From contig NC_017098.1 in the NCBI RefSeq assembly GCF_000242595.2, positions 1,240,001 to 1,304,000 of the forward strand: a DNA stretch of 64,000 nucleotides, written 5' to 3'. Under the pieces are notes generated by a model. The model saw nothing but the letters and a program-made list of their open reading frames with translations. It did not search any database and was not told where the DNA came from. The DNA is from Spirochaeta africana DSM 8902. Lineage in GTDB: Bacteria > Spirochaetota > Spirochaetia > DSM-27196 > DSM-8902. Shown here in pieces: positions 1-64,000 of the stretch. The first letter of the stretch is position 1. Each line of letters begins with the position of its first letter. The translations under genes were made by a program, and so were the position numbers.

Positions 1-2
1 TC

Positions 3-167
3 GAGGTACGATCCAATGAATTCGGTCGTCCGGTCTTCTGTCTGCATGGCACCGCCAGAGAGGCGGCCAGCAGGTGTTCGGCCGTTCGCATCCATCTGAC
101 CCTGACCCACGAGCGGACACATGCCGCGGCGATGGTGGTGATAGAGGGAGAACCGCATGAGCAATAA
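3..167 (+). CDS. C-terminal end of an unidentified protein (partial)
   Basis: A frame open from the left edge of the window runs to a TAA that overlaps the ATG of the next gene by 11 bases, an arrangement common for neighbouring genes in this window. The visible tail of about 54 residues includes the stretch HLTLTHERTHAAAM and ends EGEPHEQ. No family is recognised. It could be the end of a real upstream gene or a chance open frame in GC-rich DNA; overlap with the next start favours the former. Confidence 0.4.
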   Translation, partial: EVRSNEFGRPVFCLHGTAREAASRCSAVRIHLTLTHERTHAAAMVVIEGEPHEQ

Positions 168-1038
168 ATCAGCTAACGACTCGGTTTCGTATTTTACGAA
201 GGAACTCACTGACTGTCCGGTGTGCCATGGCGAATTCCGTCGCGAGGAGCTGCGAACCGGCCGCGGCCGCCTGATTGCCGGCAAGCTCTCTCCCGAGCTG
301 CGGCGCTACTACGAACCCTCCCGGAAGTATGGCGAGGTGAATCCCCTGATATATCCGGTGATCGTGTGTCCGCACTGTCTGTATGCGGTAATGCCGCGTG
401 ATTTTGACTCGGTGTCCAGCCAGACAGCCGAAGAGCTTGAGGATGCCCGGGAAGAACGTCGTAAACAGGTGCAAACCCTGTTCAAGGATCTGGATTATCA
501 TGCCCCGCGCCGGCTGGAAGAGGGCTTGGCCTCCTATCTGCTGGCCATGATCTGCTACGAGTTTTTTCCGGGCGATGCCAGCCCGGTAATAAAGCAGGCG
601 GTATCGGCATTGCGAGCCGCCTGGCTGTCCGAGGATCTGCACAGGAAGAAGCCCGACCAGAACTACGACTACCTGAGGCTGATAATGTACCGTAAGGCCT
701 GCTTTCTGTACCGGCATGCCATCGAGCTGGAGCAAAGCGGATCCCAGGGAATCGGGGGGCTCAAACACCTGGGGCCGGATCTGGACAAGGACTACGGCTA
801 TGACGGGGCACTGTACATGATGGGATTGCTGGAGTTCCGCTACGGCCCGACCGGGGATGCCGCCCATCGGCTGGATGCACTGCAGCATGCCAAGCGCACG
901 GTTGCCCGGATATTCGGTATGGGCAAAGCGAGTAAAAACAAACCGACAGCTATTCTGGATAACGCGCGCGAGGTCTATGAAGAGATCAATCAGGAGATCG
1001 CCACACTGGAAGCTGCCGCTGCGCACAAGGAATCCTGA
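157..1038 (+). CDS. DUF2225 family protein
   Basis: A 293-residue soluble protein with two CxxC pairs, Cys20/Cys23 (CPVC) and Cys71/Cys74 (CPHC), which probably bind one metal ion. This Cys pattern followed by a helical, TPR-like C-terminal half is the hallmark of DUF2225, a family frequent in spirochaetes and Firmicutes whose biochemical role is unknown. The ATG is preceded by a GAGGGAGA ribosome site. The gene ends 6 bases before truA, so the two are probably cotranscribed. The family assignment is by motif recognition; no function is proposed. Confidence 0.85.
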   Translation: MSNKSANDSVSYFTKELTDCPVCHGEFRREELRTGRGRLIAGKLSPELRRYYEPSRKYGEVNPLIYPVIVCPHCLYAVMPRDFDSVSSQTAEELEDAREERRKQVQTLFKDLDYHAPRRLEEGLASYLLAMICYEFFPGDASPVIKQAVSALRAAWLSEDLHRKKPDQNYDYLRLIMYRKACFLYRHAIELEQSGSQGIGGLKHLGPDLDKDYGYDGALYMMGLLEFRYGPTGDAAHRLDALQHAKRTVARIFGMGKASKNKPTAILDNAREVYEEINQEIATLEAAAAHKES

Positions 1039-1044
1039 ACGGGT

Positions 1045-1830
1045 ATGCGCAATATTCTGCTGGATATACAGTACGATGGCACCGATTTCTGCGGCTGGCA
1101 GATTCAGGTCGGGCAGCGCACCGTGCAGGGCGAGCTGGAGAAGGCCCTGGAACGGCTGCACCGTCACCCGGTAAGCCTGCTGACCGCCGGCCGGACCGAT
1201 TCCGGGGTCCATGCGGCCGGACAGGCCGGGAACTTTCGCAGCGATATGGACTCGATCCCGCCGCAAAAGTTTGCCTCGGCCTTGAACAGCATGCTGCCGC
1301 GGGATGTGCGCATCCGCGGCAGCCGCGAGGTGCATGCTGATTTCCACGCGACGCATTCAGCGCTGGAACGCCGCTACCGCTATGCGATGTACTGCGCCCG
1401 GTTTGCCGATCCCTTGCTGGACAGATACCGGCTGCGCCTGCCGGGTATGCCTTCGCTGTCGCGACTGAATCAGATGGCATCACTACTGGTGGGGACCCAT
1501 GACTTTGCCAGCGTGGCATCGCCCAAAGAGGATCAGACGACGGTGCGTACCATCACCAGTGCGGCCTTTTATCCGGACCAGAGCGGTCTGCTGTTCGAGA
1601 TAGCCGGCAACGGCTTTCTCTGGAAGATGGTTCGCACCATCGTGGGCACGGTCCTGTTGCTTGCAGAGCAGCCCGATGCAGCCGTAATGTTTCAGCGGAT
1701 TCTGGCGGCGCGGGACAGAGGGGCGGCCGGTAAGACCGCTGCACCCCACGGGCTGTCGTTGTATCAGGTCAGGTATCCCGCCGAGCTGCTGGTACCGGCC
1801 GGAACCCGGACACTGGAGGGAACACCATGA
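1045..1830 (+). CDS. truA: tRNA pseudouridine(38-40) synthase TruA
   Basis: TruA isomerises uridines 38-40 in the anticodon stem of many tRNAs to pseudouridine. The 261-residue length is normal for the family. The N-terminal strand DIQYDGTDFCGWQ and the catalytic motif AGRTDSGVHA (nucleophile Asp52) are both present, as is the later FLWKMVRTIVG segment (about 192-202) of the second half-domain. Its last four bases (ATGA) overlap the start of the uracil-DNA glycosylase gene, so translation of the two is probably coupled. Identification is firm. Confidence 0.96.
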   Translation: MRNILLDIQYDGTDFCGWQIQVGQRTVQGELEKALERLHRHPVSLLTAGRTDSGVHAAGQAGNFRSDMDSIPPQKFASALNSMLPRDVRIRGSREVHADFHATHSALERRYRYAMYCARFADPLLDRYRLRLPGMPSLSRLNQMASLLVGTHDFASVASPKEDQTTVRTITSAAFYPDQSGLLFEIAGNGFLWKMVRTIVGTVLLLAEQPDAAVMFQRILAARDRGAAGKTAAPHGLSLYQVRYPAELLVPAGTRTLEGTP

Positions 1831-2723
1831 CCGAGGCTGTATGGGAGCTGTTGAACGATCTGGAAGATTATATGAAAACCGGATTCCGCTCGGAACATCC
1901 GGCGGCCCCGACCCTGGCCGATGTGCAGGCGGCCGTCCGCCAGCTGCAGCAAACCGGCAGTCCGGGCCGACCAGGCCGATCGGCAGCCAGGACGGATAAC
2001 GGTGCCGCCACTCCCGCCGGCCCCGCTGCTGCCGGACAGGCCGGCGCATCCGCGGGCAGGGCCCGTCACGCTGCCGGTTCTGCACCGGAACAGCGGCCTG
2101 TCGGGCGATCCGATCTGCCCGGTGGGAACGCAGCCGGCCCGGGCGGGCTGCTGGAGGCGGTAGCCACCGAGGTTGCCTCCTGTACTGCCTGTGCCCTGCA
2201 TGCCGAGCGCAACCGGACCGTGCCGGGTATCGGCTCGCCGGAACCCCTGGTCTGTGTGATCGGCGAGGGCCCCGGTGCCGACGAGGACCGGATGGGGCTG
2301 CCGTTCGTCGGTCCCAGTGGACAGTATCTGGACAAATGGCTCAAGGCGATCGGGCTGTCGCGTCATCGCAACGTTTTTATCACCAACGTGGTGAAATGTC
2401 GCCCTCCGGCCAACCGCAACCCTGCAGCCGAGGAGACAGCTGCCTGTGACGGCTACCTGCAGCGCCAGCTCGATGCGCTGCAGCCGCCGATGCTGCTGGT
2501 GCTGGGGCAGGTGGCGGCGCACAGCCTGCTGAACACCGACACACCCCTGGCAGATTTGCGCGGACAGCTGCACCGGATCAAGGGTATCCCGGCGGTGGTC
2601 ACCTGGCATCCCAGTGCAGTCCTGCGGAACCAGGATCTGCGCAGCGAGGTCTGGCGTGACCTGCAGTACATGCGCGATGAACTGATGCAGCTGCGCAGCG
2701 ACTACCGCCCGGAGATCCGCTAA
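1827..2723 (+). CDS. Type-4 (Fe-S) uracil-DNA glycosylase
   Basis: Removes uracil from DNA as the first step of base-excision repair. Family-4 features are visible: motif 1 GEGPGADED (146-154), the C-terminal motif HPSAVLR (261-267), and four cysteines, Cys119, Cys122, Cys191 and Cys207, spaced as the 4Fe-4S ligands. Residues 1-40 form a short helical head, and 41-108 are a low-complexity Gly/Ala/Pro/Arg linker that makes the protein longer (298 residues) than typical family members of about 200. A similar head plus linker occurs in some bacterial homologues. The start overlaps the truA stop by four bases, and priA begins two bases after its stop. Confidence 0.92.
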   Translation: MTEAVWELLNDLEDYMKTGFRSEHPAAPTLADVQAAVRQLQQTGSPGRPGRSAARTDNGAATPAGPAAAGQAGASAGRARHAAGSAPEQRPVGRSDLPGGNAAGPGGLLEAVATEVASCTACALHAERNRTVPGIGSPEPLVCVIGEGPGADEDRMGLPFVGPSGQYLDKWLKAIGLSRHRNVFITNVVKCRPPANRNPAAEETAACDGYLQRQLDALQPPMLLVLGQVAAHSLLNTDTPLADLRGQLHRIKGIPAVVTWHPSAVLRNQDLRSEVWRDLQYMRDELMQLRSDYRPEIR

Positions 2724-2725
2724 GC

Positions 2726-4684
2726 ATGGCCGGCTTTGTCGAGGTCGCCTTCTCCCTGCCGCTGGAACGTACCTTTACCTACAGCTGCGATACCACCCCG
2801 CAACCCGGCTGCCGGGTTATTGCGCCGTTCGGCGGACGTTCGCTGCACGGGGTGGCGGTAGCGACTCACCACGACGCCCCGCAGGGCTATCAGGTAAAGC
2901 CCCTGGAACGGGTTCTGGATGAAGAGCCGCTGCTGACCCCCCAGCTGCTGGAACTGGGGCGCTGGATGGCCGGGATGTACTTTGCTTCCTGGGGCGAGTG
3001 CCTGGGAACCATGATCCCGAATGCCAAGGAAGAGCGGCGGGTGCCGTCACTGGGCGGCGGGGATCCCGAGCCGAATCCGGTACCGATTACCCCGTCGGCC
3101 GCACAGGCCTCTGCTATCCGCTGTATTACCGAGGGCAGTTCCGGCGGGACCGCCGGGCGCTACTTCCTGTACGGAGTAACTGGCAGCGGCAAGACCGAGG
3201 TGTTCCTGCAGTCGGCCGAGCACATCCTGGCGCAGGGCAGAGGGATCATCTATCTGGTTCCCGAGATTGCCCTGACCCATCAGGTGGCTGAGATGCTTAA
3301 AAGCCGGTTTGGCGATACTGCTGCAATCCTCCACTCGCGTATGACCCCGTCGCAGCGGCTGGGGGAGTGGCGGCGCATTCGCCGCGGCGAGGCCCGCATG
3401 GTGATTGGCGCCCGCAGTGCGGTGTTTGCCCCGGTGCAGCACCTTGGCCTGATCATCCTTGACGAGGAGCACGAAGGAGCCTACAAGGCCGGCGATCGCC
3501 CGCGCTATCATGCCCGCCAGATTGCCATGAAACGCTGCTCCAGTGAACAGGCAACCCTGATCATGGGCAGCGCCACCCCGTCGGTTGAGGCCAAGCACCT
3601 TATGGATACCGGCGGGCTGCAGGCCTTGCATCTGCCGGAACGGATCTCCGGCGGGGGCATGCCGGCCCTGGAAATCGTGGATATGCGGCGCGAGAAGGAA
3701 TCCCTGTCGCAGCAGCTGCGTACCGAGATACAGGAAACCCTGCAGTCGGGGCGTCAGGTGATACTGTTCCTGAATCGCCGCGGTTTTTCCCATTTCTTTC
3801 ATTGCCGCAGCTGCGGCTACGAGATGCACTGCCCGCACTGCTCGGTCGGGCTGACCCTGCACAAGCATCGTGGCCGGATGGTGTGCCACTACTGCGGTTA
3901 CACCACCCGCCCGATCGACGTCTGCCCCGCGTGTAAATCACTGGATGTCGGCTACTCCGGGTTTGGCACCGAACACATCGAGGACGAGGTGCGAAGACAT
4001 TTTCCCCAGGCCAGTATTGATCGACTGGATACCGACAGTGCCGGTCGCAAGGGGGTGGTGGAGCGCATTCTGGGGGATTTTCGCAGCGGCAAGACCGATA
4101 TCCTGCTGGGTACCCAGATGGTAGCCAAGGGGCTGAACTTTCCCGGTCTGCATCTGGTCGGGATTGTGCTGGCAGATACCGGGCTGCACATGCCCGACTT
4201 CCGGGCTGCCGAGCGTACCTTTACCCTGATTACCCAGGTTGCCGGGCGTGCCGGGCGGTATCACCCGGACGGCCGGGTGCTTATCCAGACCTACCAGCCG
4301 GACAACCCGGTAATCCGGCAGGCTGCTGCCGGGGATGTGGAAGGTTTTTACCGTACCGAGATCGATGTACGACGGATGACCGGGTTTCCGCCATTCTCCC
4401 GGATGATTCGCCTGGTGGTACGTGGCAAACAGGAACAGAGCGTGCGGAACGCCGCCGACGAGCTCAGTGCCCGCCTGCACAGCGGCGGCCGCTTTCCCGG
4501 TGAGTGCATGGGGCCGAGTGAATGCCCGCTGGGCAAGATTGCCGGCAACTACCGGATGCAGATACTATTGCGCAGTCGCAGCGGCGGCGATATTCATACC
4601 CGGCTGAGCCAGGTCTTGCCCGGGTTCAAGCTGCCGCGCGGGCTGCATCTCGAGATTGATGTCGACCCGATTCAGCTGCTGTAG
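2726..4684 (+). CDS. priA: Primosomal protein N' (PriA helicase)
   Basis: Restarts stalled replication forks by recognising fork DNA and loading the replicative helicase. Visible elements are Walker A GVTGSGKT (150-157), the DEEH box (246-249), the zinc-binding region with four CxxC pairs (CRSC, CPHC, CHYC, CPAC at about 361-405), and the late helicase motifs GTQMVAKG and QVAGRAGR. At 652 residues it is shorter than the Escherichia coli protein (about 730), mainly in the N-terminal fork-binding region, which still starts with the usual VEVAFSLPLERTFTY. It lies two bases after the glycosylase gene and 11 bases before mutM, forming a replication/repair cluster. Confidence 0.96.
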   Translation: MAGFVEVAFSLPLERTFTYSCDTTPQPGCRVIAPFGGRSLHGVAVATHHDAPQGYQVKPLERVLDEEPLLTPQLLELGRWMAGMYFASWGECLGTMIPNAKEERRVPSLGGGDPEPNPVPITPSAAQASAIRCITEGSSGGTAGRYFLYGVTGSGKTEVFLQSAEHILAQGRGIIYLVPEIALTHQVAEMLKSRFGDTAAILHSRMTPSQRLGEWRRIRRGEARMVIGARSAVFAPVQHLGLIILDEEHEGAYKAGDRPRYHARQIAMKRCSSEQATLIMGSATPSVEAKHLMDTGGLQALHLPERISGGGMPALEIVDMRREKESLSQQLRTEIQETLQSGRQVILFLNRRGFSHFFHCRSCGYEMHCPHCSVGLTLHKHRGRMVCHYCGYTTRPIDVCPACKSLDVGYSGFGTEHIEDEVRRHFPQASIDRLDTDSAGRKGVVERILGDFRSGKTDILLGTQMVAKGLNFPGLHLVGIVLADTGLHMPDFRAAERTFTLITQVAGRAGRYHPDGRVLIQTYQPDNPVIRQAAAGDVEGFYRTEIDVRRMTGFPPFSRMIRLVVRGKQEQSVRNAADELSARLHSGGRFPGECMGPSECPLGKIAGNYRMQILLRSRSGGDIHTRLSQVLPGFKLPRGLHLEIDVDPIQLL

Positions 4685-4695
4685 ATGGAGATCCT

Positions 4696-5523
4696 ATGCC
4701 GGAGATGCCCGAGGTTCATACCACTATCCAGTCACTGCTGCAGGCCGGTCTGGCCGGGCGGCGCATCATCGGTGCCGAGGTTGAATGGCCGCGTACCGTC
4801 GGCGGGGATCCGCAGGGATTTGCCGGGGCCGTCCGCGGGCGACGCATAGACGGCCTGCAGCGTCGGGGCAAGTATATCCTGCTCTCGCTGGCGGAACCGG
4901 CTGGCTGGCTGGTGGTGCATCTGCGCATGAGCGGCCGCCTGCTGCTGACCTCCGACGACTCCGGACCCTACATCCGCGCCCGGCTGCAGCTGGATGACCG
5001 CCGCTGGCTCTGCCTCTATGCCCCGCGCCGCTTTGCACGCATGGAGTATCGCGACACCCTGGTGGAGCTGCTGCAGCGCCTGGGCCCCGAGCCGCTGGAA
5101 CCGGGGTTTACCCCCGATGTGCTGGCCGGGATCCTGGCCGGCACCCGGCGCGCACTGAAAACCGTGCTGCTGGACCAGCAGCGGATTGCCGGTATCGGCA
5201 ACATCTACGCCGACGAGGCCCTGTTCGAGGCCGGGCTGCACCCGCAGCGCCCGGCTGCATCCCTGCAGCCGCCAGAGATCGCCAGGCTCCATGCCGCTAT
5301 CCAGTCGGTTCTGCATCGGGGGATTCGCAACCTCGGTACCAGCCTGGGGCATGGCAAGGCAAATTTTTCCCTGCCGGATGGTGAGTCCGGCCGCAACCAG
5401 GAGGATATCCGGGTATTCCGGCGTACCGGGCTCCCCTGCCTGAACTGCGGTACCCCGATAGAACGGATGATAATCGGACAGCGCAGCACCCATTACTGCC
5501 CGGCCTGTCAGCAGTACTTGTGA
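4696..5523 (+). CDS. mutM: Formamidopyrimidine-DNA glycosylase (Fpg/MutM)
   Basis: Bifunctional glycosylase/AP lyase that excises 8-oxoguanine and formamidopyrimidines. After Met removal the protein starts PEMPEV, supplying the catalytic Pro and Glu. Lys59 (RRGKY) fits the conserved beta-hairpin lysine, GIGNIYADEALF is the H2TH region, and the C-terminal zinc finger has Cys248, Cys251, Cys268 and Cys271 with GQRSTHYCPAC. Length 275 residues is normal. Fpg is preferred over Nei because of the GIGNIYADE and GQRSTHYC motifs. A GGAGAT ribosome site precedes the ATG. Confidence 0.95.
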   Translation: MPEMPEVHTTIQSLLQAGLAGRRIIGAEVEWPRTVGGDPQGFAGAVRGRRIDGLQRRGKYILLSLAEPAGWLVVHLRMSGRLLLTSDDSGPYIRARLQLDDRRWLCLYAPRRFARMEYRDTLVELLQRLGPEPLEPGFTPDVLAGILAGTRRALKTVLLDQQRIAGIGNIYADEALFEAGLHPQRPAASLQPPEIARLHAAIQSVLHRGIRNLGTSLGHGKANFSLPDGESGRNQEDIRVFRRTGLPCLNCGTPIERMIIGQRSTHYCPACQQYL

Positions 5524-5553
5524 TTTGGTGTACAGCGCAGTATTATTCCTGTC

Positions 5554-6864
5554 ATGTCGATCGCTGAATTTTTTGCACCAGAGCGTGTGGTGATGCTGAA
5601 GCGCAGTACCAAGCAGGGCGCCGTGAACGAGCTGGTGCGGGCACTGTGTGCCTCGGTACCGGAGCTGGATCGCGCAGCGGTAACTACCGCCATATGGGAT
5701 CGCGAACAGCTGTTCTCCACCAGGATCGCCCCTATGATCGCGGTGCCGCATGCCCAGCTCCCGGATCTGGAGGGGAGTTATATTGCGGTCGGTAAAAGCC
5801 GTCGCGGAATCGAGTACGACGCCCGGGATGAGCAGCGGGTGCATCTGGTGTTCCTGCTGATCGGCTCCGAGGATAATCATCTGAAGGTCCTCAGCGAGCT
5901 CGCCCGTCTGCTGCAGCGGCAAGGTCTGGTGCAGCGGCTTTTGACCGCCGCCGGCCGACGCGAGATGTACCAGCTGCTGACCGAGCCGGCGCCGCGCGAA
6001 GCCGGCACCGGGGAGTCCCGTACCGCCACGGTGGTGGGGGAGTATGCCGGTCAGCTGGCCGAGCGTGTCGAGGCCCGAGTGGTAATGGTGCATGGTGAGA
6101 GTGCTAACGTCGGGTTGCTGGCCAATCTGCGGCGTCAGGGCCGCAGTGTAGTTCTGGTTGGAACCGAGGACCAGGGGGATCAAATCGACGAGAGTCTCTA
6201 TGATCATCACCTGCTGGTACCCTTTAAAGGGCTGGATCGCTCCAACCAGGTCGAGATCACCATGCTGATGGCGCTGTCCAAGGGGCTGATCCACAAGGGC
6301 GACAAGGTAGTGAATGTATTCGGGCTTACCGGCAGCCAGCTGGACACCATTGTGCTCAGTGATGTGGCGCGGGACTTCAAGCTCTTCTTCTCGATGCCGC
6401 TGCAGGGACAGCAGGACGGGCTTGATCAACAGGTATTCATGCGCGCCATGCAGATCATGGCCGAGCTGGCCCAGGAGGGGCGCGAGGGCAAGGCGGTTGG
6501 CACCCTGATTGTACTGGGGGATTACGAGCACGTAAAAACCCACTGCCAGCAGATGGTAATCAACCCCTTCCAGGGCTACGACGAGAGCGAACGCAATATC
6601 CTGGACCCCAGCCTGACCGAAACCATCAAGGAGTTTTCCCGTATCGACGGAGCCTTTGTAATTCGCGGGGACGGGGTCATCATGTCGGCTGGCACCTATC
6701 TGCGTATAAACCATGCGGTAACCGGGCTGACACCCGGGCTGGGAGCCCGCCACACCGCCGCAGCCGGGATCACCATGGACTGCGAGGCCCTGTCGATCTG
6801 TCTCTCGGAATCAACCCGCCAGATCAGCCTGTTCCGCTCGGGCGAGCGGATTATGGTGGTGTAG
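5554..6864 (+). CDS. Diadenylate cyclase with N-terminal PTS EIIA-type domain
   Basis: Predicted to make cyclic di-AMP from two ATP. Three parts can be seen. Residues 1-150 resemble a fructose/mannitol-type PTS EIIA domain, with His66 in IAVPHAQLP at the position of the phosphorylated histidine. Residues about 165-300 form an alpha/beta segment (VFGLTGSQLDTIVLSD) that may be the pyruvate-kinase-C-like domain found next to some DAC domains. Residues about 318-436 are a DisA_N/DAC domain with DGA at 365-367 and GARHTAA at 397-403 (RHT rather than the more common RHR). No transmembrane segment is present, so it is probably cytosolic. The ribosome site is weak. It is convergent with the YhaN-like gene. 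Confidence 0.85.
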   Translation: MSIAEFFAPERVVMLKRSTKQGAVNELVRALCASVPELDRAAVTTAIWDREQLFSTRIAPMIAVPHAQLPDLEGSYIAVGKSRRGIEYDARDEQRVHLVFLLIGSEDNHLKVLSELARLLQRQGLVQRLLTAAGRREMYQLLTEPAPREAGTGESRTATVVGEYAGQLAERVEARVVMVHGESANVGLLANLRRQGRSVVLVGTEDQGDQIDESLYDHHLLVPFKGLDRSNQVEITMLMALSKGLIHKGDKVVNVFGLTGSQLDTIVLSDVARDFKLFFSMPLQGQQDGLDQQVFMRAMQIMAELAQEGREGKAVGTLIVLGDYEHVKTHCQQMVINPFQGYDESERNILDPSLTETIKEFSRIDGAFVIRGDGVIMSAGTYLRINHAVTGLTPGLGARHTAAAGITMDCEALSICLSESTRQISLFRSGERIMVV

Positions 6865-6880
6865 GGGGCGGTCAGCCCCC
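6864..6880. terminator. Hairpin between convergent genes
   Basis: GGGGGC and GCCCCC form a perfect six-pair stem with a five-base loop directly after the diadenylate cyclase stop, in the gap between convergent genes. There is no T-run, so intrinsic termination is uncertain. A direct repeat CCCGCGAGC follows at about 6878 and 6892. Confidence 0.4.
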
Positions 6881-6911
6881 GCGAGCTGGCTCCCGCGAGC
6901 GGGCCGCGCTG

Positions 6912-9392
6912 CTATCGCTGCAGCTGGTGTTCCCGGTAGCCGTTGTTCAGCAGCTGTTTCGGCAGTGCCGCGCGCACGTAACCGGCGGTCTCCGGATCCT
7001 TGCTCAGAAACACCACCTGGTGATCGGTATCGGCAAGAAACCGGGCCAGCAGCTGCATGGCCTGCCGGGTGCGTTCGGGGTCCATGGTGACACAGGGGTC
7101 ATCCAGCACCACCAGCCCCGGCTCGAGGTGCGACTCGGCGATAAGTGCCAGGCGGGCGGCCAGATAAAAGGCGTCCCTGGTGCCGCTGGACAGCTGTTCC
7201 AGCGGACGGCTGGTGCCGCCGGCATCCTCTACCGCCACCCCGGCATCATCGAAGGCCGTAAAGCGTATCCCCCGGTCTATCTGGACAATGTCGCCAAACC
7301 AGGCCGCAACCTGGCGTCCCAGCTGCACCAGCTGCTCGCTTGCATCGGCCTGCAGCTCGGCGACAATCTCTGCTGCTGTCTCGGCGGCCTGCCGGTTCAG
7401 CTCGATCTCCTGCTGCTGAGCGCGCACCCGGTCCAGCTCACGCTCTACCTGCAGAAACTCCTGCGGCAGGCTCCCGAACCGGCTGTCGTAGGCGGTCCGG
7501 TACCCCTGATGATCCACCCGGCAGCGGGCCAGCTCCTCCTCTGATTGACGCAGCTGTGCCTGCAGCTCCTGCAGCCGCTGACGGGCGGCGCGTATCCCGG
7601 CCTCGCTCGGTGTATCCAGCAGGATCTGCTCGTCGAGCTGATTGACCCGGCGGGAAAGCTCGCTGTGCAGCAGCTGCGGGTCGTGCAGGTCCAGCTGCCG
7701 CATGGACTCTGCCAGGCGGCGATCCTCTTCCGCGATCCGCTCCTCGAGCTGATGCCGCTCGGCCTCGCGACGGCTCAGATCCTGTACACTCTCGCAGCGG
7801 TAACCCTGCAGCAGCTGCTGCAGGGCCGAGCGGGCTGCATCCAGCTCGGCAGTGTCGCGCTGCTGCTGCCTGGTGCCGGCCTCCAGCCGCTCCTCAAGCT
7901 CGGTCAGCCGCTGCTGCTCGAGTGCCGACTGCTGCCGAAGCCGCTCCGGTTCCTGGCTGCAGCGGCGCAGTGCCTGCACCAGGGCCTCCCCGGTCAGGGC
8001 TGCCGCATCCAGCTGCAGACTGAGCTCGGCCGCCCGCCGCAGCTCCTGCAGCACTGCCTCGCGACGCTGTCGGTTCCCGGCGGCGCGGCGGGCACGCAGC
8101 AGCAGTCCCAGGCCCAGCCCGAAAGCGGCAGCAGCGGTTGTACCGCCAATTACGGCCGCCAGCCAGCCGCTGGCAAGCAAACCACCGGCAAGCCAGTCGG
8201 GCAGCCAGCCAGGCAGCGGCAGCCCCGGGCTGCCGGCAGCAAGAATCCCGAACACCATCAGCGCCAGTCCGATCCCGGCAGCCAGACCCAGCCCGAGGGT
8301 CGCGGCCCACCGCCGCCAGTCCATCGCCCGTTTCTCGGCCCCGCCGGCCGCAACCGCAGCATCGGCCTCGCTGCCCGGATTCGTACCCGTGGCACCAGGA
8401 TTCGCCAGCGAGCCACCGGTCTCATAATGTGCGTTACCGGCCATGCCAGGGGTATCATGGGCGCCGACCCCGGCATCGCGCAGCCGGATCAGCAGCCGCT
8501 CGGCCTCGGCCGCACGCGCCCCTGCCGATACCGCCGCGGTCTCCTGCTCACGCAGGGCGGTCTGCAGCCGCTCACGCTCCTGCTGTCGCTCATCCAGGCT
8601 GCCCTGCAGCACCGCCAGCTGCTGCTCCAGTCGGGTCACCTGCTGCTGCAGCCCCGTCAGCCGTTCGCGCTCTGCGGCATCCGGCAGCTGCAACCCCTGC
8701 AGCCGCTGCCCGAACTCCTGCCGCCGCACTGCCGCTGCCAGCGCCTCGCGCAGCCCGGCCCGTTCACGGATAAGCTCGTGCTGTCGCACCGTATCCTCGG
8801 CCTGGGCACGCTCACGCTGCAGCCCGGCCACCGTTTCTTCCAGGACGCCGATCCGCTCCCCGGCCGCCCTGGCCTGCTGCAATCCCTGCAGGCTCTCTTC
8901 GCGTACCCGCTCCAGCCGCGACAGCTCATCGCGCAGCTCCTGTTCGCGCTGGCGCAGCTCCTTGAGCTCCTTCATATGGCGCAAGCTGCCCCGGGTATCG
9001 CCCAGCTTCTCCAGACGCTCGCGCACCAGGTCCGGATTGATCCCGCCCGCAAACAGCCGGCTCTTGATCGTGCTCATCCAGCTCCCGCCGCTGCCGAACC
9101 GCGGCGGCTCACGCAGTGCCGAGATCGAGCACACATCCAGAAAGTCGGTCTCGCTCATGGCAAACGGCGTGCCATCCCACACCAGATCGGCCTGCCGATC
9201 CCTGCCATAGCGATCCTGCAGCCGCCGCCCTGGTACCGTCGTCGCCTTCGGCCGGCACAGGGCATCGAACAGCGCGTCGAACACCGTCGACTTGCCCGCC
9301 TCGTTCGGCCCGCAAAACAGCGTCAGCCGCCCCAGCGCAAACCTCTGATCACGAAACTTTCCAAAAGATTTCAGCTGTAATTTTTGTATCAT
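6912..9392 (-). CDS. YhaN-like AAA ATPase with coiled coils and a membrane hairpin
   Basis: SbcC/Rad50-type ATPase of 826 residues. Walker A GPNEAGKST is at 28-36. The C-terminal end has the LSSGTRDAFYLAARL signature and a LVVLDDP Walker B region. In between are long Gln/Glu/Arg-rich coiled coils, interrupted at about 356-445 by two hydrophobic stretches (LGLGLAAGIGLALMVFGILA and a later pair) that look like transmembrane helices. Bacillus YhaN also has a membrane segment inside its coiled coil, which supports this family over SbcC. The start chosen is the ATG whose ATGA overlaps the stop of the SbcD-like gene; longer in-frame starts would overlap that gene by over 130 bases. Probably acts with its neighbour in DNA end processing, possibly at the membrane. 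Confidence 0.85.
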   Translation of the reverse strand: MIQKLQLKSFGKFRDQRFALGRLTLFCGPNEAGKSTVFDALFDALCRPKATTVPGRRLQDRYGRDRQADLVWDGTPFAMSETDFLDVCSISALREPPRFGSGGSWMSTIKSRLFAGGINPDLVRERLEKLGDTRGSLRHMKELKELRQREQELRDELSRLERVREESLQGLQQARAAGERIGVLEETVAGLQRERAQAEDTVRQHELIRERAGLREALAAAVRRQEFGQRLQGLQLPDAAERERLTGLQQQVTRLEQQLAVLQGSLDERQQERERLQTALREQETAAVSAGARAAEAERLLIRLRDAGVGAHDTPGMAGNAHYETGGSLANPGATGTNPGSEADAAVAAGGAEKRAMDWRRWAATLGLGLAAGIGLALMVFGILAAGSPGLPLPGWLPDWLAGGLLASGWLAAVIGGTTAAAAFGLGLGLLLRARRAAGNRQRREAVLQELRRAAELSLQLDAAALTGEALVQALRRCSQEPERLRQQSALEQQRLTELEERLEAGTRQQQRDTAELDAARSALQQLLQGYRCESVQDLSRREAERHQLEERIAEEDRRLAESMRQLDLHDPQLLHSELSRRVNQLDEQILLDTPSEAGIRAARQRLQELQAQLRQSEEELARCRVDHQGYRTAYDSRFGSLPQEFLQVERELDRVRAQQQEIELNRQAAETAAEIVAELQADASEQLVQLGRQVAAWFGDIVQIDRGIRFTAFDDAGVAVEDAGGTSRPLEQLSSGTRDAFYLAARLALIAESHLEPGLVVLDDPCVTMDPERTRQAMQLLARFLADTDHQVVFLSKDPETAGYVRAALPKQLLNNGYREHQLQR

Positions 9393-10510
9393 GTCTGATC
9401 CTGCAGCACCGCATAGATCTCGCGCAGCGCCGTGGTCCGCGCACGCATCAGCAGTTCCGTATTTCGGGTGAGTGAGGGTAATCCATCGGCTGACCGGGCG
9501 CTCGCTGCGCGCAGACGCGCGTGCCAGCACTCCTCGAAGCGCTGCACAAACGGGTTCTCGCGGATCCCGCGCAGAACCAGCACGCCGCTGCGCTTCACCG
9601 TTACCGAACGAACCGGGAATCGCGCCGTGAGCCCCGGCAGCTGCGCCTCCAGATCCTGCTCGTTCTCTATCACCCCGTTCAGTTCAAGCTGCAGCCAGTC
9701 CTGCGGCTGCAGCTCGGGCAGCTCGGCCGGGAGCTCGCAGCTGCCGTCCGGAGCCACCGCCAGCGCCAGCTGCCGGAACTGCCCGGCCTGCTGCAGCACC
9801 AGCGGCTCGGCGGTAATACCGCCATCCCCGGCCTGCAGCCGCATTACCTGCCGCGCACCGGTCTCGTGGGCGCGCCACACCCGCGCCGAACCCGGGAACA
9901 CCATCCGCACCCCGTTGTGCCGTTCGTCGGCAGCCCGGTGGATGTGCCCCAGGGCGGCGTAGTCGGCCTGGCAGTGACGGAACAGGTCCGGATCCAGCAC
10001 CCCGCCGTCGGGTTCCTCCTCCGGCCCCAGATAGTGCAGCCCGGCAACCGCCGCATGGGCCATCACGATCCGCCAGCTGCCGCTGCGCGGCGGCACCTCC
10101 CAGGCAGGGTAGTCGGCATAGCCCTCGCGGTGGGGGATTGCCACTACATCCCCGTCGCCCAGGGGCAGGTGCACCAGCGGGCGTTCATCCAGCACCTCTA
10201 CCGGCCCCCATCTGCGCCGTGCAAAGGGGCTCTCGCCTGTCGGGGATACCCCGGCCGGGGCCCGCAGATACTCGTGATTCCCCGGCAGCAGCAGCACCCG
10301 GCAGCCGCTGTCCCCCAGCTCCTGCTGCAGCAGCTCGACAAACCAGCCCTGCAGGGCATCCAGATCGGCATAGGAGTCGAAGGTGTCCCCGCACAGCAGC
10401 AGGGCATCGGTGGTACGGGCATGCCCGAGAATTTCGCGCAGCACCGCCTCCCCGTACTCCCGCTCATCGCGGGAGAGGTGGAGGTCGGCGCAGTGGATGA
10501 GGTGTGTCAT
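9389..10510 (-). CDS. SbcD/YhaO-like DNA repair metallo-exonuclease
   Basis: Calcineurin-like phosphoesterase of 373 residues. Metal-binding motifs are CADLHLS (7-13), GDTFDS (41-46), GNHEYL (77-82) and further His residues (MAHAAVAG and ALGHIHRA). The C-terminal region is an SbcD/YhaO-type accessory domain without strong motifs. In SbcCD/Mre11-Rad50 systems this subunit is the nuclease and the ATPase next door controls access to DNA ends; the four-base overlap with the YhaN-like gene implies the same pairing. It starts eight bases after the upstream lipoprotein gene with no clear ribosome site, which suggests translational coupling. Confidence 0.88.
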   Translation of the reverse strand: MTHLIHCADLHLSRDEREYGEAVLREILGHARTTDALLLCGDTFDSYADLDALQGWFVELLQQELGDSGCRVLLLPGNHEYLRAPAGVSPTGESPFARRRWGPVEVLDERPLVHLPLGDGDVVAIPHREGYADYPAWEVPPRSGSWRIVMAHAAVAGLHYLGPEEEPDGGVLDPDLFRHCQADYAALGHIHRAADERHNGVRMVFPGSARVWRAHETGARQVMRLQAGDGGITAEPLVLQQAGQFRQLALAVAPDGSCELPAELPELQPQDWLQLELNGVIENEQDLEAQLPGLTARFPVRSVTVKRSGVLVLRGIRENPFVQRFEECWHARLRAASARSADGLPSLTRNTELLMRARTTALREIYAVLQDQT

Positions 10511-10518
10511 AGGCGTGG

Positions 10519-10947
10519 TTAGAGGTCCCTTCCTACAAAACGTTCGCCATCTATCGTGAGGCGGATAATCTTGGCAACATCGCCGTCATTGCGGGTGCGG
10601 AATTCAATAGCCTCTCCGCTCCATGCTCCATCACTGCTGTTGATGGTAGCGCTAATTGTGCTACCACTTACATTCACACTTGAAAGGGTGTAAGTCTGAT
10701 CTGTCGGAAAGGGATCCTCGAAATAGCTGGTCGATAGCGTGCTATAGTCGGACGCATCCGGATGGATATGCTTGCTGCGGATGTTGCTGCGCGAGCTGCG
10801 GTTCATGTCCTCCATAAAGGCGTCCACCCGCTCCCGGGGGGATACGCTGTCGTCGTCAAACAGATTGCAGCCGGCAACCCCGACCAGCAGCAGGGCGGCC
10901 AGTACGGCGGCCCCGGCGATAACCTTGAATCGTGCTTTGTATTTCAT
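10519..10947 (-). CDS. Small lipoprotein, unknown function
   Basis: A 142-residue protein with a lysine/arginine-containing N-terminus, hydrophobic core and lipobox VAGC (lipidated Cys27), so it is predicted to be exported and lipid-anchored. The mature part is Ser/Thr/Asp-rich and contains the acidic stretch NLFDDDSVSPRERVDAFMED. No family is recognised. AAGGAG precedes the start. It sits between the FecR-domain gene (18-base gap) and the nuclease gene (8-base gap) in a run that is probably one transcript. Confidence 0.8.
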   Translation of the reverse strand: MKYKARFKVIAGAAVLAALLLVGVAGCNLFDDDSVSPRERVDAFMEDMNRSSRSNIRSKHIHPDASDYSTLSTSYFEDPFPTDQTYTLSSVNVSGSTISATINSSDGAWSGEAIEFRTRNDGDVAKIIRLTIDGERFVGRDL

Positions 10948-10965
10948 GGCAGGCTCCTTGTAACC

Positions 10966-11976
10966 CTAAATGTCATCGTCTTCCAGCAGCGGCAGAATGC
11001 GGTTCTGGAACTGCTGCAGAAAGAAGTCGTGATCCACCTCGATATATTCATGCCATACCGAGTCCGGCTCCAGCAGGGCGCGGGCCTTGGCCTGCAGGTA
11101 CAGGCTGCCGGCTACATGCCGCCGCAGCGAGAGCGCCGACACCGCGTAGTAGCGGGCATTCAGGTAGATGTTCGAGGTGTTTACCAGATATGGTGTGACA
11201 ACCTCACTGCGATAGCGGCTGGCCTCCTCATCGGACAGCCCCCGCAGCTCCTCCCGGGCGGCCTCCAGCTGGGCGCGGGCGCCTTCGTAGGCGATCAGTT
11301 CCTCCTCCATCTGGCGGGCAAACAGGACCAGCTGCTCGGTAAGGCTGTAGATGGTCCCCTGCGGATCCTCCAGAAAGGCGTCCAGGCGATCGCGGTTCCA
11401 GTCGGAGAAGTCGATCGCCGGGCCGATCCAGTCGATTACCTCGCCGGGGGGCTGGTTGGGGGCTACCTGGACTGCCTGGTTGGCGGCCACCTCGACCGCG
11501 ACCCCCTGGCTGGAGACCTCTACCAGTCCGGACTGGACCACATAGAAGGCCGATCCGTCGGCCCCGGCATACATCGTGAACTCGGTGCCGCGCACCCCGG
11601 CGGCGGTGGTGGCGGTGCCGACCCGGCGGCTGCCGCCGGGCTGGGTAAAGCGGAACGATGCTGCACCGCGGCTGGCGGTGAGCTGCCGCTCGGTGCTGCC
11701 GTCCACCGAGATCTCCTGTACCGAGAAAACGGTGTCGGGATGGATGCTGATGGTGTTGCCGCTGCCTTGCTGCAGCTCGACCAGGTCGGCGACGCCGGTG
11801 CGGATGCTGTCGCCGCCGCGCAAATCCTGCCCGGGGTGCATCTGCAGGTTCCGCGAGCTGCGCCGCAGCTGCGGATCCCCTTCGACATACACCACCCGCT
11901 GCTCGGCGGACAGTCCCAGCCCGGTCAGCAGCAGTGCGGTGCCCAGTACAGTCAGTATCAGTCTACGGGTTTTCAT
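10966..11976 (-). CDS. FecR-domain periplasmic protein
   Basis: 336 residues with a signal peptide ending near LSAEQRV. Residues about 27-160 look like a FecR domain: VYVEGDPQL, GDSIRTGVADLVELQ, the NTISIHPDTVFSVQEI strand series, and GVRGTEFTMYAGADG. The C-terminal half is helical. FecR domains occur in sigma/anti-sigma signalling and, in spirochaetes, in free exported proteins; no sigma gene is adjacent here, so a signalling role cannot be claimed. Its ATG overlaps the stop of the upstream lipoprotein gene by four bases, and GGAAGGGG upstream can act as ribosome site. Confidence 0.8.
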   Translation of the reverse strand: MKTRRLILTVLGTALLLTGLGLSAEQRVVYVEGDPQLRRSSRNLQMHPGQDLRGGDSIRTGVADLVELQQGSGNTISIHPDTVFSVQEISVDGSTERQLTASRGAASFRFTQPGGSRRVGTATTAAGVRGTEFTMYAGADGSAFYVVQSGLVEVSSQGVAVEVAANQAVQVAPNQPPGEVIDWIGPAIDFSDWNRDRLDAFLEDPQGTIYSLTEQLVLFARQMEEELIAYEGARAQLEAAREELRGLSDEEASRYRSEVVTPYLVNTSNIYLNARYYAVSALSLRRHVAGSLYLQAKARALLEPDSVWHEYIEVDHDFFLQQFQNRILPLLEDDDI

Positions 11977-12437
11977 AGCGGCCCCTTCCAGCCGTACATG
12001 ACCGGTAGCCCGCGTCGGCCGCCGATGCTGTCGGCAAAGATAAAGCGAAACTGCTGATCGCCGCTGCGCACCTCGGCCACCGCGGCATCCTCGGGCAGGT
12101 AGCGCTCAAAAAATACGCGCACCTCCATGGTGTCCCCGAACAAGCCCGGATCGGCATCCCCCAGCGGGATGATCCGCTCCACCACCGGCTGCGGGAAACG
12201 ATATCCCCGGCTGGTCAGCAGTCGCCACAGCTCGGCAACATCGCTCTCGGCCTCGATGATCTCGGCATCCAGCAGGAACGGGGTCTGGCTGTGCAGTACC
12301 AGTTCATCCCCGCGGCCATCCTCCAGCATCTGCAGTACCTGCAGCACCGAGTCCTTCTGCTGCGACGGGGGAACCGTCGCGCAGGCAGCAGCCAGCAGCA
12401 CAATCGCAGCTGCCGCGGCACATCGTAGTCTCTTCAT
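11973..12437 (-). CDS. Lipoprotein, unknown function (first gene of the operon)
   Basis: 154 residues from the chosen ATG. The N-terminus MKRLRCAAAAAIVLLAAACA is a lipoprotein signal peptide with lipobox AAAC. An in-frame start 18 codons upstream is rejected because AGGAG stands at the right distance before this ATG and the extension would spoil the signal peptide. The mature part has no recognised domain; it contains a VFFERYLPED segment and ends YGWKGPL. It heads the run lipoprotein-FecR-lipoprotein-nuclease-ATPase, all minus strand with overlaps or gaps of 18 bases or fewer. Confidence 0.78.
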   Translation of the reverse strand: MKRLRCAAAAAIVLLAAACATVPPSQQKDSVLQVLQMLEDGRGDELVLHSQTPFLLDAEIIEAESDVAELWRLLTSRGYRFPQPVVERIIPLGDADPGLFGDTMEVRVFFERYLPEDAAVAEVRSGDQQFRFIFADSIGGRRGLPVMYGWKGPL

Positions 12438-12500
12438 GGAATAGCTCCTGCTGTAAGTAATAACGCATTTCCAGTCGGCAATCCAGACCACTACAGAGGT

Positions 12501-12530
12501 TTGCTTTCTCTGTGTTAGATGCAGTATTAT
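12501..12530 (+). promoter_or_regulatory. Possible sigma-70-type promoter of the chemoreceptor gene
   Basis: TTGCTT and TATTAT are separated by 18 bases, about 45 bases before the chemoreceptor ATG. An inverted repeat TTAGAT-N8-ATCTAA (12515-12534) overlaps the -10 region and could be an operator. The -35 match is weak. Confidence 0.3.
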
Positions 12531-12576
12531 CTAATCAGGTATTATGTAATAGTAAAAACGGTTCAGGAGCAGTGCA

Positions 12577-14784
12577 ATGGGATTCATCAGTAATATCAGT
12601 TTGCGGTACAAGATTATTCTACCGGTCAGCATAATGGTGGCAGTTGTGTTTTTTGCGGTAGGGTCGGTCGGGATTACCCGGATTACCGCCAACACCCAGC
12701 AGACTGCCAACGAGTATATGGAGGCACTGAGTCGGGCGCATGCCAATCGCGCGGGGCGCATGCTGCAGGAGCCGCTGGATGCAGCCCGTACTATGGCACA
12801 GATGATGAGTGCCTATCAGGATATTCCTGTTCAGCAACGACGAACAGCATTCATGAGTATGCTGCGTGGGGTCATCGCCCGGAATCCGGAGTTTATTGCA
12901 GTGTGGTCGATGTGGGAGCCTGATGTACTGGATGGGCTGGATGCCGATTTTGCCGGGCTTTCCGAGTTCGGCAGCGATGCCAATGGCACCTTTGCACCTT
13001 TCCTGTTTCGGGACGCCGGGGAGATTGTCGTTGAAGCCCCGACGGCAGCACAGGAATACCAGGAGGACTTTTATCGGCGCCCGATCACGGACCGAAACGA
13101 TTATCTTACTGAACCGTACTATTACGAGATCGATGGTGAGGATGTACTGATGATTTCGCTGGTCTCTCCCGTTCTGGTAAACGGCGAGGCGGTCGGTGTG
13201 GTCGGTATCGACATAACCCCGTCGGTTTTACAGCGGGAGCTTGAGGGGGTGCAGCTGTACGAAACCGGGTTTGGTCGCCTTATTTCGTACGGGGGCATTG
13301 TTGTGGTTCATCCGTTCGCAGAAAGGGTTGGCAACGTTGCTCCCGAGTGGGATGCCGAAAACACCCAGGATATGCTGGCGGCATTACGGGACGGGGAGAT
13401 ATTCACCGAGATCAGCTACTCCATCGCCCTGCAACAGGATGTAACCAAATCTTTTGTACCGATTTTTATTGGCGGTCATCAATCTCCCTGGGTGTACGGT
13501 ACTGTGGTAGAAACAAACGAAGTGTTTGCCGATGTATACGCCATTACCCGGCTTATTGTTATAGTAATGGTGATCGGACTTGGCGTGTTGCTGCTGGTGA
13601 TTTTTCTGATTGTATCCCAGCTCACCAGGCCTTTGCAGGCTGCTCGGGATGCCCTGAAAGAAGTAGCAGGGGGGCAGGGTGATCTTACACGCAGCCTGCA
13701 GGTTCGTTCACAGGATGAGGTTGGCGAGCTTTCGGGCTTCTTTAACGAGTTTCTGCAGAGCCTCAGTTCAATAATTGGCAGTATTCGTGGTTCGCTCGAT
13801 ACCTTACGCCAGGCCGGCCAGGGTCTTTCGGCAAATATGGAAGAGACAAGCTCGGCGATACACCAGATCAGCAGCAACATCGATGGGGTCAAGAAACAGG
13901 TGGTTACCCAGTCCGATAGCGTAGAGACGGTATCCTCTACTGTTGAACAGATTACCGGCAATATTGAGAGTCTGAACCGCATGATCGGTGAGCAGGGACG
14001 CAGTCTGGAAGAAAGCGCTGCTGCGGTAGAACAGATGGTGGCAAGTATTCAGACCGTGACCAGCCATGTAGATGCCAATACCAAGCGGTTTGGGCAGCTG
14101 GAACAGGCGTCAGAAACCGGTTATCAGCAGATGTTGAACGTTACCGAAACGATCAAACAGATCGCGCAGAAATCACAGGGTCTGGGAGATGCAAACCAGG
14201 TTATAAATGGTATTGCTGCACAAACGAATCTGCTGGCTATGAACGCTGCTATCGAGGCAGCACATGCGGGCGAAGCCGGGCGTGGTTTTGCCGTTGTCGC
14301 TGATGAAATACGAAAACTTGCCGAAAATTCGGCAGCGCAATCACGTTCCATAGGAAACGTACTGAAGTCCTTGCAGGATATGATTGAGGAAGTGGTGCAG
14401 GCAGTAGATGCATCCGGGCATTCCTTTGAGGATATTCGCGAAGCGGTACAAACAGTTACGGCACTTCAGGACAATATTCGCAACGCAATGGATGAGCAGA
14501 GCAACGGCAGCAAAAGCGTGCTGGAGAACATAGAGGGGTTACGTCGTATTACCGGCGAGGTAGCGAGCGGGTCTGATGAAATGGCCGCTGGCAGTACGGC
14601 TATACTGCGGGAGATCCAGGATCTGGTAAGAATCTCGCAGGAGGTTGCCGGCAGTATGGATGAAATGGCTGATGGCACCGCAGAGATCAGTCGGGCTGTC
14701 CAGGCGGTGGTGAAGCTGGCAGAACAGAACACCCAGGGCATAGCTGAGGTAGAGCAGCAAACCGATCGGTTCACCATCAGTTGA
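12577..14784 (+). CDS. Methyl-accepting chemotaxis protein with Cache sensor
   Basis: Transmembrane chemoreceptor of 735 residues. TM1 is at about 13-35. A periplasmic dCache-like sensor follows (about 38-320; motifs FIAVWSMWEPD and VVGIDITP). TM2 is at about 324-348, a HAMP domain at about 349-402, and a long coiled-coil signalling domain whose hairpin tip near residue 544 includes AAQTNLLAMNAAIEAAHAGE. The tip sequence and the flagellated lifestyle of spirochaetes indicate a role in feeding ligand signals to CheA/CheW. The ligand is unknown. AGGAG lies before the ATG. The gene is noticeably less GC-rich than its neighbours. Confidence 0.95.
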   Translation: MGFISNISLRYKIILPVSIMVAVVFFAVGSVGITRITANTQQTANEYMEALSRAHANRAGRMLQEPLDAARTMAQMMSAYQDIPVQQRRTAFMSMLRGVIARNPEFIAVWSMWEPDVLDGLDADFAGLSEFGSDANGTFAPFLFRDAGEIVVEAPTAAQEYQEDFYRRPITDRNDYLTEPYYYEIDGEDVLMISLVSPVLVNGEAVGVVGIDITPSVLQRELEGVQLYETGFGRLISYGGIVVVHPFAERVGNVAPEWDAENTQDMLAALRDGEIFTEISYSIALQQDVTKSFVPIFIGGHQSPWVYGTVVETNEVFADVYAITRLIVIVMVIGLGVLLLVIFLIVSQLTRPLQAARDALKEVAGGQGDLTRSLQVRSQDEVGELSGFFNEFLQSLSSIIGSIRGSLDTLRQAGQGLSANMEETSSAIHQISSNIDGVKKQVVTQSDSVETVSSTVEQITGNIESLNRMIGEQGRSLEESAAAVEQMVASIQTVTSHVDANTKRFGQLEQASETGYQQMLNVTETIKQIAQKSQGLGDANQVINGIAAQTNLLAMNAAIEAAHAGEAGRGFAVVADEIRKLAENSAAQSRSIGNVLKSLQDMIEEVVQAVDASGHSFEDIREAVQTVTALQDNIRNAMDEQSNGSKSVLENIEGLRRITGEVASGSDEMAAGSTAILREIQDLVRISQEVAGSMDEMADGTAEISRAVQAVVKLAEQNTQGIAEVEQQTDRFTIS

Positions 14785-14797
14785 ACAAGGGTGATGT

Positions 14798-14872
14798 CAG
14801 AACGACTCCCTGAACCCTGCGCAACTATACCGCCACGGTACTTGCTGTTGCGATTGTTCAGGTGTCGTTCTG
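14798..14872. terminator. Long imperfect stem-loop between convergent genes
   Basis: Nested inverted segments pair across 75 bases: CAGAACGAC with GTCGTTCTG, CCTGAAC with GTTCAGG, GCAAC with GTTGC, and an inner TACCG-CCA-CGGTA hairpin. It fills the gap between the convergent chemoreceptor and purC genes and probably ends transcription from both sides. No long T-run is present. Confidence 0.5.
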
Positions 14873-14879
14873 GTATGAT

Positions 14880-15563
14880 TCAGGACAGCATAATCTGCTC
14901 AAGCTCCAGCGGGGCGACGGCGCTGCCGTGGCGATAGGCGCGCATGTTGCCGCCGGAGATTTCGTCGATCAGTCCGATGCGGCCGTCGTTGCCCAGGCGG
15001 CCGAACTCGAATTTGATGTCGTACAGCTCAAGCTGCTTGCGGGCAAGCTCGTCGCGTACGATCTCGCCGATGCGGCGGGTCAGATCCTCCAGCTGCGCAT
15101 ACTCGCGGCGGGTCATGATGCCAAGCATCTCCAGGGCGCTTTCGGTGATCAGGGGGTCATGGCGGTCATCGTCTTTCAGGGTAACCTCGACATAGCCGTC
15201 CAGGGGCTGCCCCTCGCTGCAGTAGGCTCCGTAGCGGCGGCGAAAGCTGCCGACTGCCCGGTAGCGCAGGATCACCTCAACCCCGTGGCCGAAGACCCTG
15301 GCCGGATGCACGGTCATCTCGTTATTCTCGATGTTGGCCGAGATAAAGTGGGTGGGGATGCCGGCCTGGTTGATCTTTTCATAGAAGAACTGTGTCAGTC
15401 GCAGTCCGGCCCGCCCGGCACCCTCGATCTGCAGTCCAACGGTGTTGGCGCCGGGATCGAACACCCCGTCGGTGCCGGTTACATCGTCCTTGAACCTGAG
15501 CAGATAGCTGCCGTCGGGCTGGCGATAGACGTCTTTGGTTTTGCCGGTGTAGATAAGCTCCAT
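14880..15563 (-). CDS. purC: SAICAR synthetase (PurC)
   Basis: Phosphoribosylaminoimidazole-succinocarboxamide synthase, which joins aspartate to CAIR in de novo purine synthesis with ATP. The N-terminal YTGKTKDVY, the FKDDVTGTDG loop and the LIDEISGGNMRAYR region match the family, as does the 227-residue length. AAGGAG precedes the ATG. No other purine gene is adjacent, so purC stands alone here. Confidence 0.93.
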   Translation of the reverse strand: MELIYTGKTKDVYRQPDGSYLLRFKDDVTGTDGVFDPGANTVGLQIEGAGRAGLRLTQFFYEKINQAGIPTHFISANIENNEMTVHPARVFGHGVEVILRYRAVGSFRRRYGAYCSEGQPLDGYVEVTLKDDDRHDPLITESALEMLGIMTRREYAQLEDLTRRIGEIVRDELARKQLELYDIKFEFGRLGNDGRIGLIDEISGGNMRAYRHGSAVAPLELEQIMLS

Positions 15564-15598
15564 GTGTACTCCTTGGTATCGGCGGTTATGGGCGTATT

Positions 15599-16183
15599 CT
15601 ACCGGTCGTCGTCGCTGTTGGCCAGCCCGAATCCGATTGCGGCAACAATAACTACCCCGACCAGGACGGTGTAGACAACAGCCTGGTTCAGTTCGCTGGT
15701 GTTCAGCGCCTGGCCCTTGTCGTACAGTTCCCGGGCATCGAACACCGTGTATCCGGCCGGTGCAGAGTCGGGGTGGTTGGTCACATAGACGTTGCCGGTG
15801 TAGGTGTAGCTGGTCAGCACCCGCTCGCGGGTGTATTCCCGTCCCTGGCTGTCGCTCTCGGTGAATTTTTCCACCTCACGATGGCGCTGCTCACGTACAT
15901 TGGTGGCGACGACATAGCGATAGTTGTTTTTCAGGGCCAGCTCCCCGGCGCGTGCCCAGAAAAAGGTTTCCACATTGGAACGGCTGGTGTTTTCGTTGCC
16001 GGTAAAGGTAAGCTGGTACCAGGAACCGAGCTCGGTGTCTCGTTCGCGCATCGGGCGATCCTGATAGCCGTAGCCCGAGCTGCGCTGGGGTTGATACACG
16101 GTTGCGGTTACACAGCTGCTGAAATACAGCAGGGCGGTGAGGGCGGCCAGGGTGCGTACCCCCCAGGTTCGGAGCGATTTCAT
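15599..16183 (-). CDS. Lipoprotein with C-terminal membrane segment
   Basis: 194 residues. A signal peptide with lipobox FSSC (about 21-24) predicts lipidation. The middle has the pattern YQLTFTGNEN...ARAGELALKNNYRYVVATNVRE, which resembles the conserved core of the CC0125/CC1285 family of bacterial lipoproteins; that assignment is tentative. A hydrophobic stretch (VVYTVLVGVVIVAAIGFGLA) near the C-terminus is probably a transmembrane helix, unusual for a lipoprotein. GGAGG precedes the start. It lies 35 bases upstream of purC and may share its transcript. Function unknown. Confidence 0.7.
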   Translation of the reverse strand: MKSLRTWGVRTLAALTALLYFSSCVTATVYQPQRSSGYGYQDRPMRERDTELGSWYQLTFTGNENTSRSNVETFFWARAGELALKNNYRYVVATNVREQRHREVEKFTESDSQGREYTRERVLTSYTYTGNVYVTNHPDSAPAGYTVFDARELYDKGQALNTSELNQAVVYTVLVGVVIVAAIGFGLANSDDDR

Positions 16184-16467
16184 ATGATGTCCTCCATTCT
16201 TTGATGCAGGATATAGTACCCCGGCATGGCGGGAAAAACCATATATTTTACCGTTTTATCGGCCGGCTGCGCGAGGGCGGAGGCGAATGCCCCGCAGGTT
16301 CGGGGCGCGAACCCGGCGGAGGGGACGGAGCCGGCAGGGACGCGCCGGTCGCCGCGGTGCTGTTGGCTACGGGGCCGAACCGAGGAGCAGCAGCCGCAGA
16401 CCGGTCCCGGCGGTCGCCGGGGCGCGCCCTTGGCGAACCAGGGAAAATTCCATAGGATGGTGCGATC
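16184..16467. other. Intergenic stretch upstream of def, no convincing gene
   Basis: A 284-base gap, very GC-rich after about 16260. Short open frames exist on both strands but have no recognisable motif and look like chance frames. It contains a perfect hairpin GGTTCG-GGGCG-CGAACC (16297-16313). The def promoter should lie here, but no clear consensus is seen. Confidence 0.4.
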
Positions 16468-16953
16468 ATGAAGAATTTAGTGTTGCTGCCGGATGAGCTG
16501 CTGTATCAGCGGTCCGAGCCGGTCGAGAATATCGATGCCGAGGTGCGCGAGCTGGCCGCCGAGATGCTGGAGACGATGCGCGAGGCGCGCGGGATCGGGC
16601 TGGCCGGGGTGCAGGTCGGCGAGCTGCGGCGGTTGTTTGTGTGCCAGGATGAGGACGAGAAGCCGTGGGTGTTTATCAATCCGAGTATCCTCGAGACGTC
16701 GCTGCAGGAGGTGAAGTACGAGGAGGGGTGTTTGAGCATCCCGGGCATCTATTCGGATGTAAAGCGGCCGGCGGTAATCAAGGTGCAGGCCTGGAATGAG
16801 CGGGGGCGGCCGTTCCAGGTGGAGGCGGACGGGATGTTCGCCCGGGTTATCCTGCATGAGTATGATCATCTGAACGGGGTGCTGTTTCTGAACCATCTCA
16901 GCGAGCGCAAGCGCGAGAAGCTGCTGAAGCAGTACAGCGCACAGCGGGGGTAG
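16468..16953 (+). CDS. def: Peptide deformylase
   Basis: Removes the formyl group from the N-terminal Met of new proteins. Motif 1 GIGLAGVQ (43-50; the usual second Ala is Gly), motif 2 EEGCLS with metal ligand Cys88, and motif 3 HEYDH with His130, catalytic Glu131 and His134 are intact. Length 161 is normal. Its stop is one base before the fmt start; deformylase and formyltransferase act at the two ends of the same formylation cycle. Confidence 0.96.
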   Translation: MKNLVLLPDELLYQRSEPVENIDAEVRELAAEMLETMREARGIGLAGVQVGELRRLFVCQDEDEKPWVFINPSILETSLQEVKYEEGCLSIPGIYSDVKRPAVIKVQAWNERGRPFQVEADGMFARVILHEYDHLNGVLFLNHLSERKREKLLKQYSAQRG

Positions 16954-16954
16954 T

Positions 16955-17929
16955 ATGCGGATTCTGTTTGCGGGAACCCCGGAGTTTGCGGTGCCGTCGC
17001 TGAGGGCGCTGGCGCGGCGAGCTGATATCGAGCTGGTCGGGGTGCTGACGGCGCCGGCCCGTCCGGCGGGGCGCGGGCGCAGGCTGCAGCCGAGCCCGGT
17101 GGCAGCCGCGGCGGCAGAGCTGGGGCTGCCGGTGCTCACCCCGCAGCGGCTGGGGCGCGAGGCGCGCGAGCAGGCAGCTGCGCTTGGTGCGGATCTGCTG
17201 GTGGTGGTGGCTTATGGCCGGATTTTCGGGCCGAAATTCCTCGAGTTGTTTGCCCATGGCGGGATCAATCTGCACCCGTCGCTGCTGCCGCGACATCGCG
17301 GGCCGGCGCCGATTCCGGCAACCATTCTGAGCGGGGATGCAGAGGCGGGGCTGACGGTGCAGCAGCTGGCGCTGGAGATGGATGCGGGGGATATCCTGCT
17401 GCAGGAGCGGCGCCGGCTGGAAGGCAGCGAGACAACGGCCGTGCTGTATCCCTGGGCGGCTGAAACAGGGGCTGAGCTGGTTGTGCAGGCGGTGCAGGGG
17501 ATTGCAGACGGTACTGTCCGACCGCAGCCGCAGGATCATGATCTGGCAACCTACTGCGGGCTGCTGCAGAAGGACGACGGGGCAATCGACTGGTTCCGGC
17601 CGGCCGAGGAGATCGACCGGTTGATCCGGGCATACAATCCCTATCCCGGGGCGTTTACCAGCCTGGACGGGCAGAAGCTCACCCTGTGGGAGAGTTCCGG
17701 GGTCCACCCGCTGCCGGCAGGCGATCCGGGCGAGGACAGCAGTACCGCATCTGCCGCGTGTCGGCCGGGGCAGGTGCTTCAGATAGACAGACAGCACGGA
17801 ATTCTGGTACAAACAGGTACACAGGCGCTGGGGATTACCCAGCTGCAGCTGGCGCATAAGAAAAATCTGGACTGGAGAAGCTTCTGCAACGGTGCAGGCG
17901 ATCTGACCGGTCGGATTTTTGGAGGCTAA
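16955..17929 (+). CDS. fmt: Methionyl-tRNA formyltransferase
   Basis: Transfers a formyl group from 10-formyl-THF to initiator Met-tRNA. The start MRILFAGTPEFAVPSL is the classical Fmt beginning. Asn105, His107 and Asp143 correspond to the catalytic triad (NLHPSLLPRHRGPAPI and EMDAGDIL; Pro replaces the usual Ala after RG). The C-terminal OB-like domain begins after RLIRAYNPYPGAFT. 324 residues. It forms an operon with def upstream and a PASTA protein three bases downstream. Confidence 0.95.
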   Translation: MRILFAGTPEFAVPSLRALARRADIELVGVLTAPARPAGRGRRLQPSPVAAAAAELGLPVLTPQRLGREAREQAAALGADLLVVVAYGRIFGPKFLELFAHGGINLHPSLLPRHRGPAPIPATILSGDAEAGLTVQQLALEMDAGDILLQERRRLEGSETTAVLYPWAAETGAELVVQAVQGIADGTVRPQPQDHDLATYCGLLQKDDGAIDWFRPAEEIDRLIRAYNPYPGAFTSLDGQKLTLWESSGVHPLPAGDPGEDSSTASAACRPGQVLQIDRQHGILVQTGTQALGITQLQLAHKKNLDWRSFCNGAGDLTGRIFGG

Positions 17930-17932
17930 TTT

Positions 17933-19006
17933 ATGAAGCGCATCATGCGATCGCTATTCGATTCTTCCAAAGAGGCTATCTCGAATTCCCGCAAAATGTT
18001 TCCCAGCAAGAACGATCCCCCCGAGGGGCGGATCTTCAAAACCATAGTGCTGACAGCACTGGCTACCATAACCGTAATGGTGGTGGTCGGACTGGCAACC
18101 TTCCTGATTTCGCTGGAAGGCGATGTACAGACCCTGGTGCCCAACGTCACCGGAGAGCCGCTGGTTGAGGCGCTTATCGAGCTGCAGGAAAAGGAACTGC
18201 GTCCCATGATCCAGCTGCGCTACTCCAGCGATCCTGCTACCAAGGGGCATATCCTGGAACAGTCCCCTGCTGCCGGCAACCTGGTACGTGCCGGGCGGAG
18301 CATCCAGCTTACGGTGAGTCAGGGTGCGGTGGTCGACACGGTTACCGATTTTATCGGGCAGGAGCTCGACGAGGTCCGTGCCTACCTGCGCACCATCTCG
18401 GCTACCTATGAGCCGCTGATGCGAGTCGGTTCGATCTCGTATGTGTTCAGCGATCAGGAGCCGGGGGTGGTGCTGGAACAGTCACCAGAGCCGGGAACCC
18501 CGCTGGAGTCGTTTACCGATCTTGATATTATCGTAAGTCGCGGGCCGGATATCAGCCGGATACCGATGCCGCGCTACATCGGCATGGATTACCAGCAGGC
18601 GCTGGATAATGTGATCAGCCAGGGTCGGGTGTTCGAGTTCGAGTTTGCTAATGTAGAGCCAACCGCAGAGCGGCCGGTCGGTACGGTTGTCTCCCAGCGG
18701 CCGGCACCGGGCGAGGAAGCCCCGGAGCGCGGACGGGTTACCCTGGGGATAGTGCCAGCGGTCGATACCGAGGACGGAGAGGATCCCGACGAGATCTTTG
18801 ATATCTTTTATCGACGGCTGCCGGAATACCCGGTCCGGGTAGAGCTTACCCTGCAGCGCATCAGTCTCGACGGGAGTGTCGAGACCCTGGTAGACGCCCA
18901 GCATGCTGGCGGTATCTTTGCGGTTCCGTATCGCGCCGAGCCGGGTGATACCCTGGTGCTGAGCCGATTGGGCACCGAGATTGTACGGCAGGTCATTCAG
19001 CCGTAA
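17933..19006 (+). CDS. Membrane-anchored PASTA-domain protein
   Basis: 357 residues. A cytoplasmic basic head (1-40) is followed by one transmembrane helix (about 42-64), then three PASTA repeats (about 70-138, 140-212 and 213-285) with the typical VPNVTG, EQSPAAG, EQSPEPG and QRPAPGEE turns, and a C-terminal beta-rich tail. PASTA domains bind peptidoglycan fragments, usually on Ser/Thr kinases or penicillin-binding proteins; here no kinase or transpeptidase domain is present. The gene follows fmt closely, as in other spirochaetes by recollection. A role in sensing or binding the cell wall is inferred only from the repeats. Confidence 0.88.
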   Translation: MKRIMRSLFDSSKEAISNSRKMFPSKNDPPEGRIFKTIVLTALATITVMVVVGLATFLISLEGDVQTLVPNVTGEPLVEALIELQEKELRPMIQLRYSSDPATKGHILEQSPAAGNLVRAGRSIQLTVSQGAVVDTVTDFIGQELDEVRAYLRTISATYEPLMRVGSISYVFSDQEPGVVLEQSPEPGTPLESFTDLDIIVSRGPDISRIPMPRYIGMDYQQALDNVISQGRVFEFEFANVEPTAERPVGTVVSQRPAPGEEAPERGRVTLGIVPAVDTEDGEDPDEIFDIFYRRLPEYPVRVELTLQRISLDGSVETLVDAQHAGGIFAVPYRAEPGDTLVLSRLGTEIVRQVIQP

Positions 19007-19132
19007 GCGACAGCTCGTGCCCGGCAGACAGCACCTTGATCCGGCAGGGTTGTTTGTGTTTGTGCGCAGCCGCTTGAGCGAGGCAGGTTGCTGCTGCCAG
19101 GCAGCCACGGCATGGTGCTCCGCGGCACAGAC

Positions 19133-20350
19133 CTATTCGCGCATGCTGCGCAGGCCGTGAATCCGGCGAAAAGCCAGGTGTGCCCCGATAATGTTCGGGG
19201 CTGCCGGGCCTACGGTCAGGGCTGCAGCTGCTCCTGATACATAGATCCCTTTTCCCCAACTGCAGTCATCTCCCAGTATCGGCAGGCCGTCCGGCGACAG
19301 CGGCAGCCCCAGGCTGTCGGCAGTGTGTTTGATAATCGGCGGGAGCTGCATCGGCAGGCCGGTTGCCAGCAGAATCATATCGAAATCGGCTGCCAGTCTG
19401 GCGGCCAGAGCGGCATCGACCGCCTGGGTATGGATCCGGATTGCTCCGGATTCGGCCAGGCTGTGTGACTGCTGCAGCAGTTCCGGTGGTACCGAACCCG
19501 TATTGCGTGATTGCTGCAGGGCCGCGGCCCGCAGGTCGGGCGGTGCCGCATCGAAATATTGCAGCTGTTTCGGGCCAACAAACCCGGGGTCAAAATCGAA
19601 CAGGTTCCGGTAGGGCGGGGCTGCGGTAAACAGCGCTACCGGTGGGCTGGCGGGGTGCTGCTGGCGCTGGCGGGCAATCGCGATTGCCGCACTGATGCCG
19701 GTAATCCCGCCGCCGATTATGGCAACCCGCTGCCCGGCTGTCAGGTTGTTGATCGTGTGTGCATGCTGCGGATTCAGCAGGTGGGCTGTGCGATCAAGCG
19801 GGAGGCTCTCGGCCCATGCGGGCAGTGGCGGCAGGCTGCGCCCGACTGCCAGCAGGATGCGCCGGGTCGCCAGCTGCTGGTTGCTGCCATCACCGCTCAG
19901 GGTTGCCAGATAGCCGTCGCCGCTTTCCCGGCCGGACAGCGGTGCCAGGTTGACCACGCGGGCCTGGATGTGGCGGTCTTCCAGGTGGTGCTCGGCGATA
20001 CAGTCGCTGCTGTAGCGGGCAAAGAGCTCCAGGCTGGGACGGGCATAGGGCTGGAGAAAATGAGAGGCATCCCAGCCATGGCGGCGGGCGTAGCGCCGCA
20101 GATGCCGGAGGTCGGTGTCCAGACAGTGGCTGCTGCTGGAGCGCAGGAACTGCATCCCGCAGGCCTGGCACTGGGCGAGCCATTGCTGCATCAGTCGGGG
20201 ATGCGGGTCGATAATCTGCAGGGCAGACGGGCTGAGGGCAGCGCGGCGGGGTGCAGAGGTGCTCGGGCCACGGGACAGCAGGGCGCGGCTGTGAAAGACT
20301 GCGTGCGGGCCGCCGCCGACGATCAGCCATTCCAGCATTGATTCCGGCAT
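19133..20350 (-). CDS. FAD/NAD(P)-binding oxidoreductase-like protein
   Basis: 405 residues with two dinucleotide-binding motifs: GGGPHA near the N-terminus (FAD) and GGGITGISAAIAIA (about 210-222, NAD(P)). Late motifs ILLATGL and a GKGIYVSGAAAALTVGPAAPN segment fit the C-terminal FAD-contacting part of flavoprotein monooxygenase/lysine-hydroxylase-like enzymes. The substrate cannot be read from the sequence. It starts three bases after the stop of the upstream unknown gene, so the two are probably cotranscribed. Confidence 0.8.
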   Translation of the reverse strand: MPESMLEWLIVGGGPHAVFHSRALLSRGPSTSAPRRAALSPSALQIIDPHPRLMQQWLAQCQACGMQFLRSSSSHCLDTDLRHLRRYARRHGWDASHFLQPYARPSLELFARYSSDCIAEHHLEDRHIQARVVNLAPLSGRESGDGYLATLSGDGSNQQLATRRILLAVGRSLPPLPAWAESLPLDRTAHLLNPQHAHTINNLTAGQRVAIIGGGITGISAAIAIARQRQQHPASPPVALFTAAPPYRNLFDFDPGFVGPKQLQYFDAAPPDLRAAALQQSRNTGSVPPELLQQSHSLAESGAIRIHTQAVDAALAARLAADFDMILLATGLPMQLPPIIKHTADSLGLPLSPDGLPILGDDCSWGKGIYVSGAAAALTVGPAAPNIIGAHLAFRRIHGLRSMRE

Positions 20351-20353
20351 CGG

Positions 20354-22144
20354 TCAGTCCTTGAGGGTATCTCCAAAGCGGCGCCAGGCCTCTTCCCGTT
20401 CATTGGCATTGTAGCTGCGGGGCTTTGCCGGCTTGGCGGCAGCGGTTTGGCTGCGCTTGCGACGCACCGGTCGCCCGGCAGCGGTAACCCGGCGATCCCG
20501 ATTGCGACGGGCAGGGTTCTCCTCCTCGATAGATTCTTTAGGCATAAGCTCCTGGCGGGCCCGGATCTCGTCCTTCATCATCCGTTTATAGGTGGTAAAC
20601 GAACGCCCGATGAACTTTTCTTCCAGGGTGCCGTACCGCCCGAGCAGGCGGATCACGATCTGGCGCCACAGCGGCAGCCGCAGGAATCCCTGATGAAAGA
20701 TCTCGCCAAGGTTGAGGTTGAAAATCTGTGCCAGTGGCAGGAACAGCAGGGTGCGGGCGTGAAAATACAGCATCAGATGGGCACGCAGCTCTTCGGGCGA
20801 TTTTATCTTGCGTCGCTGCTTGAGATGGTGGACCATGGCTTCGCTGGTTATGTTGGGGCGCTCCAGGCAGTCGGCCAGAAACGGGTCGATCTCGCGTACC
20901 GTTTCGGTGATGTCCAGCTCGAAGTTTTCCTTGCTGTAGAAAATATCGCTGTTGCTGCGGTTGTTGGTTCGCAGCTGTCGTTCCATCACCTTTATGTAGT
21001 GGCGCTGCAGCTCGGGCTGCATGGTGTCCATCCGGGCGGTAAAGATCGGAAACAGGTTGTCTATGTGAACCCAGGTGTCATTGATCGCCACGATGGTGGC
21101 CAGTGTCGTGCCGCTGCCCTGGGTGTACCGTGACAGAAACTCGGCCTTGAACTCCGCGAACTTCTTCTCGTATTTTTCTTTCAGGCCCTCGATGAGCTGA
21201 TCCAGTCGCGGCTGACCGATCAGCTTTTCTTTGTCTTCCTTGATGGCCTGGGCGATGGATTTCATGTCCAGATCGCGGTCTTCCCGCTCCTTGCGCTGCT
21301 CCTCTGCCAGCTGCAGCTGGCTTTCGACATACCGGCAGATAAAGTCGCAGATCTGGAAAAAGCGCTTGCCGATGCGCACAGAACGGTTTGCCTTGAGGGT
21401 TGTTTCCTCGGCCAGCAGTCCGGATGTCAGGTCGCGCCAGAACTCGGGGTTGCGGGTGGACAGCTGCTGCTTGATCTCTATCAGACTGGTTTTCTGAATC
21501 TTGGCGGCTATCTCCAGGTAGTTGGGGTTGGCAAAAAAGGCGCGCAGTTTGCCTACTGCCGCATGGATCAGCCATTTGGCCGAGGTGGGGGTTGCCAGTA
21601 CCGCATCGCCATCCTGGATCAGAATTCGGTAGACACAGGGGAACGAGTCCTGCTGGCCGCCGACAATCCGCAGCAAATCCAGATACTCCACGGTTTTGAT
21701 ATCTGCATCCGGCAGCTCGGGGTACTGGGTTCTGACGTCACTCTCGTAGGGCAGCGGTGCCGACAGTGTTTCCTGCAGGCGGATGTAGTAGTCATCGATG
21801 ATCTTGATGTAGAACAACACCCCGTCAAAAGGAGTGATCACTATCTTGTCAGGTTTGCGAAAGCCGTCCTCCATGCGGTAGGTCAGCAGGCCCATACGGT
21901 GTTTTTTCAGCTTGGTCATCAGGGTGCCCAGATCCCCGGCGGCATTCTTGATGTCCAGATTCATCAGAAACCGCTGGTAGGGGATCTCCGCCTCCCAGCG
22001 CTTGCACAGGCGGTGAAAGATGCCGCGTTCCTGCGGGGTAAAGTTCCCGATCTGCGACAGGAATTCCTCGCGTTCCATCTCCTCCAGATTGACACAATCA
22101 GGAACGGGGTAGATCTGATTCTGCACGGATTCTGTGGCACTCAT
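20354..22144 (-). CDS. Large conserved protein of unknown function
   Basis: 596 residues, no signal peptide or clear transmembrane helix. The N-terminus is acidic. The middle contains a charged, probably coiled-coil segment (about 275-330, EEQRKEREDRDLDMKSIAQA). The C-terminus is Arg/Lys-rich (RRNRDRRVTAAGRPVRRKRS) and may contact nucleic acid or membrane. I do not recognise a named domain; it resembles spirochaete-specific hypothetical proteins. It is the first gene of a two-gene unit with the flavoprotein and is divergent from the osmoprotectant operon. Confidence 0.7.
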   Translation of the reverse strand: MSATESVQNQIYPVPDCVNLEEMEREEFLSQIGNFTPQERGIFHRLCKRWEAEIPYQRFLMNLDIKNAAGDLGTLMTKLKKHRMGLLTYRMEDGFRKPDKIVITPFDGVLFYIKIIDDYYIRLQETLSAPLPYESDVRTQYPELPDADIKTVEYLDLLRIVGGQQDSFPCVYRILIQDGDAVLATPTSAKWLIHAAVGKLRAFFANPNYLEIAAKIQKTSLIEIKQQLSTRNPEFWRDLTSGLLAEETTLKANRSVRIGKRFFQICDFICRYVESQLQLAEEQRKEREDRDLDMKSIAQAIKEDKEKLIGQPRLDQLIEGLKEKYEKKFAEFKAEFLSRYTQGSGTTLATIVAINDTWVHIDNLFPIFTARMDTMQPELQRHYIKVMERQLRTNNRSNSDIFYSKENFELDITETVREIDPFLADCLERPNITSEAMVHHLKQRRKIKSPEELRAHLMLYFHARTLLFLPLAQIFNLNLGEIFHQGFLRLPLWRQIVIRLLGRYGTLEEKFIGRSFTTYKRMMKDEIRARQELMPKESIEEENPARRNRDRRVTAAGRPVRRKRSQTAAAKPAKPRSYNANEREEAWRRFGDTLKD

Positions 22145-22212
22145 CAGATGAATCCTAATCCATAATCAGGGGTATGTACAGCATACCGTAGACAGTTGAA
22201 AATACAACAAAA

Positions 22213-22242
22213 TTGACGCCTGCAGCGGATTTTCACTATCCT
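22213..22242 (+). promoter_or_regulatory. Promoter of the osmoprotectant transporter operon
   Basis: TTGACG and TATCCT are separated by 18 bases and end 16 bases before the binding-protein ATG, a good vegetative-type promoter in the 114-base divergent gap. The short distance implies a very short leader. Confidence 0.45.
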
Positions 22243-22258
22243 TGCTGCAGAGGTGTGT

Positions 22259-23203
22259 ATGAACAGGAAACTATGCAAGGCCGCATTGACGGCAGTGCTG
22301 GCTGCGGTGGTTATGGCCGGATGTGCCGGCGAGGAAACCGCTGACCGGGTGAATGAGGAGCCGATAGTGGTGGCATCCAAGATCGATACCGAGGGTGCGC
22401 TGCTTGGCAGCATGATCCGGCTGGTGCTGGAGGAGCACAACTACCGGGTGAATGACCGAACCGAGTTCGGTCCGACCGACGTCATCCGACGGGCGATAAT
22501 CAACGACGAGATAGACATCTATCCGGAGTATACCGGGAATGGCGGATTCTTTTTTGCGGATACCCCTTCGGATGTCTGGAAGGATTTCGAGGCCGGCTAC
22601 GAGCTGGTCAAACGGCTTGATCTGGAGGTGAACAACATCATCTGGCTGCAGCCTGCACCGGCCAACAACACCTGGGCGATTGCGGTGCGTGAGGATCTGG
22701 CGCAGCAGCAGGGGCTGCGTACCATGCAGGATCTGGGTGAGTTTGTCGCCGGGGACGGCAATATCAAGCTGGCCGGGTCCGAGGAATTTGTAAACCGGGA
22801 GGATGCACTGCCGGCTTTTGAACAGGCCTACGGTTTTTCGCTGTCCGGAGATCAGCTGCTGGTGCTTAGCGGCGGCAACACCGCTATGACCGCCCAGGCA
22901 GCGGCGCGGCAGACCGATGGGGTAAACGCTGCAATGGCCTATGGCACCGATGGTCAGCTGGCGGCACTGGGGTTGCGAGTCATGCAGGACAATCTCGGGG
23001 TGCAGCCGGTCTATGCCCCGGCTCCCCTGGTGAGAGCAGAGATCCTGCAGCAGTATCCGGGGATTGAACAGCTGCTGACACCGGTGTTTGCCGGTCTGGA
23101 ACTGGAAACCTTGCAGCGGCTGAATGCGGCGATTGCCGTTGACGGCAGAGCGGCAGCCACAGTGGCACGGGAATATCTGACCGATGCCGGGTTCATCCAG
23201 TAG
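22259..23203 (+). CDS. Osmoprotectant (glycine betaine/choline) binding lipoprotein
   Basis: Substrate-binding component of a YehZ/OsmF/OpuC-type ABC importer, 314 residues from the ATG; a GTG two codons earlier is the alternative start, but AGAGG is better spaced for the ATG. Lipobox VMAGC gives lipidated Cys22. The mature domain has family features: VASKIDTEGALLGSMI, IYPEYTGNGG, WLQPAPANNTWAIAVRED and the AYGTDGQL loop. It binds a quaternary amine at the outer face of the inner membrane and delivers it to the two permeases encoded downstream. First gene of a four-gene operon. Confidence 0.9.
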   Translation: MNRKLCKAALTAVLAAVVMAGCAGEETADRVNEEPIVVASKIDTEGALLGSMIRLVLEEHNYRVNDRTEFGPTDVIRRAIINDEIDIYPEYTGNGGFFFADTPSDVWKDFEAGYELVKRLDLEVNNIIWLQPAPANNTWAIAVREDLAQQQGLRTMQDLGEFVAGDGNIKLAGSEEFVNREDALPAFEQAYGFSLSGDQLLVLSGGNTAMTAQAAARQTDGVNAAMAYGTDGQLAALGLRVMQDNLGVQPVYAPAPLVRAEILQQYPGIEQLLTPVFAGLELETLQRLNAAIAVDGRAAATVAREYLTDAGFIQ

Positions 23204-23402
23204 CAGCGCCCCGCAGGGATGGGCCCGCCCGGTGTGGGTGCTGGGGATGGCGGTCGGACAGCTTGTCTGGCTGCTGCCAGTGCTGTCCTGGCGTGCCAAT
23301 CGGGTAGCCCTCCCGGAGCCGCGATGGCTGCATGATCTGGGTGCTGCAGGAATCCTGCTGGTGCTTGCAGCCGCCCTGCTGACCCTGGCGGCTGCGGTGG
23401 CG

Positions 23403-23486
23403 GGCGCCAGGACTGTACCGGCGGCAGGGGCTGCAGGGGCGGTAGGCGCCAGGACTGTACCGGCGGCAGGGGCGACAGGCGCTGCC
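23403..23486 (+). repeat. Two 42-bp direct repeats in the permease linker
   Basis: GGCGCCAGGACTGTACCGGC recurs at 23403 and 23445 with the following bases also conserved, giving two copies of a 14-residue GARTVPAAGA-type unit in frame. Located just upstream of the 48-bp repeats. Confidence 0.75.
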
Positions 23487-23527
23487 GCAGCAGATGCCGC
23501 ATTGTCGGAAACGACGGCAGGCGCCCG

Positions 23528-23710
23528 CGCATGGGCCAAAGGGGCCGGCAGCCCGGTCTCCGGGGCCGCGCTCCTGGTACGCCAGCGCGCCGCAGCCAGC
23601 CCGGTGTCCGGGGCCGCCCCCTGGTACGCCAGCGCGCCGCAGCCAGCCCGGTGTCCGGGGCCGCCTCCCTGGTACGCCAGCGCGCCGCAGCCAGCCCGGT
23701 CTCCGGTGCA
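23528..23710 (+). repeat. 48-bp tandem repeats with one 47-bp copy
   Basis: TGGTACGCCAGCGCGCCGCA recurs at 23575, 23622 and 23670, each followed by the same GCCAGCCCGGT(G/C)TCCGG core. Spacings are 47 and 48 bases. A 48-bp unit keeps frame (LVRQRAAASPVSGAAS). The copy ending in the five-C run 23617-23621 has lost one base and shifts the permease frame. Confidence 0.8.
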
Positions 23711-24679
23711 TTGTCGCGATCCCTGGTGCTGCTCAAGGGCACTGTCTGCCTGCAGCTGTGGGTCGCCGCTGCGCTGCTGGTGCTCCCGGGGCTCTTCGGC
23801 GATGCTGTCTCCAGCAATGGCACAGGCAGACTCAATCCTGGTGCTGGCTGGTGGTTGTATATGGCCGGGATTACAATCCAGCTGCATTCCCTCCGGATCC
23901 GGCTGCCGCGGCCGGTTTGGCTGCTGACCGCCATGGCGATAGCCGCAACCCTGTATCTTGGTGAGTCCGGATCACTGGCGCTGGTGCAGGAGTTCACCGT
24001 CCGTTCCGATCGCTTCCTCCAGGAATCCCTGACCCATCTCCAGCTGGCCTTCGGTTCGGCCTGTGCCGCTGCGTTGGTGGGAATTCCGCTGGGGATCCTT
24101 GCCTATCGCTCGGATACTGCCGGTCGGGTAGTGTTCTCGCTTGTCAGCGGGGTCCAGACGGTACCAAGCCTGGCGTTGTTCGGTTTGATGATCGCCCCGC
24201 TGGCGCTGCTGTCGCGCAGTGTTCCGGCGCTGCGGGCGGTAGGGCTGCAGGGTATCGGCTTTGCGCCGGCATTCCTGGCGCTCCTGCTGTATTCACTGCT
24301 GCCGATTGTGCGTAATACCTATACCAGTCTGGCGGCGCTGCCGCAGGACGTACTGCGGGCAGGACAGGGTATGGGTATGACCCGCGTGCAGCTGTTCCGT
24401 TATGTTGAACTTCCGCTGGCGCTGCCGATTGTGCTGGCTGGCGTGCGAACCGCTGCGGTACAGGCGGTTGGCAACACCACAATCGCCGCCCTGATCGGTG
24501 CCGGCGGACTGGGCAGCTTTGTGTTCCAGGGACTGGGGCAGGGGGCAGATGACCTGATTGTTCTGGGGGTGCTGCCGATTGTGGGATTGGCGGTATGCAC
24601 CGATCGTGGACTGGATGCGCTGGTGCGACGCCTGGATTACCGCACCGTTATTCGAAATCGAACCCTGGAGGCCGCATGA
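23531..24679 (+). CDS. Osmoprotectant ABC transporter permease (YehY-like), distal frame
   Basis: The distal frame carries the whole transport domain. After the repeat linker come hydrophobic helices from about residue 70 of this frame (LWVAAALLVLPGLFG, WWLYMAGITIQL), then a binding-protein-dependent permease domain with SACAAALVGIPLGILAY and the EAA-like loop QGMGMTRVQLFRYVELPLALP, ending GAGGLGSFVFQGLGQGADDLI. YehY-type permeases carry extra N-terminal helices like those in the upstream frame. An internal ATG at 23531 could allow a truncated product, but with a Pro/Arg-rich head. Its stop overlaps the ATPase start by four bases. Confidence 0.75.
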   Translation: MGQRGRQPGLRGRAPGTPARRSQPGVRGRPLVRQRAAASPVSGAASLVRQRAAASPVSGALSRSLVLLKGTVCLQLWVAAALLVLPGLFGDAVSSNGTGRLNPGAGWWLYMAGITIQLHSLRIRLPRPVWLLTAMAIAATLYLGESGSLALVQEFTVRSDRFLQESLTHLQLAFGSACAAALVGIPLGILAYRSDTAGRVVFSLVSGVQTVPSLALFGLMIAPLALLSRSVPALRAVGLQGIGFAPAFLALLLYSLLPIVRNTYTSLAALPQDVLRAGQGMGMTRVQLFRYVELPLALPIVLAGVRTAAVQAVGNTTIAALIGAGGLGSFVFQGLGQGADDLIVLGVLPIVGLAVCTDRGLDALVRRLDYRTVIRNRTLEAA

Positions 24680-25749
24680 TTGAGCTCAGGAATGTTTCCA
24701 AGCGGTATGGCAGTGTGACCGCCCTGGACGGGGTGTCATTGGTGGTGCCGGAGGGGTCGGTCTGTGTGTGTATCGGACCATCGGGCTGCGGCAAATCGAC
24801 CACCCTGAAACTGGTCAATCGCCTGCTGGAGCCGTCTGACGGCGAGGTGCTGGTGAATGGTCAGTCGGTGCGCAGTCGCTCTGCTGTTCAGCTGCGCCGC
24901 GAAATCGGGTATGTAATCCAGAGTGTCGGTCTGTTTCCGCACATGACGGTGGCAGAGAACATCGGGATTGTACCCAGACTTTTCGGGCGTGATGCTGCCT
25001 GGCGGCGTACCCGCGCCGAGGAGCTGCTGCAGCTCATCGGTCTGGATCCGGGGCGCTATATGCAGGCCTATCCGGCCCAGCTCTCCGGAGGCGAGGCCCA
25101 GCGAATCGGGGTGGCACGGGCACTGGCTGCCAATCAGCCGATTCTGCTGATGGATGAACCATTCGGTGCGGTCGACCCCCTGAATCGGGAGGTTCTGCAG
25201 GCCGAGTTCCTGGATCTGCAGCGCAAGCTTCGCAAGACCATTCTGTTTGTAACCCACGACCTGGATGAGGCCATCCGTATGGGTGACATGATTGCCATCA
25301 TGAACCAGGGGCAGGTGGTGCAACACGATACCCCCGAACGTATTCTGGCTCAGCCAGCCTCCCGCTTTGTCGCGGATTTTGTCGGGGTGGATCGGGCTAT
25401 CAAGCGCCTGGTGAGGTTCTCGGTACGGGATTACCTGCGCCCGCTGCCAGCTGCTCCTTCGGCTGGTGCAGCTGCGGCTGGAGCCGCGGCGGTCAATGGC
25501 AGGCCAGAGACCGGAACAGGTGCGGCCGCGTACGGGACAGGAGCCGCAGTGGCTGGCACCGCGGCGACTGGATCCGCGGCGGCCGCCAGCCGCGACCTGC
25601 TGACCGGCTACCACACCCTGCGCGATGCCTTGTCTCGTCTGCTGTCGGCCGATCTGGCGCACCTTCCGGTGTACAGTCTTGAGGGGCAGCAGATCGGCAC
25701 GGTTCACCTGAGCGATATCCGCAGAATCACCCAGGAGGTGGCACGATGA
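24676..25749 (+). CDS. Osmoprotectant ABC transporter ATPase with CBS remnant
   Basis: 357 residues from the ATG that overlaps the permease stop (ATGA). Walker A GPSGCGKST (34-42), signature LSGGEAQR (136-143), Walker B LLMDEP (157-162) and His194 are intact, and the YGSVTALDGVSL start is typical of the glycine-betaine group (OpuBA/YehX). A low-complexity Ala/Gly linker (about 255-305) separates the ATPase from a short C-terminal piece, HLPVYSLEGQQIGTVHLSDI, that looks like half a CBS domain; CBS domains regulate such transporters by ionic strength or nucleotides. It energises the two permeases. Confidence 0.92.
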   Translation: MIELRNVSKRYGSVTALDGVSLVVPEGSVCVCIGPSGCGKSTTLKLVNRLLEPSDGEVLVNGQSVRSRSAVQLRREIGYVIQSVGLFPHMTVAENIGIVPRLFGRDAAWRRTRAEELLQLIGLDPGRYMQAYPAQLSGGEAQRIGVARALAANQPILLMDEPFGAVDPLNREVLQAEFLDLQRKLRKTILFVTHDLDEAIRMGDMIAIMNQGQVVQHDTPERILAQPASRFVADFVGVDRAIKRLVRFSVRDYLRPLPAAPSAGAAAAGAAAVNGRPETGTGAAAYGTGAAVAGTAATGSAAAASRDLLTGYHTLRDALSRLLSADLAHLPVYSLEGQQIGTVHLSDIRRITQEVAR

Positions 25750-26486
25750 AGCGGCTGCTGCAGCTGCTGCCGGCCGCTGCCGGTCTCTGGTTTGTGCTGC
25801 ATGCCGGCGGCCGGATCGCCCTGCTGAGGCGGCTGTTCCCGGCGGCTGCCCAGCACAGCTACACCCGGATCCCCCTGCCGCAGCTGCTGCTTGAGCATCT
25901 GCAGCTGGTACTTGTCTCCAGCAGTGGTGCCGCGGTACTCGGGATACTGATCGGGGTAATGGTAACCCGGCGCGCGGGGCGGGTATTCCTCCCGCTGGTG
26001 CGCGACGGAGCCTCGATCATGCAGACACTGCCGCCGGTAGCGGTTCTTGCCCTGGCGGTGCCACTGCTGGGCTTCGGTACCAGGCCGGCCCTGCTGGCGC
26101 TGGTGCTGTACAGCATACTGCCGGTACTTTCCAACACCATTGCCGGACTCGAGGATGTGCCGCCGGCAGTACGACAGGCGGCTTCCGGCATGGGGATGAC
26201 ACCGCTGCAGCGGCTGCTGTGGGTGGAACTGCCGATTGCGGCCAGGGTTATTCTTGCCGGTATCCGGATCTCGGTGGTTATCAATGTCGGCACCGCCACG
26301 GTCGGTACTGTTGTCGGTGCTGGCGGCCTGGGGGTCCCCATTGTTGCCGGGCTGGTCCGGGACAACCTGCCGTTTATTCTGGAGGGAGCCCTGGCAGCAG
26401 CCTGGGTTGCCTATGTCCTGGATCGGCTGTTGGCAGAGGTAGTACACTCCTCCTACAGCCCGCAATCCGGGCTCGACGGGAGATAG
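25746..26486 (+). CDS. Osmoprotectant ABC transporter second permease (YehW/OpuBB-like)
   Basis: 246-residue membrane protein with about six hydrophobic segments and a permease loop ASGMGMTPLQRLLWVELPIA (EAA-like) followed by GAGGLGVPIVAGL, very similar to the end of the other permease. Start overlaps the ATPase stop by four bases. Last gene of the operon. If the first permease is inactive this subunit could only act as a homodimer, which is uncertain. Confidence 0.9.
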   Translation: MKRLLQLLPAAAGLWFVLHAGGRIALLRRLFPAAAQHSYTRIPLPQLLLEHLQLVLVSSSGAAVLGILIGVMVTRRAGRVFLPLVRDGASIMQTLPPVAVLALAVPLLGFGTRPALLALVLYSILPVLSNTIAGLEDVPPAVRQAASGMGMTPLQRLLWVELPIAARVILAGIRISVVINVGTATVGTVVGAGGLGVPIVAGLVRDNLPFILEGALAAAWVAYVLDRLLAEVVHSSYSPQSGLDGR

Positions 26487-26523
26487 CGTCGATCAGGCAC
26501 CGTGTGCTACACTGGCATTCGGT

Positions 26524-27300
26524 ATGAAAACACAAAGCCTGGCTATGCACCCACCAACAGATTCATCCCTTGCCCTGCTTGTAATCGGGGACGAGGTGTT
26601 GTCACACGCAGTGCGGGAAACCAATATAGATTATACCCTGCAGACTGCAGCTGCTGCCGGCTGCAGGGTAGCCGAGGTCAGGATTGTTGCCGATCAGGTG
26701 CCGTCAATCGCCAGGGCGGTACAGCAGCTGGCCGGTGAGGGGTGGTGGATTATTACCTCTGGCGGTGTCGGCCCCACCCACGATGATGTCACCATGCAGG
26801 CGGTAGCGGAAGCATACGAGGTGCCGCTGGTCGAGCATCCGCGCATGCTGGAGTTCCTGCAGCGGGCCTATGGCAAGCGCCTGTCGCCGGTGGTCCGACG
26901 AATGTCGCTGGTGCCTGAGGGAACGGTGGTGGAGGTGGATCATGATCGCCATTGGCCCCTGCTGCATTGCCGCGGCTGCTATATCCTGCCGGGGCTGCCC
27001 CGCGCATATCGGAATCGCATCGATATGATTTTTGCCGCACTGCCGCCGCAGCCGCCGGTTGCGGTCGCGGCGGTGTATACCGACAGTGACGAGACGGTGT
27101 TTGCCGAACAGCTGGGACAGCTGCAGCAGCGTCACCCACTGGTCGAGATCGGTTCATATCCGCAGATTCCCGGGGAGGCCGGCTATGCCGCCAAGGTTAC
27201 CGTGCGTTCACGGGATGCCGATGCGGTCAGGCAGGCGTTTGCAGAATTGCAGGAGTTATTCAGCAGCGGTGGATGGCTGAAACGCAGCGAGCCGGTGTAG
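26524..27300 (+). CDS. CinA-N/molybdopterin-binding-like domain protein
   Basis: 258 residues made of a MoCF-biosynthesis-type fold as in the N-terminal half of CinA. The family signature is visible as IGDEVLSHAVRETN, ITSGGVGPTHDD and the later ILPGLPRAYR. The C-terminal nicotinamide-nucleotide amidase domain of CinA is absent. The second half (PPVAVAAVYTDSDE onward) matches the small domain that follows in COG1058 proteins, which include ADP-ribose/FAD pyrophosphatases. No ribosome site is obvious; a second Met nine codons in is a possible start. The 3' end overlaps the convergent peptidase gene by 45 bases. Confidence 0.82.
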   Translation: MKTQSLAMHPPTDSSLALLVIGDEVLSHAVRETNIDYTLQTAAAAGCRVAEVRIVADQVPSIARAVQQLAGEGWWIITSGGVGPTHDDVTMQAVAEAYEVPLVEHPRMLEFLQRAYGKRLSPVVRRMSLVPEGTVVEVDHDRHWPLLHCRGCYILPGLPRAYRNRIDMIFAALPPQPPVAVAAVYTDSDETVFAEQLGQLQQRHPLVEIGSYPQIPGEAGYAAKVTVRSRDADAVRQAFAELQELFSSGGWLKRSEPV

Positions 27301-28149
27301 CTCCTCCATGAGCCGGATCATGCCGGTGTGAAAACGGCTGTAATAGGGATTGCCCCCGGGATGGGCCGGTTCCAGCGATTCGGCCGTGGGGAACTCCACG
27401 TCAAAGGCGATGATATCATGAAGGGCAGCCCAATGAATCGCTTCTCCCGGGGTGGGGTATTCACCCACCCATGACTCGATCCGGATAAAGCTGCCGGCGT
27501 CGGCAAAGATGTCTGCCGCCTGTAGCGAGCGCCCATGCAGCTGCCGCTGATCATCGATCAGTCTGTAGGCCGGCTGCACCAGTCCCTTTGGAATACTGGT
27601 GCTGGATCGGGGATCCATCCGCAGGGAATGCAGAAACACGGCGGTGGTGCGATGATAGGGATGATCCCGCTGAACAGCATGCAGGAATTCCTGCAAGGCA
27701 GCGGTTTCCGGTTCGGAAAACGGGGCGCTGCCGCCTTCGCCAGTCAGCATGCTCCAGATACCGGGGATATCCTCCTGCCAGTCGGGGGTGTCCCAGTTCC
27801 GATTCAGGTCGACCTCGTTGGCGTTGTGTCGGGTGTCGAGCTGATTGCCGTCAGGATTTATATTGGGTATAAAATACAAGGAAAGTTCCGGTGCAAGCCG
27901 GTCCGGCTGGCTGGCAAAATACCGGAGCAGGCCCTTGGCGGCTTCCCGGGTGTTGGCTTCGTATCCGGCGTGGATTGTGCCGATCACCACCAGGGGAATC
28001 GGTCCGGTGCCGATACGGTAGTACTGCAGCGGCCTTTGATGAACCGAGTGACCGATGGTGCCGGTGGTGAAAACCTGATCGGATTGCGGAGCTGTCAGCT
28101 GCAGAATGGCAAGCAGCCAGAATGTTCCTCGCAGGAATGCGAGCGGCAT
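27256..28149 (-). CDS. M14-type zinc carboxypeptidase, exported
   Basis: 297 residues with a hydrophobic N-terminal signal-like segment (about 5-20). Presumed zinc ligands are His60 and Glu64 in IHAGYEAN and His174 in FLHSLRMDP; FIPNINPDG and DLNRNWD (114-120) are typical substrate-binding motifs, and Glu252 (DVEFP) is the likely catalytic Glu. The family cleaves C-terminal residues from peptides, including murein peptides; the substrate here is unknown. AAGGAGGGT is a strong ribosome site. Divergent from the phosphatase gene and overlapping the CinA-like gene tail to tail. Confidence 0.8.
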   Translation of the reverse strand: MPLAFLRGTFWLLAILQLTAPQSDQVFTTGTIGHSVHQRPLQYYRIGTGPIPLVVIGTIHAGYEANTREAAKGLLRYFASQPDRLAPELSLYFIPNINPDGNQLDTRHNANEVDLNRNWDTPDWQEDIPGIWSMLTGEGGSAPFSEPETAALQEFLHAVQRDHPYHRTTAVFLHSLRMDPRSSTSIPKGLVQPAYRLIDDQRQLHGRSLQAADIFADAGSFIRIESWVGEYPTPGEAIHWAALHDIIAFDVEFPTAESLEPAHPGGNPYYSRFHTGMIRLMEELHRLAAFQPSTAAE

Positions 28150-28224
28150 TCAACCCTCCTTGAGGTGCGGTGTGGTGTCTGCACAGGGTAGTTGCTCGCC
28201 GGGGTCTGGTCAATAGGAGAATGC

Positions 28225-29211
28225 ATGAAGACCTACGATATAATCGGGGATGTACATGGACACGCTACCGCACTGGAGGGACTGTTGCGGACCCTTGGGT
28301 ATGAACCGCAGGGCAGCAGCCTGCGCCATCCGGACCGGTATCGGCAGGCGATTTTTGTCGGCGATATCGTCGATCGTGGCCCCGAGATTCCCCGTGCCGT
28401 ACGGCTGGTGCGCGGCATGGTCGAGTCCGGGGCAGCCTTGATGGTGCTGGGTAACCATGAATACAACCTGATCGGTTATCATACCCCGATAGCCGGCAGC
28501 AGTCCGCAGCGGTTTATCCGGGCCCACACCGCAGTGCACTACCGGCAGTGTCAGGAAACCCTGCAGCAGTTTGCCGCAGTCCCCGGGGAACTGGATGATC
28601 ACATGAACTGGATGCGGCAGCTGCCGCTGTTTCTGGAACTGCCGCAGCTGCGGGTGGTACACGCGGCCTGGCACCCACAGGCAGTGAACACCATACAGGA
28701 GTACGCCCCGGAGACCCACGCCCTTACCGATGCCCTGCTGCAGGACAGTTCCCGGCGTGGCTCGGCAGCGGCTCGCGCGATAGAGCAGCTACTGAAGGGG
28801 GTCGAGATCAATCTGCCACAGGGCTTGAGCTACCATGACAAGGAAGGGGTACGCAGAACCCGGACCCGGGTAGCCTGGTGGCGCACCCATCAGACGGATG
28901 ACCGGGGGGACGGCTGTATTCCCCTGTCAGAACTGGTGTTCCCACCCGATATTATCCCTCCTGCCGAACTCAGCAGGGTACGGGTGCCGGTATCCACGGC
29001 GGCGCATGTTCCCGGATATAGCGGGGACACCCCCGTGTTTATGGGTCACTACTGGCTTACCGGTGAGCCGCGACTTGTTGCACCGGACATCTGCTGTCTA
29101 GATTTCAGTATTGCGGCTGGCGGTCTGCTTACCAGCTACACCTACCGTGGGGAGCAGCAGCTCAGTGCCGAAAACCTGCTGCAGGTGGACGCAGCCGGGA
29201 TTCCGCAGTAG
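28225..29211 (+). CDS. Calcineurin-like metallophosphoesterase
   Basis: 328 residues from the ATG behind TAGGAGA. The metal-site motifs GDVHGH (8-13), GDIVDRGPEIP, LGNHEYN and VHAAWHP are all present, in the order typical of the PrpE/ApaH-like branch of diadenosine-tetraphosphatase/protein phosphatases. The late GHYWLTGEP supplies another metal His. The exact substrate is not readable. Followed nine bases later by a small membrane protein gene, probably the same transcript. Confidence 0.85.
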   Translation: MKTYDIIGDVHGHATALEGLLRTLGYEPQGSSLRHPDRYRQAIFVGDIVDRGPEIPRAVRLVRGMVESGAALMVLGNHEYNLIGYHTPIAGSSPQRFIRAHTAVHYRQCQETLQQFAAVPGELDDHMNWMRQLPLFLELPQLRVVHAAWHPQAVNTIQEYAPETHALTDALLQDSSRRGSAAARAIEQLLKGVEINLPQGLSYHDKEGVRRTRTRVAWWRTHQTDDRGDGCIPLSELVFPPDIIPPAELSRVRVPVSTAAHVPGYSGDTPVFMGHYWLTGEPRLVAPDICCLDFSIAAGGLLTSYTYRGEQQLSAENLLQVDAAGIPQ

Positions 29212-29220
29212 GTTATAGCT

Positions 29221-29658
29221 ATGAAGATTGCTCACAGTGTTAGTAAGATATTCTTCGGTTTGACTGCGGTTCTGGCTGTCGCGGCGGCCGGATACGCCGT
29301 GTCTGCCGGACTGTTCATAATGCGCGCCGAGATTACTGCCGGCGAGGTAGTCGCCTACGAGGAGAGTGACCGATCCATTCAGTTTGGCACCGCACCCGGC
29401 GGGGGTATGCATTTCTTTCCGGTGGTTGAGTACACGGCCGTAGGGGAAACCCGCCGGCTGACCGCTGACCGGGGTACCCAGGAACGGCGGTACGCTATCG
29501 GGCAGCAGGTGATGGTGCGCTACCTGCCGGATAACCCGCAGCGCGCCAGGATCGCCACCCTGTGGGGTGAATGGGGCGCGGCTTTGGTGCTGCTGTTTAC
29601 CGCACTGCTGTTTGGCGCCAGTGCCCTGGTGTTCCGGTTCCGGTTCGACGAATCCTGA
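29221..29658 (+). CDS. DUF3592-type small membrane protein
   Basis: 145 residues with transmembrane helices at about 10-32 and 117-139 flanking an extracytoplasmic beta-rich region containing FFPVVEYTAVGE and QQVMVRYLPDNPQRARI, the pattern of DUF3592. Function unknown. Ends one base before the stop of the convergent kinase gene. Confidence 0.75.
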   Translation: MKIAHSVSKIFFGLTAVLAVAAAGYAVSAGLFIMRAEITAGEVVAYEESDRSIQFGTAPGGGMHFFPVVEYTAVGETRRLTADRGTQERRYAIGQQVMVRYLPDNPQRARIATLWGEWGAALVLLFTALLFGASALVFRFRFDES

Positions 29659-30810
29659 TCAGTCTGCGGGGCTGCTCCCTGCGGTATGGTTGTCCGTGGT
29701 GTTCCTGCTGTCTGCCGGCAGGACCAGGGTAAAGCAGGATCCCTCGCCGGGGGTGCTGCTGACCTCTACACTGCCTTGGTGCGCCGCTGCGTACTCTTGT
29801 ACCAGCAGCAGCCCGAATCCGCTGCCACTCTCCCCCCGGGTGCCACGTCGGCGCGAGGGGGTATCCAGCCTGAACAGCTGCTCGCACTGCTCCTCGTCCA
29901 TGCCAATCCCGGTATCACAAACCGCAATCCGGTGATACTCTGTGTCGCCAGTATAGGCCACGGTTATAGTATCTCCCGGATTGCAGAACTTGATGGCGTT
30001 GCCGACCAGGTTACGCAGCATGGTTTCCAGCATCTGTTGATCTGCCAGCAGCTTGACTCCTTCAATGTTCTCTGTATACAGCTGTATCGATTTTTGCCCG
30101 GCCGCCCCGGCGAATGTCTCGAGTATCTGGTCGGTGATGCCCTGCAGATCGACCAGGTCGGCCCGGAATCCCCGCACATACTCCTGGGAGCGCGCCCATT
30201 GCAGCAGATCCTCCAGCATGGTGTAGGTTGATCTGGCGCTGCGATCAACCGCATCACCAATCTCGCGCAGCGAGTCGGTGTCGCCGGATGCAACGGCTTC
30301 ATTGATAACCGCCGCGATCCCCATAAAGCCGCCGATAGGGCCGCGAATATCATGCGCAATGATCGACAGCAGTCGATCCTTTGTCTGAACCAGCTGCTGC
30401 AGCATTTTGCGCTGATGTACCAGGGTAAGATGGGTAGCCACCCGGGCCAGCACCTCATCAACATGAAACGGCTTGGTAATAAAATCAACACCCCCGGCAC
30501 GGAACCCCTCCAGTTTGTCCTGGATCTCGGACAATGCACTGATAAACAGAATCGGGATTTCCCGGGTTGATGCATCCTGCTTGAGTGCAGTGCTCAGTTC
30601 AAAGCCCGAGGTGTCCGGAAGCATTACATCAAGCAGGATAAGGTCTGGCAGCTCCTGGCGGGCGATGCTGTCGCCGGCTGCTGCGTCCTGTGCCACCAGC
30701 ACGCGGTATCCCTCGGCATGCAGCATGCGATACAGCAGCCCCAGGTTGGCACGATTATCGTCCACAATCAGGATGGTAGAGTTTTTCAGGTCTGCAGTTT
30801 CTACTGACAT
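29659..30810 (-). CDS. Response regulator-histidine kinase hybrid
   Basis: 383 residues, soluble. An N-terminal receiver domain (12-130; Asp61 in LILLDVMLP, Lys113 in ITKPF) precedes a histidine kinase core with phospho-acceptor His153 (SIIAHDIRGPIGG), N-box near Asn271 (LVGNAIKF), G-boxes DTGIGMD and GSGFGLLLV. The REC-first layout means phosphorylation input from another kinase may control this kinase. It lies 59 bases downstream of the REC-GGDEF-EAL gene on the same strand, and the receiver domains of the two are alike, so they probably act together. Confidence 0.9.
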   Translation of the reverse strand: MSVETADLKNSTILIVDDNRANLGLLYRMLHAEGYRVLVAQDAAAGDSIARQELPDLILLDVMLPDTSGFELSTALKQDASTREIPILFISALSEIQDKLEGFRAGGVDFITKPFHVDEVLARVATHLTLVHQRKMLQQLVQTKDRLLSIIAHDIRGPIGGFMGIAAVINEAVASGDTDSLREIGDAVDRSARSTYTMLEDLLQWARSQEYVRGFRADLVDLQGITDQILETFAGAAGQKSIQLYTENIEGVKLLADQQMLETMLRNLVGNAIKFCNPGDTITVAYTGDTEYHRIAVCDTGIGMDEEQCEQLFRLDTPSRRRGTRGESGSGFGLLLVQEYAAAHQGSVEVSSTPGEGSCFTLVLPADSRNTTDNHTAGSSPAD

Positions 30811-30869
30811 AGCTGCAGTATACGCCGAAAGACCTGATCAGGTAAGGTATCCGCTGCCTGCCGGTTGAA

Positions 30870-32696
30870 TCAGCTGGTGCTCAGGTGTGGTGCGAGCTGC
30901 TCAGGCGACATCGGGCGATAGAAGTAGTATCCCTGTGCCTGCAGACAGCCAAGTTCCAGCAGCATTGCAGCCTGTTCCGGGGTCTCGACCCCCTCGGCAA
31001 TGATATCCAGATGCAGCCCGCGGGCCAGGGTGACAATCCCCTCAAGAATGGTACGGTGGTTGACCGGGCGGTGCGGGGCTGGTGGTTCCGGCAATTGCGG
31101 GGTACAGCGATCAAGAAAGGATTTGTCGATCTTGACACAGTCCAGCGGGAGGTCGCTCAGATAACTGAAGGATGAGTATCCGGTGCCGAAATCATCCAGA
31201 TGGATAGCCACGCCGGCCTGCTGCAGCTGCTGCAGGACCTGCATCGAATGAGTGCGTTCATGCAGGAACGCGGTCTCGGTGATCTCCACCACAATCTGGG
31301 CCGGATGGATGCCGAAATCGCGGAGTGTGGCCAGAAATTGTGCCTCGAACTCGAACTCGCCCAGCTGCAGCGGGGATACATTCACCGCAATCGGGGGTGG
31401 TTCATAGCCGGTATTCTGCCAGGCGGCAATCTGTGCACAGACCATCTCCAGCACCAGCTGGCCAAGCTGGTGGATAATTCCGGTTTCCTCGGCCAGCGGG
31501 ATAAAGACTGAAGGGGGCAGCAGGGTGGCGCCGTCGGGCTTCCAGCGCAGCAGGGCCTCGGCACCAATCAGGCGTCGACTCTCCAGCATAACCTTGGGCT
31601 GATACTCCAGATACAGCTCCCGGTTGTGCACCGCGCTGCGCAGCATCAGAATCCGGTCCATGCGCTCCCTCCCGGCCTGGGCCAGACGTTCATGAAAGCG
31701 GTGGATGCGGCGCGGCAGTTCATGGTGCAGCTTGGCATCGGCGGTGGCCATCTGGGCGTTTTGCAGCAGTACCTCCTCGTCTCGGCTGTCCTCGGGGTAC
31801 ATGGTGAATCCGGCATGCGCCGGCAGATAGAGCATGGTTTCACGAATGGTGAAGGGCTCCTGCATCCCGGCCAGCAGGGCTTCGCCGGACTGCATTACCG
31901 CAGCTTCACCCTCGAGATCCTCCAGCAGCACCACGAACTCATCCTCCCCGACGCGATACAGCGAGGCGTTCATGACATCCACATGGCGCCATTCATCCAC
32001 ATATCCCTGCAGCCGGGTGGCTGCCTGCTGGACGAGTTCGTCGGCAGCATGGTGGCCCAGGGTCCGGCTGATATCATCGTAGCCATCAAGCTCCAGGTAC
32101 AGTACCGCCGCGCGGGTATGCGGATCCTCGGTAATCCGGACCAGGTTTTCGTGCATGGCATGGCGGTTTGGCAGTCGGGTTACCGAGTCGTGCATAGCCA
32201 GATATCTCAGGCGCCGCTCGTTGCGCATGATATCCCGGGTACGGTCGGTGACGTGCTGCTCCAGGGTGGCGTTCCATTCCTCCATTACCTGGCGGGAGGC
32301 CTCCAGATTGCGGCGGTCGATCAGCAGCTGCAGCTGGGTCTGCACCCGTGCCAGAACCTCCTCGGCGTGAAACGGTTTGGTTATGTAATCGACCCCCCCA
32401 AGTCGGAAGGCCTGTACCTTGGTGGTTACATCATTCAACCCGCTGATAAATACCACCGGGATGTCAGCAGTCTGCTCATCCTGTTTCAGGCTGCTGCATA
32501 CCGCAAACCCATCCATGTCGGGCATGTCGACATCCAGTACAATCAGGTCGGGATGATGGGTGATCGCACTGTCCAGGCCGCTGCGGCCGCTCTGCGCATG
32601 CCGCACCAGATAGCCATGCTGTTCCAGTAGGTCGCGAAGTGCACGTATAGTGCTGTGGCTGTCATCGATCAGCAGTATCAGCGGGTGATGATCCAT
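30870..32696 (-). CDS. REC-GGDEF-EAL cyclic-di-GMP signalling protein
   Basis: 608 residues from MDHHPLI; 13 further upstream codons are possible but unconserved in character. Receiver domain with Asp55 and Lys107 is followed by a coiled linker (about 118-165), a GGDEF domain whose active-site loop reads GEDEF (250-254), probably inactive for synthesis, and an EAL domain with EALLR (380-384), NVSPLQ, DDFGTGYS and the EGVETPEQ loop, which look competent for c-di-GMP hydrolysis. So a phosphorylation-controlled phosphodiesterase is the best guess. Neighbour to a REC-histidine kinase downstream. Confidence 0.9.
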   Translation of the reverse strand: MDHHPLILLIDDSHSTIRALRDLLEQHGYLVRHAQSGRSGLDSAITHHPDLIVLDVDMPDMDGFAVCSSLKQDEQTADIPVVFISGLNDVTTKVQAFRLGGVDYITKPFHAEEVLARVQTQLQLLIDRRNLEASRQVMEEWNATLEQHVTDRTRDIMRNERRLRYLAMHDSVTRLPNRHAMHENLVRITEDPHTRAAVLYLELDGYDDISRTLGHHAADELVQQAATRLQGYVDEWRHVDVMNASLYRVGEDEFVVLLEDLEGEAAVMQSGEALLAGMQEPFTIRETMLYLPAHAGFTMYPEDSRDEEVLLQNAQMATADAKLHHELPRRIHRFHERLAQAGRERMDRILMLRSAVHNRELYLEYQPKVMLESRRLIGAEALLRWKPDGATLLPPSVFIPLAEETGIIHQLGQLVLEMVCAQIAAWQNTGYEPPPIAVNVSPLQLGEFEFEAQFLATLRDFGIHPAQIVVEITETAFLHERTHSMQVLQQLQQAGVAIHLDDFGTGYSSFSYLSDLPLDCVKIDKSFLDRCTPQLPEPPAPHRPVNHRTILEGIVTLARGLHLDIIAEGVETPEQAAMLLELGCLQAQGYYFYRPMSPEQLAPHLSTS

Positions 32697-32755
32697 GGGG
32701 GTATTGTACCAGCTTGTCCGGAATTCGGGTACCATTATTCTGACTGGAGACCGGC

Positions 32756-32784
32756 TTGATTTTCTGCATCAAGTTGTACATAAT
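32756..32784 (+). promoter_or_regulatory. Promoter with overlapping inverted repeat, neopullulanase gene
   Basis: TTGATT and CATAAT are separated by 17 bases, ending 22 bases before the ATG. The inverted repeat CTTGAT-N7-ATCAAG (32755-32773) covers the -35 box and could bind a repressor. Confidence 0.45.
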
Positions 32785-32806
32785 AGACAACAACAAGGAG
32801 TTATGT

Positions 32807-34708
32807 ATGAGCAACACCATATCCCGCGTAGAATGGGCACAGAGTATCTGGTCGGATGTAAACCCCGACTATGTATCCAATCCCTTTCCTGCCCATGATG
32901 AAAAAATAACCATCTCGCTACGCTGCCTGCCGAATCCGGAACTGGTGCGCATGTCGTTCAAGCTGCTCCTGGACGGTCGGGAACGTATGTATGACATGCA
33001 GCCGACTGGCGACGAGCACGGATTTTCGTATTTCAGTATTGAGGTAGAGATGAATCAGCCCAGACTGGAGTATTCCTTTGTTGCAGAGTTCAAGGACCAG
33101 TTTTTCTTTTTTACCCGGGCAGGGGTTACCGAGTATCACCAGGATGACGACTACAATTTTGTCATACTGCCTGATGCACGGGTACCGGCGTGGGTCGCCA
33201 GCAGCGTTTTCTATCAGATTTTCCCGGACCGGTTCGAGATTGGCAATCCGGATAATGCCGTAAAAGAGGCGGAGTATGTCTTTGATGGGCATGCCACTAT
33301 CCAGGCAGACTGGAACGATCCCCCGCGCGAATACGCCGACGGGCATTGTCTGGATTTCTATGGCGGGGATTTGCCGGGTATTGAGCAGCGGCTTGACTAC
33401 CTGCAGGAGCTCGGGGTCAATGCCATCTACCTGAACCCGATCTTTCGGGGCAAAACCACCCACCGCTATGACTGCATCGATTATTTCCATGTTGACGAAC
33501 ACCTGGGCGGTGACGAAGCCCTGGCTTCCCTGACAGCCGCAGCACAGGCGCGTGGTATTCGCGTAATTGTTGATGTCAGTATCAACCATACCGGGATTGA
33601 GCATGAGTGGGTAAAAACGGCCCTGGCCGATCCCGACAGTCGGGAGCATCGCTACTATTACTGGAACGAGGACGGATCACTGGTTGGCTGGGAGGGGGTA
33701 GACACCCTGCCGCAGCTCAATCATGGGTCGCCGGAGCTGCAGGAGGTGCTGTATACCGGTGCCGAGAGCCTGGTGCGCCACTTTTTACGCCCCCCGTTCA
33801 GGATTGACGGCTGGCGATTTGATGTCGGCAACCATACCGGCAACCGCGGGAAGGATCACCTGACACACCAGGTATGGCAGCAGTGTCGCGCCGCCATCAA
33901 GGACGAGAACCCGCAGGCCTACATCATCGGTGAGCACTGGGAGGACGCCGAACGCTATCTGCGCGGCGATCAGTGGGACACAGCCATGAACTATTTCGCA
34001 TCGGGACGCCCGCTGCGCCGGTTTATCGGTGGTATGGATCGCTTCATGTCGCCGGATGAGGATCCCCATCGTCGTATCAAGCCGATTGGCGGGGACCTGG
34101 TGTGGCAGCAGATGCAGCAGCATTTTGGCCGTATCCCCAATCAGCTGACCTGGGTGCAGTTCAACCTGATCGACAGCCATGATATCTGGCGCGTGCACAA
34201 CAACGACACCATCTTCGATATGGATACCTACCGCGGGATTGTGGCTGCCATGTTCATGCTGCCTGGTACGATGAATATCTACTACGGCGATGAGATTGGT
34301 ATCCCCGGGAGTGTGGAGACCGTCGAGGGCTGTCGCTACCCGATGCGCTGGGATCAACAGGACTGGAACCGGGAGTTCTACCGGCTGTACCAGGGGATGA
34401 GTACCCTCAAACGATCCGAACCGGCACTTCAGTTCGGTTCACTGCGCTGTCTGTATGCCGATGAGGAAACCCTGGTACTGGTGCGATTCACCAGGGATCG
34501 AGCCGCAATCAGCGTGCTGAACCGCAGCACCGAGCCACGGCCGCTGCAGATACCAGTGACGGAAATCGGTCTCACCAGCGTAGCCGGACTGCAGACAGTC
34601 GATATCGGCGGCCCCGAACTGGCGCCGCCTCGACTGAGCGATGGCGTGCTGCAGCTGCGGCTTGAGGGTGCGCAGCAGGCGGTGCTGGCAGGCAGCCTGC
34701 GCGGTTAA
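32807..34708 (+). CDS. GH13 neopullulanase/cyclomaltodextrinase-like enzyme
   Basis: 633 residues from the ATG behind AAGGAG. No signal peptide, so cytosolic. An N-terminal Ig-like domain (about 1-115) as in GH13_20 enzymes precedes the (beta/alpha)8 barrel. Catalytic regions: DVSINHTG (region I), GWRFDVGNHTG (nucleophile Asp), IIGEHW (acid/base Glu) and NLIDSHD (second Asp). The YQIFPDRF motif near residue 137 is typical of the subfamily. Predicted to hydrolyse maltodextrin, cyclodextrin or pullulan-derived sugars taken into the cell. No sugar transporter is adjacent. Confidence 0.92.
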   Translation: MSNTISRVEWAQSIWSDVNPDYVSNPFPAHDEKITISLRCLPNPELVRMSFKLLLDGRERMYDMQPTGDEHGFSYFSIEVEMNQPRLEYSFVAEFKDQFFFFTRAGVTEYHQDDDYNFVILPDARVPAWVASSVFYQIFPDRFEIGNPDNAVKEAEYVFDGHATIQADWNDPPREYADGHCLDFYGGDLPGIEQRLDYLQELGVNAIYLNPIFRGKTTHRYDCIDYFHVDEHLGGDEALASLTAAAQARGIRVIVDVSINHTGIEHEWVKTALADPDSREHRYYYWNEDGSLVGWEGVDTLPQLNHGSPELQEVLYTGAESLVRHFLRPPFRIDGWRFDVGNHTGNRGKDHLTHQVWQQCRAAIKDENPQAYIIGEHWEDAERYLRGDQWDTAMNYFASGRPLRRFIGGMDRFMSPDEDPHRRIKPIGGDLVWQQMQQHFGRIPNQLTWVQFNLIDSHDIWRVHNNDTIFDMDTYRGIVAAMFMLPGTMNIYYGDEIGIPGSVETVEGCRYPMRWDQQDWNREFYRLYQGMSTLKRSEPALQFGSLRCLYADEETLVLVRFTRDRAAISVLNRSTEPRPLQIPVTEIGLTSVAGLQTVDIGGPELAPPRLSDGVLQLRLEGAQQAVLAGSLRG

Positions 34709-34775
34709 CAGCCGGTGGGCGGGGCGTGCCTGGCGCTACTCACGCCGGCAGGCAGCCTGCCCGGTTAACAGCCGG
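34687..34775 (+). repeat. 60-bp-spaced direct repeat over the neopullulanase stop codon
   Basis: A 29-base sequence beginning GGCAGGCAGCCTGC occurs at 34687-34715 (containing the stop codon) and again at 34747-34775 with one mismatch. The second copy forms the hairpin GCCCGG-TTAACAG-CCGGGC. It may serve as terminator between the convergent genes; there is no T-run. The rest of the 144-base gap holds no gene. Confidence 0.65.
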
Positions 34776-34852
34776 GCGCTGCCAGGAGTATCAGATGTCC
34801 ACGGCCGCAGCCCTCAGCTGACCGGCCGTGGCGTACTGGCTGTGGTGCCAGA

Positions 34853-36325
34853 TCAGGGCGAGGTGTGGTGGTGGCCGAGAAGCTTTTCGGTCATGTCGTA
34901 TTTCAGGCTGCGCAAGCCCCGGCTGAACGACACCTTGTAGGTGTGTGGATTCAGCAGGCGTTTGAAGGTAGGGTGCAGACGCTGCAGCTCCGCAGCCGCA
35001 TACGCCTGTACCTCCTGAATCCCGGGCAGATCCTGACAGATCATCCCCTCATCCATTACCAGCTGCAGCAGCGGCGTGCAGGAACGGTAGTGATGCAGGT
35101 CGTAGAATCCGTAGGACACAACCGGGTGAAAGAGGCGTATAGTCCCCTCTGTCGGGATGTCCTCATCCTCGAGCGCGATCAGATCCGCGGTATAGTATCC
35201 CGCCTCGTCGGTATAGCGATAGACCTGTTTGATGCCGGGGTCGGTGGTTTTTTCCGGGTTGTTGGATAATTTGATAACCGGGGCAAAACTGCCGTTGTGC
35301 CCGGTTCGCTTGGCGCACAGCTTGAATACCCCGGTCAGGCTGGGATCTCCCTCGGCGGTTACCATGCGGGTACCGACCCCCCAGGAATCGATCGGGGCCT
35401 TGTCGCTGACAAGCTGATGGATGATGTGTTCATTCAATTCGTTCGACACGACAATAGTTGCTTCGGGAAAGCCGGCGGCATCCAGGCGTGCCCGTACCTC
35501 CTGGCTCAGGTAGGTCAGGTCCCCGCTATCCAGCCGCACCCCCCAGGGTCGGCCCTGTTCGCTTAACTCTGCACCGACCTTCATGGCCGCCTGCAGCCCG
35601 CTTCCCAGGGTGTCGAAGGTATCGATCAGAAAGATGCTGCTGTCGGGATACAGATCGGCATAGGCCCGGAAGGCCTCCTCCTCGCTCTCGAATGCCATGA
35701 TCCAGGAATGGGCCATGGTGCCGCGTACCGGAATGCCAAAGATCTTGCCGGCCAGGGTGTTGCTGGTTGCCCCGGCGCCGCCGATAAATGCAGCCCGGCT
35801 GGCGATCAGGGCTCCGTCGGGGCCTTGCGCCCGGCGCAGACCGAACTCCAGGATGGGGCCACCCGCTGCGGCCTCGCGCATCCGTGCTGCCTTGGTGGCT
35901 ACCAGGGTCTGAAAGTTGAGGATATTCAGCAGCAGCCCCTCTATCAGCTGTGCCTCGGCCAGGGGGGCATGCACCCGCAGGATCGGCTCCCGGGGAAAAA
36001 CCAGGCTGCCCTCTGGCAGGCTGTATATCCGCCCGGAAAACCGATACTGCTGCAGGTAGCGCAAGAAGTCATCACTGAACTGCCCGGTTGAGCGCAGGAA
36101 TGCAAGATCATCGGCAGAAAAATGCAGCTGCTGCAGTGCCTGCAGCAGGGTGTCGAGCCCGGCAAAGACCGCGTAGCCGCCATCGAAGGGCGGGCGTCGA
36201 AAAAAGAAATCAAAGATCACTTGTGGATTATGATCCTGCTGCAGGTAGCCCTGCATCATGGTCAGCTCATAGAAGTCGGTAAACAGCCCGGAGATTATGC
36301 TGGCGTTGTGGGGCTGCTGTATCAC
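34853..36325 (-). CDS. pncB: Nicotinate phosphoribosyltransferase
   Basis: Converts nicotinate plus PRPP to nicotinate mononucleotide in the Preiss-Handler NAD salvage route. 490 residues; LFTDFYELTMMQGY and FFFRRPPFDGGYAVFAGL at the N-terminus, the GTMAHSWIMAFESEEEAF loop, RLDSGDL and VGTRMVTAEG segments are diagnostic for the longer Gram-positive-type PncB. Start overlaps the pncA stop by four bases, so the two consecutive salvage enzymes are coupled. Confidence 0.95.
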   Translation of the reverse strand: MIQQPHNASIISGLFTDFYELTMMQGYLQQDHNPQVIFDFFFRRPPFDGGYAVFAGLDTLLQALQQLHFSADDLAFLRSTGQFSDDFLRYLQQYRFSGRIYSLPEGSLVFPREPILRVHAPLAEAQLIEGLLLNILNFQTLVATKAARMREAAAGGPILEFGLRRAQGPDGALIASRAAFIGGAGATSNTLAGKIFGIPVRGTMAHSWIMAFESEEEAFRAYADLYPDSSIFLIDTFDTLGSGLQAAMKVGAELSEQGRPWGVRLDSGDLTYLSQEVRARLDAAGFPEATIVVSNELNEHIIHQLVSDKAPIDSWGVGTRMVTAEGDPSLTGVFKLCAKRTGHNGSFAPVIKLSNNPEKTTDPGIKQVYRYTDEAGYYTADLIALEDEDIPTEGTIRLFHPVVSYGFYDLHHYRSCTPLLQLVMDEGMICQDLPGIQEVQAYAAAELQRLHPTFKRLLNPHTYKVSFSRGLRSLKYDMTEKLLGHHHTSP

Positions 36326-36957
36326 CGTGCCGTCCCGATTGATTTCAGCACCTGCTCGGTGGTGCTATGGTGAATACCCAGTGCCGAGCGTTCCGAGCGG
36401 GTGCGCTCAGCCAGTCCCTTGGGGGTGTCAACAGCTGCGGTGGCATCCTGTATCACGGTAGTGCGAAAGCCGCAGTTATGGGCATCGACTGCCGAGTGGA
36501 ACACGCATACATCCTCGGCCAGGCCGCACAGATAGACCTCCTGTACGCCAAGCCCTTTCAGATAATGCTCAAGTCCGGTGGCGGTGGTACCGTCGTTCTC
36601 GAAAAATGCCGAGTAGGAGTCCAGATTGCTGCTGGTTCCCTTGTGCAGGATCAGATTGAGGTGCTGCAGCTGCAGCTGCGGGTGCAGCCCGGCACCGGTG
36701 GTTGCCTGTACACAGTGCACCGGCCACAGGGTCTGTTCGATCCCGTGCACCTGAATGGTGTCAAAGACCGCCGTTCCGGGGTGGCTGTCTGCAAAGGAGA
36801 TATGCCCGGCCGGATGCCAGTCCTTGGTTGCCACCACCAGGTCGAAGGCGGCAGCCAGACGATTGACGTTCGGGATAATCCGGTCGCCCTTCGGCACGGG
36901 CAGCGCCCCGCCGGGACAGAAATCGTTCTGGACATCGATAATCAGCAATGCGTTCAT
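36322..36957 (-). CDS. pncA: Nicotinamidase
   Basis: Hydrolyses nicotinamide to nicotinate, feeding PncB. 211 residues. The catalytic triad is Asp8 (IIDVQNDF), Lys106 (LHKG) and Cys151 (GLAEDVCV); metal ligands are Asp46, His48 and His81 (TKDWHP, WPVHC). AAGGAGG precedes the ATG strongly. First gene of the pncA-pncB pair. Confidence 0.95.
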   Translation of the reverse strand: MNALLIIDVQNDFCPGGALPVPKGDRIIPNVNRLAAAFDLVVATKDWHPAGHISFADSHPGTAVFDTIQVHGIEQTLWPVHCVQATTGAGLHPQLQLQHLNLILHKGTSSNLDSYSAFFENDGTTATGLEHYLKGLGVQEVYLCGLAEDVCVFHSAVDAHNCGFRTTVIQDATAAVDTPKGLAERTRSERSALGIHHSTTEQVLKSIGTAR

Positions 36958-37002
36958 GGCATCCTCCTTGCGTGCAGCTCTCTGCAGCTCTGTCTGCAGG
37001 GA

Positions 37003-38361
37003 TCAGTTCTTGAAACCCGAGATTGGCGGCGGTATCAGTCCTCCTCGTTGTATCAGGCGTTCACAGCCGTACTGGTTTACCGGCATGACCGGGGCACGTC
37101 CCAGCAGCCCGCCAAACTCTACCCATTCGCCGGCCTTCTTGCCGGGGGCGGGGATCAGGCGCGCTGCTGTGGTCTTGTGATTTATCATGCCGATTGCCAG
37201 CTCGTCGGCGATAATGCCGGAGATGGTCGCGGCGCTGGTATCCCCGGGAATCACCACCATGTCCAGGCCTACCGAGCAGATCGCCGTCATTGCCTCAAGC
37301 TTTTCCAGGGTAAGTGCGCCGATCTCGGCGGCCTCGGCCATTCCCTCGTCCTCGCTTACCGGCAGAAAGGAACCGCTCAGCCCGCCGACCCGCGAGCTGG
37401 CCATCAGCCCGCCTTTCTTGACGGCGTTGTTCAGCAGCGCCAGGGCGGCGGTGGAACCGGGGGCGCCGGCATGATCTACCCCCATCTCCTCGAGAATACG
37501 GGCCACGCTGTCGCCGACCGCCGGGGTGGGCGCCAGGGACAGGTCGACAATCCCCTGCTGAACCCCCATCCGGGTGCTGGCCTCGCTGGCTACCAGCTGG
37601 CCCATCCGGGTAATCTTGAAGGCTATCCGCTTGATGATTTCGGCCAGGTCATCCATCCCGGCATGGGGGTTGTTGCGGATGGCCGAGTACACCGCACCCG
37701 GACCGCTTACCCCGACGTGCAGGGCATACTCCGGCTCGCCAAACCCGTGAAAGGCCCCGGCCATAAAGGGATTGTCCTCCGGGACATTGGCAAACACCAC
37801 CAGCTTGGCACAGCCAAAGCCGTCCTGGGCAGCGGTTGCTTCGGCCAGTTCCTTGATAACCTCGCCGATACGGGCCACCCCATCCATATTGATTCCCGAG
37901 CGGCTGGTACCCAGATTCACTGATCCGCATACCCGCCTGGTGGAGCCCAGGGCCTCCGGGATGGAGTCGATCAGCCGCTGTTCGCCGGGGGTGGTGCCCT
38001 TGTGAACCAGGGCGCTGTAGCCGCCGATAAAATCGATGCCGGAGGCGGTTGCCGCATCGTCCAGTACCCGGGCAAAGCCGGCAGGATCGGTATCCCCGCA
38101 GGCCTCGGCGATTACCGAGATCGGGGTTACCGATACCCGCCGGTTGATGATCGGTATCCCGTACTCGCTGCTGATGTCATCGGCAACGGAAACCAGGCGA
38201 TCGGCACCACGGCTGATCTTGTCGTATACAGCCTGGCGGGTCGCTTCTACACTGCCGCGGATACAGTCAATCAGATTCACCCCGAGGGTGGTGGTGCGGA
38301 TATCAAGGTTCTGCTCGGTGAACATCCGGAAGGTCTGCTCTACCTCAAAGTGCGAAAACAT
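37003..38361 (-). CDS. PFL family protein (UPF0210/DUF711)
   Basis: 452 residues, the standard size for this conserved family. Characteristic stretches are [43 protein letters not shown] and GPGAVYSAI. The biochemical role is not established; the fold is related to glycyl-radical enzymes but lacks the radical loop. It is preceded nine bases upstream by an ACT-domain gene, a pairing seen in many bacteria, which suggests that the ACT protein senses an amino acid-like ligand for it. AAGGAG ribosome site. Confidence 0.9.
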
Positions 38362-38370
38362 AGCGGCTCC

Positions 38371-38640
38371 TTAAACCCGATGCATGGATCGGAAGACATC
38401 CTCGTGCTGCACGGTAATGGTCAAACCAATATCGCTGCCCAGGGTGTTCAGATCGTCGCGAAGCTGCTGAATCGAAATCGGCATAGCCGCGCAGTCGGTC
38501 AGCATCATCATGGTAAAGTTTCCCTGCAGGATTGTCTGACTGATGTCCAGTATGTTCACGCCACGTTCCGCCAGTGCGGTACTGACCGCGGCGATGATGC
38601 CGGCTTTATCCTTGCCGACAACGGTTATCACTGCTCGCAT
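38371..38640 (-). CDS. ACT-domain protein (UPF0237)
   Basis: 89 residues from the ATG behind GGAGG; a start six codons upstream is possible but has no ribosome site. The whole protein is an ACT domain (VITVVGKDKAGIIAAVSTAL, LDISQTILQGNFTMMM). ACT domains bind amino acids and regulate partners. The partner is presumably the PFL protein encoded immediately downstream. Confidence 0.9.
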   Translation of the reverse strand: MRAVITVVGKDKAGIIAAVSTALAERGVNILDISQTILQGNFTMMMLTDCAAMPISIQQLRDDLNTLGSDIGLTITVQHEDVFRSMHRV

Positions 38641-38711
38641 GTAAGCCTCCATCGGCATTCTACCGGATTCCAGCGATTGTTAAAAGCAGTGGTTTGTTCT
38701 ATTCTGCAGCT

Positions 38712-40199
38712 ATGATAGGTGTGCTACCTCTGCCTGCTGCCCCTCAGCTGCTGTTTCCGTTTTCTCTTCAGCTGCCGCAGGGCATGGCGTTCTCCATGAT
38801 GCTGACATTCATCGCGGTGGGCTGCGCCGGTATGGCGTCACTGTGGGTATCGGGCAAGCGAGGGGCGCTGCTGCCGGCCGCACTGCAGCTTGGGGGCGCG
38901 GTTGCAGCGCTGGCTGCCCGTGATCTGGTCAGTCTGCTGATCGCCTGGGAGCTGCTGACGGTATCCGGGTTTGCGCTGATCCGGTATCAGACCTCATCCT
39001 ACCGGCTGCACGCTGCCCTGCGCTATTTTGTAATCCACATTGCCGCGGCCATGCTGCTTATGATTGCCATGATTATCCAGGCTCGGGTGCAGGGCAGCCT
39101 GGCGATTGCCATGCTTGTCCCAGCGGCTCAGCCCTTTGCTGCAGCTGCAGTGTGCATCAAGACCGGGGTGGTGCCGTTCCATGCCTGGCTGGTAAAGACC
39201 TATCCCGAGGTAGACCCGGATGTAACCCCGGTGCTGGCCGCATTCACCACCAAGGTCGCGATTATCTCAGGGATGCGGCTGCTGCAGCTGCCCGCGGCCG
39301 GTATCGCTGTCCTGGCGATCGTCGGGTTGATCTCGATACTGGTCGCCGGGGTCGCCGCCGTTCGGCAGAACAACCTGCGGCGGATGTTCTGCTGGGGGCT
39401 CTCATCCCAGCTCGGCTATCTTCTGCTGCTGGCAGCGATCATGCAGCCCCGGCATTATCAGCTGCTGTATGGCATCATTATTGCCCACACCCTGTACCAG
39501 ACCGGGATGTTTATCACCCTTGCGGGGATCAGCAAGCGGTATGGCCACGAGGATCTGCGTCGCATGCTGTACGAAGCCAGGGTAAGCTGGTTTACCGTGG
39601 GGCTTATGGTGGTATTCATCCTTTCCATGATCGGTTTTCCGTATACCATGGGGTTTATCGGCAAGGAATTGACCAAGCTCTTTCCGCTTAGCCGTCCGCT
39701 GATGCTGGTGGTAGAGGTGGGCTACACCCTGCATCTTCTGGCTGCCCTCAAGGCCGCCGCGGTGCTGTTTCGCAACGGTCCCCTGTCATCATCGCGGGTG
39801 TATCTGCAGCGACCACTGCACCACAGTATGGTGGCTGCCGGGCTGCCGGCGATGCTTACCATTGTCTTCGGGCTTCTGCCGCAGCTGCTGCCGGGGTTCC
39901 AGCTGGATCCGGAAATCAGCCTGCCGGGGCTGGTGCCATTCATGCTGCGAATCATCACGGCAGCGGGGCTGTGGGTGCTGCTGCGCCGGCAGATAATCCA
40001 CCAGGTTGCGGTCGATCTCAGGCGGGACGCCTGGTTTGCCGCCTCACCACTGCAGGCGGCCCTCACCAAAAGCCTGCTGCCGCTGCGCTATGCCGCCCGG
40101 GTGGTGCACAGCATCGGCCCGCAGCGCCAGGTGCTGCTTCTGCTTGTCTCGGTCATGGCGCTGCATCTCTTGCTGGTGACCCTGGGGGGAGCGGGATGA
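38712..40199 (+). CDS. NuoN/MrpD-like proton-pumping membrane subunit
   Basis: 495 residues with about 13-14 transmembrane helices. The ion-path residues of the family are present: Glu80 in AWELLTVSGF, Lys150 in CIKTGVVPFHAWL and Lys181 in FTTKVAIISGMRL. Such subunits normally sit in Complex I, Mrp antiporter or hydrogenase gene clusters, but no partner subunit gene lies nearby, so the machine it belongs to is unclear. ATG chosen over a TTG six codons upstream; neither has a good ribosome site. Its stop overlaps the radical SAM start by four bases. Confidence 0.85.
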   Translation: MIGVLPLPAAPQLLFPFSLQLPQGMAFSMMLTFIAVGCAGMASLWVSGKRGALLPAALQLGGAVAALAARDLVSLLIAWELLTVSGFALIRYQTSSYRLHAALRYFVIHIAAAMLLMIAMIIQARVQGSLAIAMLVPAAQPFAAAAVCIKTGVVPFHAWLVKTYPEVDPDVTPVLAAFTTKVAIISGMRLLQLPAAGIAVLAIVGLISILVAGVAAVRQNNLRRMFCWGLSSQLGYLLLLAAIMQPRHYQLLYGIIIAHTLYQTGMFITLAGISKRYGHEDLRRMLYEARVSWFTVGLMVVFILSMIGFPYTMGFIGKELTKLFPLSRPLMLVVEVGYTLHLLAALKAAAVLFRNGPLSSSRVYLQRPLHHSMVAAGLPAMLTIVFGLLPQLLPGFQLDPEISLPGLVPFMLRIITAAGLWVLLRRQIIHQVAVDLRRDAWFAASPLQAALTKSLLPLRYAARVVHSIGPQRQVLLLLVSVMALHLLLVTLGGAG

Positions 40200-41170
40200 G
40201 CCCTGCTGCCGCGACCGGTTGCCCGCCGCAGTTCCGTGATATTCCCTATCTTACCATGGGCAGATTCCTGCAGCAGCGCTTCGGACACCGGGTGTTCAAG
40301 ATCGGGGTCGATGCCGGGTTTTCCTGCCCGCATCGCGGCAGCGATCGACGTCGCGGCGGCTGCAGCTTCTGTAGTCCGGACGGGGCCCGCTCACCGCTGA
40401 TCGGTGACGCCCGCCACATCCCCGAGCAGATTCAGCGGAACGCCGCCTACTGGCGGGAGCGCTATCCCGACTGCAGGCTGATGCTGTACTTCCAGGCCTA
40501 CACCTCCACCCTGGCGCCGACTGCGGCCTTACGCCGGATCTATCGCGCCGGGCTGGAGGCCGATGAGGGTTTTGTCGCCCTGGTAGTCGGCACCCGCCCG
40601 GACTGTCTGCCGGACGAGGTGATCCAGCTGCTGGCCGAGCTGCGCAGCCCGGGGTGCGAGGTGTGGGTCGAACTTGGTCTGCAGTCGTCTCACGAGGAAT
40701 CGCTCCAGCTGCTGGCCAGAGGCCATTCGGCCGACAGCTACCGGGATGCCGCTGCCAGGCTGGCACCATACGGGATACCGGTCGTGCCGCACCTGATCTT
40801 CGGGATTCCTGGCGAGGGCCAACAGGAACGGCAGGTGACCCTGGAATGGGTACAGCGATTCACCCCCGGGCTGATCGGGGTAAAGATCCACAATCTGCTG
40901 TATATCCCCGGTACCCCGCTGCATCGGGCGTATATGCGCGGTGAACTCCCGCTGTACACCCTGGATGATCACCTGGAAGCAGTGGCCGACGCTTTGTCTG
41001 TCCTGCCGCCGCATCTTGCTGCAATGCGGCTGACCGCCGACATCCCGGGTGATCCCGCGGACATCCCCGGGAATCCGGCAAAATCCCCGGTATTTACCGG
41101 ACGACTGCAGCGCTATATGCGGGAGCAGGGATTATTCCAGGGCTGTCGTTTGCGCAATCAGGGAACCTGA
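40196..41170 (+). CDS. Radical SAM protein, YhcC/TIGR01212 family
   Basis: 324 residues from the ATG overlapping the previous stop. Cluster cysteines are Cys44, Cys56 and Cys59 (SCPHRGSDRRRGGCSFC), with the long spacing between the first and second Cys typical of TIGR01212. Further family segments: YFQAYTSTLAP, VGTRPDCLPDE, WVELGLQSSHEESL and HNLLYIPGTPLHRAY. The reaction is not established. The C-terminus has a repeated PGDPADIPGNP stretch. Confidence 0.92.
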   Translation: MSPAAATGCPPQFRDIPYLTMGRFLQQRFGHRVFKIGVDAGFSCPHRGSDRRRGGCSFCSPDGARSPLIGDARHIPEQIQRNAAYWRERYPDCRLMLYFQAYTSTLAPTAALRRIYRAGLEADEGFVALVVGTRPDCLPDEVIQLLAELRSPGCEVWVELGLQSSHEESLQLLARGHSADSYRDAAARLAPYGIPVVPHLIFGIPGEGQQERQVTLEWVQRFTPGLIGVKIHNLLYIPGTPLHRAYMRGELPLYTLDDHLEAVADALSVLPPHLAAMRLTADIPGDPADIPGNPAKSPVFTGRLQRYMREQGLFQGCRLRNQGT

Positions 41171-41184
41171 TTTACAATGCCGCT

Positions 41185-43674
41185 ATGAAACTGCCGTTTT
41201 CGGACCCCGTGCTGATCTTTGCCACGGTCATGATGCTTATCCTCCTGGCCCCGCTGGTGGCGCGACGTATCCGTTTGCCGGAAATCGTCGGGCTGCTGCT
41301 GGCCGGTATGCTGTTCGGTCCCTTCGGGCTGGGGCTGCTGGAGCGGGATGCCACCATACAGCTGCTGGGTCAGGTCGGGCTGCTGTACATCATGTTTCTG
41401 GCCGGTCTCGAGATTGATCTGCATCAGGTCAAGCAGCAGCGATCGCACAGCCTGGTATTCGGTCTGCTCACCTTTTCGATACCGCTGGCGCTGGGTACCT
41501 GGCTGGGGATCTGGTCGCTTGGTATGGCTATCCCGACTGCGGTGCTTATGTCCACGATGTTCAGCTCTCACACCCTGCTGACATTTCCGGCGGTCGGTAA
41601 ACTGGGTCTTACCAAGACCCGGGCGGTTACCACCACCATCGGCGGAACGATTATAACCGATACCCTGGCGCTGCTGGTTCTGGCGGTCATCGCGGCCTCG
41701 ACCGAAGGCGAGCTGGATACCCGGTTCTGGGTAAGCATCGGGATTTCCATGACCCTGTATGTAGTCGGGGTAGTCCTGCTGGTCCCGATCATCGGGCGCT
41801 GGTTCCTGCAGCGATTTTCTTCCGACGAGAATATCGAGTTCGCCTCGGTTCTGGCCATTACCTTTCTGGCCGGCTACCTGGCGCATGTGGCCGGACTGGA
41901 GCCGATCATCGGTGCCTTTCTGGCCGGGCTTACCCTGAACTCGCTGATCCCGGAAAAAAGCGGCCTGATGGCCAAGATTCATTTTACCGGAAACGCCCTG
42001 TTCATCCCGTTCTTCCTGCTGTCGGTTGGTATGCTGGTAAATCTCGAGCTGCTGCTGGAAGGGCCGTCCACCTGGGTGGTGATCGCGGTAATGGTGGGGG
42101 TGGCGATTGTGTCGAAACTGGCTGCTGCCTATGCATCCGGGGGACTGCTGCGCTACAGCTTGCAGGAAAGCGGGCTGATATACGGGCTGAGCGTAAACCA
42201 GGCAGCAGCTACCCTGGCAGCAGCCCTGGTGGGCTACGAGATCGGGCTGTTCGATGACAGCATTATAACCGGTACTATTGTGATGATTGGCGTAACCTGT
42301 TTTTTCGGCCCGATCGTGACCGAGCATTTTGGTAGACGGCTCGCCGAGCAGCGGGAACAGCAATCACTGACCGAATCTGATGGTGCCCCTCACCGGGTAC
42401 TGCTGGCGGTGGATCGGCGAGAGCAGGCCAAAGAGCTGCTGGAACTGGGTTTTTTCCTGCGCTCCGGCAATTCGCATGAACCCCTGTACCCGGTCCACGT
42501 AGTACCGGAGGGCAGCGACACCGAGGAACGGGTTGCCCGTGGCGAGAAGCTGCTGGCGCACACCGTGGTGCGCGCCCTGGCTGCCAATGTACCGGTGAGC
42601 CCCTCCACCTCGGTGGATGTTAACGTTACCTCCGGCATACTCAGGGCTGCCCGGGAGAATCGTGCTTCAATAATCGCCCTGTACTGGGATGGCCAGCCTG
42701 CCGGGCGGGGCAGGGTGTTCGGGCGCAGTATCGACACCGTGATTGAGCGCGGCAAACAGATGGTGGTGGTCAACCGGATTGTTTCTCCGTTGAATATCTG
42801 CAAGCGCATCATCCTGGTGATACCCCCGCTGGCGGAGCGTCAGGCAGGTTTTTCCCAGGCAATCCAGACCGTAAAAACTCTTGCCAACCAGAGTGGTACC
42901 CGCCTGCAGCTGATGATCGAGCCGGGCATGACCCAGCCGGTACGAAAATTCATCGAGAGTGTACAGCCAGCGGTTGCGGTGAGTCTGGTCGAGTATCGCG
43001 CTGCCCGGGACATTCTGTATGAACTGCCGGCTCTGGTGGCTACTACCGACTGGATTATCCTGCTGGCGGCACGCATGGGGAGAATCTCGTGGCAGCCGCG
43101 GATCGATCGCCTGCCGCATCAGCTCAGTCAGCAGTTCCCGACTAACAACCTGACCTGTATCTATCCACCCGAGGAGCAGCTTGCCTACCGCCAGGCATTT
43201 GAAAAACGCCTGGACCGAGGGTTTTTCCAGCAGGTCTTTCCCCAGGAGCATGTGGTGCTGAACAGCAGCGCCGGCAGTATCCATCAGCTGCTGGAAAAGC
43301 TGCTTGCCGGCGAGTTTCCCAGAAAACAGCTCAAGCCCATGCTGGCACGCTTGCAGAGGATCAGTGAGACCGAACCGGTAGAGCTGATCAGCGATGTAGT
43401 GCTCCTGCATGACCACATTGCCGGGATTGATGAACCACGTATCTTCCTGGGGGTCTGCCGCAAACCCCTGCAGCTGCCACTGGTGCGCACCGCACCGCAT
43501 GTGGTGGTGGTACTGCTTGCCCCGCATGACCAGGATCCGGCGCGCCATCTGGCCACCCTGGCCGACATTGCCCGCATCATCCGTACCCCGGGAATGGCCG
43601 CCAGTTTGCGAGACACCGGCAGCTATACTAAACTGGTACAGAGGGTGACGGATGAACACAACCGACAGGAATGA
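41185..43674 (+). CDS. CPA2-family cation:proton antiporter with Usp-like tail
   Basis: 829 residues. The first ~390 form the CPA2 antiporter domain with about 12-13 helices (RRIRLPEIVGLLLAGMLFGP; GLLYIMFLAGLEIDL; IGGTIITDTLALLVLA; HVAGLEPIIGAFLAGL). The remaining cytosolic half appears to be universal-stress-protein-like modules (HRVLLAVDRREQAKEL and ICKRIILVIPPL starts) and may bind nucleotide to gate transport. Predicted to exchange Na+ or K+ for H+, which fits a salt- or alkali-exposed lifestyle. Overlaps the hydrolase gene by 23 bases. Confidence 0.88.
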   Translation: MKLPFSDPVLIFATVMMLILLAPLVARRIRLPEIVGLLLAGMLFGPFGLGLLERDATIQLLGQVGLLYIMFLAGLEIDLHQVKQQRSHSLVFGLLTFSIPLALGTWLGIWSLGMAIPTAVLMSTMFSSHTLLTFPAVGKLGLTKTRAVTTTIGGTIITDTLALLVLAVIAASTEGELDTRFWVSIGISMTLYVVGVVLLVPIIGRWFLQRFSSDENIEFASVLAITFLAGYLAHVAGLEPIIGAFLAGLTLNSLIPEKSGLMAKIHFTGNALFIPFFLLSVGMLVNLELLLEGPSTWVVIAVMVGVAIVSKLAAAYASGGLLRYSLQESGLIYGLSVNQAAATLAAALVGYEIGLFDDSIITGTIVMIGVTCFFGPIVTEHFGRRLAEQREQQSLTESDGAPHRVLLAVDRREQAKELLELGFFLRSGNSHEPLYPVHVVPEGSDTEERVARGEKLLAHTVVRALAANVPVSPSTSVDVNVTSGILRAARENRASIIALYWDGQPAGRGRVFGRSIDTVIERGKQMVVVNRIVSPLNICKRIILVIPPLAERQAGFSQAIQTVKTLANQSGTRLQLMIEPGMTQPVRKFIESVQPAVAVSLVEYRAARDILYELPALVATTDWIILLAARMGRISWQPRIDRLPHQLSQQFPTNNLTCIYPPEEQLAYRQAFEKRLDRGFFQQVFPQEHVVLNSSAGSIHQLLEKLLAGEFPRKQLKPMLARLQRISETEPVELISDVVLLHDHIAGIDEPRIFLGVCRKPLQLPLVRTAPHVVVVLLAPHDQDPARHLATLADIARIIRTPGMAASLRDTGSYTKLVQRVTDEHNRQE

Positions 43675-44581
43675 GTTTTATATCCCGGTCGAAAACGGCC
43701 GGGTGCACGCCTATGCGTGGCAGGTTGAACAGCCACGGGCGGTGCTTCTGTGTGTGCACGGGTTGGCCGAACACGGACGCCGCTATGCCGAGCTTGCAGG
43801 GTATCTGAACCGGCATCGTATAACCGTGGTGGCATACGATCACCGGGGGCATGGCGACTCACGCCGACCGCCAGACAGCCCGCCAGGTTTCGTGGCATCC
43901 CGCCGTGGCTGGCAAGTTCTGCTGCAGGATCTGGAAAACGTCCGCACCGCGGTACAGGGCGAGCATCCGGGGATACCCATGTACATCCTCGGGCACAGCA
44001 TGGGCTCATTCGTAACCCGCTGTCATCTGGCACACTCCGGCCGGCATTATCAGGGAGCGATCCTCTCAGCCACCGGTACAGACCCCGGGCTGAAGCTGCG
44101 CATCGGCCTGCTGCTGGCACGGCTCACTGTTTTGCTGCGCGGTGCCAGCCGCCCCTCACGGCTGCTGGATCACCTTACCTTCGGAGCCTTCGGCAGTCGC
44201 TTTCGCCCCCTGCAAACCAGATTCGACTGGCTCTCCCGGGACCCCGACGAGGTGGAGCGCTATCTGCAGGATCCCCTGTGCGGCTTCGTGGCCTCCTCCT
44301 CGCTGTTTTATGATCTGGCCACCGGGGTAAAGACGGCCAACAGTGCGCAGGTAGTATCCGGGGTTCCAACCCGACTGCCGCTGCTGTTTATCGCCGGCGA
44401 TCACGACCCGGTAGGGAACTTTGGCACCGGCTTTCATCAGGTGGTACAGGCCTACCGCCGCCACGGCGCCGAACAGGTCACTGAACTGCTGTACAGCGAA
44501 GGGCGCCACGAGATGCTGCACGAGGTCAACCGACAGGAGGTGTTTGCCGATATCCTGGAATGGGTGTATAGTACCTTATAA
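43652..44581 (+). CDS. Alpha/beta hydrolase, monoacylglycerol lipase-like
   Basis: 309 residues. CVHGLAEHGRRY forms the oxyanion region, Ser117 in LGHSMGSF is the nucleophile, Asp in IAGDHDPVGNFG and His in EGRHEMLHE complete the triad. This pattern matches the serine aminopeptidase S33/lysophospholipase branch. No signal peptide. The start lies inside the end of the antiporter gene, behind GAGGGTGACGG. Confidence 0.85.
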   Translation: MNTTDRNEFYIPVENGRVHAYAWQVEQPRAVLLCVHGLAEHGRRYAELAGYLNRHRITVVAYDHRGHGDSRRPPDSPPGFVASRRGWQVLLQDLENVRTAVQGEHPGIPMYILGHSMGSFVTRCHLAHSGRHYQGAILSATGTDPGLKLRIGLLLARLTVLLRGASRPSRLLDHLTFGAFGSRFRPLQTRFDWLSRDPDEVERYLQDPLCGFVASSSLFYDLATGVKTANSAQVVSGVPTRLPLLFIAGDHDPVGNFGTGFHQVVQAYRRHGAEQVTELLYSEGRHEMLHEVNRQEVFADILEWVYSTL

Positions 44582-44600
44582 CCCAAACAGGAGGAAACAC

Positions 44601-44849
44601 ATGGGAGCAAAAAAACCAGCCGGTGTTGAACAGGAGATTCGTGACTCAATCGCCAGTGACCCTGCATTTACCGATACATCCAAGCTGATACTCGACGTAA
44701 CAAACGGGGGATCGCTGTTCAAGAAGAAGGTGAAGGTTTCCTTGAGCGGTTCTCTGCCTACCAAAACCCAGAAAGAGAAGCTCGAGCGCTGGATAGAGAA
44801 TAAATACGGTGACTCGGTGGATCTGGAGTCCAGTCTTACTATCGGCTAA
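44601..44849 (+). CDS. Small conserved-type protein of unknown function
   Basis: 82 residues with an excellent AGGAGG ribosome site. The order is a helical N-terminus (GVEQEIRDSIASDPAF), a beta region (KLILDVTNGGSLFKKKVKVSLSGSL) and a helix (TQKEKLERWIENKYG), resembling a BON-like layout, but this is only an impression. Followed immediately by a strong intrinsic terminator, so it ends a transcript. Confidence 0.7.
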   Translation: MGAKKPAGVEQEIRDSIASDPAFTDTSKLILDVTNGGSLFKKKVKVSLSGSLPTKTQKEKLERWIENKYGDSVDLESSLTIG

Positions 44850-44872
44850 CCCGATTTTTTTAAGGTTACCAG

Positions 44873-44904
44873 CTGCCTGATACCCAATCAGGCAGTTTTT
44901 TTTT
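44873..44904 (+). terminator. Intrinsic terminator
   Basis: Perfect nine-pair stem CTGCCTGAT/ATCAGGCAG with a five-base loop followed by nine T residues, 24 bases after the small gene's stop. Confidence 0.92.
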
Positions 44905-44979
44905 GATGAGAGATTGCTCCTGGGGCAGATCCGAAGCGACCGGTTTGACTATTCCGCGCGAGGGCAGGATATTTACCTG

Positions 44980-46299
44980 ATGGCAGTGCACAGACTTCCA
45001 CCACGCAGGGACTGGGTAGGCTACGCTACCGTGCTGGCCTCGGTGCTGGTCGCGTACGGATTATGGATAGGGTATCTTGCGCTTGATGATGCGTTTTATG
45101 ACACCTGGAAGCTCTACCCGGCAAAGATTGGCAGTCACACCTCGGTGCTGCTGATGAGTTGGGCAATCCTGTTGGCTACCCGTTTGCCGCCATTCGAGTG
45201 GCTGTTTAACGGCCTGGACAAACTGTACAAGGCCCATCGGCGTATTGGGGTCTGGGCCTTTCTCATCGTCTTTTTGCATCCGGTGTTTCTGGCAGCCGCC
45301 TTTACCGATGCCGTTCCTGAGTTCTTTGCCTTTTTCTGGTTCTCCGACAGCGTAGTCCGTAATACCGGTGTTGCGGCCCTGCTGGGTTTCATCGTACTGG
45401 TAGTGCTTTCGATAGCGGTCAGGATTGCATACCATCGATGGAAGCGATCACACGATTTTTTCGGCCTGCTTTTGATGCTGGTAGCAGCACATTTGATACT
45501 TGCCGAAGGCGAGATTATGGCCTATCGATGGCTGCGCACCTGGCATCTTGGCTGGATCGGTGCGGCCCTGCTTGGGTATCTGTATATACGATTGCTGTAT
45601 CGGTTTTTTGGCCCCCTCTACGATTACTCGGTTACCCGGGTGGAGACAGTCGGTGACAGCATCACCGAAATCTACCTCAAACCGGGAAAGCGCACTATGC
45701 GGCACCACCCCGGACAGTTTTTATACGTCTCGTTTGACTCTGCCACTATCGGATCCGAGCCTCATCCGATCACCATTGCCAGCGAACCCGCTGCTGCTGA
45801 AATACGGCTCTCGGTAAAGGCCCTGGGAGACTGGACAGAAAAACTATCCCATCTGCAGCCAGGTGAGCGGGCACGCATCTGGGGTCCCTACGGCCGTTTC
45901 AGCCAGACTATGCTTGAACACCCTTACGTACCGGTTATTCTTGTAGGTGGAGGCATCGGGATTACCCCGTTTCTCAGCATAATCCGTGACCAGGAGTTTG
46001 CCAGCAGGGAGGCAGACTCACTGATGATCTACGCCGTTACCGACCGAAGCTCAGCCGTCTACCAGGATGAACTCCATGAATCTGCCAGGCAGCTGCCGCA
46101 TCTGGAAACCATAATCCACTACAGTGAGGAGCAGGGATACCTTGACGCCGCGTATCTCACGGAAATCGCCCAGCGCCCGCTTTCTGAGTACTACTATATG
46201 GTCTGCGGACCGCCGGCACTCATGGAATCGCTGCGTTCCGATCTGAAAGCAGCCGGGGTGCCGCGTAACCACATTCGCATGGAAGAGTTCGCGGTGTGA
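44980..46299 (+). CDS. Ferric-reductase-like membrane flavoprotein
   Basis: 439 residues. The N-terminal half has about six hydrophobic helices with spaced histidines (KAHRRIGVW, FLHPVF, AYHRWKRSHDFF, AAHLIL) that could bind two haems, as in the ferric reductase-like domain. The C-terminal half is an FNR-type module: HPGQFLYVSF and HPITIAS for FAD, GGGIGITPFLSIIRD (about 323) and MVCGPPALMESL for NAD(P). Predicted to pass electrons from NAD(P)H across the membrane; the acceptor is unknown. The ATG is chosen because an upstream TTG lies almost in the preceding terminator. Confidence 0.85.
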   Translation: MAVHRLPPRRDWVGYATVLASVLVAYGLWIGYLALDDAFYDTWKLYPAKIGSHTSVLLMSWAILLATRLPPFEWLFNGLDKLYKAHRRIGVWAFLIVFLHPVFLAAAFTDAVPEFFAFFWFSDSVVRNTGVAALLGFIVLVVLSIAVRIAYHRWKRSHDFFGLLLMLVAAHLILAEGEIMAYRWLRTWHLGWIGAALLGYLYIRLLYRFFGPLYDYSVTRVETVGDSITEIYLKPGKRTMRHHPGQFLYVSFDSATIGSEPHPITIASEPAAAEIRLSVKALGDWTEKLSHLQPGERARIWGPYGRFSQTMLEHPYVPVILVGGGIGITPFLSIIRDQEFASREADSLMIYAVTDRSSAVYQDELHESARQLPHLETIIHYSEEQGYLDAAYLTEIAQRPLSEYYYMVCGPPALMESLRSDLKAAGVPRNHIRMEEFAV

Positions 46300-46332
46300 T
46301 CAGAGTGCAGAGATAACTTTGGATTGAAAAAA

Positions 46333-46362
46333 AAACCGCCTGGCATGTGCCAAGCGGTTTTT
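46333..46362 (+). terminator. Intrinsic terminator, bidirectional
   Basis: AAACCGC/GCGGTTT plus TGGCA/TGCCA form a stem with a two-base loop, flanked by A-run and T-run, so it can act in both directions. It ends the flavoprotein transcript just before the island boundary. Confidence 0.88.
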
Positions 46363-46431
46363 ATGTTGCGGCAGATAGAACTTGAACCTACACGGGGTTG
46401 CCCCCACCAGCCCCTCAAGCTGGCGCGTCTA
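46360..46431. repeat. Island attachment repeat (left, tRNA-Leu 3' duplicate)
   Basis: 72 bases match 60615-60686 with one mismatch (46379). They contain the 3' three-quarters of tRNA-Leu(GAG), from the D-arm to the discriminator base, on the minus strand. Homology stops abruptly after CGTCTA where AT-rich DNA begins. This is the expected att duplicate left by integration at a tRNA 3' end. It is not a functional tRNA because the 5' acceptor strand is missing. Confidence 0.92.
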
Positions 46432-46558
46432 ATTCTCTTTGTATATCGTTGTTTTTCTATATTGATCTTAAACTGCTATATTATAACAATTTAAGAACGG
46501 CGCATGTCAGAACGTTTGCCATAGTATACCGTTATCTGTCATTGTTTTGCAATATTGT

Positions 46559-46578
46559 TGGTCACATATTTGGTCACA
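46559..46578. promoter_or_regulatory. Paired TGGTCACA repeat, left inner end of island
   Basis: TGGTCACA-tatt-TGGTCACA: two 8-bp direct repeats at 12-bp period, about 130 bases inside the left attachment repeat. The identical 20-bp motif is at 60535-60554 near the other end, in the same orientation. Candidate recombinase arm-type sites. The surrounding 46432-46621 contains no gene. Confidence 0.6.
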
Positions 46579-46621
46579 CGAAAGGTCTTTGGATTCAATC
46601 ATCGGCCATATGATCATCTAA

Positions 46622-46735
46622 CAGAGTTATTACCAACGAAAGAAAGCACTGGAACAGATTGTGGCCGACCTTAATTACCGTCAGCACATAACAGAATCTG
46701 AAATGCAGAAGTTGCTTGAAATTGTTAGAAAGTAG
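46622..46735 (+). pseudogene. Short C-terminal coding fragment
   Basis: An open frame of 37 codons reading SYYQRKKALEQIVADLNYRQ and then HITESEMQKLLEIVRK, with no ATG start and a stop codon in front. The helical, polar composition looks like a real protein C-terminus, perhaps a remnant of a lost island gene. Very low certainty. Confidence 0.25.
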
Positions 46736-46785
46736 CAGTGTACGACATTCTGTGTCATATGCTGAAGGGTAAAGTGGAGGATGTG

Positions 46786-47088
46786 ATGGATCGATTTTTA
46801 GATTTTGCTCCGTGGCTGGCTTTTGGAATAATTATTTGCATATATCTGCTCGTCCTGAAAATACTTTTGTTTGATCGAAACAGCAATATCGTTCATAGGA
46901 AATTTAACGTAATCATTGCTGTGGTCGGAATCTTGTCTATCGATACTTCCATTATTGTGGCTGTGTTATCCGGTTTAGGTCTGATCGACTTTGTGACACC
47001 AGAGCAATCGCTGGCCATCGGCACAGGAATCGCAGGACTTTTTATTTTGCTGGCGGTTGTTGTTAATCGGTGGCCAGTCAAGAAATGA
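46786..47088 (+). CDS. Small three-helix membrane protein
   Basis: 100 residues from the ATG that follows GGAGG by five bases; longer in-frame starts (GTG 46738, ATG 46759) lack ribosome sites. Three hydrophobic helices (WLAFGIIICIYLLVLKILLF, VIIAVVGILSIDTSIIVAVL, AIGTGIAGLFILLAVVV) and a basic C-terminus RWPVKK. No family recognised. It stands 51 bases before the two-gene cassette and may be cotranscribed with it. Confidence 0.65.
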   Translation: MDRFLDFAPWLAFGIIICIYLLVLKILLFDRNSNIVHRKFNVIIAVVGILSIDTSIIVAVLSGLGLIDFVTPEQSLAIGTGIAGLFILLAVVVNRWPVKK

Positions 47089-47139
47089 AGATGGCATGAT
47101 GCGACGGATCAATCAGTTTCGTTGGTGTTGGAGGATAAG

Positions 47140-47874
47140 ATGGAGTCAGTAAATGTATTCCGCAAGCCAAAAAAGTATCATGAAAAATTCTTAGATGCAG
47201 CACTGGAAGCGATCCAAGAAAAGCGTCCAGATGAAATCAACAGATACCTGGTTCATTTTCGACAAGCTGAAGACAATGACCTCGGACTGCTTGTTGATTA
47301 CTACGCAATGGATGGCAAAATGTATGGTCGGTTATTCGGCGTGATCGACATTCCTCATATTGATCATGGTCAGGCAAAGACAGAAGGAATGATTGATGCG
47401 CCGATTCGAAACGCCTTTGAATTAAAGATTCCAAAAAAGATACTCAAAGAAACTGATCAGGACGGAATGTATGGCCGTGTTACTGATGAAATGACTGGTC
47501 TTGATATCCATCTCTATGAAGGCAGAGTTCATGATTTGAGTGCGGTCGTAATTGAAGCTGAGGTGGATGTCACCAAAGATTTCTCCATCGACCTTGTAGA
47601 CCGTTACCGTGACATTTTTCTGAATAAAAGAGATCCAGCACGAATAGACCGGATACTCAAGCTGATTGAAAAATTGTGGGAACAGGATGTAGATCAACGC
47701 TTTTTCCAACTGATTTACGCCCTTCAAACTCAATACTCGGAACAGCATGGAGGCAAAGGCAAAATTACAGATTCAGAAGATCCAGGTATGATTGGCTTTG
47801 ATTTGTTTACAGTTGAGGATGATGTCTTGATCGAATTTTTGGAGAATAAGTTGAAAGAGAGGCGTCTGCTGTAA
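47140..47874 (+). CDS. Island protein of unknown function, first gene of a coupled pair
   Basis: 244 residues, acidic and soluble, from the ATG behind GGAGG (an upstream TTG is rejected). The N-terminal two-thirds has an alpha/beta pattern (LGLLVDYYAMDGKMYGRLFG, LSAVVIEAEVDV) with no recognised motif. Residues about 170-244 (RIDRILKLIEKLWEQDVDQR, RFFQLIYALQ, GFDLFTVEDDVLIEFLENKL) resemble small uncharacterised proteins of the type 'RI..IL.LIE..W...PD.R..QLI..L'. Its stop overlaps the next start as TAATG, so the products are made together. Function unknown. Confidence 0.65.
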   Translation: MESVNVFRKPKKYHEKFLDAALEAIQEKRPDEINRYLVHFRQAEDNDLGLLVDYYAMDGKMYGRLFGVIDIPHIDHGQAKTEGMIDAPIRNAFELKIPKKILKETDQDGMYGRVTDEMTGLDIHLYEGRVHDLSAVVIEAEVDVTKDFSIDLVDRYRDIFLNKRDPARIDRILKLIEKLWEQDVDQRFFQLIYALQTQYSEQHGGKGKITDSEDPGMIGFDLFTVEDDVLIEFLENKLKERRLL

Positions 47875-48161
47875 TGAAGTTTGAAGAACACTGCCAGGAA
47901 TCAATTGAGATGTTCGGAGCACCATGGCCAGAAGTCCACAAATGGTTAGATGAGTTTGCCGGACAGGAACCTTATGGCATGAGACATCGGCATTTACGAC
48001 ACCATGAAGAAGGCATTGCTGAAGCTGGCAGGTTGTTTGGCAAAGATGCGGAAGCAGTTGCACGGCAGCATATCATCAGTGATTTAAAACTGGAAGGATG
48101 GACAGAGAGTGATCCATTTCCAAAAAATAGTGAGCATTATCGGAAGATTGGATTGTGGTGA
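47874..48161 (+). CDS. Small DUF6915-like protein, second gene of the pair
   Basis: 95 residues, start ATG shares its A with the preceding TAA. Conserved-looking core: EVHKWLDEFAGQEPYGMRHR, HLRHHEEGI, and HIISDLKLEGWTESDPFPK. The HRHLRHHEEGI histidine/glutamate cluster could bind metal. I recall similar small proteins in bacterial accessory regions under the DUF6915 name, but this is recognition without a search. Ends 28 bases before the IS256-type transposase stop, which faces it. Confidence 0.65.
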   Translation: MKFEEHCQESIEMFGAPWPEVHKWLDEFAGQEPYGMRHRHLRHHEEGIAEAGRLFGKDAEAVARQHIISDLKLEGWTESDPFPKNSEHYRKIGLW

Positions 48162-48188
48162 AATGCGATGGTTATACAGTTCAGCCGA

Positions 48189-49391
48189 TTAAGCAACATT
48201 CTTTCTGTAAATTTCGTTTGAAGCAGGCCGCTCAGACGCCGCTGGGAGGTACCGCTTTTCGTTCTGCCATTGCTCCGACTGCTCTATGAGCAGTGCAGCT
48301 GTCAGTCTCAAAAGACTCTCCGGGTTGGGAAAGACCCCAACCACTTTTGTTCTTCGGTTGATCTCCTTCATCTGCCGCTCCACCAGGTTTGTTGTCCTCA
48401 TTTTCCGCCGATGCTGCTGGGGTATATGGAATACACTCAAGCCTTCGCGGAGATTATCTTCAGCCCATTCTGCCAGCCTGGGCTGACGCTCCCGATATTT
48501 TTCAACAAGCCCATCGAGATAGCGCAGTGCATTTTCATAGTCTGGTGCATTGAATACTCTGCGGATATCATCGGCCACTTCACCCAGGTCGTCCTTCCGC
48601 GTTACATACGCACGCGCGTTCTGTTGCAGATGAAACTGGCAGCGTTGCCACAATAGTCCGGGAAAGACCGCCTCTATAGCATTACGTAATCCGCTATGGT
48701 CGTCACTGATAATCATCGCCAACCCATGAAGGCCTCGTTTTACCAGCTGTTGCAGAATTTCTCGCCAGTTCACCTCTGTCTCGTTGCAGGCTACCTCAAC
48801 GTCCAGAACATGCCGGTTACCGTCATAATCAACGCCGATTGCCACCAGAACGGCTTGCTTTACTACTCTGGAGCCCATTCTGACCGATTTATAGGTCGCA
48901 TCCAGCAGCAAGTACTGTATCTGGCCAACAGGTAGCTCTTTCCAGATCAGAATTTCTTCGTCCAGCTCTTTGGAAAGTCGGCTGACCTGCGATGAACTGA
49001 CGGTCGATCCGCAGAGTATCTCGACGATATCGGATACCTTACGAGTGCTGACTCCCTTCACGTACATCTCGGCAATAGCCAGCTTCAGGGCTCGCTCACT
49101 ACGGATCCCCTTTTCAATGCAGCTGGGATAAAACTCCATGCCGCGCACCTGTGGGATTTTGAGCATAACCTTACCACTGGCCAGAGTGAGAGTCTTGTCC
49201 TTGAAGCCGTTGGCGTAACCCGACCGCTGTTCGGTTCGCTCATAGGGTTTGGCATGCAGTGCCTGGCTGCGTTCAAGGATCATTGCCTCATTTACCACCT
49301 TTTCAATAACTCTTGCAAATCGATTCTCATCATCCCTGGACAGTATTTTGACAATCTGCTCCAACAGGGTATAATCATTCTCGTGGGCCAT
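48189..49391 (-). CDS. IS256-family transposase (type 1), intact
   Basis: 400-residue Mutator-type DDE transposase. Catalytic residues are Asp164 (LLLDATY), Asp230 (ISDDHSG) and Glu338 (NLVERQMKEINRRTKVVGVFP), with the Cys251-x2-His254 motif. The last two codons and the stop lie just outside the left inverted repeat. A truncated copy of its 5' end recurs at 55578. Confidence 0.93.
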   Translation of the reverse strand: MAHENDYTLLEQIVKILSRDDENRFARVIEKVVNEAMILERSQALHAKPYERTEQRSGYANGFKDKTLTLASGKVMLKIPQVRGMEFYPSCIEKGIRSERALKLAIAEMYVKGVSTRKVSDIVEILCGSTVSSSQVSRLSKELDEEILIWKELPVGQIQYLLLDATYKSVRMGSRVVKQAVLVAIGVDYDGNRHVLDVEVACNETEVNWREILQQLVKRGLHGLAMIISDDHSGLRNAIEAVFPGLLWQRCQFHLQQNARAYVTRKDDLGEVADDIRRVFNAPDYENALRYLDGLVEKYRERQPRLAEWAEDNLREGLSVFHIPQQHRRKMRTTNLVERQMKEINRRTKVVGVFPNPESLLRLTAALLIEQSEQWQNEKRYLPAASERPASNEIYRKNVA

Positions 49392-49480
49392 CAGTGCTCC
49401 TTTTTATGGTTTGTTTAGGCACTTACCATTGGAGCCTGATTGGCCTGCTTTTTCAACCGAATTTACAGAAAGAAATGTAC
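48196..49480 (-). mobile_element. IS256-family insertion sequence, type 1
   Basis: Terminal inverted repeats of about 35 bp: left 48196-48229 (ACATTCTTTCTGTAAATTTC onward) and right 49442-49480, whose complement reads ACATTTCTTTCTGTAAATTC. They share the inner GCAGGCC. No clear target duplication is visible, consistent with later rearrangement around it. Confidence 0.8.
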
Positions 49481-49481
49481 A

Positions 49482-49710
49482 CTAGCGTTCAGCCTTTATC
49501 TCTTCAAGTGTTGGCCGTTCCATAACCGTGCCATTCACATCGACGATTGGAAGTCCTGCGCCGCCACCTTCATACCAAAGTTTTAATGAGGGAGGATGGC
49601 AATATCATGCTGTTAGTTTAGAAAATGAAAAAGCGAAAAATGATTTAGTTAATTATCTATTCACAGTTTCAAAGTATTTGATTGAATCGACCGGAAGTAG
49701 GTAGTAAGTC
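49482..49710. other. Gap with two possible gene-end fragments
   Basis: Minus-strand reading from about 49582 to a stop at 49484 gives LWYEGGGAGLPIVDVNGTVM then ERPTLEEIKAER. Plus-strand reading 49577-49705 gives FNEGGWQYHAVSLENEKAKN then DLVNYLFTVSKYLIESTGSR and stop. Both look like genuine protein tails meeting head on, so this may be the scar of a past rearrangement. The same sequence is repeated at 55782-56010. Confidence 0.3.
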
Positions 49711-50163
49711 CTAAACCTCGACAATCTCGAGCATATAACGTACCTCTTCATGCTGCGAAAAAAGCGTGTAAAAATCCGGCTGCCATTCAAAGGTACGATA
49801 ATGATTCGGATTCTCATCAGCAAATTCTTGAGCTTCAGCAACCAGATTATTGAATTCCGATAATGGTCGCACATGTTCGATGGCAGCAATAGTGTCCGCT
49901 TCATGTTCTGCTTCCGGTCTTATGTCCAGGCAAATTGCGACTTGAAGAGAATCAGAAAGCAGAACATACTTACCAAATCCGTTTGTCCAGGTATCGATTA
50001 TTCTTTTAGTTCCAGTCACCGTTGATTCAAAAACCTCTGCTGGAATTGGTTCCTGGTGGTCGCCTTCAAACCTGCTATCGAAAACGAAAATCTGGCTGTC
50101 CTTATAGTGGGCGGTATCGATATGTTCGAAATGTGCAGCCAAGTCTGCAAGAGCTGTGGTCAT
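49711..50163 (-). CDS. Unknown 150-residue protein, copy 1
   Basis: Acidic soluble protein from ATG 50163 (GTG two codons earlier is the alternative). Segments: AHYKDSQIFVFDSRFEGDHQ, KYVLLSDSLQVAICLDIRPE, HYRTFEWQPDFYTLFSQHEE. No signal peptide and no recognised family. It is divergent from the BspA-like lipoprotein gene with a 187-base shared control region, and the pair is conserved as a unit in the duplication (copy at 56011, identical protein). Confidence 0.65.
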   Translation of the reverse strand: MTTALADLAAHFEHIDTAHYKDSQIFVFDSRFEGDHQEPIPAEVFESTVTGTKRIIDTWTNGFGKYVLLSDSLQVAICLDIRPEAEHEADTIAAIEHVRPLSEFNNLVAEAQEFADENPNHYRTFEWQPDFYTLFSQHEEVRYMLEIVEV

Positions 50164-50232
50164 AGACACAGTATAACACGAGGCCGAATTAGAAATAGCA
50201 TAATGCTGGATAAAAGTAATTAAACTTGAGAT

Positions 50233-50260
50233 TTGTTAATAATCAGGGTAAGATTAACAA
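50233..50260. promoter_or_regulatory. Palindromic operator candidate, copy 1
   Basis: Perfect inverted repeat TTGTTAAT-N12-ATTAACAA in the divergent region between the unknown gene and the lipoprotein gene; extends to 12 pairs with one bulge. TATAAG at 50276 could be a -10 box for the lipoprotein gene. Identical in copy 2 (56533-56560). Confidence 0.4.
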
Positions 50261-50350
50261 TCTAAGTACAAACCATATAAGAAATACGCAAGATACAACA
50301 TTTCTTCGGATAGTGCATGTTTGGCTTAGAGAAAAAAACGGAGGATCGAG

Positions 50351-51493
50351 GTGAAAAAGAATTTTTCAATTATTGGGGTTGGTGTAGTGGTGGCTCTGCT
50401 CTTAGTATCAGGTTGTGGTGGCATAATTGATTTAGAAATTGATGGCCTGGATCTTCCGTTTATCATGGAAGTCACAACAACTGAAGACAACCAGACGTTT
50501 GAACTACGGAACCAGACTCAACCGTTGACTGTAGACTGGGGTGACGGAACCATTGAAGAAATAACTTCGGTAAACGCCACTCATGAATACGCCACAGCCG
50601 GAGTGTATGACATTACTATTGAGGCTCAAGAATTACATATTGATCAAGGTACTTCTTCTGACGGGACACCGGAGCTGATCACAGATGTAAAACAATGGGG
50701 AATGGTGAAATGGACTTCAATGTTTAGAATGTTTAGCGGAGCGACAAATCTTACTGCTTTTTCAGCAATCGATACTCCTGATTTAAGTCAAGTTACGGAT
50801 ATGAGTTATATGTTCCAAGGTGCTTCGATTTTCAACGGAGACATCGAAAATTGGGATGTTTCGAATGTTTCGGAGATGGCTGGTGTCTTCAGTAGGGCTT
50901 CAAGCTTCAACGGAGATATCGGGAATTGGGATACTTCGAATGTTACAATAATGGGCGAAATGTTCACGGACGCAAGTTCTTTTGATCAAGACATTGGTGG
51001 ATGGGATACTTCGAATGTTATTTACATGTGGCATATGTTTGATACACGTGGATTAGGTGGCGCACCGATTTTTAATCAAGACATCGGTGGTTGGGATGTT
51101 TCAAATGTTCAATCTATGGAATCCATGTTTCGCGGCAACGAACATTTCAACCAAGACATCAGTGGATGGGATGTTTCAAGTGTTACAAGTATGAGTAATA
51201 TGTTCACCGGTGCTTCAAATTTCAACCAAGACATCGGAAATTGGAATACCGAAAATGTTACGGATATGGCCGTTATGTTCTATAAAGCCACAAGTTTCAA
51301 CCAAGACATCGGGAACTGGGATACCTCAAGTGTTACGGATATGAGTTGGATGTTCCAAGACGCTACTAATTTCAACCAAGACCTTTCCGGCTGGTGTGTT
51401 ACGAATATAACAAGTAAGCCAAGCAATTTCGATACCGACTCAGGATTTGAAGGACAAGACCATCTTCAGCCACAGTGGGGAACCTGTCCATAA
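50351..51493 (+). CDS. BspA/DUF285-repeat surface lipoprotein 1
   Basis: 380 residues, GTG start behind GGAGG. Signal peptide with lipobox VSGC (Cys22) predicts a lipid-anchored exported protein. Residues about 35-95 have a PKD-like pattern (VDWGDGT...[13 protein letters not shown]). From about 130 there are eight 25-residue DUF285 repeats of the form [20 protein letters not shown], one with a five-residue insertion (DTRGLGGAP). The end [17 protein letters not shown]...PQWGTCP contains two Cys that could pair. BspA-type proteins are surface adhesins in other bacteria; binding partner here unknown. Followed 50 bases later by a paralogue. Confidence 0.88.
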
Positions 51494-51543
51494 TGAAGCA
51501 AGACCATGTTGAGTAGTATTACGTGATGAATCGGAGGATCGAG

Positions 51544-52746
51544 GTGAAAAAGAATTTTTCAATTATTGGGGTTGGTGTAGTGGTGGCTCTGCTCTTAGTA
51601 TCAGGTTGTGGTGGCATAATTGATTTAGAAATTGATGGCCTGGATCTTCCGTTTATCATGGAAGTGACAACAACTGAAGACAACCAGACGTTTGAATTAC
51701 GGAACCAGACTCAGCCGTTGACAGTAGACTGGGGCGACGGAACTGTTGAAGAAATCACAGGAATAAATGCAACACACGAATATGCTACAGCAGGAATTTA
51801 TAATATTGCTATCGACGCTGAAGAGTTGCATATTGATCAAAATAGTTCAGGAAATACACCACAGTTGATCACAGATGTAAAGCAATGGGGCACAGTGAAA
51901 TGGACTTCAATGGCAGGAATGTTTAGAAGAACGACAAATCTTACTGCTTTTTCAGCAACTGACACCCCTGATTTAAGTCAAGTTACAAATATGACCCGTA
52001 TGTTCTTCGACGCTTCAAACTTTAACGGAGACATCGGAAATTGGGATACTTCAAATGTTACGCATATGATTCAGATGTTCCAAAATGCTTCAAGTTTCAA
52101 CGGAGATATCGGAAACTGGGATACTTCAAATGTTACAAGTATGAGCTACATGTTCGCAGATGCTTCAAATTTAAACCAAGACATCGGTGGTTGGGATACT
52201 TCAAATGTTACGAATATCACCTATATGTTTTGGGGGGCCTCAAGTTTCAACCAAGACATCGGTGGTTGGGATGTTTCAAATGTTACGAATATGATCCGCA
52301 TTTTCGCAGGTGCTTCAAACTTTAACGGAGATATTGGAAACTGGGATACTTCAAATGTTACAAGTATGGGCAGTATGTTCGCAGATGCTTCAAACTTTAA
52401 CGGAGACATCGGAAACTGGGATACTTCAAATGTTACGCATATGCTCGGTATGTTCCAAGGTGCTTCAAGTTTCAACCAAAACATCGAAAGTTGGAACACC
52501 TCAAATGTTACAACTATGAGCTATATGTTCTACGGTGCTTCAAGTTTCGACCAAGATATTGGAAACTGGGATACTTCAAATGTTACGAGTATGATCAGTA
52601 TGTTCAGAAATGCTTCAAGTTTCAACCAAGACCTTTCCGGTTGGTGTGTAACAAACATTACAAGTAAGCCGGGTGATTTTGACCTCTTCTCAGGATTTGA
52701 AGGACAAGACGAATTACAACCGCAGTGGGGAACATGTCCAGACTAA
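51544..52746 (+). CDS. BspA/DUF285-repeat surface lipoprotein 2
   Basis: 400 residues, GTG start behind the same GGAGGATCGAG as gene 1; an ATG seven codons upstream is not preferred. The signal peptide and the first ~55 residues are identical to gene 1, then the PKD-like region diverges moderately. Nine 25-residue repeats follow with a different mix of [13 protein letters not shown] and NQDIGGWD units, so it is one unit longer than gene 1. Probably cotranscribed with gene 1; a terminator follows. Confidence 0.88.
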
Positions 52747-52776
52747 TTCTTAGCTGACAGACAGAGTGAAATGAGC

Positions 52777-52811
52777 AAGCCATGTACAGTTTATTGCTGC
52801 ATGGCTTTTTT
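52777..52811 (+). terminator. Terminator after lipoprotein 2
   Basis: AAGCCATG/CATGGCTT stem with a 15-base loop followed by a T-run (six T in all, two in the stem). The same element is at 57662-57696 after lipoprotein 3. Confidence 0.8.
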
Positions 52812-52880
52812 ATACAGGATACATTGATCATTCTCAACCAATTCCAAGAGATCGTTCATCGTCATCACTCGCCGTTCACT

Positions 52881-54252
52881 GGATAGTGTCCAAACGTGTT
52901 TGCAATTTCAGATAACGTATAATATCTTGCGCAATTTCAAGTTTCGATAAAAAGAAAGTCCTCAATCTGACGATTGATTAAGTACGACCCAAACCAAGTC
53001 AGAAGGAGGACCCCATGGGTAAGATTATCGAGATAAACGAGCAGGAAGTCAAAGACCATTTGGGTAATTTTGTCAGGGAGACGGTGGAGGAAACCTTGAA
53101 CGCTATGCTGGAGGCAGAAGCAGAACAGCTGTGTAATGCGCAAAAACATGAGCGCAGCTCTGAGCGAACGGGGTATCGTGCCGGACATTATGATAGGAAA
53201 CTGCTAACGAAAGCAGGCGAAGTGAATCTGCAGGTTCCCAAGCTGAAGAAGGTGACGTTTGAAACTGCCATTATTGAACGGTATAAGCGACGCGAGATCT
53301 CTGTTGAGGAGGCAATGGTAGAGATGTACTTGGCTGGCGTTTCTGTCAGACGTGTCGAGGATATCACCGAAGCCCTTTGGGGTGCCAAGGTCTCACCAGG
53401 AACTATCAGCAACCTCAATAAGAAAATCTACGAAGAAATTGAAAAATGGCGCAACCTGCCGTTGAAGCAGCGCTACACCTATGTCTACCTTGATGGCATC
53501 TGGATGAAACGATCCTGGGCTGGTGAAGTACGCAATGTATCCGTTCTGGTAGCCATAGGCGTTAATCAGGATGGTTTCAGGGAGATAATCGGGGTTGCCG
53601 AAGGCACCAAGGAAGACAAAGACAGCTGGCAGCGATTTCTCCGCTATTTGAAAGGCCGGGGACTGGAAACAGTGGAGATGTTTATCTCTGACAAGTCTCT
53701 GGGATTGGTAGAAGCGATACCAGAGTTTTTTCCTGATTCCCGGTGGCAGCGGTGCGTAGTGCATTTTTACCGCAATGTATTCAGCTTTGTTCCGCAGGGA
53801 AAAGTCAAAGCTGTTGCAACCATGTTGAAGGCCATTCATGCCCAGGAAAACCTGGAAGAGGCAGTCCGAAAGAAAGACCAGATTGCGAAGAAACTGATTG
53901 AAATGAAATTGTCCAAAGCAGCGGAGATCGTTCGAGAAGGTGCATTAGAAACCTTCTCGTATTATTATTTCCCGGTCGAACACTGGAAACGGATCAGGAC
54001 CAATAACGGGCTTGAAAGAATCATGCGAGAAATCAGAAGGAGGACACGTGTAATCGGTTCGTTCCCTGATGGTGAGTCAGCACTGATGCTGGTTGCAGCA
54101 CGACTGCGCCACATCTCGAACTCAACATGGAGTGAACGGAAATATCTGAATATGGATCTGATGATCGAGTACGATCACGATCATCAGGCATCATAACAGC
54201 AGGGTCACAGATTGATGGACGCTGAATTTGCGCAAGATATTTGACACTACCC
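52881..54252 (+). mobile_element. IS256-family insertion sequence, type A, copy 1
   Basis: Left end GGATAGTGTC and right end GACACTACCC form the outer part of imperfect inverted repeats (further matches TTGCAATTTCAG / TTGCGCAAATTCAG). It encloses one intact transposase. The right end abuts the damaged left end of the type B element. Repeated at 57766. Confidence 0.75.
53015..54196 (+). CDS. IS256-family transposase (type A), copy 1
   Basis: 393-residue Mutator-type transposase with DDE residues Asp160 (YLDGIWMK), Asp226 (ISDKSLG) and Glu334 (NNGLERIMREIRRRTRVIGSFP), plus Cys247-x2-His250. Start behind AAGGAGG. The copy at 57900 encodes an identical protein, showing the duplication is recent. 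Confidence 0.94.
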   Translation: MGKIIEINEQEVKDHLGNFVRETVEETLNAMLEAEAEQLCNAQKHERSSERTGYRAGHYDRKLLTKAGEVNLQVPKLKKVTFETAIIERYKRREISVEEAMVEMYLAGVSVRRVEDITEALWGAKVSPGTISNLNKKIYEEIEKWRNLPLKQRYTYVYLDGIWMKRSWAGEVRNVSVLVAIGVNQDGFREIIGVAEGTKEDKDSWQRFLRYLKGRGLETVEMFISDKSLGLVEAIPEFFPDSRWQRCVVHFYRNVFSFVPQGKVKAVATMLKAIHAQENLEEAVRKKDQIAKKLIEMKLSKAAEIVREGALETFSYYYFPVEHWKRIRTNNGLERIMREIRRRTRVIGSFPDGESALMLVAARLRHISNSTWSERKYLNMDLMIEYDHDHQAS

Positions 54253-55577
54253 AATTTCACCCTGGAGCCATCAGCCTCCGGCTGGTTACGCAACCGTTCT
54301 CAGGATGAATTCTTTCTGTTCATCCAGTGATTCCTTTTTAATGTACGATCTGCCGGTTGTCCAGTCTTCGGTGTATTCTATCAGATAGCAGGTGACCATT
54401 CTGATGTATGACTCCCTGGACGGAAAGACGCCAACCACCTTTGATCGTCGACGGATTTCTTTGTTCAATCGCTCCAGCATATTGGTGGAGGAGATTTTCC
54501 GTGCATCGATTTTTGCAAAGGCATAGAACTGCAGTGAGTCATCAAGTCCGGAATCCAGGATTTCGATTGCATCAGAGCAAGAGTCTTCCCAGTCATCCAT
54601 AAGCTGCTTGGCGTATTTTCGCGCGGTAGCTTGATCTGGCTGCAGCCAGATGTGCTTTAATCGCTCTGCAAATTGTTCCTTGTGTTTGCTGCGTACTTTG
54701 GCGAGGACATTTCGCATGAAATGCACTTTACACCGTTGCCAACATGCGCCGACAAATTCTGATCGGATTGCATTTTCAATCCCTGGTGTGCATCTGATAC
54801 CACAAGCCATACATGCTTGAGACCGCGCTGTTTTAAGCGCTGAAACAGGTCGGCGTATGTTTCCTCTGATTCAGTTTCCATGGGCTCTATAGCAAGTATT
54901 TCGCGCTCTCCAGCAGAATTAAGGCCACAGACCACCATCACTGCTTCATTCTGCACTCTCTGGCCATGGCGTATCTTTTCATACAGTGCATCAATCCAGA
55001 TAACTGGATATTCTGAATCCAGCTCTCGGTTGCGAAATTGCTGAACCTGTTCATCCAGCCCCTTATTAATTTCAGATACCTGGCTGGCTGATATGGATTC
55101 AATCCCCAGCTCCTTGGCGAGGCGATCGATCTTACGGGTAGAAACACCATTGATAAATGCTTCCTGCACTACCTGTAGGAGTGCTTGTTCCGAGCGTTTC
55201 TTCTCGGTTACAAAAAGGGAATGTACCCGCCCTTGCGCAGCTTTGGAACGACGAGGTACATGGTGCCCAGACGGGTATCGAATCTTCTGACACGAGAACC
55301 GCTGAAATGAGTCGTCCGATTTGTGACATGCTTGCCTTTCACGGCACCGGCTTTATTTTCAGCTTCAATGCGCATGAGCTGTTCGGTCATCCATTTGAGC
55401 ATTTCAAGCAGAGGGTCCTGTTCAGCTATGAAACGGGATAGAAGTTTCTCGAAATCTGCGGTAGCTTTGAGTGGGGCCATTGTGTGTTCTCCTTTGGTAT
55501 GGTTTGGCTACTACACCTTTCGGAGGATCCAATGGCTCCTTTTACTTTTCAAATTGCGAACGTTTCAGGACACTATC
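54253..55577 (-). mobile_element. IS256-family insertion sequence, type B, copy 1 (damaged)
   Basis: Right end is GGACACTATC at 55568-55577; it is followed by different sequence in the two copies (55578 and 60463), which fixes the boundary. The left end keeps an inner GGAGCCAT and CAATTT match to the right repeat, but the expected outer bases are replaced by the type A right end, so type A probably inserted into or deleted its terminus. Confidence 0.65.
54286..55480 (-). pseudogene. IS256-family transposase (type B), frameshifted, copy 1
   Basis: Three overlapping or adjacent frames together make one transposase: 55480-55208 (N-terminus), then about 55210-54780 (QVSEINKGL, WIDALYEKIRHG, VSDAHQG), then 54810-54286 (SEFVGACWQRCKVHFMRNVL, NMLERLNKEIRRRSKVVGVFP). 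The first shift is at the T5/A5 run near 55215, the second near 54775 where GLK should continue NAIRSEF. All DDE residues can be found but no single frame links them. Confidence 0.85.
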
Positions 55578-55780
55578 GATCATTGCCTCATTTACCACCT
55601 TCTCAATAACTCTTGCAAATCGATTCTCATCATCCCTGGACAGTATTTTGACAATCTGCTCCAACAGGGTATAATCATTCTCGTGGGCCATCAGTGCTCC
55701 TTTTTATGGTTTGTTTAGGCACTTACCATTGGAGCCTGATTGGCCTGCTTTTTCAACCGAATTTACAGAAAGAAATGTAC
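55578..55780 (-). pseudogene. Truncated 5' end of IS type 1
   Basis: Carries the first 38 codons of the type 1 transposase (start at 55691) and its outer inverted repeat (55742-55780), cut off at 55578 where the type B element ends. It is the left edge of duplication unit 2. Confidence 0.85.
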
Positions 55781-55781
55781 A

Positions 55782-56010
55782 CTAGCGTTCAGCCTTTATC
55801 TCTTCAAGTGTTGGCCGTTCCATAACCGTGCCATTCACATCGACGATTGGAAGTCCTGCGCCGCCACCTTCATACCAAAGTTTTAATGAGGGAGGATGGC
55901 AATATCATGCTGTTAGTTTAGAAAATGAAAAAGCGAAAAATGATTTAGTTAATTATCTATTCACAGTTTCAAAGTATTTGATTGAATCGACCGGAAGTAG
56001 GTAGTAAGTC
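55782..56010. other. Gap with gene-end fragments, copy 2
   Basis: Same sequence as 49482-49710, including the two opposing open protein tails; no complete gene. Confidence 0.3.
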
Positions 56011-56463
56011 CTAAACCTCGACAATCTCGAGCATATAACGTACCTCTTCATGCTGCGAAAAAAGCGTGTAAAAATCCGGCTGCCATTCAAAGGTACGATA
56101 ATGATTCGGATTCTCATCAGCAAATTCTTGAGCTTCAGCAACCAGATTATTGAATTCCGATAATGGTCGCACATGTTCGATGGCAGCAATAGTGTCCGCT
56201 TCATGTTCTGCTTCCGGTCTTATGTCCAGGCAAATTGCGACTTGAAGAGAATCAGAAAGCAGAACATACTTACCAAATCCGTTTGTCCAGGTATCGATTA
56301 TTCTTTTAGTTCCAGTCACCGTTGATTCAAAAACCTCTGCTGGAATTGGTTCCTGGTGGTCGCCTTCAAACCTGCTATCGAAAACGAAAATCTGGCTGTC
56401 CTTATAGTGGGCGGTATCGATATGTTCGAAATGTGCAGCCAAGTCTGCAAGAGCTGTGGTCAT
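56011..56463 (-). CDS. Unknown 150-residue protein, copy 2
   Basis: Encodes the same protein as the copy at 49711, again divergent from a BspA-like lipoprotein gene. Retention of both copies without change reflects recent duplication, so it says little about selection. Function unknown. Confidence 0.65.
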   Translation of the reverse strand: MTTALADLAAHFEHIDTAHYKDSQIFVFDSRFEGDHQEPIPAEVFESTVTGTKRIIDTWTNGFGKYVLLSDSLQVAICLDIRPEAEHEADTIAAIEHVRPLSEFNNLVAEAQEFADENPNHYRTFEWQPDFYTLFSQHEEVRYMLEIVEV

Positions 56464-56532
56464 AGACACAGTATAACACGAGGCCGAATTAGAAATAGCA
56501 TAATGCTGGATAAAAGTAATTAAACTTGAGAT

Positions 56533-56560
56533 TTGTTAATAATCAGGGTAAGATTAACAA
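56533..56560. promoter_or_regulatory. Palindromic operator candidate, copy 2
   Basis: Same TTGTTAAT-N12-ATTAACAA as at 50233, at the same place relative to the divergent genes. Confidence 0.4.
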
Positions 56561-56650
56561 TCTAAGTACAAACCATATAAGAAATACGCAAGATACAACA
56601 TTTCTTCGGATAGTGCATGTTTGGCTTAGAGAAAAAAACGGAGGATCGAG

Positions 56651-57631
56651 GTGAAAAAGAATTTTTCAATTATTGGGGTTGGTGTAGTGGTGGCTCTGCT
56701 CTTAGTATCAGGTTGTGGTGGCATAATTGATTTAGAAATTGATGGCCTGGATCTTCCGTTTATCATGGAAGTCACAACAACTGAAGACAACCAGACGTTC
56801 GAACTACGAAACCAGACTCAACCGTTGACAGTAGACTGGGGTGATGGGACTGTTGAAGAAATTACTACTACAGATGCTACTCATGAATATGCTACAGAAG
56901 GAAGCTATGATATTACTATTGGTGCTGAAGAATTATGGATTAGTCAAAAAGCATTTTCAGCAAATACACCAGAACTAATTACAGATATAAAACAATGGGG
57001 AAATATACAATGGACTTCAATGGATAGTATGTTCCGAGGTGCAACAAATCTCACTTCATTTACTGCAAAAGATACTCCTGATTTATCCTCTGTTACGAAT
57101 ATGAGCAGGATGTTCAAATTTGCTTCAAATTTCAACCAAGACATCGGAGATTGGGATGTTGGTAATGTTACGAATATGAGCAGGATGTTCCGCGATGCTT
57201 CTAACTTCAACCAAGACATTAGTGGTTGGGATGTTTCAAATGTTACAACTATGAGCAGTATGTTCCAAAATGCTTCAAATTTCAACCAAGACATTGGAAA
57301 CTGGAATACTTCGAGTGTTACAAATATGAGCTTTATGTTCCTCGGTGCTTCAAGTTTCAACCAAGACATTGGAGGTTGGGATACCTCGGATGTTTCAGGT
57401 ATGGGCGGTATGTTCCAAAATGCTTCAAGTTTCAACCAAGACATTGGAGGTTGGGATACCTCAAGGGTTACAAATATGAGTGGTATGTTCCTCGGTGCTT
57501 CAAATTTCAACCAAGACCTTTCCGGTTGGTGCGTAACAAACATTACAAATAAGCCAAACGATTTCGACACTGACTCGGGTTTTGCCGGACAAGACGAATT
57601 ACAACCACAGTGGGGAACATGTCCAGACTAA
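56651..57631 (+). CDS. BspA/DUF285-repeat surface lipoprotein 3
   Basis: 326 residues, GTG start behind GGAGG. Signal peptide and the first ~55 residues equal those of genes 1 and 2. The upstream DNA and the early coding bases follow gene 1 (GTCACAACAACTG), while the 3' end and downstream DNA follow gene 2 (ending [14 protein letters not shown]), so the gene is a mosaic of the two. The PKD-like region ([13 protein letters not shown]) and the six-repeat array differ from both. Predicted surface lipoprotein like its paralogues. Confidence 0.88.
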
Positions 57632-57661
57632 TTCTTAGCTGACAGACAGAGTGAAATGAGC

Positions 57662-57696
57662 AAGCCATGTACAGTTTATTGCTGCATGGCTTTTTT
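57662..57696 (+). terminator. Terminator after lipoprotein 3
   Basis: Same AAGCCATG/CATGGCTT stem and T-run as after lipoprotein 2. Confidence 0.8.
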
Positions 57697-57765
57697 ATAC
57701 AGGATACATTGATCATTCTCAACCAATTCCAAGAGATCGTTCATCGTCATCACTCGCCGTTCACT

Positions 57766-59137
57766 GGATAGTGTCCAAACGTGTTTGCAATTTCAGATAA
57801 CGTATAATATCTTGCGCAATTTCAAGTTTCGATAAAAAGAAAGTCCTCAATCTGACGATTGATTAAGTACGACCCAAACCAAGTCAGAAGGAGGACCCCA
57901 TGGGTAAGATTATCGAGATAAACGAGCAGGAAGTCAAAGACCATTTGGGTAATTTTGTCAGGGAGACGGTGGAGGAAACCTTGAACGCTATGCTGGAGGC
58001 AGAAGCAGAACAGCTGTGTAATGCGCAAAAACATGAGCGCAGCTCTGAGCGAACGGGGTATCGTGCCGGACATTATGATAGGAAACTGCTAACGAAAGCA
58101 GGCGAAGTGAATCTGCAGGTTCCCAAGCTGAAGAAGGTGACGTTTGAAACTGCCATTATTGAACGGTATAAGCGACGCGAGATCTCTGTTGAGGAGGCAA
58201 TGGTAGAGATGTACTTGGCTGGCGTTTCTGTCAGACGTGTCGAGGATATCACCGAAGCCCTTTGGGGTGCCAAGGTCTCACCAGGAACTATCAGCAACCT
58301 CAATAAGAAAATCTACGAAGAAATTGAAAAATGGCGCAACCTGCCGTTGAAGCAGCGCTACACCTATGTCTACCTTGATGGCATCTGGATGAAACGATCC
58401 TGGGCTGGTGAAGTACGCAATGTATCCGTTCTGGTAGCCATAGGCGTTAATCAGGATGGTTTCAGGGAGATAATCGGGGTTGCCGAAGGCACCAAGGAAG
58501 ACAAAGACAGCTGGCAGCGATTTCTCCGCTATTTGAAAGGCCGGGGACTGGAAACAGTGGAGATGTTTATCTCTGACAAGTCTCTGGGATTGGTAGAAGC
58601 GATACCAGAGTTTTTTCCTGATTCCCGGTGGCAGCGGTGCGTAGTGCATTTTTACCGCAATGTATTCAGCTTTGTTCCGCAGGGAAAAGTCAAAGCTGTT
58701 GCAACCATGTTGAAGGCCATTCATGCCCAGGAAAACCTGGAAGAGGCAGTCCGAAAGAAAGACCAGATTGCGAAGAAACTGATTGAAATGAAATTGTCCA
58801 AAGCAGCGGAGATCGTTCGAGAAGGTGCATTAGAAACCTTCTCGTATTATTATTTCCCGGTCGAACACTGGAAACGGATCAGGACCAATAACGGGCTTGA
58901 AAGAATCATGCGAGAAATCAGAAGGAGGACACGTGTAATCGGTTCGTTCCCTGATGGTGAGTCAGCACTGATGCTGGTTGCAGCACGACTGCGCCACATC
59001 TCGAACTCAACATGGAGTGAACGGAAATATCTGAATATGGATCTGATGATCGAGTACGATCACGATCATCAGGCATCATAACAGCAGGGTCACAGATTGA
59101 TGGACGCTGAATTTGCGCAAGATATTTGACACTACCC
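57766..59137 (+). mobile_element. IS256-family insertion sequence, type A, copy 2
   Basis: Same ends as copy 1 (GGATAGTGTC ... GACACTACCC) and the same position next to the damaged type B element; duplicated as part of unit 2. Confidence 0.75.
57900..59081 (+). CDS. IS256-family transposase (type A), copy 2
   Basis: Protein identical over all 393 residues to the copy at 53015, with all catalytic residues. Either copy could mobilise related ends. Confidence 0.94.
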   Translation: MGKIIEINEQEVKDHLGNFVRETVEETLNAMLEAEAEQLCNAQKHERSSERTGYRAGHYDRKLLTKAGEVNLQVPKLKKVTFETAIIERYKRREISVEEAMVEMYLAGVSVRRVEDITEALWGAKVSPGTISNLNKKIYEEIEKWRNLPLKQRYTYVYLDGIWMKRSWAGEVRNVSVLVAIGVNQDGFREIIGVAEGTKEDKDSWQRFLRYLKGRGLETVEMFISDKSLGLVEAIPEFFPDSRWQRCVVHFYRNVFSFVPQGKVKAVATMLKAIHAQENLEEAVRKKDQIAKKLIEMKLSKAAEIVREGALETFSYYYFPVEHWKRIRTNNGLERIMREIRRRTRVIGSFPDGESALMLVAARLRHISNSTWSERKYLNMDLMIEYDHDHQAS

Positions 59138-60462
59138 AATTTCACCCTGGAGCCATCAGCCTCCGGCTGGTTACGCAACCGTTCTCAGGATGAATTCTTT
59201 CTGTTCATCCAGTGATTCCTTTTTAATGTACGATCTGCCGGTTGTCCAGTCTTCGGTGTATTCTATCAGATAGCAGGTGACCATTCTGATGTATGACTCC
59301 CTGGACGGAAAGACGCCAACCACCTTTGATCGTCGACGGATTTCTTTGTTCAATCGCTCCAGCATATTGGTGGACGAGATTTTCCGTGCATCGATTTTTG
59401 CAAAGGCATAGAACTGCAGTGAGTCATCAAGTCCGGAATCTAGGATTTCGATTGCATCAGAGCAAGAGTCTTCCCAGTCATCCATAAGCTGCTTGGCGTA
59501 TTTTCGCGCGGTAGCTTGATCTGGCTGTAGCCAGATGTGCTTTAATCGCTCTGCAAATTGTTCCTTGTGTTTGCTGCGTACTTTGGCGAGGACATTTCGC
59601 ATGAAATGCACTTTACACCGTTGCCAACATGCGCCGACAAATTCTGATCGGATTGCATTTTCAATCCCTGGTGTGCATCTGATACCACAAGCCATACATG
59701 CTTGAGACCGCGCTGTTTTAAGCGCTGAAACAGGTCGGCGTATGTTTCCTCTGATTCAGTTTCCATGGGCTCTATAGCAAGTATTTCGCGCTCTCCAGCA
59801 GAATTAAGGCCACAGACCACCATCACTGCTTCATTCTGCACTCTCTGGCCATGGCGTATCTTTTCATACAGTGCATCAATCCAGATAACTGGATATTCTG
59901 AATCCAGCTCTCGGTTGCGAAATTGCTGAACCTGTTCATCCAGCCCCTTATTAATTTCAGATACCTGGCTGGCTGATATGGATTCAATCCCCAGCTCCTT
60001 GGCGAGGCGATCGATCTTACGGGTAGAAACACCATTGATAAATGCTTCCTGCACTACCTGTAGGAGTGCTTGTTCCGAGCGTTTCTTCTCGGTTACAAAA
60101 AGGGAATGTACCCGCCCTTGCGCAGCTTTGGAACGACGAGGTACATGGTGCCCAGACGGGTATCGAATCTTCTGACACGAGAACCGCTGAAATGAGTCGT
60201 CCGATTTGCGACATGCTTGCCTTTCACGGCACCGGCTTTATTTTCAGCTTCAATGCGCATGAGCTGTTCGGTCATCCATTTGAGCATTTCAAGCAGAGGG
60301 TCCTGTTCAGCTATGAAACGGGATAGAAGTTTCTCGAAATCTGCGGTAGCTTTGAGTGGGGCCATTGTGTGTTCTCCTTTGGTATGGTTTGGCTACTACA
60401 CCTTTCGGAGGATCCAATGGCTCCTTTTACTTTTCAAATTGCGAACGTTTCAGGACACTATC
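59138..60462 (-). mobile_element. IS256-family insertion sequence, type B, copy 2 (damaged)
   Basis: Ends at GGACACTATC (60453-60462), followed by sequence unlike that after copy 1. Left terminus damaged in the same way as copy 1. Confidence 0.65.
59171..60365 (-). pseudogene. IS256-family transposase (type B), frameshifted, copy 2
   Basis: Carries both frameshifts of copy 1 at the same places, so the gene was already broken before the duplication. A few substitutions separate the copies (HVANRT here, HVTNRT in copy 1). Confidence 0.85.
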
Positions 60463-60534
60463 TGATTTTAGTTTTCTTTTTTGCAGAGTATACGGTGCTG
60501 AATATGACAAAGCGCTAACCTCCTGTACTTAAGA

Positions 60535-60554
60535 TGGTCACATATTTGGTCACA
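60535..60554. promoter_or_regulatory. Paired TGGTCACA repeat, right inner end of island
   Basis: Same 20-bp TGGTCACA-tatt-TGGTCACA motif as at 46559, about 60-80 bases inside the right attachment repeat. Candidate recombinase arm-type site. The remainder of 60463-60614 shows no gene. Confidence 0.6.
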
Positions 60555-60593
60555 CCTAATATACAAAAAGTAAGCGCTTTCGGCCATAGCATT

Positions 60594-60618
60594 TAAATCG
60601 TTATATTATAACGATTTA
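60594..60618. terminator. Perfect palindrome abutting the tRNA 3' end
   Basis: TAAATCGTTATA-t-TATAACGATTTA, 12-bp arms with one-base spacer, three bases from the tRNA-Leu 3' end. It may help end tRNA transcription or be a recombination site; a related TATATTATAACAATTTA is at 46477 at the other island end. Confidence 0.45.
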
Positions 60619-60686
60619 TGTTGCGGCAGATAGGACTTGAACCTACACGGGGTTGCCCCCACCAGCCCCTCAAGCTGGCGCGTCTA
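60615..60686. repeat. Island attachment repeat (right, within tRNA-Leu)
   Basis: The 72-bp sequence shared with 46360-46431. Here it forms the 3' part of the intact tRNA gene. Confidence 0.92.
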
Positions 60687-60705
60687 CCGATTCCGCCACT
60701 GCCGC
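60622..60705 (-). tRNA. tRNA-Leu (anticodon GAG)
   Basis: 84 bases. Acceptor stem GCGGCAG/CTGCCGC, anticodon stem CCAGC/GCTGG around the loop TTGAGGG (anticodon GAG), a long variable arm (GGGGGCAACCCC), and T-arm GTAGG-TTCAAGT-CCTAT. The long variable arm and anticodon identify leucine. CCA is not encoded. Its 3' end is the integration site of the island. Confidence 0.93.
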
Positions 60706-60753
60706 GAATCGATGCGCTGACTATAGCTTGTTCAGCGCATCATGTCAAGTTGA

Positions 60754-62565
60754 TCACTGCTGTTGCAGTGCGCTTTCCAGCTGCTCTATCAGGCCGGAGA
60801 ACTCCTGCAGGGCGGTGGCGACCGGTTCGGGCTGGCGCATGTCGGCTCCGGCAGCAGCAAGGCTGTCCAGGGGAAAGCGGGAGCCGCCGGAGCGCAGAAA
60901 GGTGTAGTAGCTGTCCAGCGCTCCCGGTGTTCCGTCGAGAACGCGTCGGGCCAGGGTTACCGCGGCACTGATGCCGGTGGCGTACTTGTAGACGTAAAAA
61001 GCCCGATAGAAATGCGGGATGCGCAGTCCCTCAAGATCGTCAGGGGGTTCGATGGTAACGCTGGGGCCGAAATATTGCTGCTGCAGGTCGGCATAGGTGG
61101 TCCGCAGGCTTTCTATGGTCAAGGGGGTGCCGTTTTCTACCATCTGATGGGTCAGGTGCTCGAACTCGGCAAACATGGTCTGGCGGATCAGGGTAGCCAG
61201 CATGTCATCAATCCGCAGGTTGATCAGATAGGCGGTTATCCGCGGGTCATCTGCATATTTCTGCAGCAGGTGAGCAAACAGGAGCTGTTCGTTAAAGGTA
61301 GAGGCTACCTCGGCCTCGAAGATGGTGTACTGATAGTGCTGAAAGGGATTGCTGCGTACCGAGTAGTAGGAATGCATCGAATGCCCGGCCTCGTGGGCCA
61401 GGGTAAAGACATCGCGCAGTACATCATCCTTGTAATTCATCAGGATATAGGGATCGCCGTGGTAGCTGCCGGCAGAGAAGGCACCGGAGCGCTTGCCCTT
61501 GTTTTCGTAGCGGTCCACCCATCCATTCAGCAGGCCGTCGGTCAAGGTTGTAACATAGTCCTGCCCCAGCGGCTGCAGGGCGTGCTGCAGCAGGTCTACG
61601 GCTTCTTCGTAGCTGTGGTGCAGGGTTACATCCGGTACCAGTGGTACCTTGACGTCATACAGGCGCAGTTTTGCCAGTCCCAGACGCTCGGCACGCAGCC
61701 GGTAGTAGCGGTGCAGGGCAGGGAAGGCCTGGTGTACCTGTTCTATCAGAGTGTCATACACCTGTTCCGGGACATCGTCGGCAAACAGGCGTGATGCCCG
61801 GGCACTCTCGAATCCGCGTGCTTTTGCTTTGTAGACATCAAGCTGGACGCTACCGTTGTACAGCGAGGCCAGGGTGTTGCGATGCCCCTCAAACTGGGTG
61901 TAGAAGCGTTCATAGGCGGCTTGCCGGACCCCACGGTCGCGGTGCTGCATCAAGGCGCCAAAGCTTGAGTGGGTCAGGGCTCTGGGGCCTTCCGGGGTAT
62001 CGATGGTACCAAACTCCATGTCGACATCGGTCAGGGCCGAAAAGGTTTTCTGTGCGGTCTGGTTGCTTTCGGCCTGCATCGCCAGCAGGCGTTCCTCGGG
62101 TTCCGAAAGGATGTGGGGCTTGTAGCGCAGCAGGCGCTCAAGGTAGATGCGGTATTCCTGAAGGATATCATCCGCAAGAAAATCGGCGATCCGGTCATTC
62201 GGGATGGCCTGGATCTCCGGGGATTGATACGCTGCCTCGGTCTGGATCCGGGCGGACAGCTGCATAAAGCGGGCGTAGCGAGCCTGGTTGTCGCTGTTGC
62301 CGGCGTCTTCGGCATAGCGCAGGTGGGCGTAATACCCCAGGCGTTCCTCCAGTTCACCCAGCTGCATCATGAACTGCAGGCAGTCATGCAAGGCCCTGGC
62401 GGAGTTGCCCAGGGTGCCGCGAAACTCGGGAATGCGGGCACTGGTGTCGTTCAGCTGTTGCAGGGCGGCTTCCCATTCGCTGTCGGAGGCGAACAGGCTG
62501 TCCAGGTTCCAGCGGTGTTCGGTAGGGACATTTTCTCGGGTGGGGGTGGTTGATTGGGTGCTCAT
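60754..62565 (-). CDS. pepF: Oligoendopeptidase F (M3 family)
   Basis: 603-residue zinc metallopeptidase that cleaves medium-sized peptides in the cytosol. The metal-site motif HEAGHSMHS holds the HEXXH pair and catalytic Glu, with the third ligand in the following YTIFEAEVASTFNE helix. N-terminal helices RWNLDSLFASDSEWEAAL and YAHLRYAEDAGN fit PepF. AAAGGAA precedes the ATG. It follows rdgB by 23 bases on the same strand. Confidence 0.94.
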   Translation of the reverse strand: MSTQSTTPTRENVPTEHRWNLDSLFASDSEWEAALQQLNDTSARIPEFRGTLGNSARALHDCLQFMMQLGELEERLGYYAHLRYAEDAGNSDNQARYARFMQLSARIQTEAAYQSPEIQAIPNDRIADFLADDILQEYRIYLERLLRYKPHILSEPEERLLAMQAESNQTAQKTFSALTDVDMEFGTIDTPEGPRALTHSSFGALMQHRDRGVRQAAYERFYTQFEGHRNTLASLYNGSVQLDVYKAKARGFESARASRLFADDVPEQVYDTLIEQVHQAFPALHRYYRLRAERLGLAKLRLYDVKVPLVPDVTLHHSYEEAVDLLQHALQPLGQDYVTTLTDGLLNGWVDRYENKGKRSGAFSAGSYHGDPYILMNYKDDVLRDVFTLAHEAGHSMHSYYSVRSNPFQHYQYTIFEAEVASTFNEQLLFAHLLQKYADDPRITAYLINLRIDDMLATLIRQTMFAEFEHLTHQMVENGTPLTIESLRTTYADLQQQYFGPSVTIEPPDDLEGLRIPHFYRAFYVYKYATGISAAVTLARRVLDGTPGALDSYYTFLRSGGSRFPLDSLAAAGADMRQPEPVATALQEFSGLIEQLESALQQQ

Positions 62566-62588
62566 ATTAATTCCTTTCTGTGCGGCGG

Positions 62589-63287
62589 TCAGTCGGTTGC
62601 CGGGGTGGCAGTTGATGTGCCGGCGGTGGGTGCCGATCCTGATTGCCGGGGTGGGGCAGTCTCTTCTGCGGCTTGCAGGGCGGCCAGGGCCTGTCGGACA
62701 GCCTTTCCGCGGTGGCTCACCGCGTGTTTCTGTTCATCGCTGATGTCGGCAGCGGTGCAGCCGAACTGGGGAAGAAAAAAGACCGGGTCGTAGCCAAAGC
62801 CGCCAGTACCCGAAGAAGGGGCGGTGGCGATCCGGCCTTCCAGGGTATCGGTAACGCAGATCTGCTGACCGGTCTGGCGCAGTACCGCAACGGCGCATAT
62901 GTAGCGGGCAGATCGGTCGCGCCGGTCTCCCAGTTCGCGCAGCAGGCGTGCGGTCCGTTCGGCATCGCTGGCTGGCGGATTGTGCGGATCCTCGGCGCCA
63001 TAGCGTGCCGAGTGGATTCCGGGCCGGCCGTCAAGGGCATCGACACAGATCCCGGAATCATCGGCCAGCACTGCGGTAATCCGGTTCTGCACGGCGGCAG
63101 GCAGTGCTGACAAGGCCTGATGCAGTGCAGCAGCCTTGCCGAGTGCATTCTCGGTAAAGCTGCTGCCGGTTTCTTCATGAGAGAACGTGATGCCAAGATC
63201 TGCCGGGGTCCGGAAGGTTATCCCGGGCGCGATCTGTTGTATCTCGCGTATCTTGTGGGTGTTGTTGGTTGCTAACAGGACGGTCAT
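62589..63287 (-). CDS. rdgB: XTP/dITP diphosphatase (RdgB/HAM1)
   Basis: Removes non-canonical purine nucleoside triphosphates from the pool. LLATNNTHKIREI is the N-terminal nucleotide-binding motif, VLADDSGICVDAL, GIHSARYG and GTGGFGYDPVFFLP are diagnostic, and HAVSHRGKAVRQAL closes the domain. The 232-residue protein has an extra C-terminal tail of about 30 residues rich in Ala/Thr/Pro. The start lies 113 bases inside the end of the upstream frame. Confidence 0.94.
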   Translation of the reverse strand: MTVLLATNNTHKIREIQQIAPGITFRTPADLGITFSHEETGSSFTENALGKAAALHQALSALPAAVQNRITAVLADDSGICVDALDGRPGIHSARYGAEDPHNPPASDAERTARLLRELGDRRDRSARYICAVAVLRQTGQQICVTDTLEGRIATAPSSGTGGFGYDPVFFLPQFGCTAADISDEQKHAVSHRGKAVRQALAALQAAEETAPPRQSGSAPTAGTSTATPATD

Positions 63288-64000
63288 GCGGCAATCTTAG
63301 CACACACGGACGGGGTACATCCAGAACCTGCGGACTGGTTGACGGAGACCGGAACAGGCGGCGCATTGCCGATATCGAGGAATGAACCGATCCCACCGGT
63401 ATACCCAGCAGCTCTGCAATCTCCCGGTGCATCGGTTGACATCGCACCTGGCTCAGCTGTCGTCGTGTGGCTTCCAGTTTGGTGTGCGATCGTTCACAGT
63501 AGCTGTGCAGCAGTTTTTGCTCTGTCGGGTCGCAGCTGCGCTGCAGCCGCTGCTGCAGCACAAACAGCTCCACGAATGCCCGGTTGCGGCGCCGGCGCAG
63601 CATGGCTGCTCGCTGTGAGCGCTGATTCATCTGCTGCCGGAGGGTGTCTACCATACGAGTGAGCTCGGCTGTTTCGATACCGGCGGCGGTGCTGCACAGG
63701 GCTATCTCTTCCGGCAATATTGTGCCGGCATTCATAAGCACCAGGATCGCCATTCGCCTGCGCAGCGAGGCAAGCCGCATGGTGGCCGACCCGCACAGGG
63801 TATGCATGCGCTCAAGCAGCATGCCGGGTTTCTGCAGTACGCCCGATTGCGGCTGCAGCCGGGGATCATGGTACAGCTGGTGTTCACCGCCCAGCGCGCT
63901 GTCAAGGTCGGGATTCTCGTGACATTCCATTGCAGCGGCACGTCGCTTGGTAAAGGTTGCATACTGATAGCGCAGGCTGGTATGGAGGTAGGCATCAAAA
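63175..64000 (-). CDS. Putative sigma-70-like regulator, 3' part (runs off window)
   Basis: The frame is open through the right edge; the visible part of about 275 residues begins FDAYLHTSLRYQYATFTKRR. Near residue 185 from the first internal Met there is a helix-turn-helix-like stretch, HREIAELLGIPVGSVHSSIS, similar to sigma-70 region 4, and the edge sequence resembles region 2 of small sigma-like proteins. The last ~37 codons overlap rdgB and are Asp/Arg/Pro-rich, so a frameshift near the end is possible. Identification tentative. Confidence 0.5.
   Translation of the reverse strand, partial: FDAYLHTSLRYQYATFTKRRAAAMECHENPDLDSALGGEHQLYHDPRLQPQSGVLQKPGMLLERMHTLCGSATMRLASLRRRMAILVLMNAGTILPEEIALCSTAAGIETAELTRMVDTLRQQMNQRSQRAAMLRRRRNRAFVELFVLQQRLQRSCDPTEQKLLHSYCERSHTKLEATRRQLSQVRCQPMHREIAELLGIPVGSVHSSISAMRRLFRSPSTSPQVLDVPRPCVLRLPHDRPVSNQQHPQDTRDTTDRARDNLPDPGRSWHHVLS

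Follow-up and report, generated by a model that had tools for sequence, protein, structure and literature searches.

Organisation of the EIIA-DacZ gene and its product

The window analysed here is a stretch of 64,000 nucleotides from the genome of Spirochaeta africana DSM 8902 (NC_017098.1, positions 1,240,001 to 1,304,000). The gene under study, referred to as EIIA-DacZ, starts 30 bp downstream of the mutM stop at 5523, and its features are collected in Table 1. Pfam placed PTS_EIIA_2 (PF00359) at residues 6-143 (E 3e-25, 89 bits against a cut-off of 27) and DAC (PF02457) at residues 306-431 (E 5e-21, 75 bits against a cut-off of 27). Since both matches exceed their cut-offs within one ORF, the fusion of a c-di-AMP synthase to a PTS domain, as claimed in a preliminary description of the locus, is confirmed. 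That description named two domains, both correctly, but overlooked a third one between them, which resembles the C-terminal domain of pyruvate kinase (PK_C).

Table 1. Positions of the EIIA-DacZ gene, its domains and motifs, and a related gene of the window
Feature	Position	Strand	Basis or remark
EIIA-DacZ gene	5554..6864	+	one ORF, ATG start, 436 aa plus stop
PTS EIIA type-2 (PtsN-like) domain, residues 1-146	5554..5991	+	Pfam, structure comparison
Pyruvate-kinase-C-like (DacZ N-terminal) domain, residues about 152-277	6007..6384	+	VIA Z; DacZ_P in relatives
DAC catalytic domain, residues 289-436	6418..6861	+	Pfam 75 bits; VIA
Codon of His66 (CAT), predicted phospho-acceptor	5749..5751	+	conservation
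DGA motif, D365-G366-A367	6646..6654	+	alignment
GARHT (GxRH) motif, residues 397-401	6742..6756	+	alignment
CPA2-type antiporter, Usp and degenerate C-terminal EIIA-like domain	41185..43674	+	related context, outside EIIA-DacZ gene

Structure comparison of the three segments agreed with this division. The EIIA segment (residues 1-146) matched E. coli IIA-Ntr (1a6j_A) with a VIA Z of 21.8 over 145 residues at 1.9 A, the middle segment (residues 152-277) matched pyruvate kinase (5wrp_C) with a Z of 14.0 over 122 residues at 2.9 A, and the DAC segment (residues 289-436) matched CdaA and DisA structures with Z values of 14-16. The Pfam matches of the middle domain to DacZ_P, DacZ_T and PK_C were all sub-threshold in EIIA-DacZ itself; DacZ_P was found at E <= 0.01 in 16 of 25 relatives. 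The PK_C fold and these DacZ_P matches together identify the C-terminal part as a DacZ rather than a bare DAC domain, and in Pfam the middle domain is already described as a probable sensor domain of DacZ. An AlphaFold2 model computed from 25 aligned natural relatives had a mean pLDDT of 81.6 but a pTM of 0.51, indicating that the single domains are well modelled and that their mutual placement is unsure. A chance fusion is excluded, as dozens of genomes encode the identical domain order within one ORF, with 35-50% identity.

The cyclase is of the DacZ class

As judged by sequence, the EIIA-DacZ protein is a DacZ-class diadenylate cyclase. Like DacZ/CdaZ of Haloferax volcanii and Methanocaldococcus (NF041371, PF21755/PF21756/PF19294 plus PF02457), it carries a PK_C-like domain followed by DAC as well as the GxRH, DGA and SES motifs, and the NCBIfam DacZ model covers residues 167-434 (E 5e-36). 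It differs from these enzymes in its additional N-terminal EIIA, and its identity to the two haloarchaeal DacZ that we aligned is only 29%. The score for the haloarchaeal equivalog NF041371 (124 bits, cut-off 430) likewise describes a protein of the same class and not a haloarchaeal orthologue. With the membrane-bound CdaA-CdaR cyclase it shares the common catalytic domain family, whereas it has other N-terminal domains, SES instead of SEE and no membrane helices. Assignment to CdaA is contradicted by the TIGR00159 score (32 bits, cut-off 188.8) and by the N-terminus, which is an EIIA. A standard-type CdaA (TIGR00159, 210 bits) is encoded about 7 kb upstream, and a second ORF after the CdaA gene lies at the position expected for cdaR; EIIA-DacZ is thus the second of the genome's two DACs.

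The GTLI, DGA, GxRH and SES motifs of the DAC domain are intact in EIIA-DacZ, and DGA and GxRH (G397-A-R399-H400) are invariant among its relatives. An alignment of EIIA-DacZ with two of its relatives, the CdaA of the same organism, two haloarchaeal DacZ and a spirochaete DacZ without EIIA had ten invariant columns (G309, G316, D365, G366, A367, G397, R399, H400, A403 and S418). The CdaA motifs RHR and SEE, of which the Glu of SEE binds Mg, correspond to RHT and SES in EIIA-DacZ, and the final Arg of RHR is replaced by Thr or Ala in EIIA-DacZ and its relatives. We considered whether these replacements denote an inactive enzyme and rejected this, since the two haloarchaeal DacZ, both of which pass the NCBIfam DacZ cut-off, also have SES and carry His where CdaA has its second Arg. 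Because the motifs match those of haloarchaeal DacZ and the H. volcanii enzyme makes c-di-AMP with Mn2+ (PMC6741144), DAC activity of EIIA-DacZ is very likely.

Distribution of the fusion

The order and length of EIIA-PK_C-DAC are conserved in Spirochaetota, Kiritimatiellota/Planctomycetota (PVC) and Fibrobacterota. Full-length relatives were present in many Spirochaetales genomes and, among the best 80 of 301 encoded relatives, in genomes labelled Kiritimatiellae/PVC, Planctomycetota, Chitinispirillia and Fibrobacterota. Across 296 Spirochaetota genomes there were only 8 matches at E <= 1e-40, 3 of which were EIIA-less DacZ, so the fusion is patchy within this phylum. The survey of spirochaete architectures that had been called for therefore shows that the three-domain protein does recur in Spirochaetota, patchily, and also in other phyla. 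The existence of EIIA-less DacZ in Spirochaetota indicates that DacZ can function without EIIA. We rejected the idea that these are split versions of the fusion, as no EIIA is encoded adjacent to them. Longer EIIA-DacZ forms of 513 and 610 aa occur at L042 (3730-5268) and L028 (reverse strand, 1501-3330), respectively, the extra length of the latter being a Pro/Ala-rich stretch that separates EIIA from the DacZ part.

No conserved neighbour gene was found across the Spirochaetota EIIA-DacZ loci, nor was an operon partner or a c-di-AMP receptor found linked to the EIIA-DacZ gene. Only at the Fibrobacterota loci (L098-L116 and allied ones) are the neighbours conserved, an acyltransferase-like gene on the upstream side and a glucose-6-phosphate-isomerase-like gene on the downstream side, both named by eye. 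The EIIA-DAC fusion was not described in the literature searched; Galperin in 2023 reportedly surveyed the domain architectures of DAC proteins, and that survey, which lay outside our search, may list it. As DacZ and EIIA are each known and a catalogue of DAC domains is already published, the novelty of the fusion as such is limited.

Conservation of the EIIA active site

The candidate phospho-His of the preliminary description, His66, stands up well, as it lies within IAVPHA, the canonical phospho-His motif of EIIA. In an alignment of relatives, R50, E51, S55, A63, P65, H66 and G85 were invariant in 25 of 25. We then took 78 proteins from named genomes, 18 of which form one well-supported Fibrobacterota clade. 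In all 60 proteins outside this clade R50, E51, A63, P65, H66 and G85 were invariant, and the second active-site His (position 109) was present in 49 of the 60. EIIA as a whole averaged 32% pairwise identity outside the clade, and invariance of six residues in a domain of such low overall identity indicates strong constraint on the phosphoryl site. Compared by domain, mean pairwise identity was 28% for PK_C, 31% for EIIA and 58% for DAC.

The Fibrobacterota clade presents another picture. Position 66 is Gln in 11 sequences, Tyr in 1 (loci L098, L100, L101, L103, L104, L105, L107, L109, L110, L112, L114 and L116) and His in 6, which requires four changes on the tree; R50, E51, A63 and G85 are still invariant, and position 109 is mostly Gln. 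The codons for His and for Gln or Tyr are one base apart, which argues for relaxed constraint at position 66 in this clade. A missing phosphate donor does not account for the loss, because EI is encoded in 29 of the 30 relatives' genomes tested, most of them from the Fibrobacterota group. That EIIA is kept with Gln or Tyr at position 66 in genomes encoding EI indicates that phosphorylation is dispensable for its retention in this clade. On the simplest reading of these sequences, Spirochaetota and PVC bacteria would use phosphorylation, whereas some of the Fibrobacterota would have abandoned it. Two EIIA-DacZ paralogues are encoded in some Chitinispirillia genomes, and in one genome position 66 is His in one of them and Gln in the other.

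PTS donors and sister EIIA domains in the genome

EIIA domains normally receive phosphate from a sugar or nitrogen PTS relay. The genome, searched as one contig of 3,285,855 bases, encodes three EI (a canonical one, a PtsP-type GAF-EI and one in an EIIA-HPr-EI fusion), three HPr domains, one of them within that fusion, and a single EIIC, which adjoins the EIIA-HPr-EI gene. EI is present in 277 of the 296 Spirochaetota genomes; we dropped its co-occurrence as a test of phosphorylation, as this frequency and the 29 of 30 among the relatives' genomes do not discriminate.

The genome encodes nine EIIA domains. Two of these, both intact, are C-terminal on Na_H_Exchanger antiporters (L136 and L137), and a degenerate one is borne by the antiporter of the window, where it scored 26.2 bits (cut-off 27) and LLHDHI replaces xxPHxx. 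The others are those of the EIIA-HPr-EI fusion and EIIA-DacZ, two stand-alone PtsN-like proteins and two other small proteins of 217 and 172 aa. In BLAST searches within the genome, the EIIA of DacZ scored 67 bits with the 217-aa protein, 62 with an antiporter EIIA and 58 with a PtsN-like protein, and it was most distant from the EIIA of the EIIA-HPr-EI fusion (34 bits). Being nearest to the PtsN-like and antiporter EIIA domains and furthest from that of the fusion, the domain probably serves ion homeostasis rather than sugar transport. The preliminary description had left the input open between a sugar and a nitrogen PTS; the relay parts, the single EIIC placed beside the EIIA-HPr-EI gene and the antiporter-borne EIIA domains make sugar transport the less likely input and favour a PTS-Ntr-like phosphorelay.

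Membership in PtsN itself is not indicated by the equivalog scores (54 bits against a cut-off of 138.7 for TIGR01419 and 53 against 221 for NF008145), so that only the PtsN-like fold can be assigned. The domain resembles PtsN (EIIA-Ntr) in fold and in the phospho-His motif. PtsN acts on K+ transport through phosphorylation-dependent direct contact, whereas the spirochaete EIIA is fused to its presumed target, which produces a second messenger rather than moving ions. The EIIA-fused cation/proton antiporters also carry an EIIA inside an ion-homeostasis protein; theirs, however, is C-terminal, the effector is the transporter itself, and the copy in the window is degenerate.

Candidate targets, hydrolases and other features of the window

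c-di-AMP is a signal molecule for salt and potassium, and the osmoprotectant importer and the CPA2 antiporter of the window had been put forward as its targets. Their candidacy is weak: the osmoprotectant ATPase (24595-25746) gave no match to a CBS domain, and the antiporter gave none to TrkA_C and has a Usp domain. Three TrkA_C matches occur elsewhere in the genome. No c-di-AMP riboswitch was found in the window, where the sole Rfam match is a tRNA. A PgpH phosphodiesterase was not found in the genome; two short DHH proteins, with open frames of 335 and 321 aa, are candidate hydrolases of c-di-AMP/pApA. The 335-aa one (L145; genome C1:1304945-1305370) lies about 0.9 kb beyond the right edge of the window.

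Several repeats were also noted. A 48-base tandem repeat of 3.3 copies (23549-23706) lies in the 5' part of the gene for the osmoprotectant permease or close to it, and 75-base tandem repeats occupy 51982-52632 and 57091-57517, one frame of which, by eye, apparently encodes BspA/DUF285-like repeats. Two IS-like pairs of ORFs of equal length with identical starts (49711-50169 and 56011-56469; 53015-54196 and 57900-59081) suggest a recent duplication or insertion in that part of the window.

Proposed control of c-di-AMP synthesis

The reading towards which we lean, with modest confidence, is that a PTS-Ntr-like relay gates this DacZ by way of the EIIA domain that it carries. The protein would be a soluble DacZ-class cyclase, and the phosphorylation state of its PtsN-like EIIA would determine how much c-di-AMP it makes. 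Phosphate would pass from PEP to EI, or to the GAF-containing EI of the PtsP type, then to HPr and on to His66, whose role as the acceptor is predicted from what is known of the family. More speculatively, the charge on His66 could alter the packing of EIIA against the PK_C-like domain or the DAC dimer and thereby how fast c-di-AMP is formed from two ATP; the messenger could in turn act on potassium and osmolyte transport, alongside the sister EIIA domains inside cation/proton antiporters. For an EIIA whose phosphorylation gates ion homeostasis by direct contact, E. coli offers a precedent: there PtsN in its unphosphorylated form binds TrkA and KdpD as well as the K+/H+ antiporter YcgO (PMC13104625), and its contact with YcgO is weakened by phosphorylation (PMC11808508).

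The Fibrobacterota clade bears on the main rival explanation, in which EIIA is a docking or oligomerisation module that works independently of phosphorylation. It would bring DacZ to a partner such as a transporter, HPr or another EIIA target, or shape the DAC dimer, and His66 would be retained on other grounds, for instance to bind HPr without signalling. In favour of such a module are the Gln or Tyr found in this clade at position 66 and the Gln that prevails at 109, together with invariant R50, E51, A63 and G85 and an EI in nearly all of these genomes; against this, His66 is found in 60 of 60 proteins of the remaining lineages, distant phyla included, and His109 in 49 of 60, and we regard the explanation as rather unlikely. 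It is more improbable still that the main control comes from a ligand of the PK_C-like domain, in the way fructose-1,6-bisphosphate acts on pyruvate kinase, and that EIIA has a minor or inherited role. The PK_C fold, which is kept in EIIA-less DacZ, and the regulatory role proposed for this domain in Haloferax DacZ (PMC6741144) speak for ligand control, but PK_C is the least conserved of the three domains (28%), no invariant pocket residues were seen in the alignment of relatives, and EIIA is kept across phyla.

Least probable, in our estimate, is a working sugar-PTS EIIA that donates phosphate to an EIIB and couples c-di-AMP synthesis to the transport of one sugar. The score for TIGR00848 (FruA-type IIA) is slightly over those for the PtsN models and one EIIC does exist in the genome; that EIIC, however, adjoins its own EIIA-HPr-EI gene, no EIIB or EIIC was found near the EIIA-DacZ gene, and in comparisons of this domain within the genome PtsN-like and antiporter-borne EIIA domains outscored the EIIA of the fusion (58-67 against 34 bits).

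Potassium control is known separately for EIIA-Ntr in Proteobacteria and for c-di-AMP in Gram-positives. Whether in spirochaetes, PVC bacteria and Fibrobacterota a PTS-Ntr-like relay gates c-di-AMP within one polypeptide and so joins both systems, the Gln66 clade representing a fixed gate, is in our judgement evenly balanced. How c-di-AMP synthases are controlled is a poorly answered question, to which gating by a built-in EIIA would contribute both a signal, the flux of phosphate driven by PEP, and a residue, and the natural His-to-Gln clade offers ready comparisons without mutagenesis. If gating by EIIA is true, the literatures on PtsN-type regulation (PMC13104625) and on c-di-AMP in potassium homeostasis would be joined. 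With EIIA also present on cation antiporters in the same genome, one phosphorelay may govern much of the ion balance in a halophile-type spirochaete.
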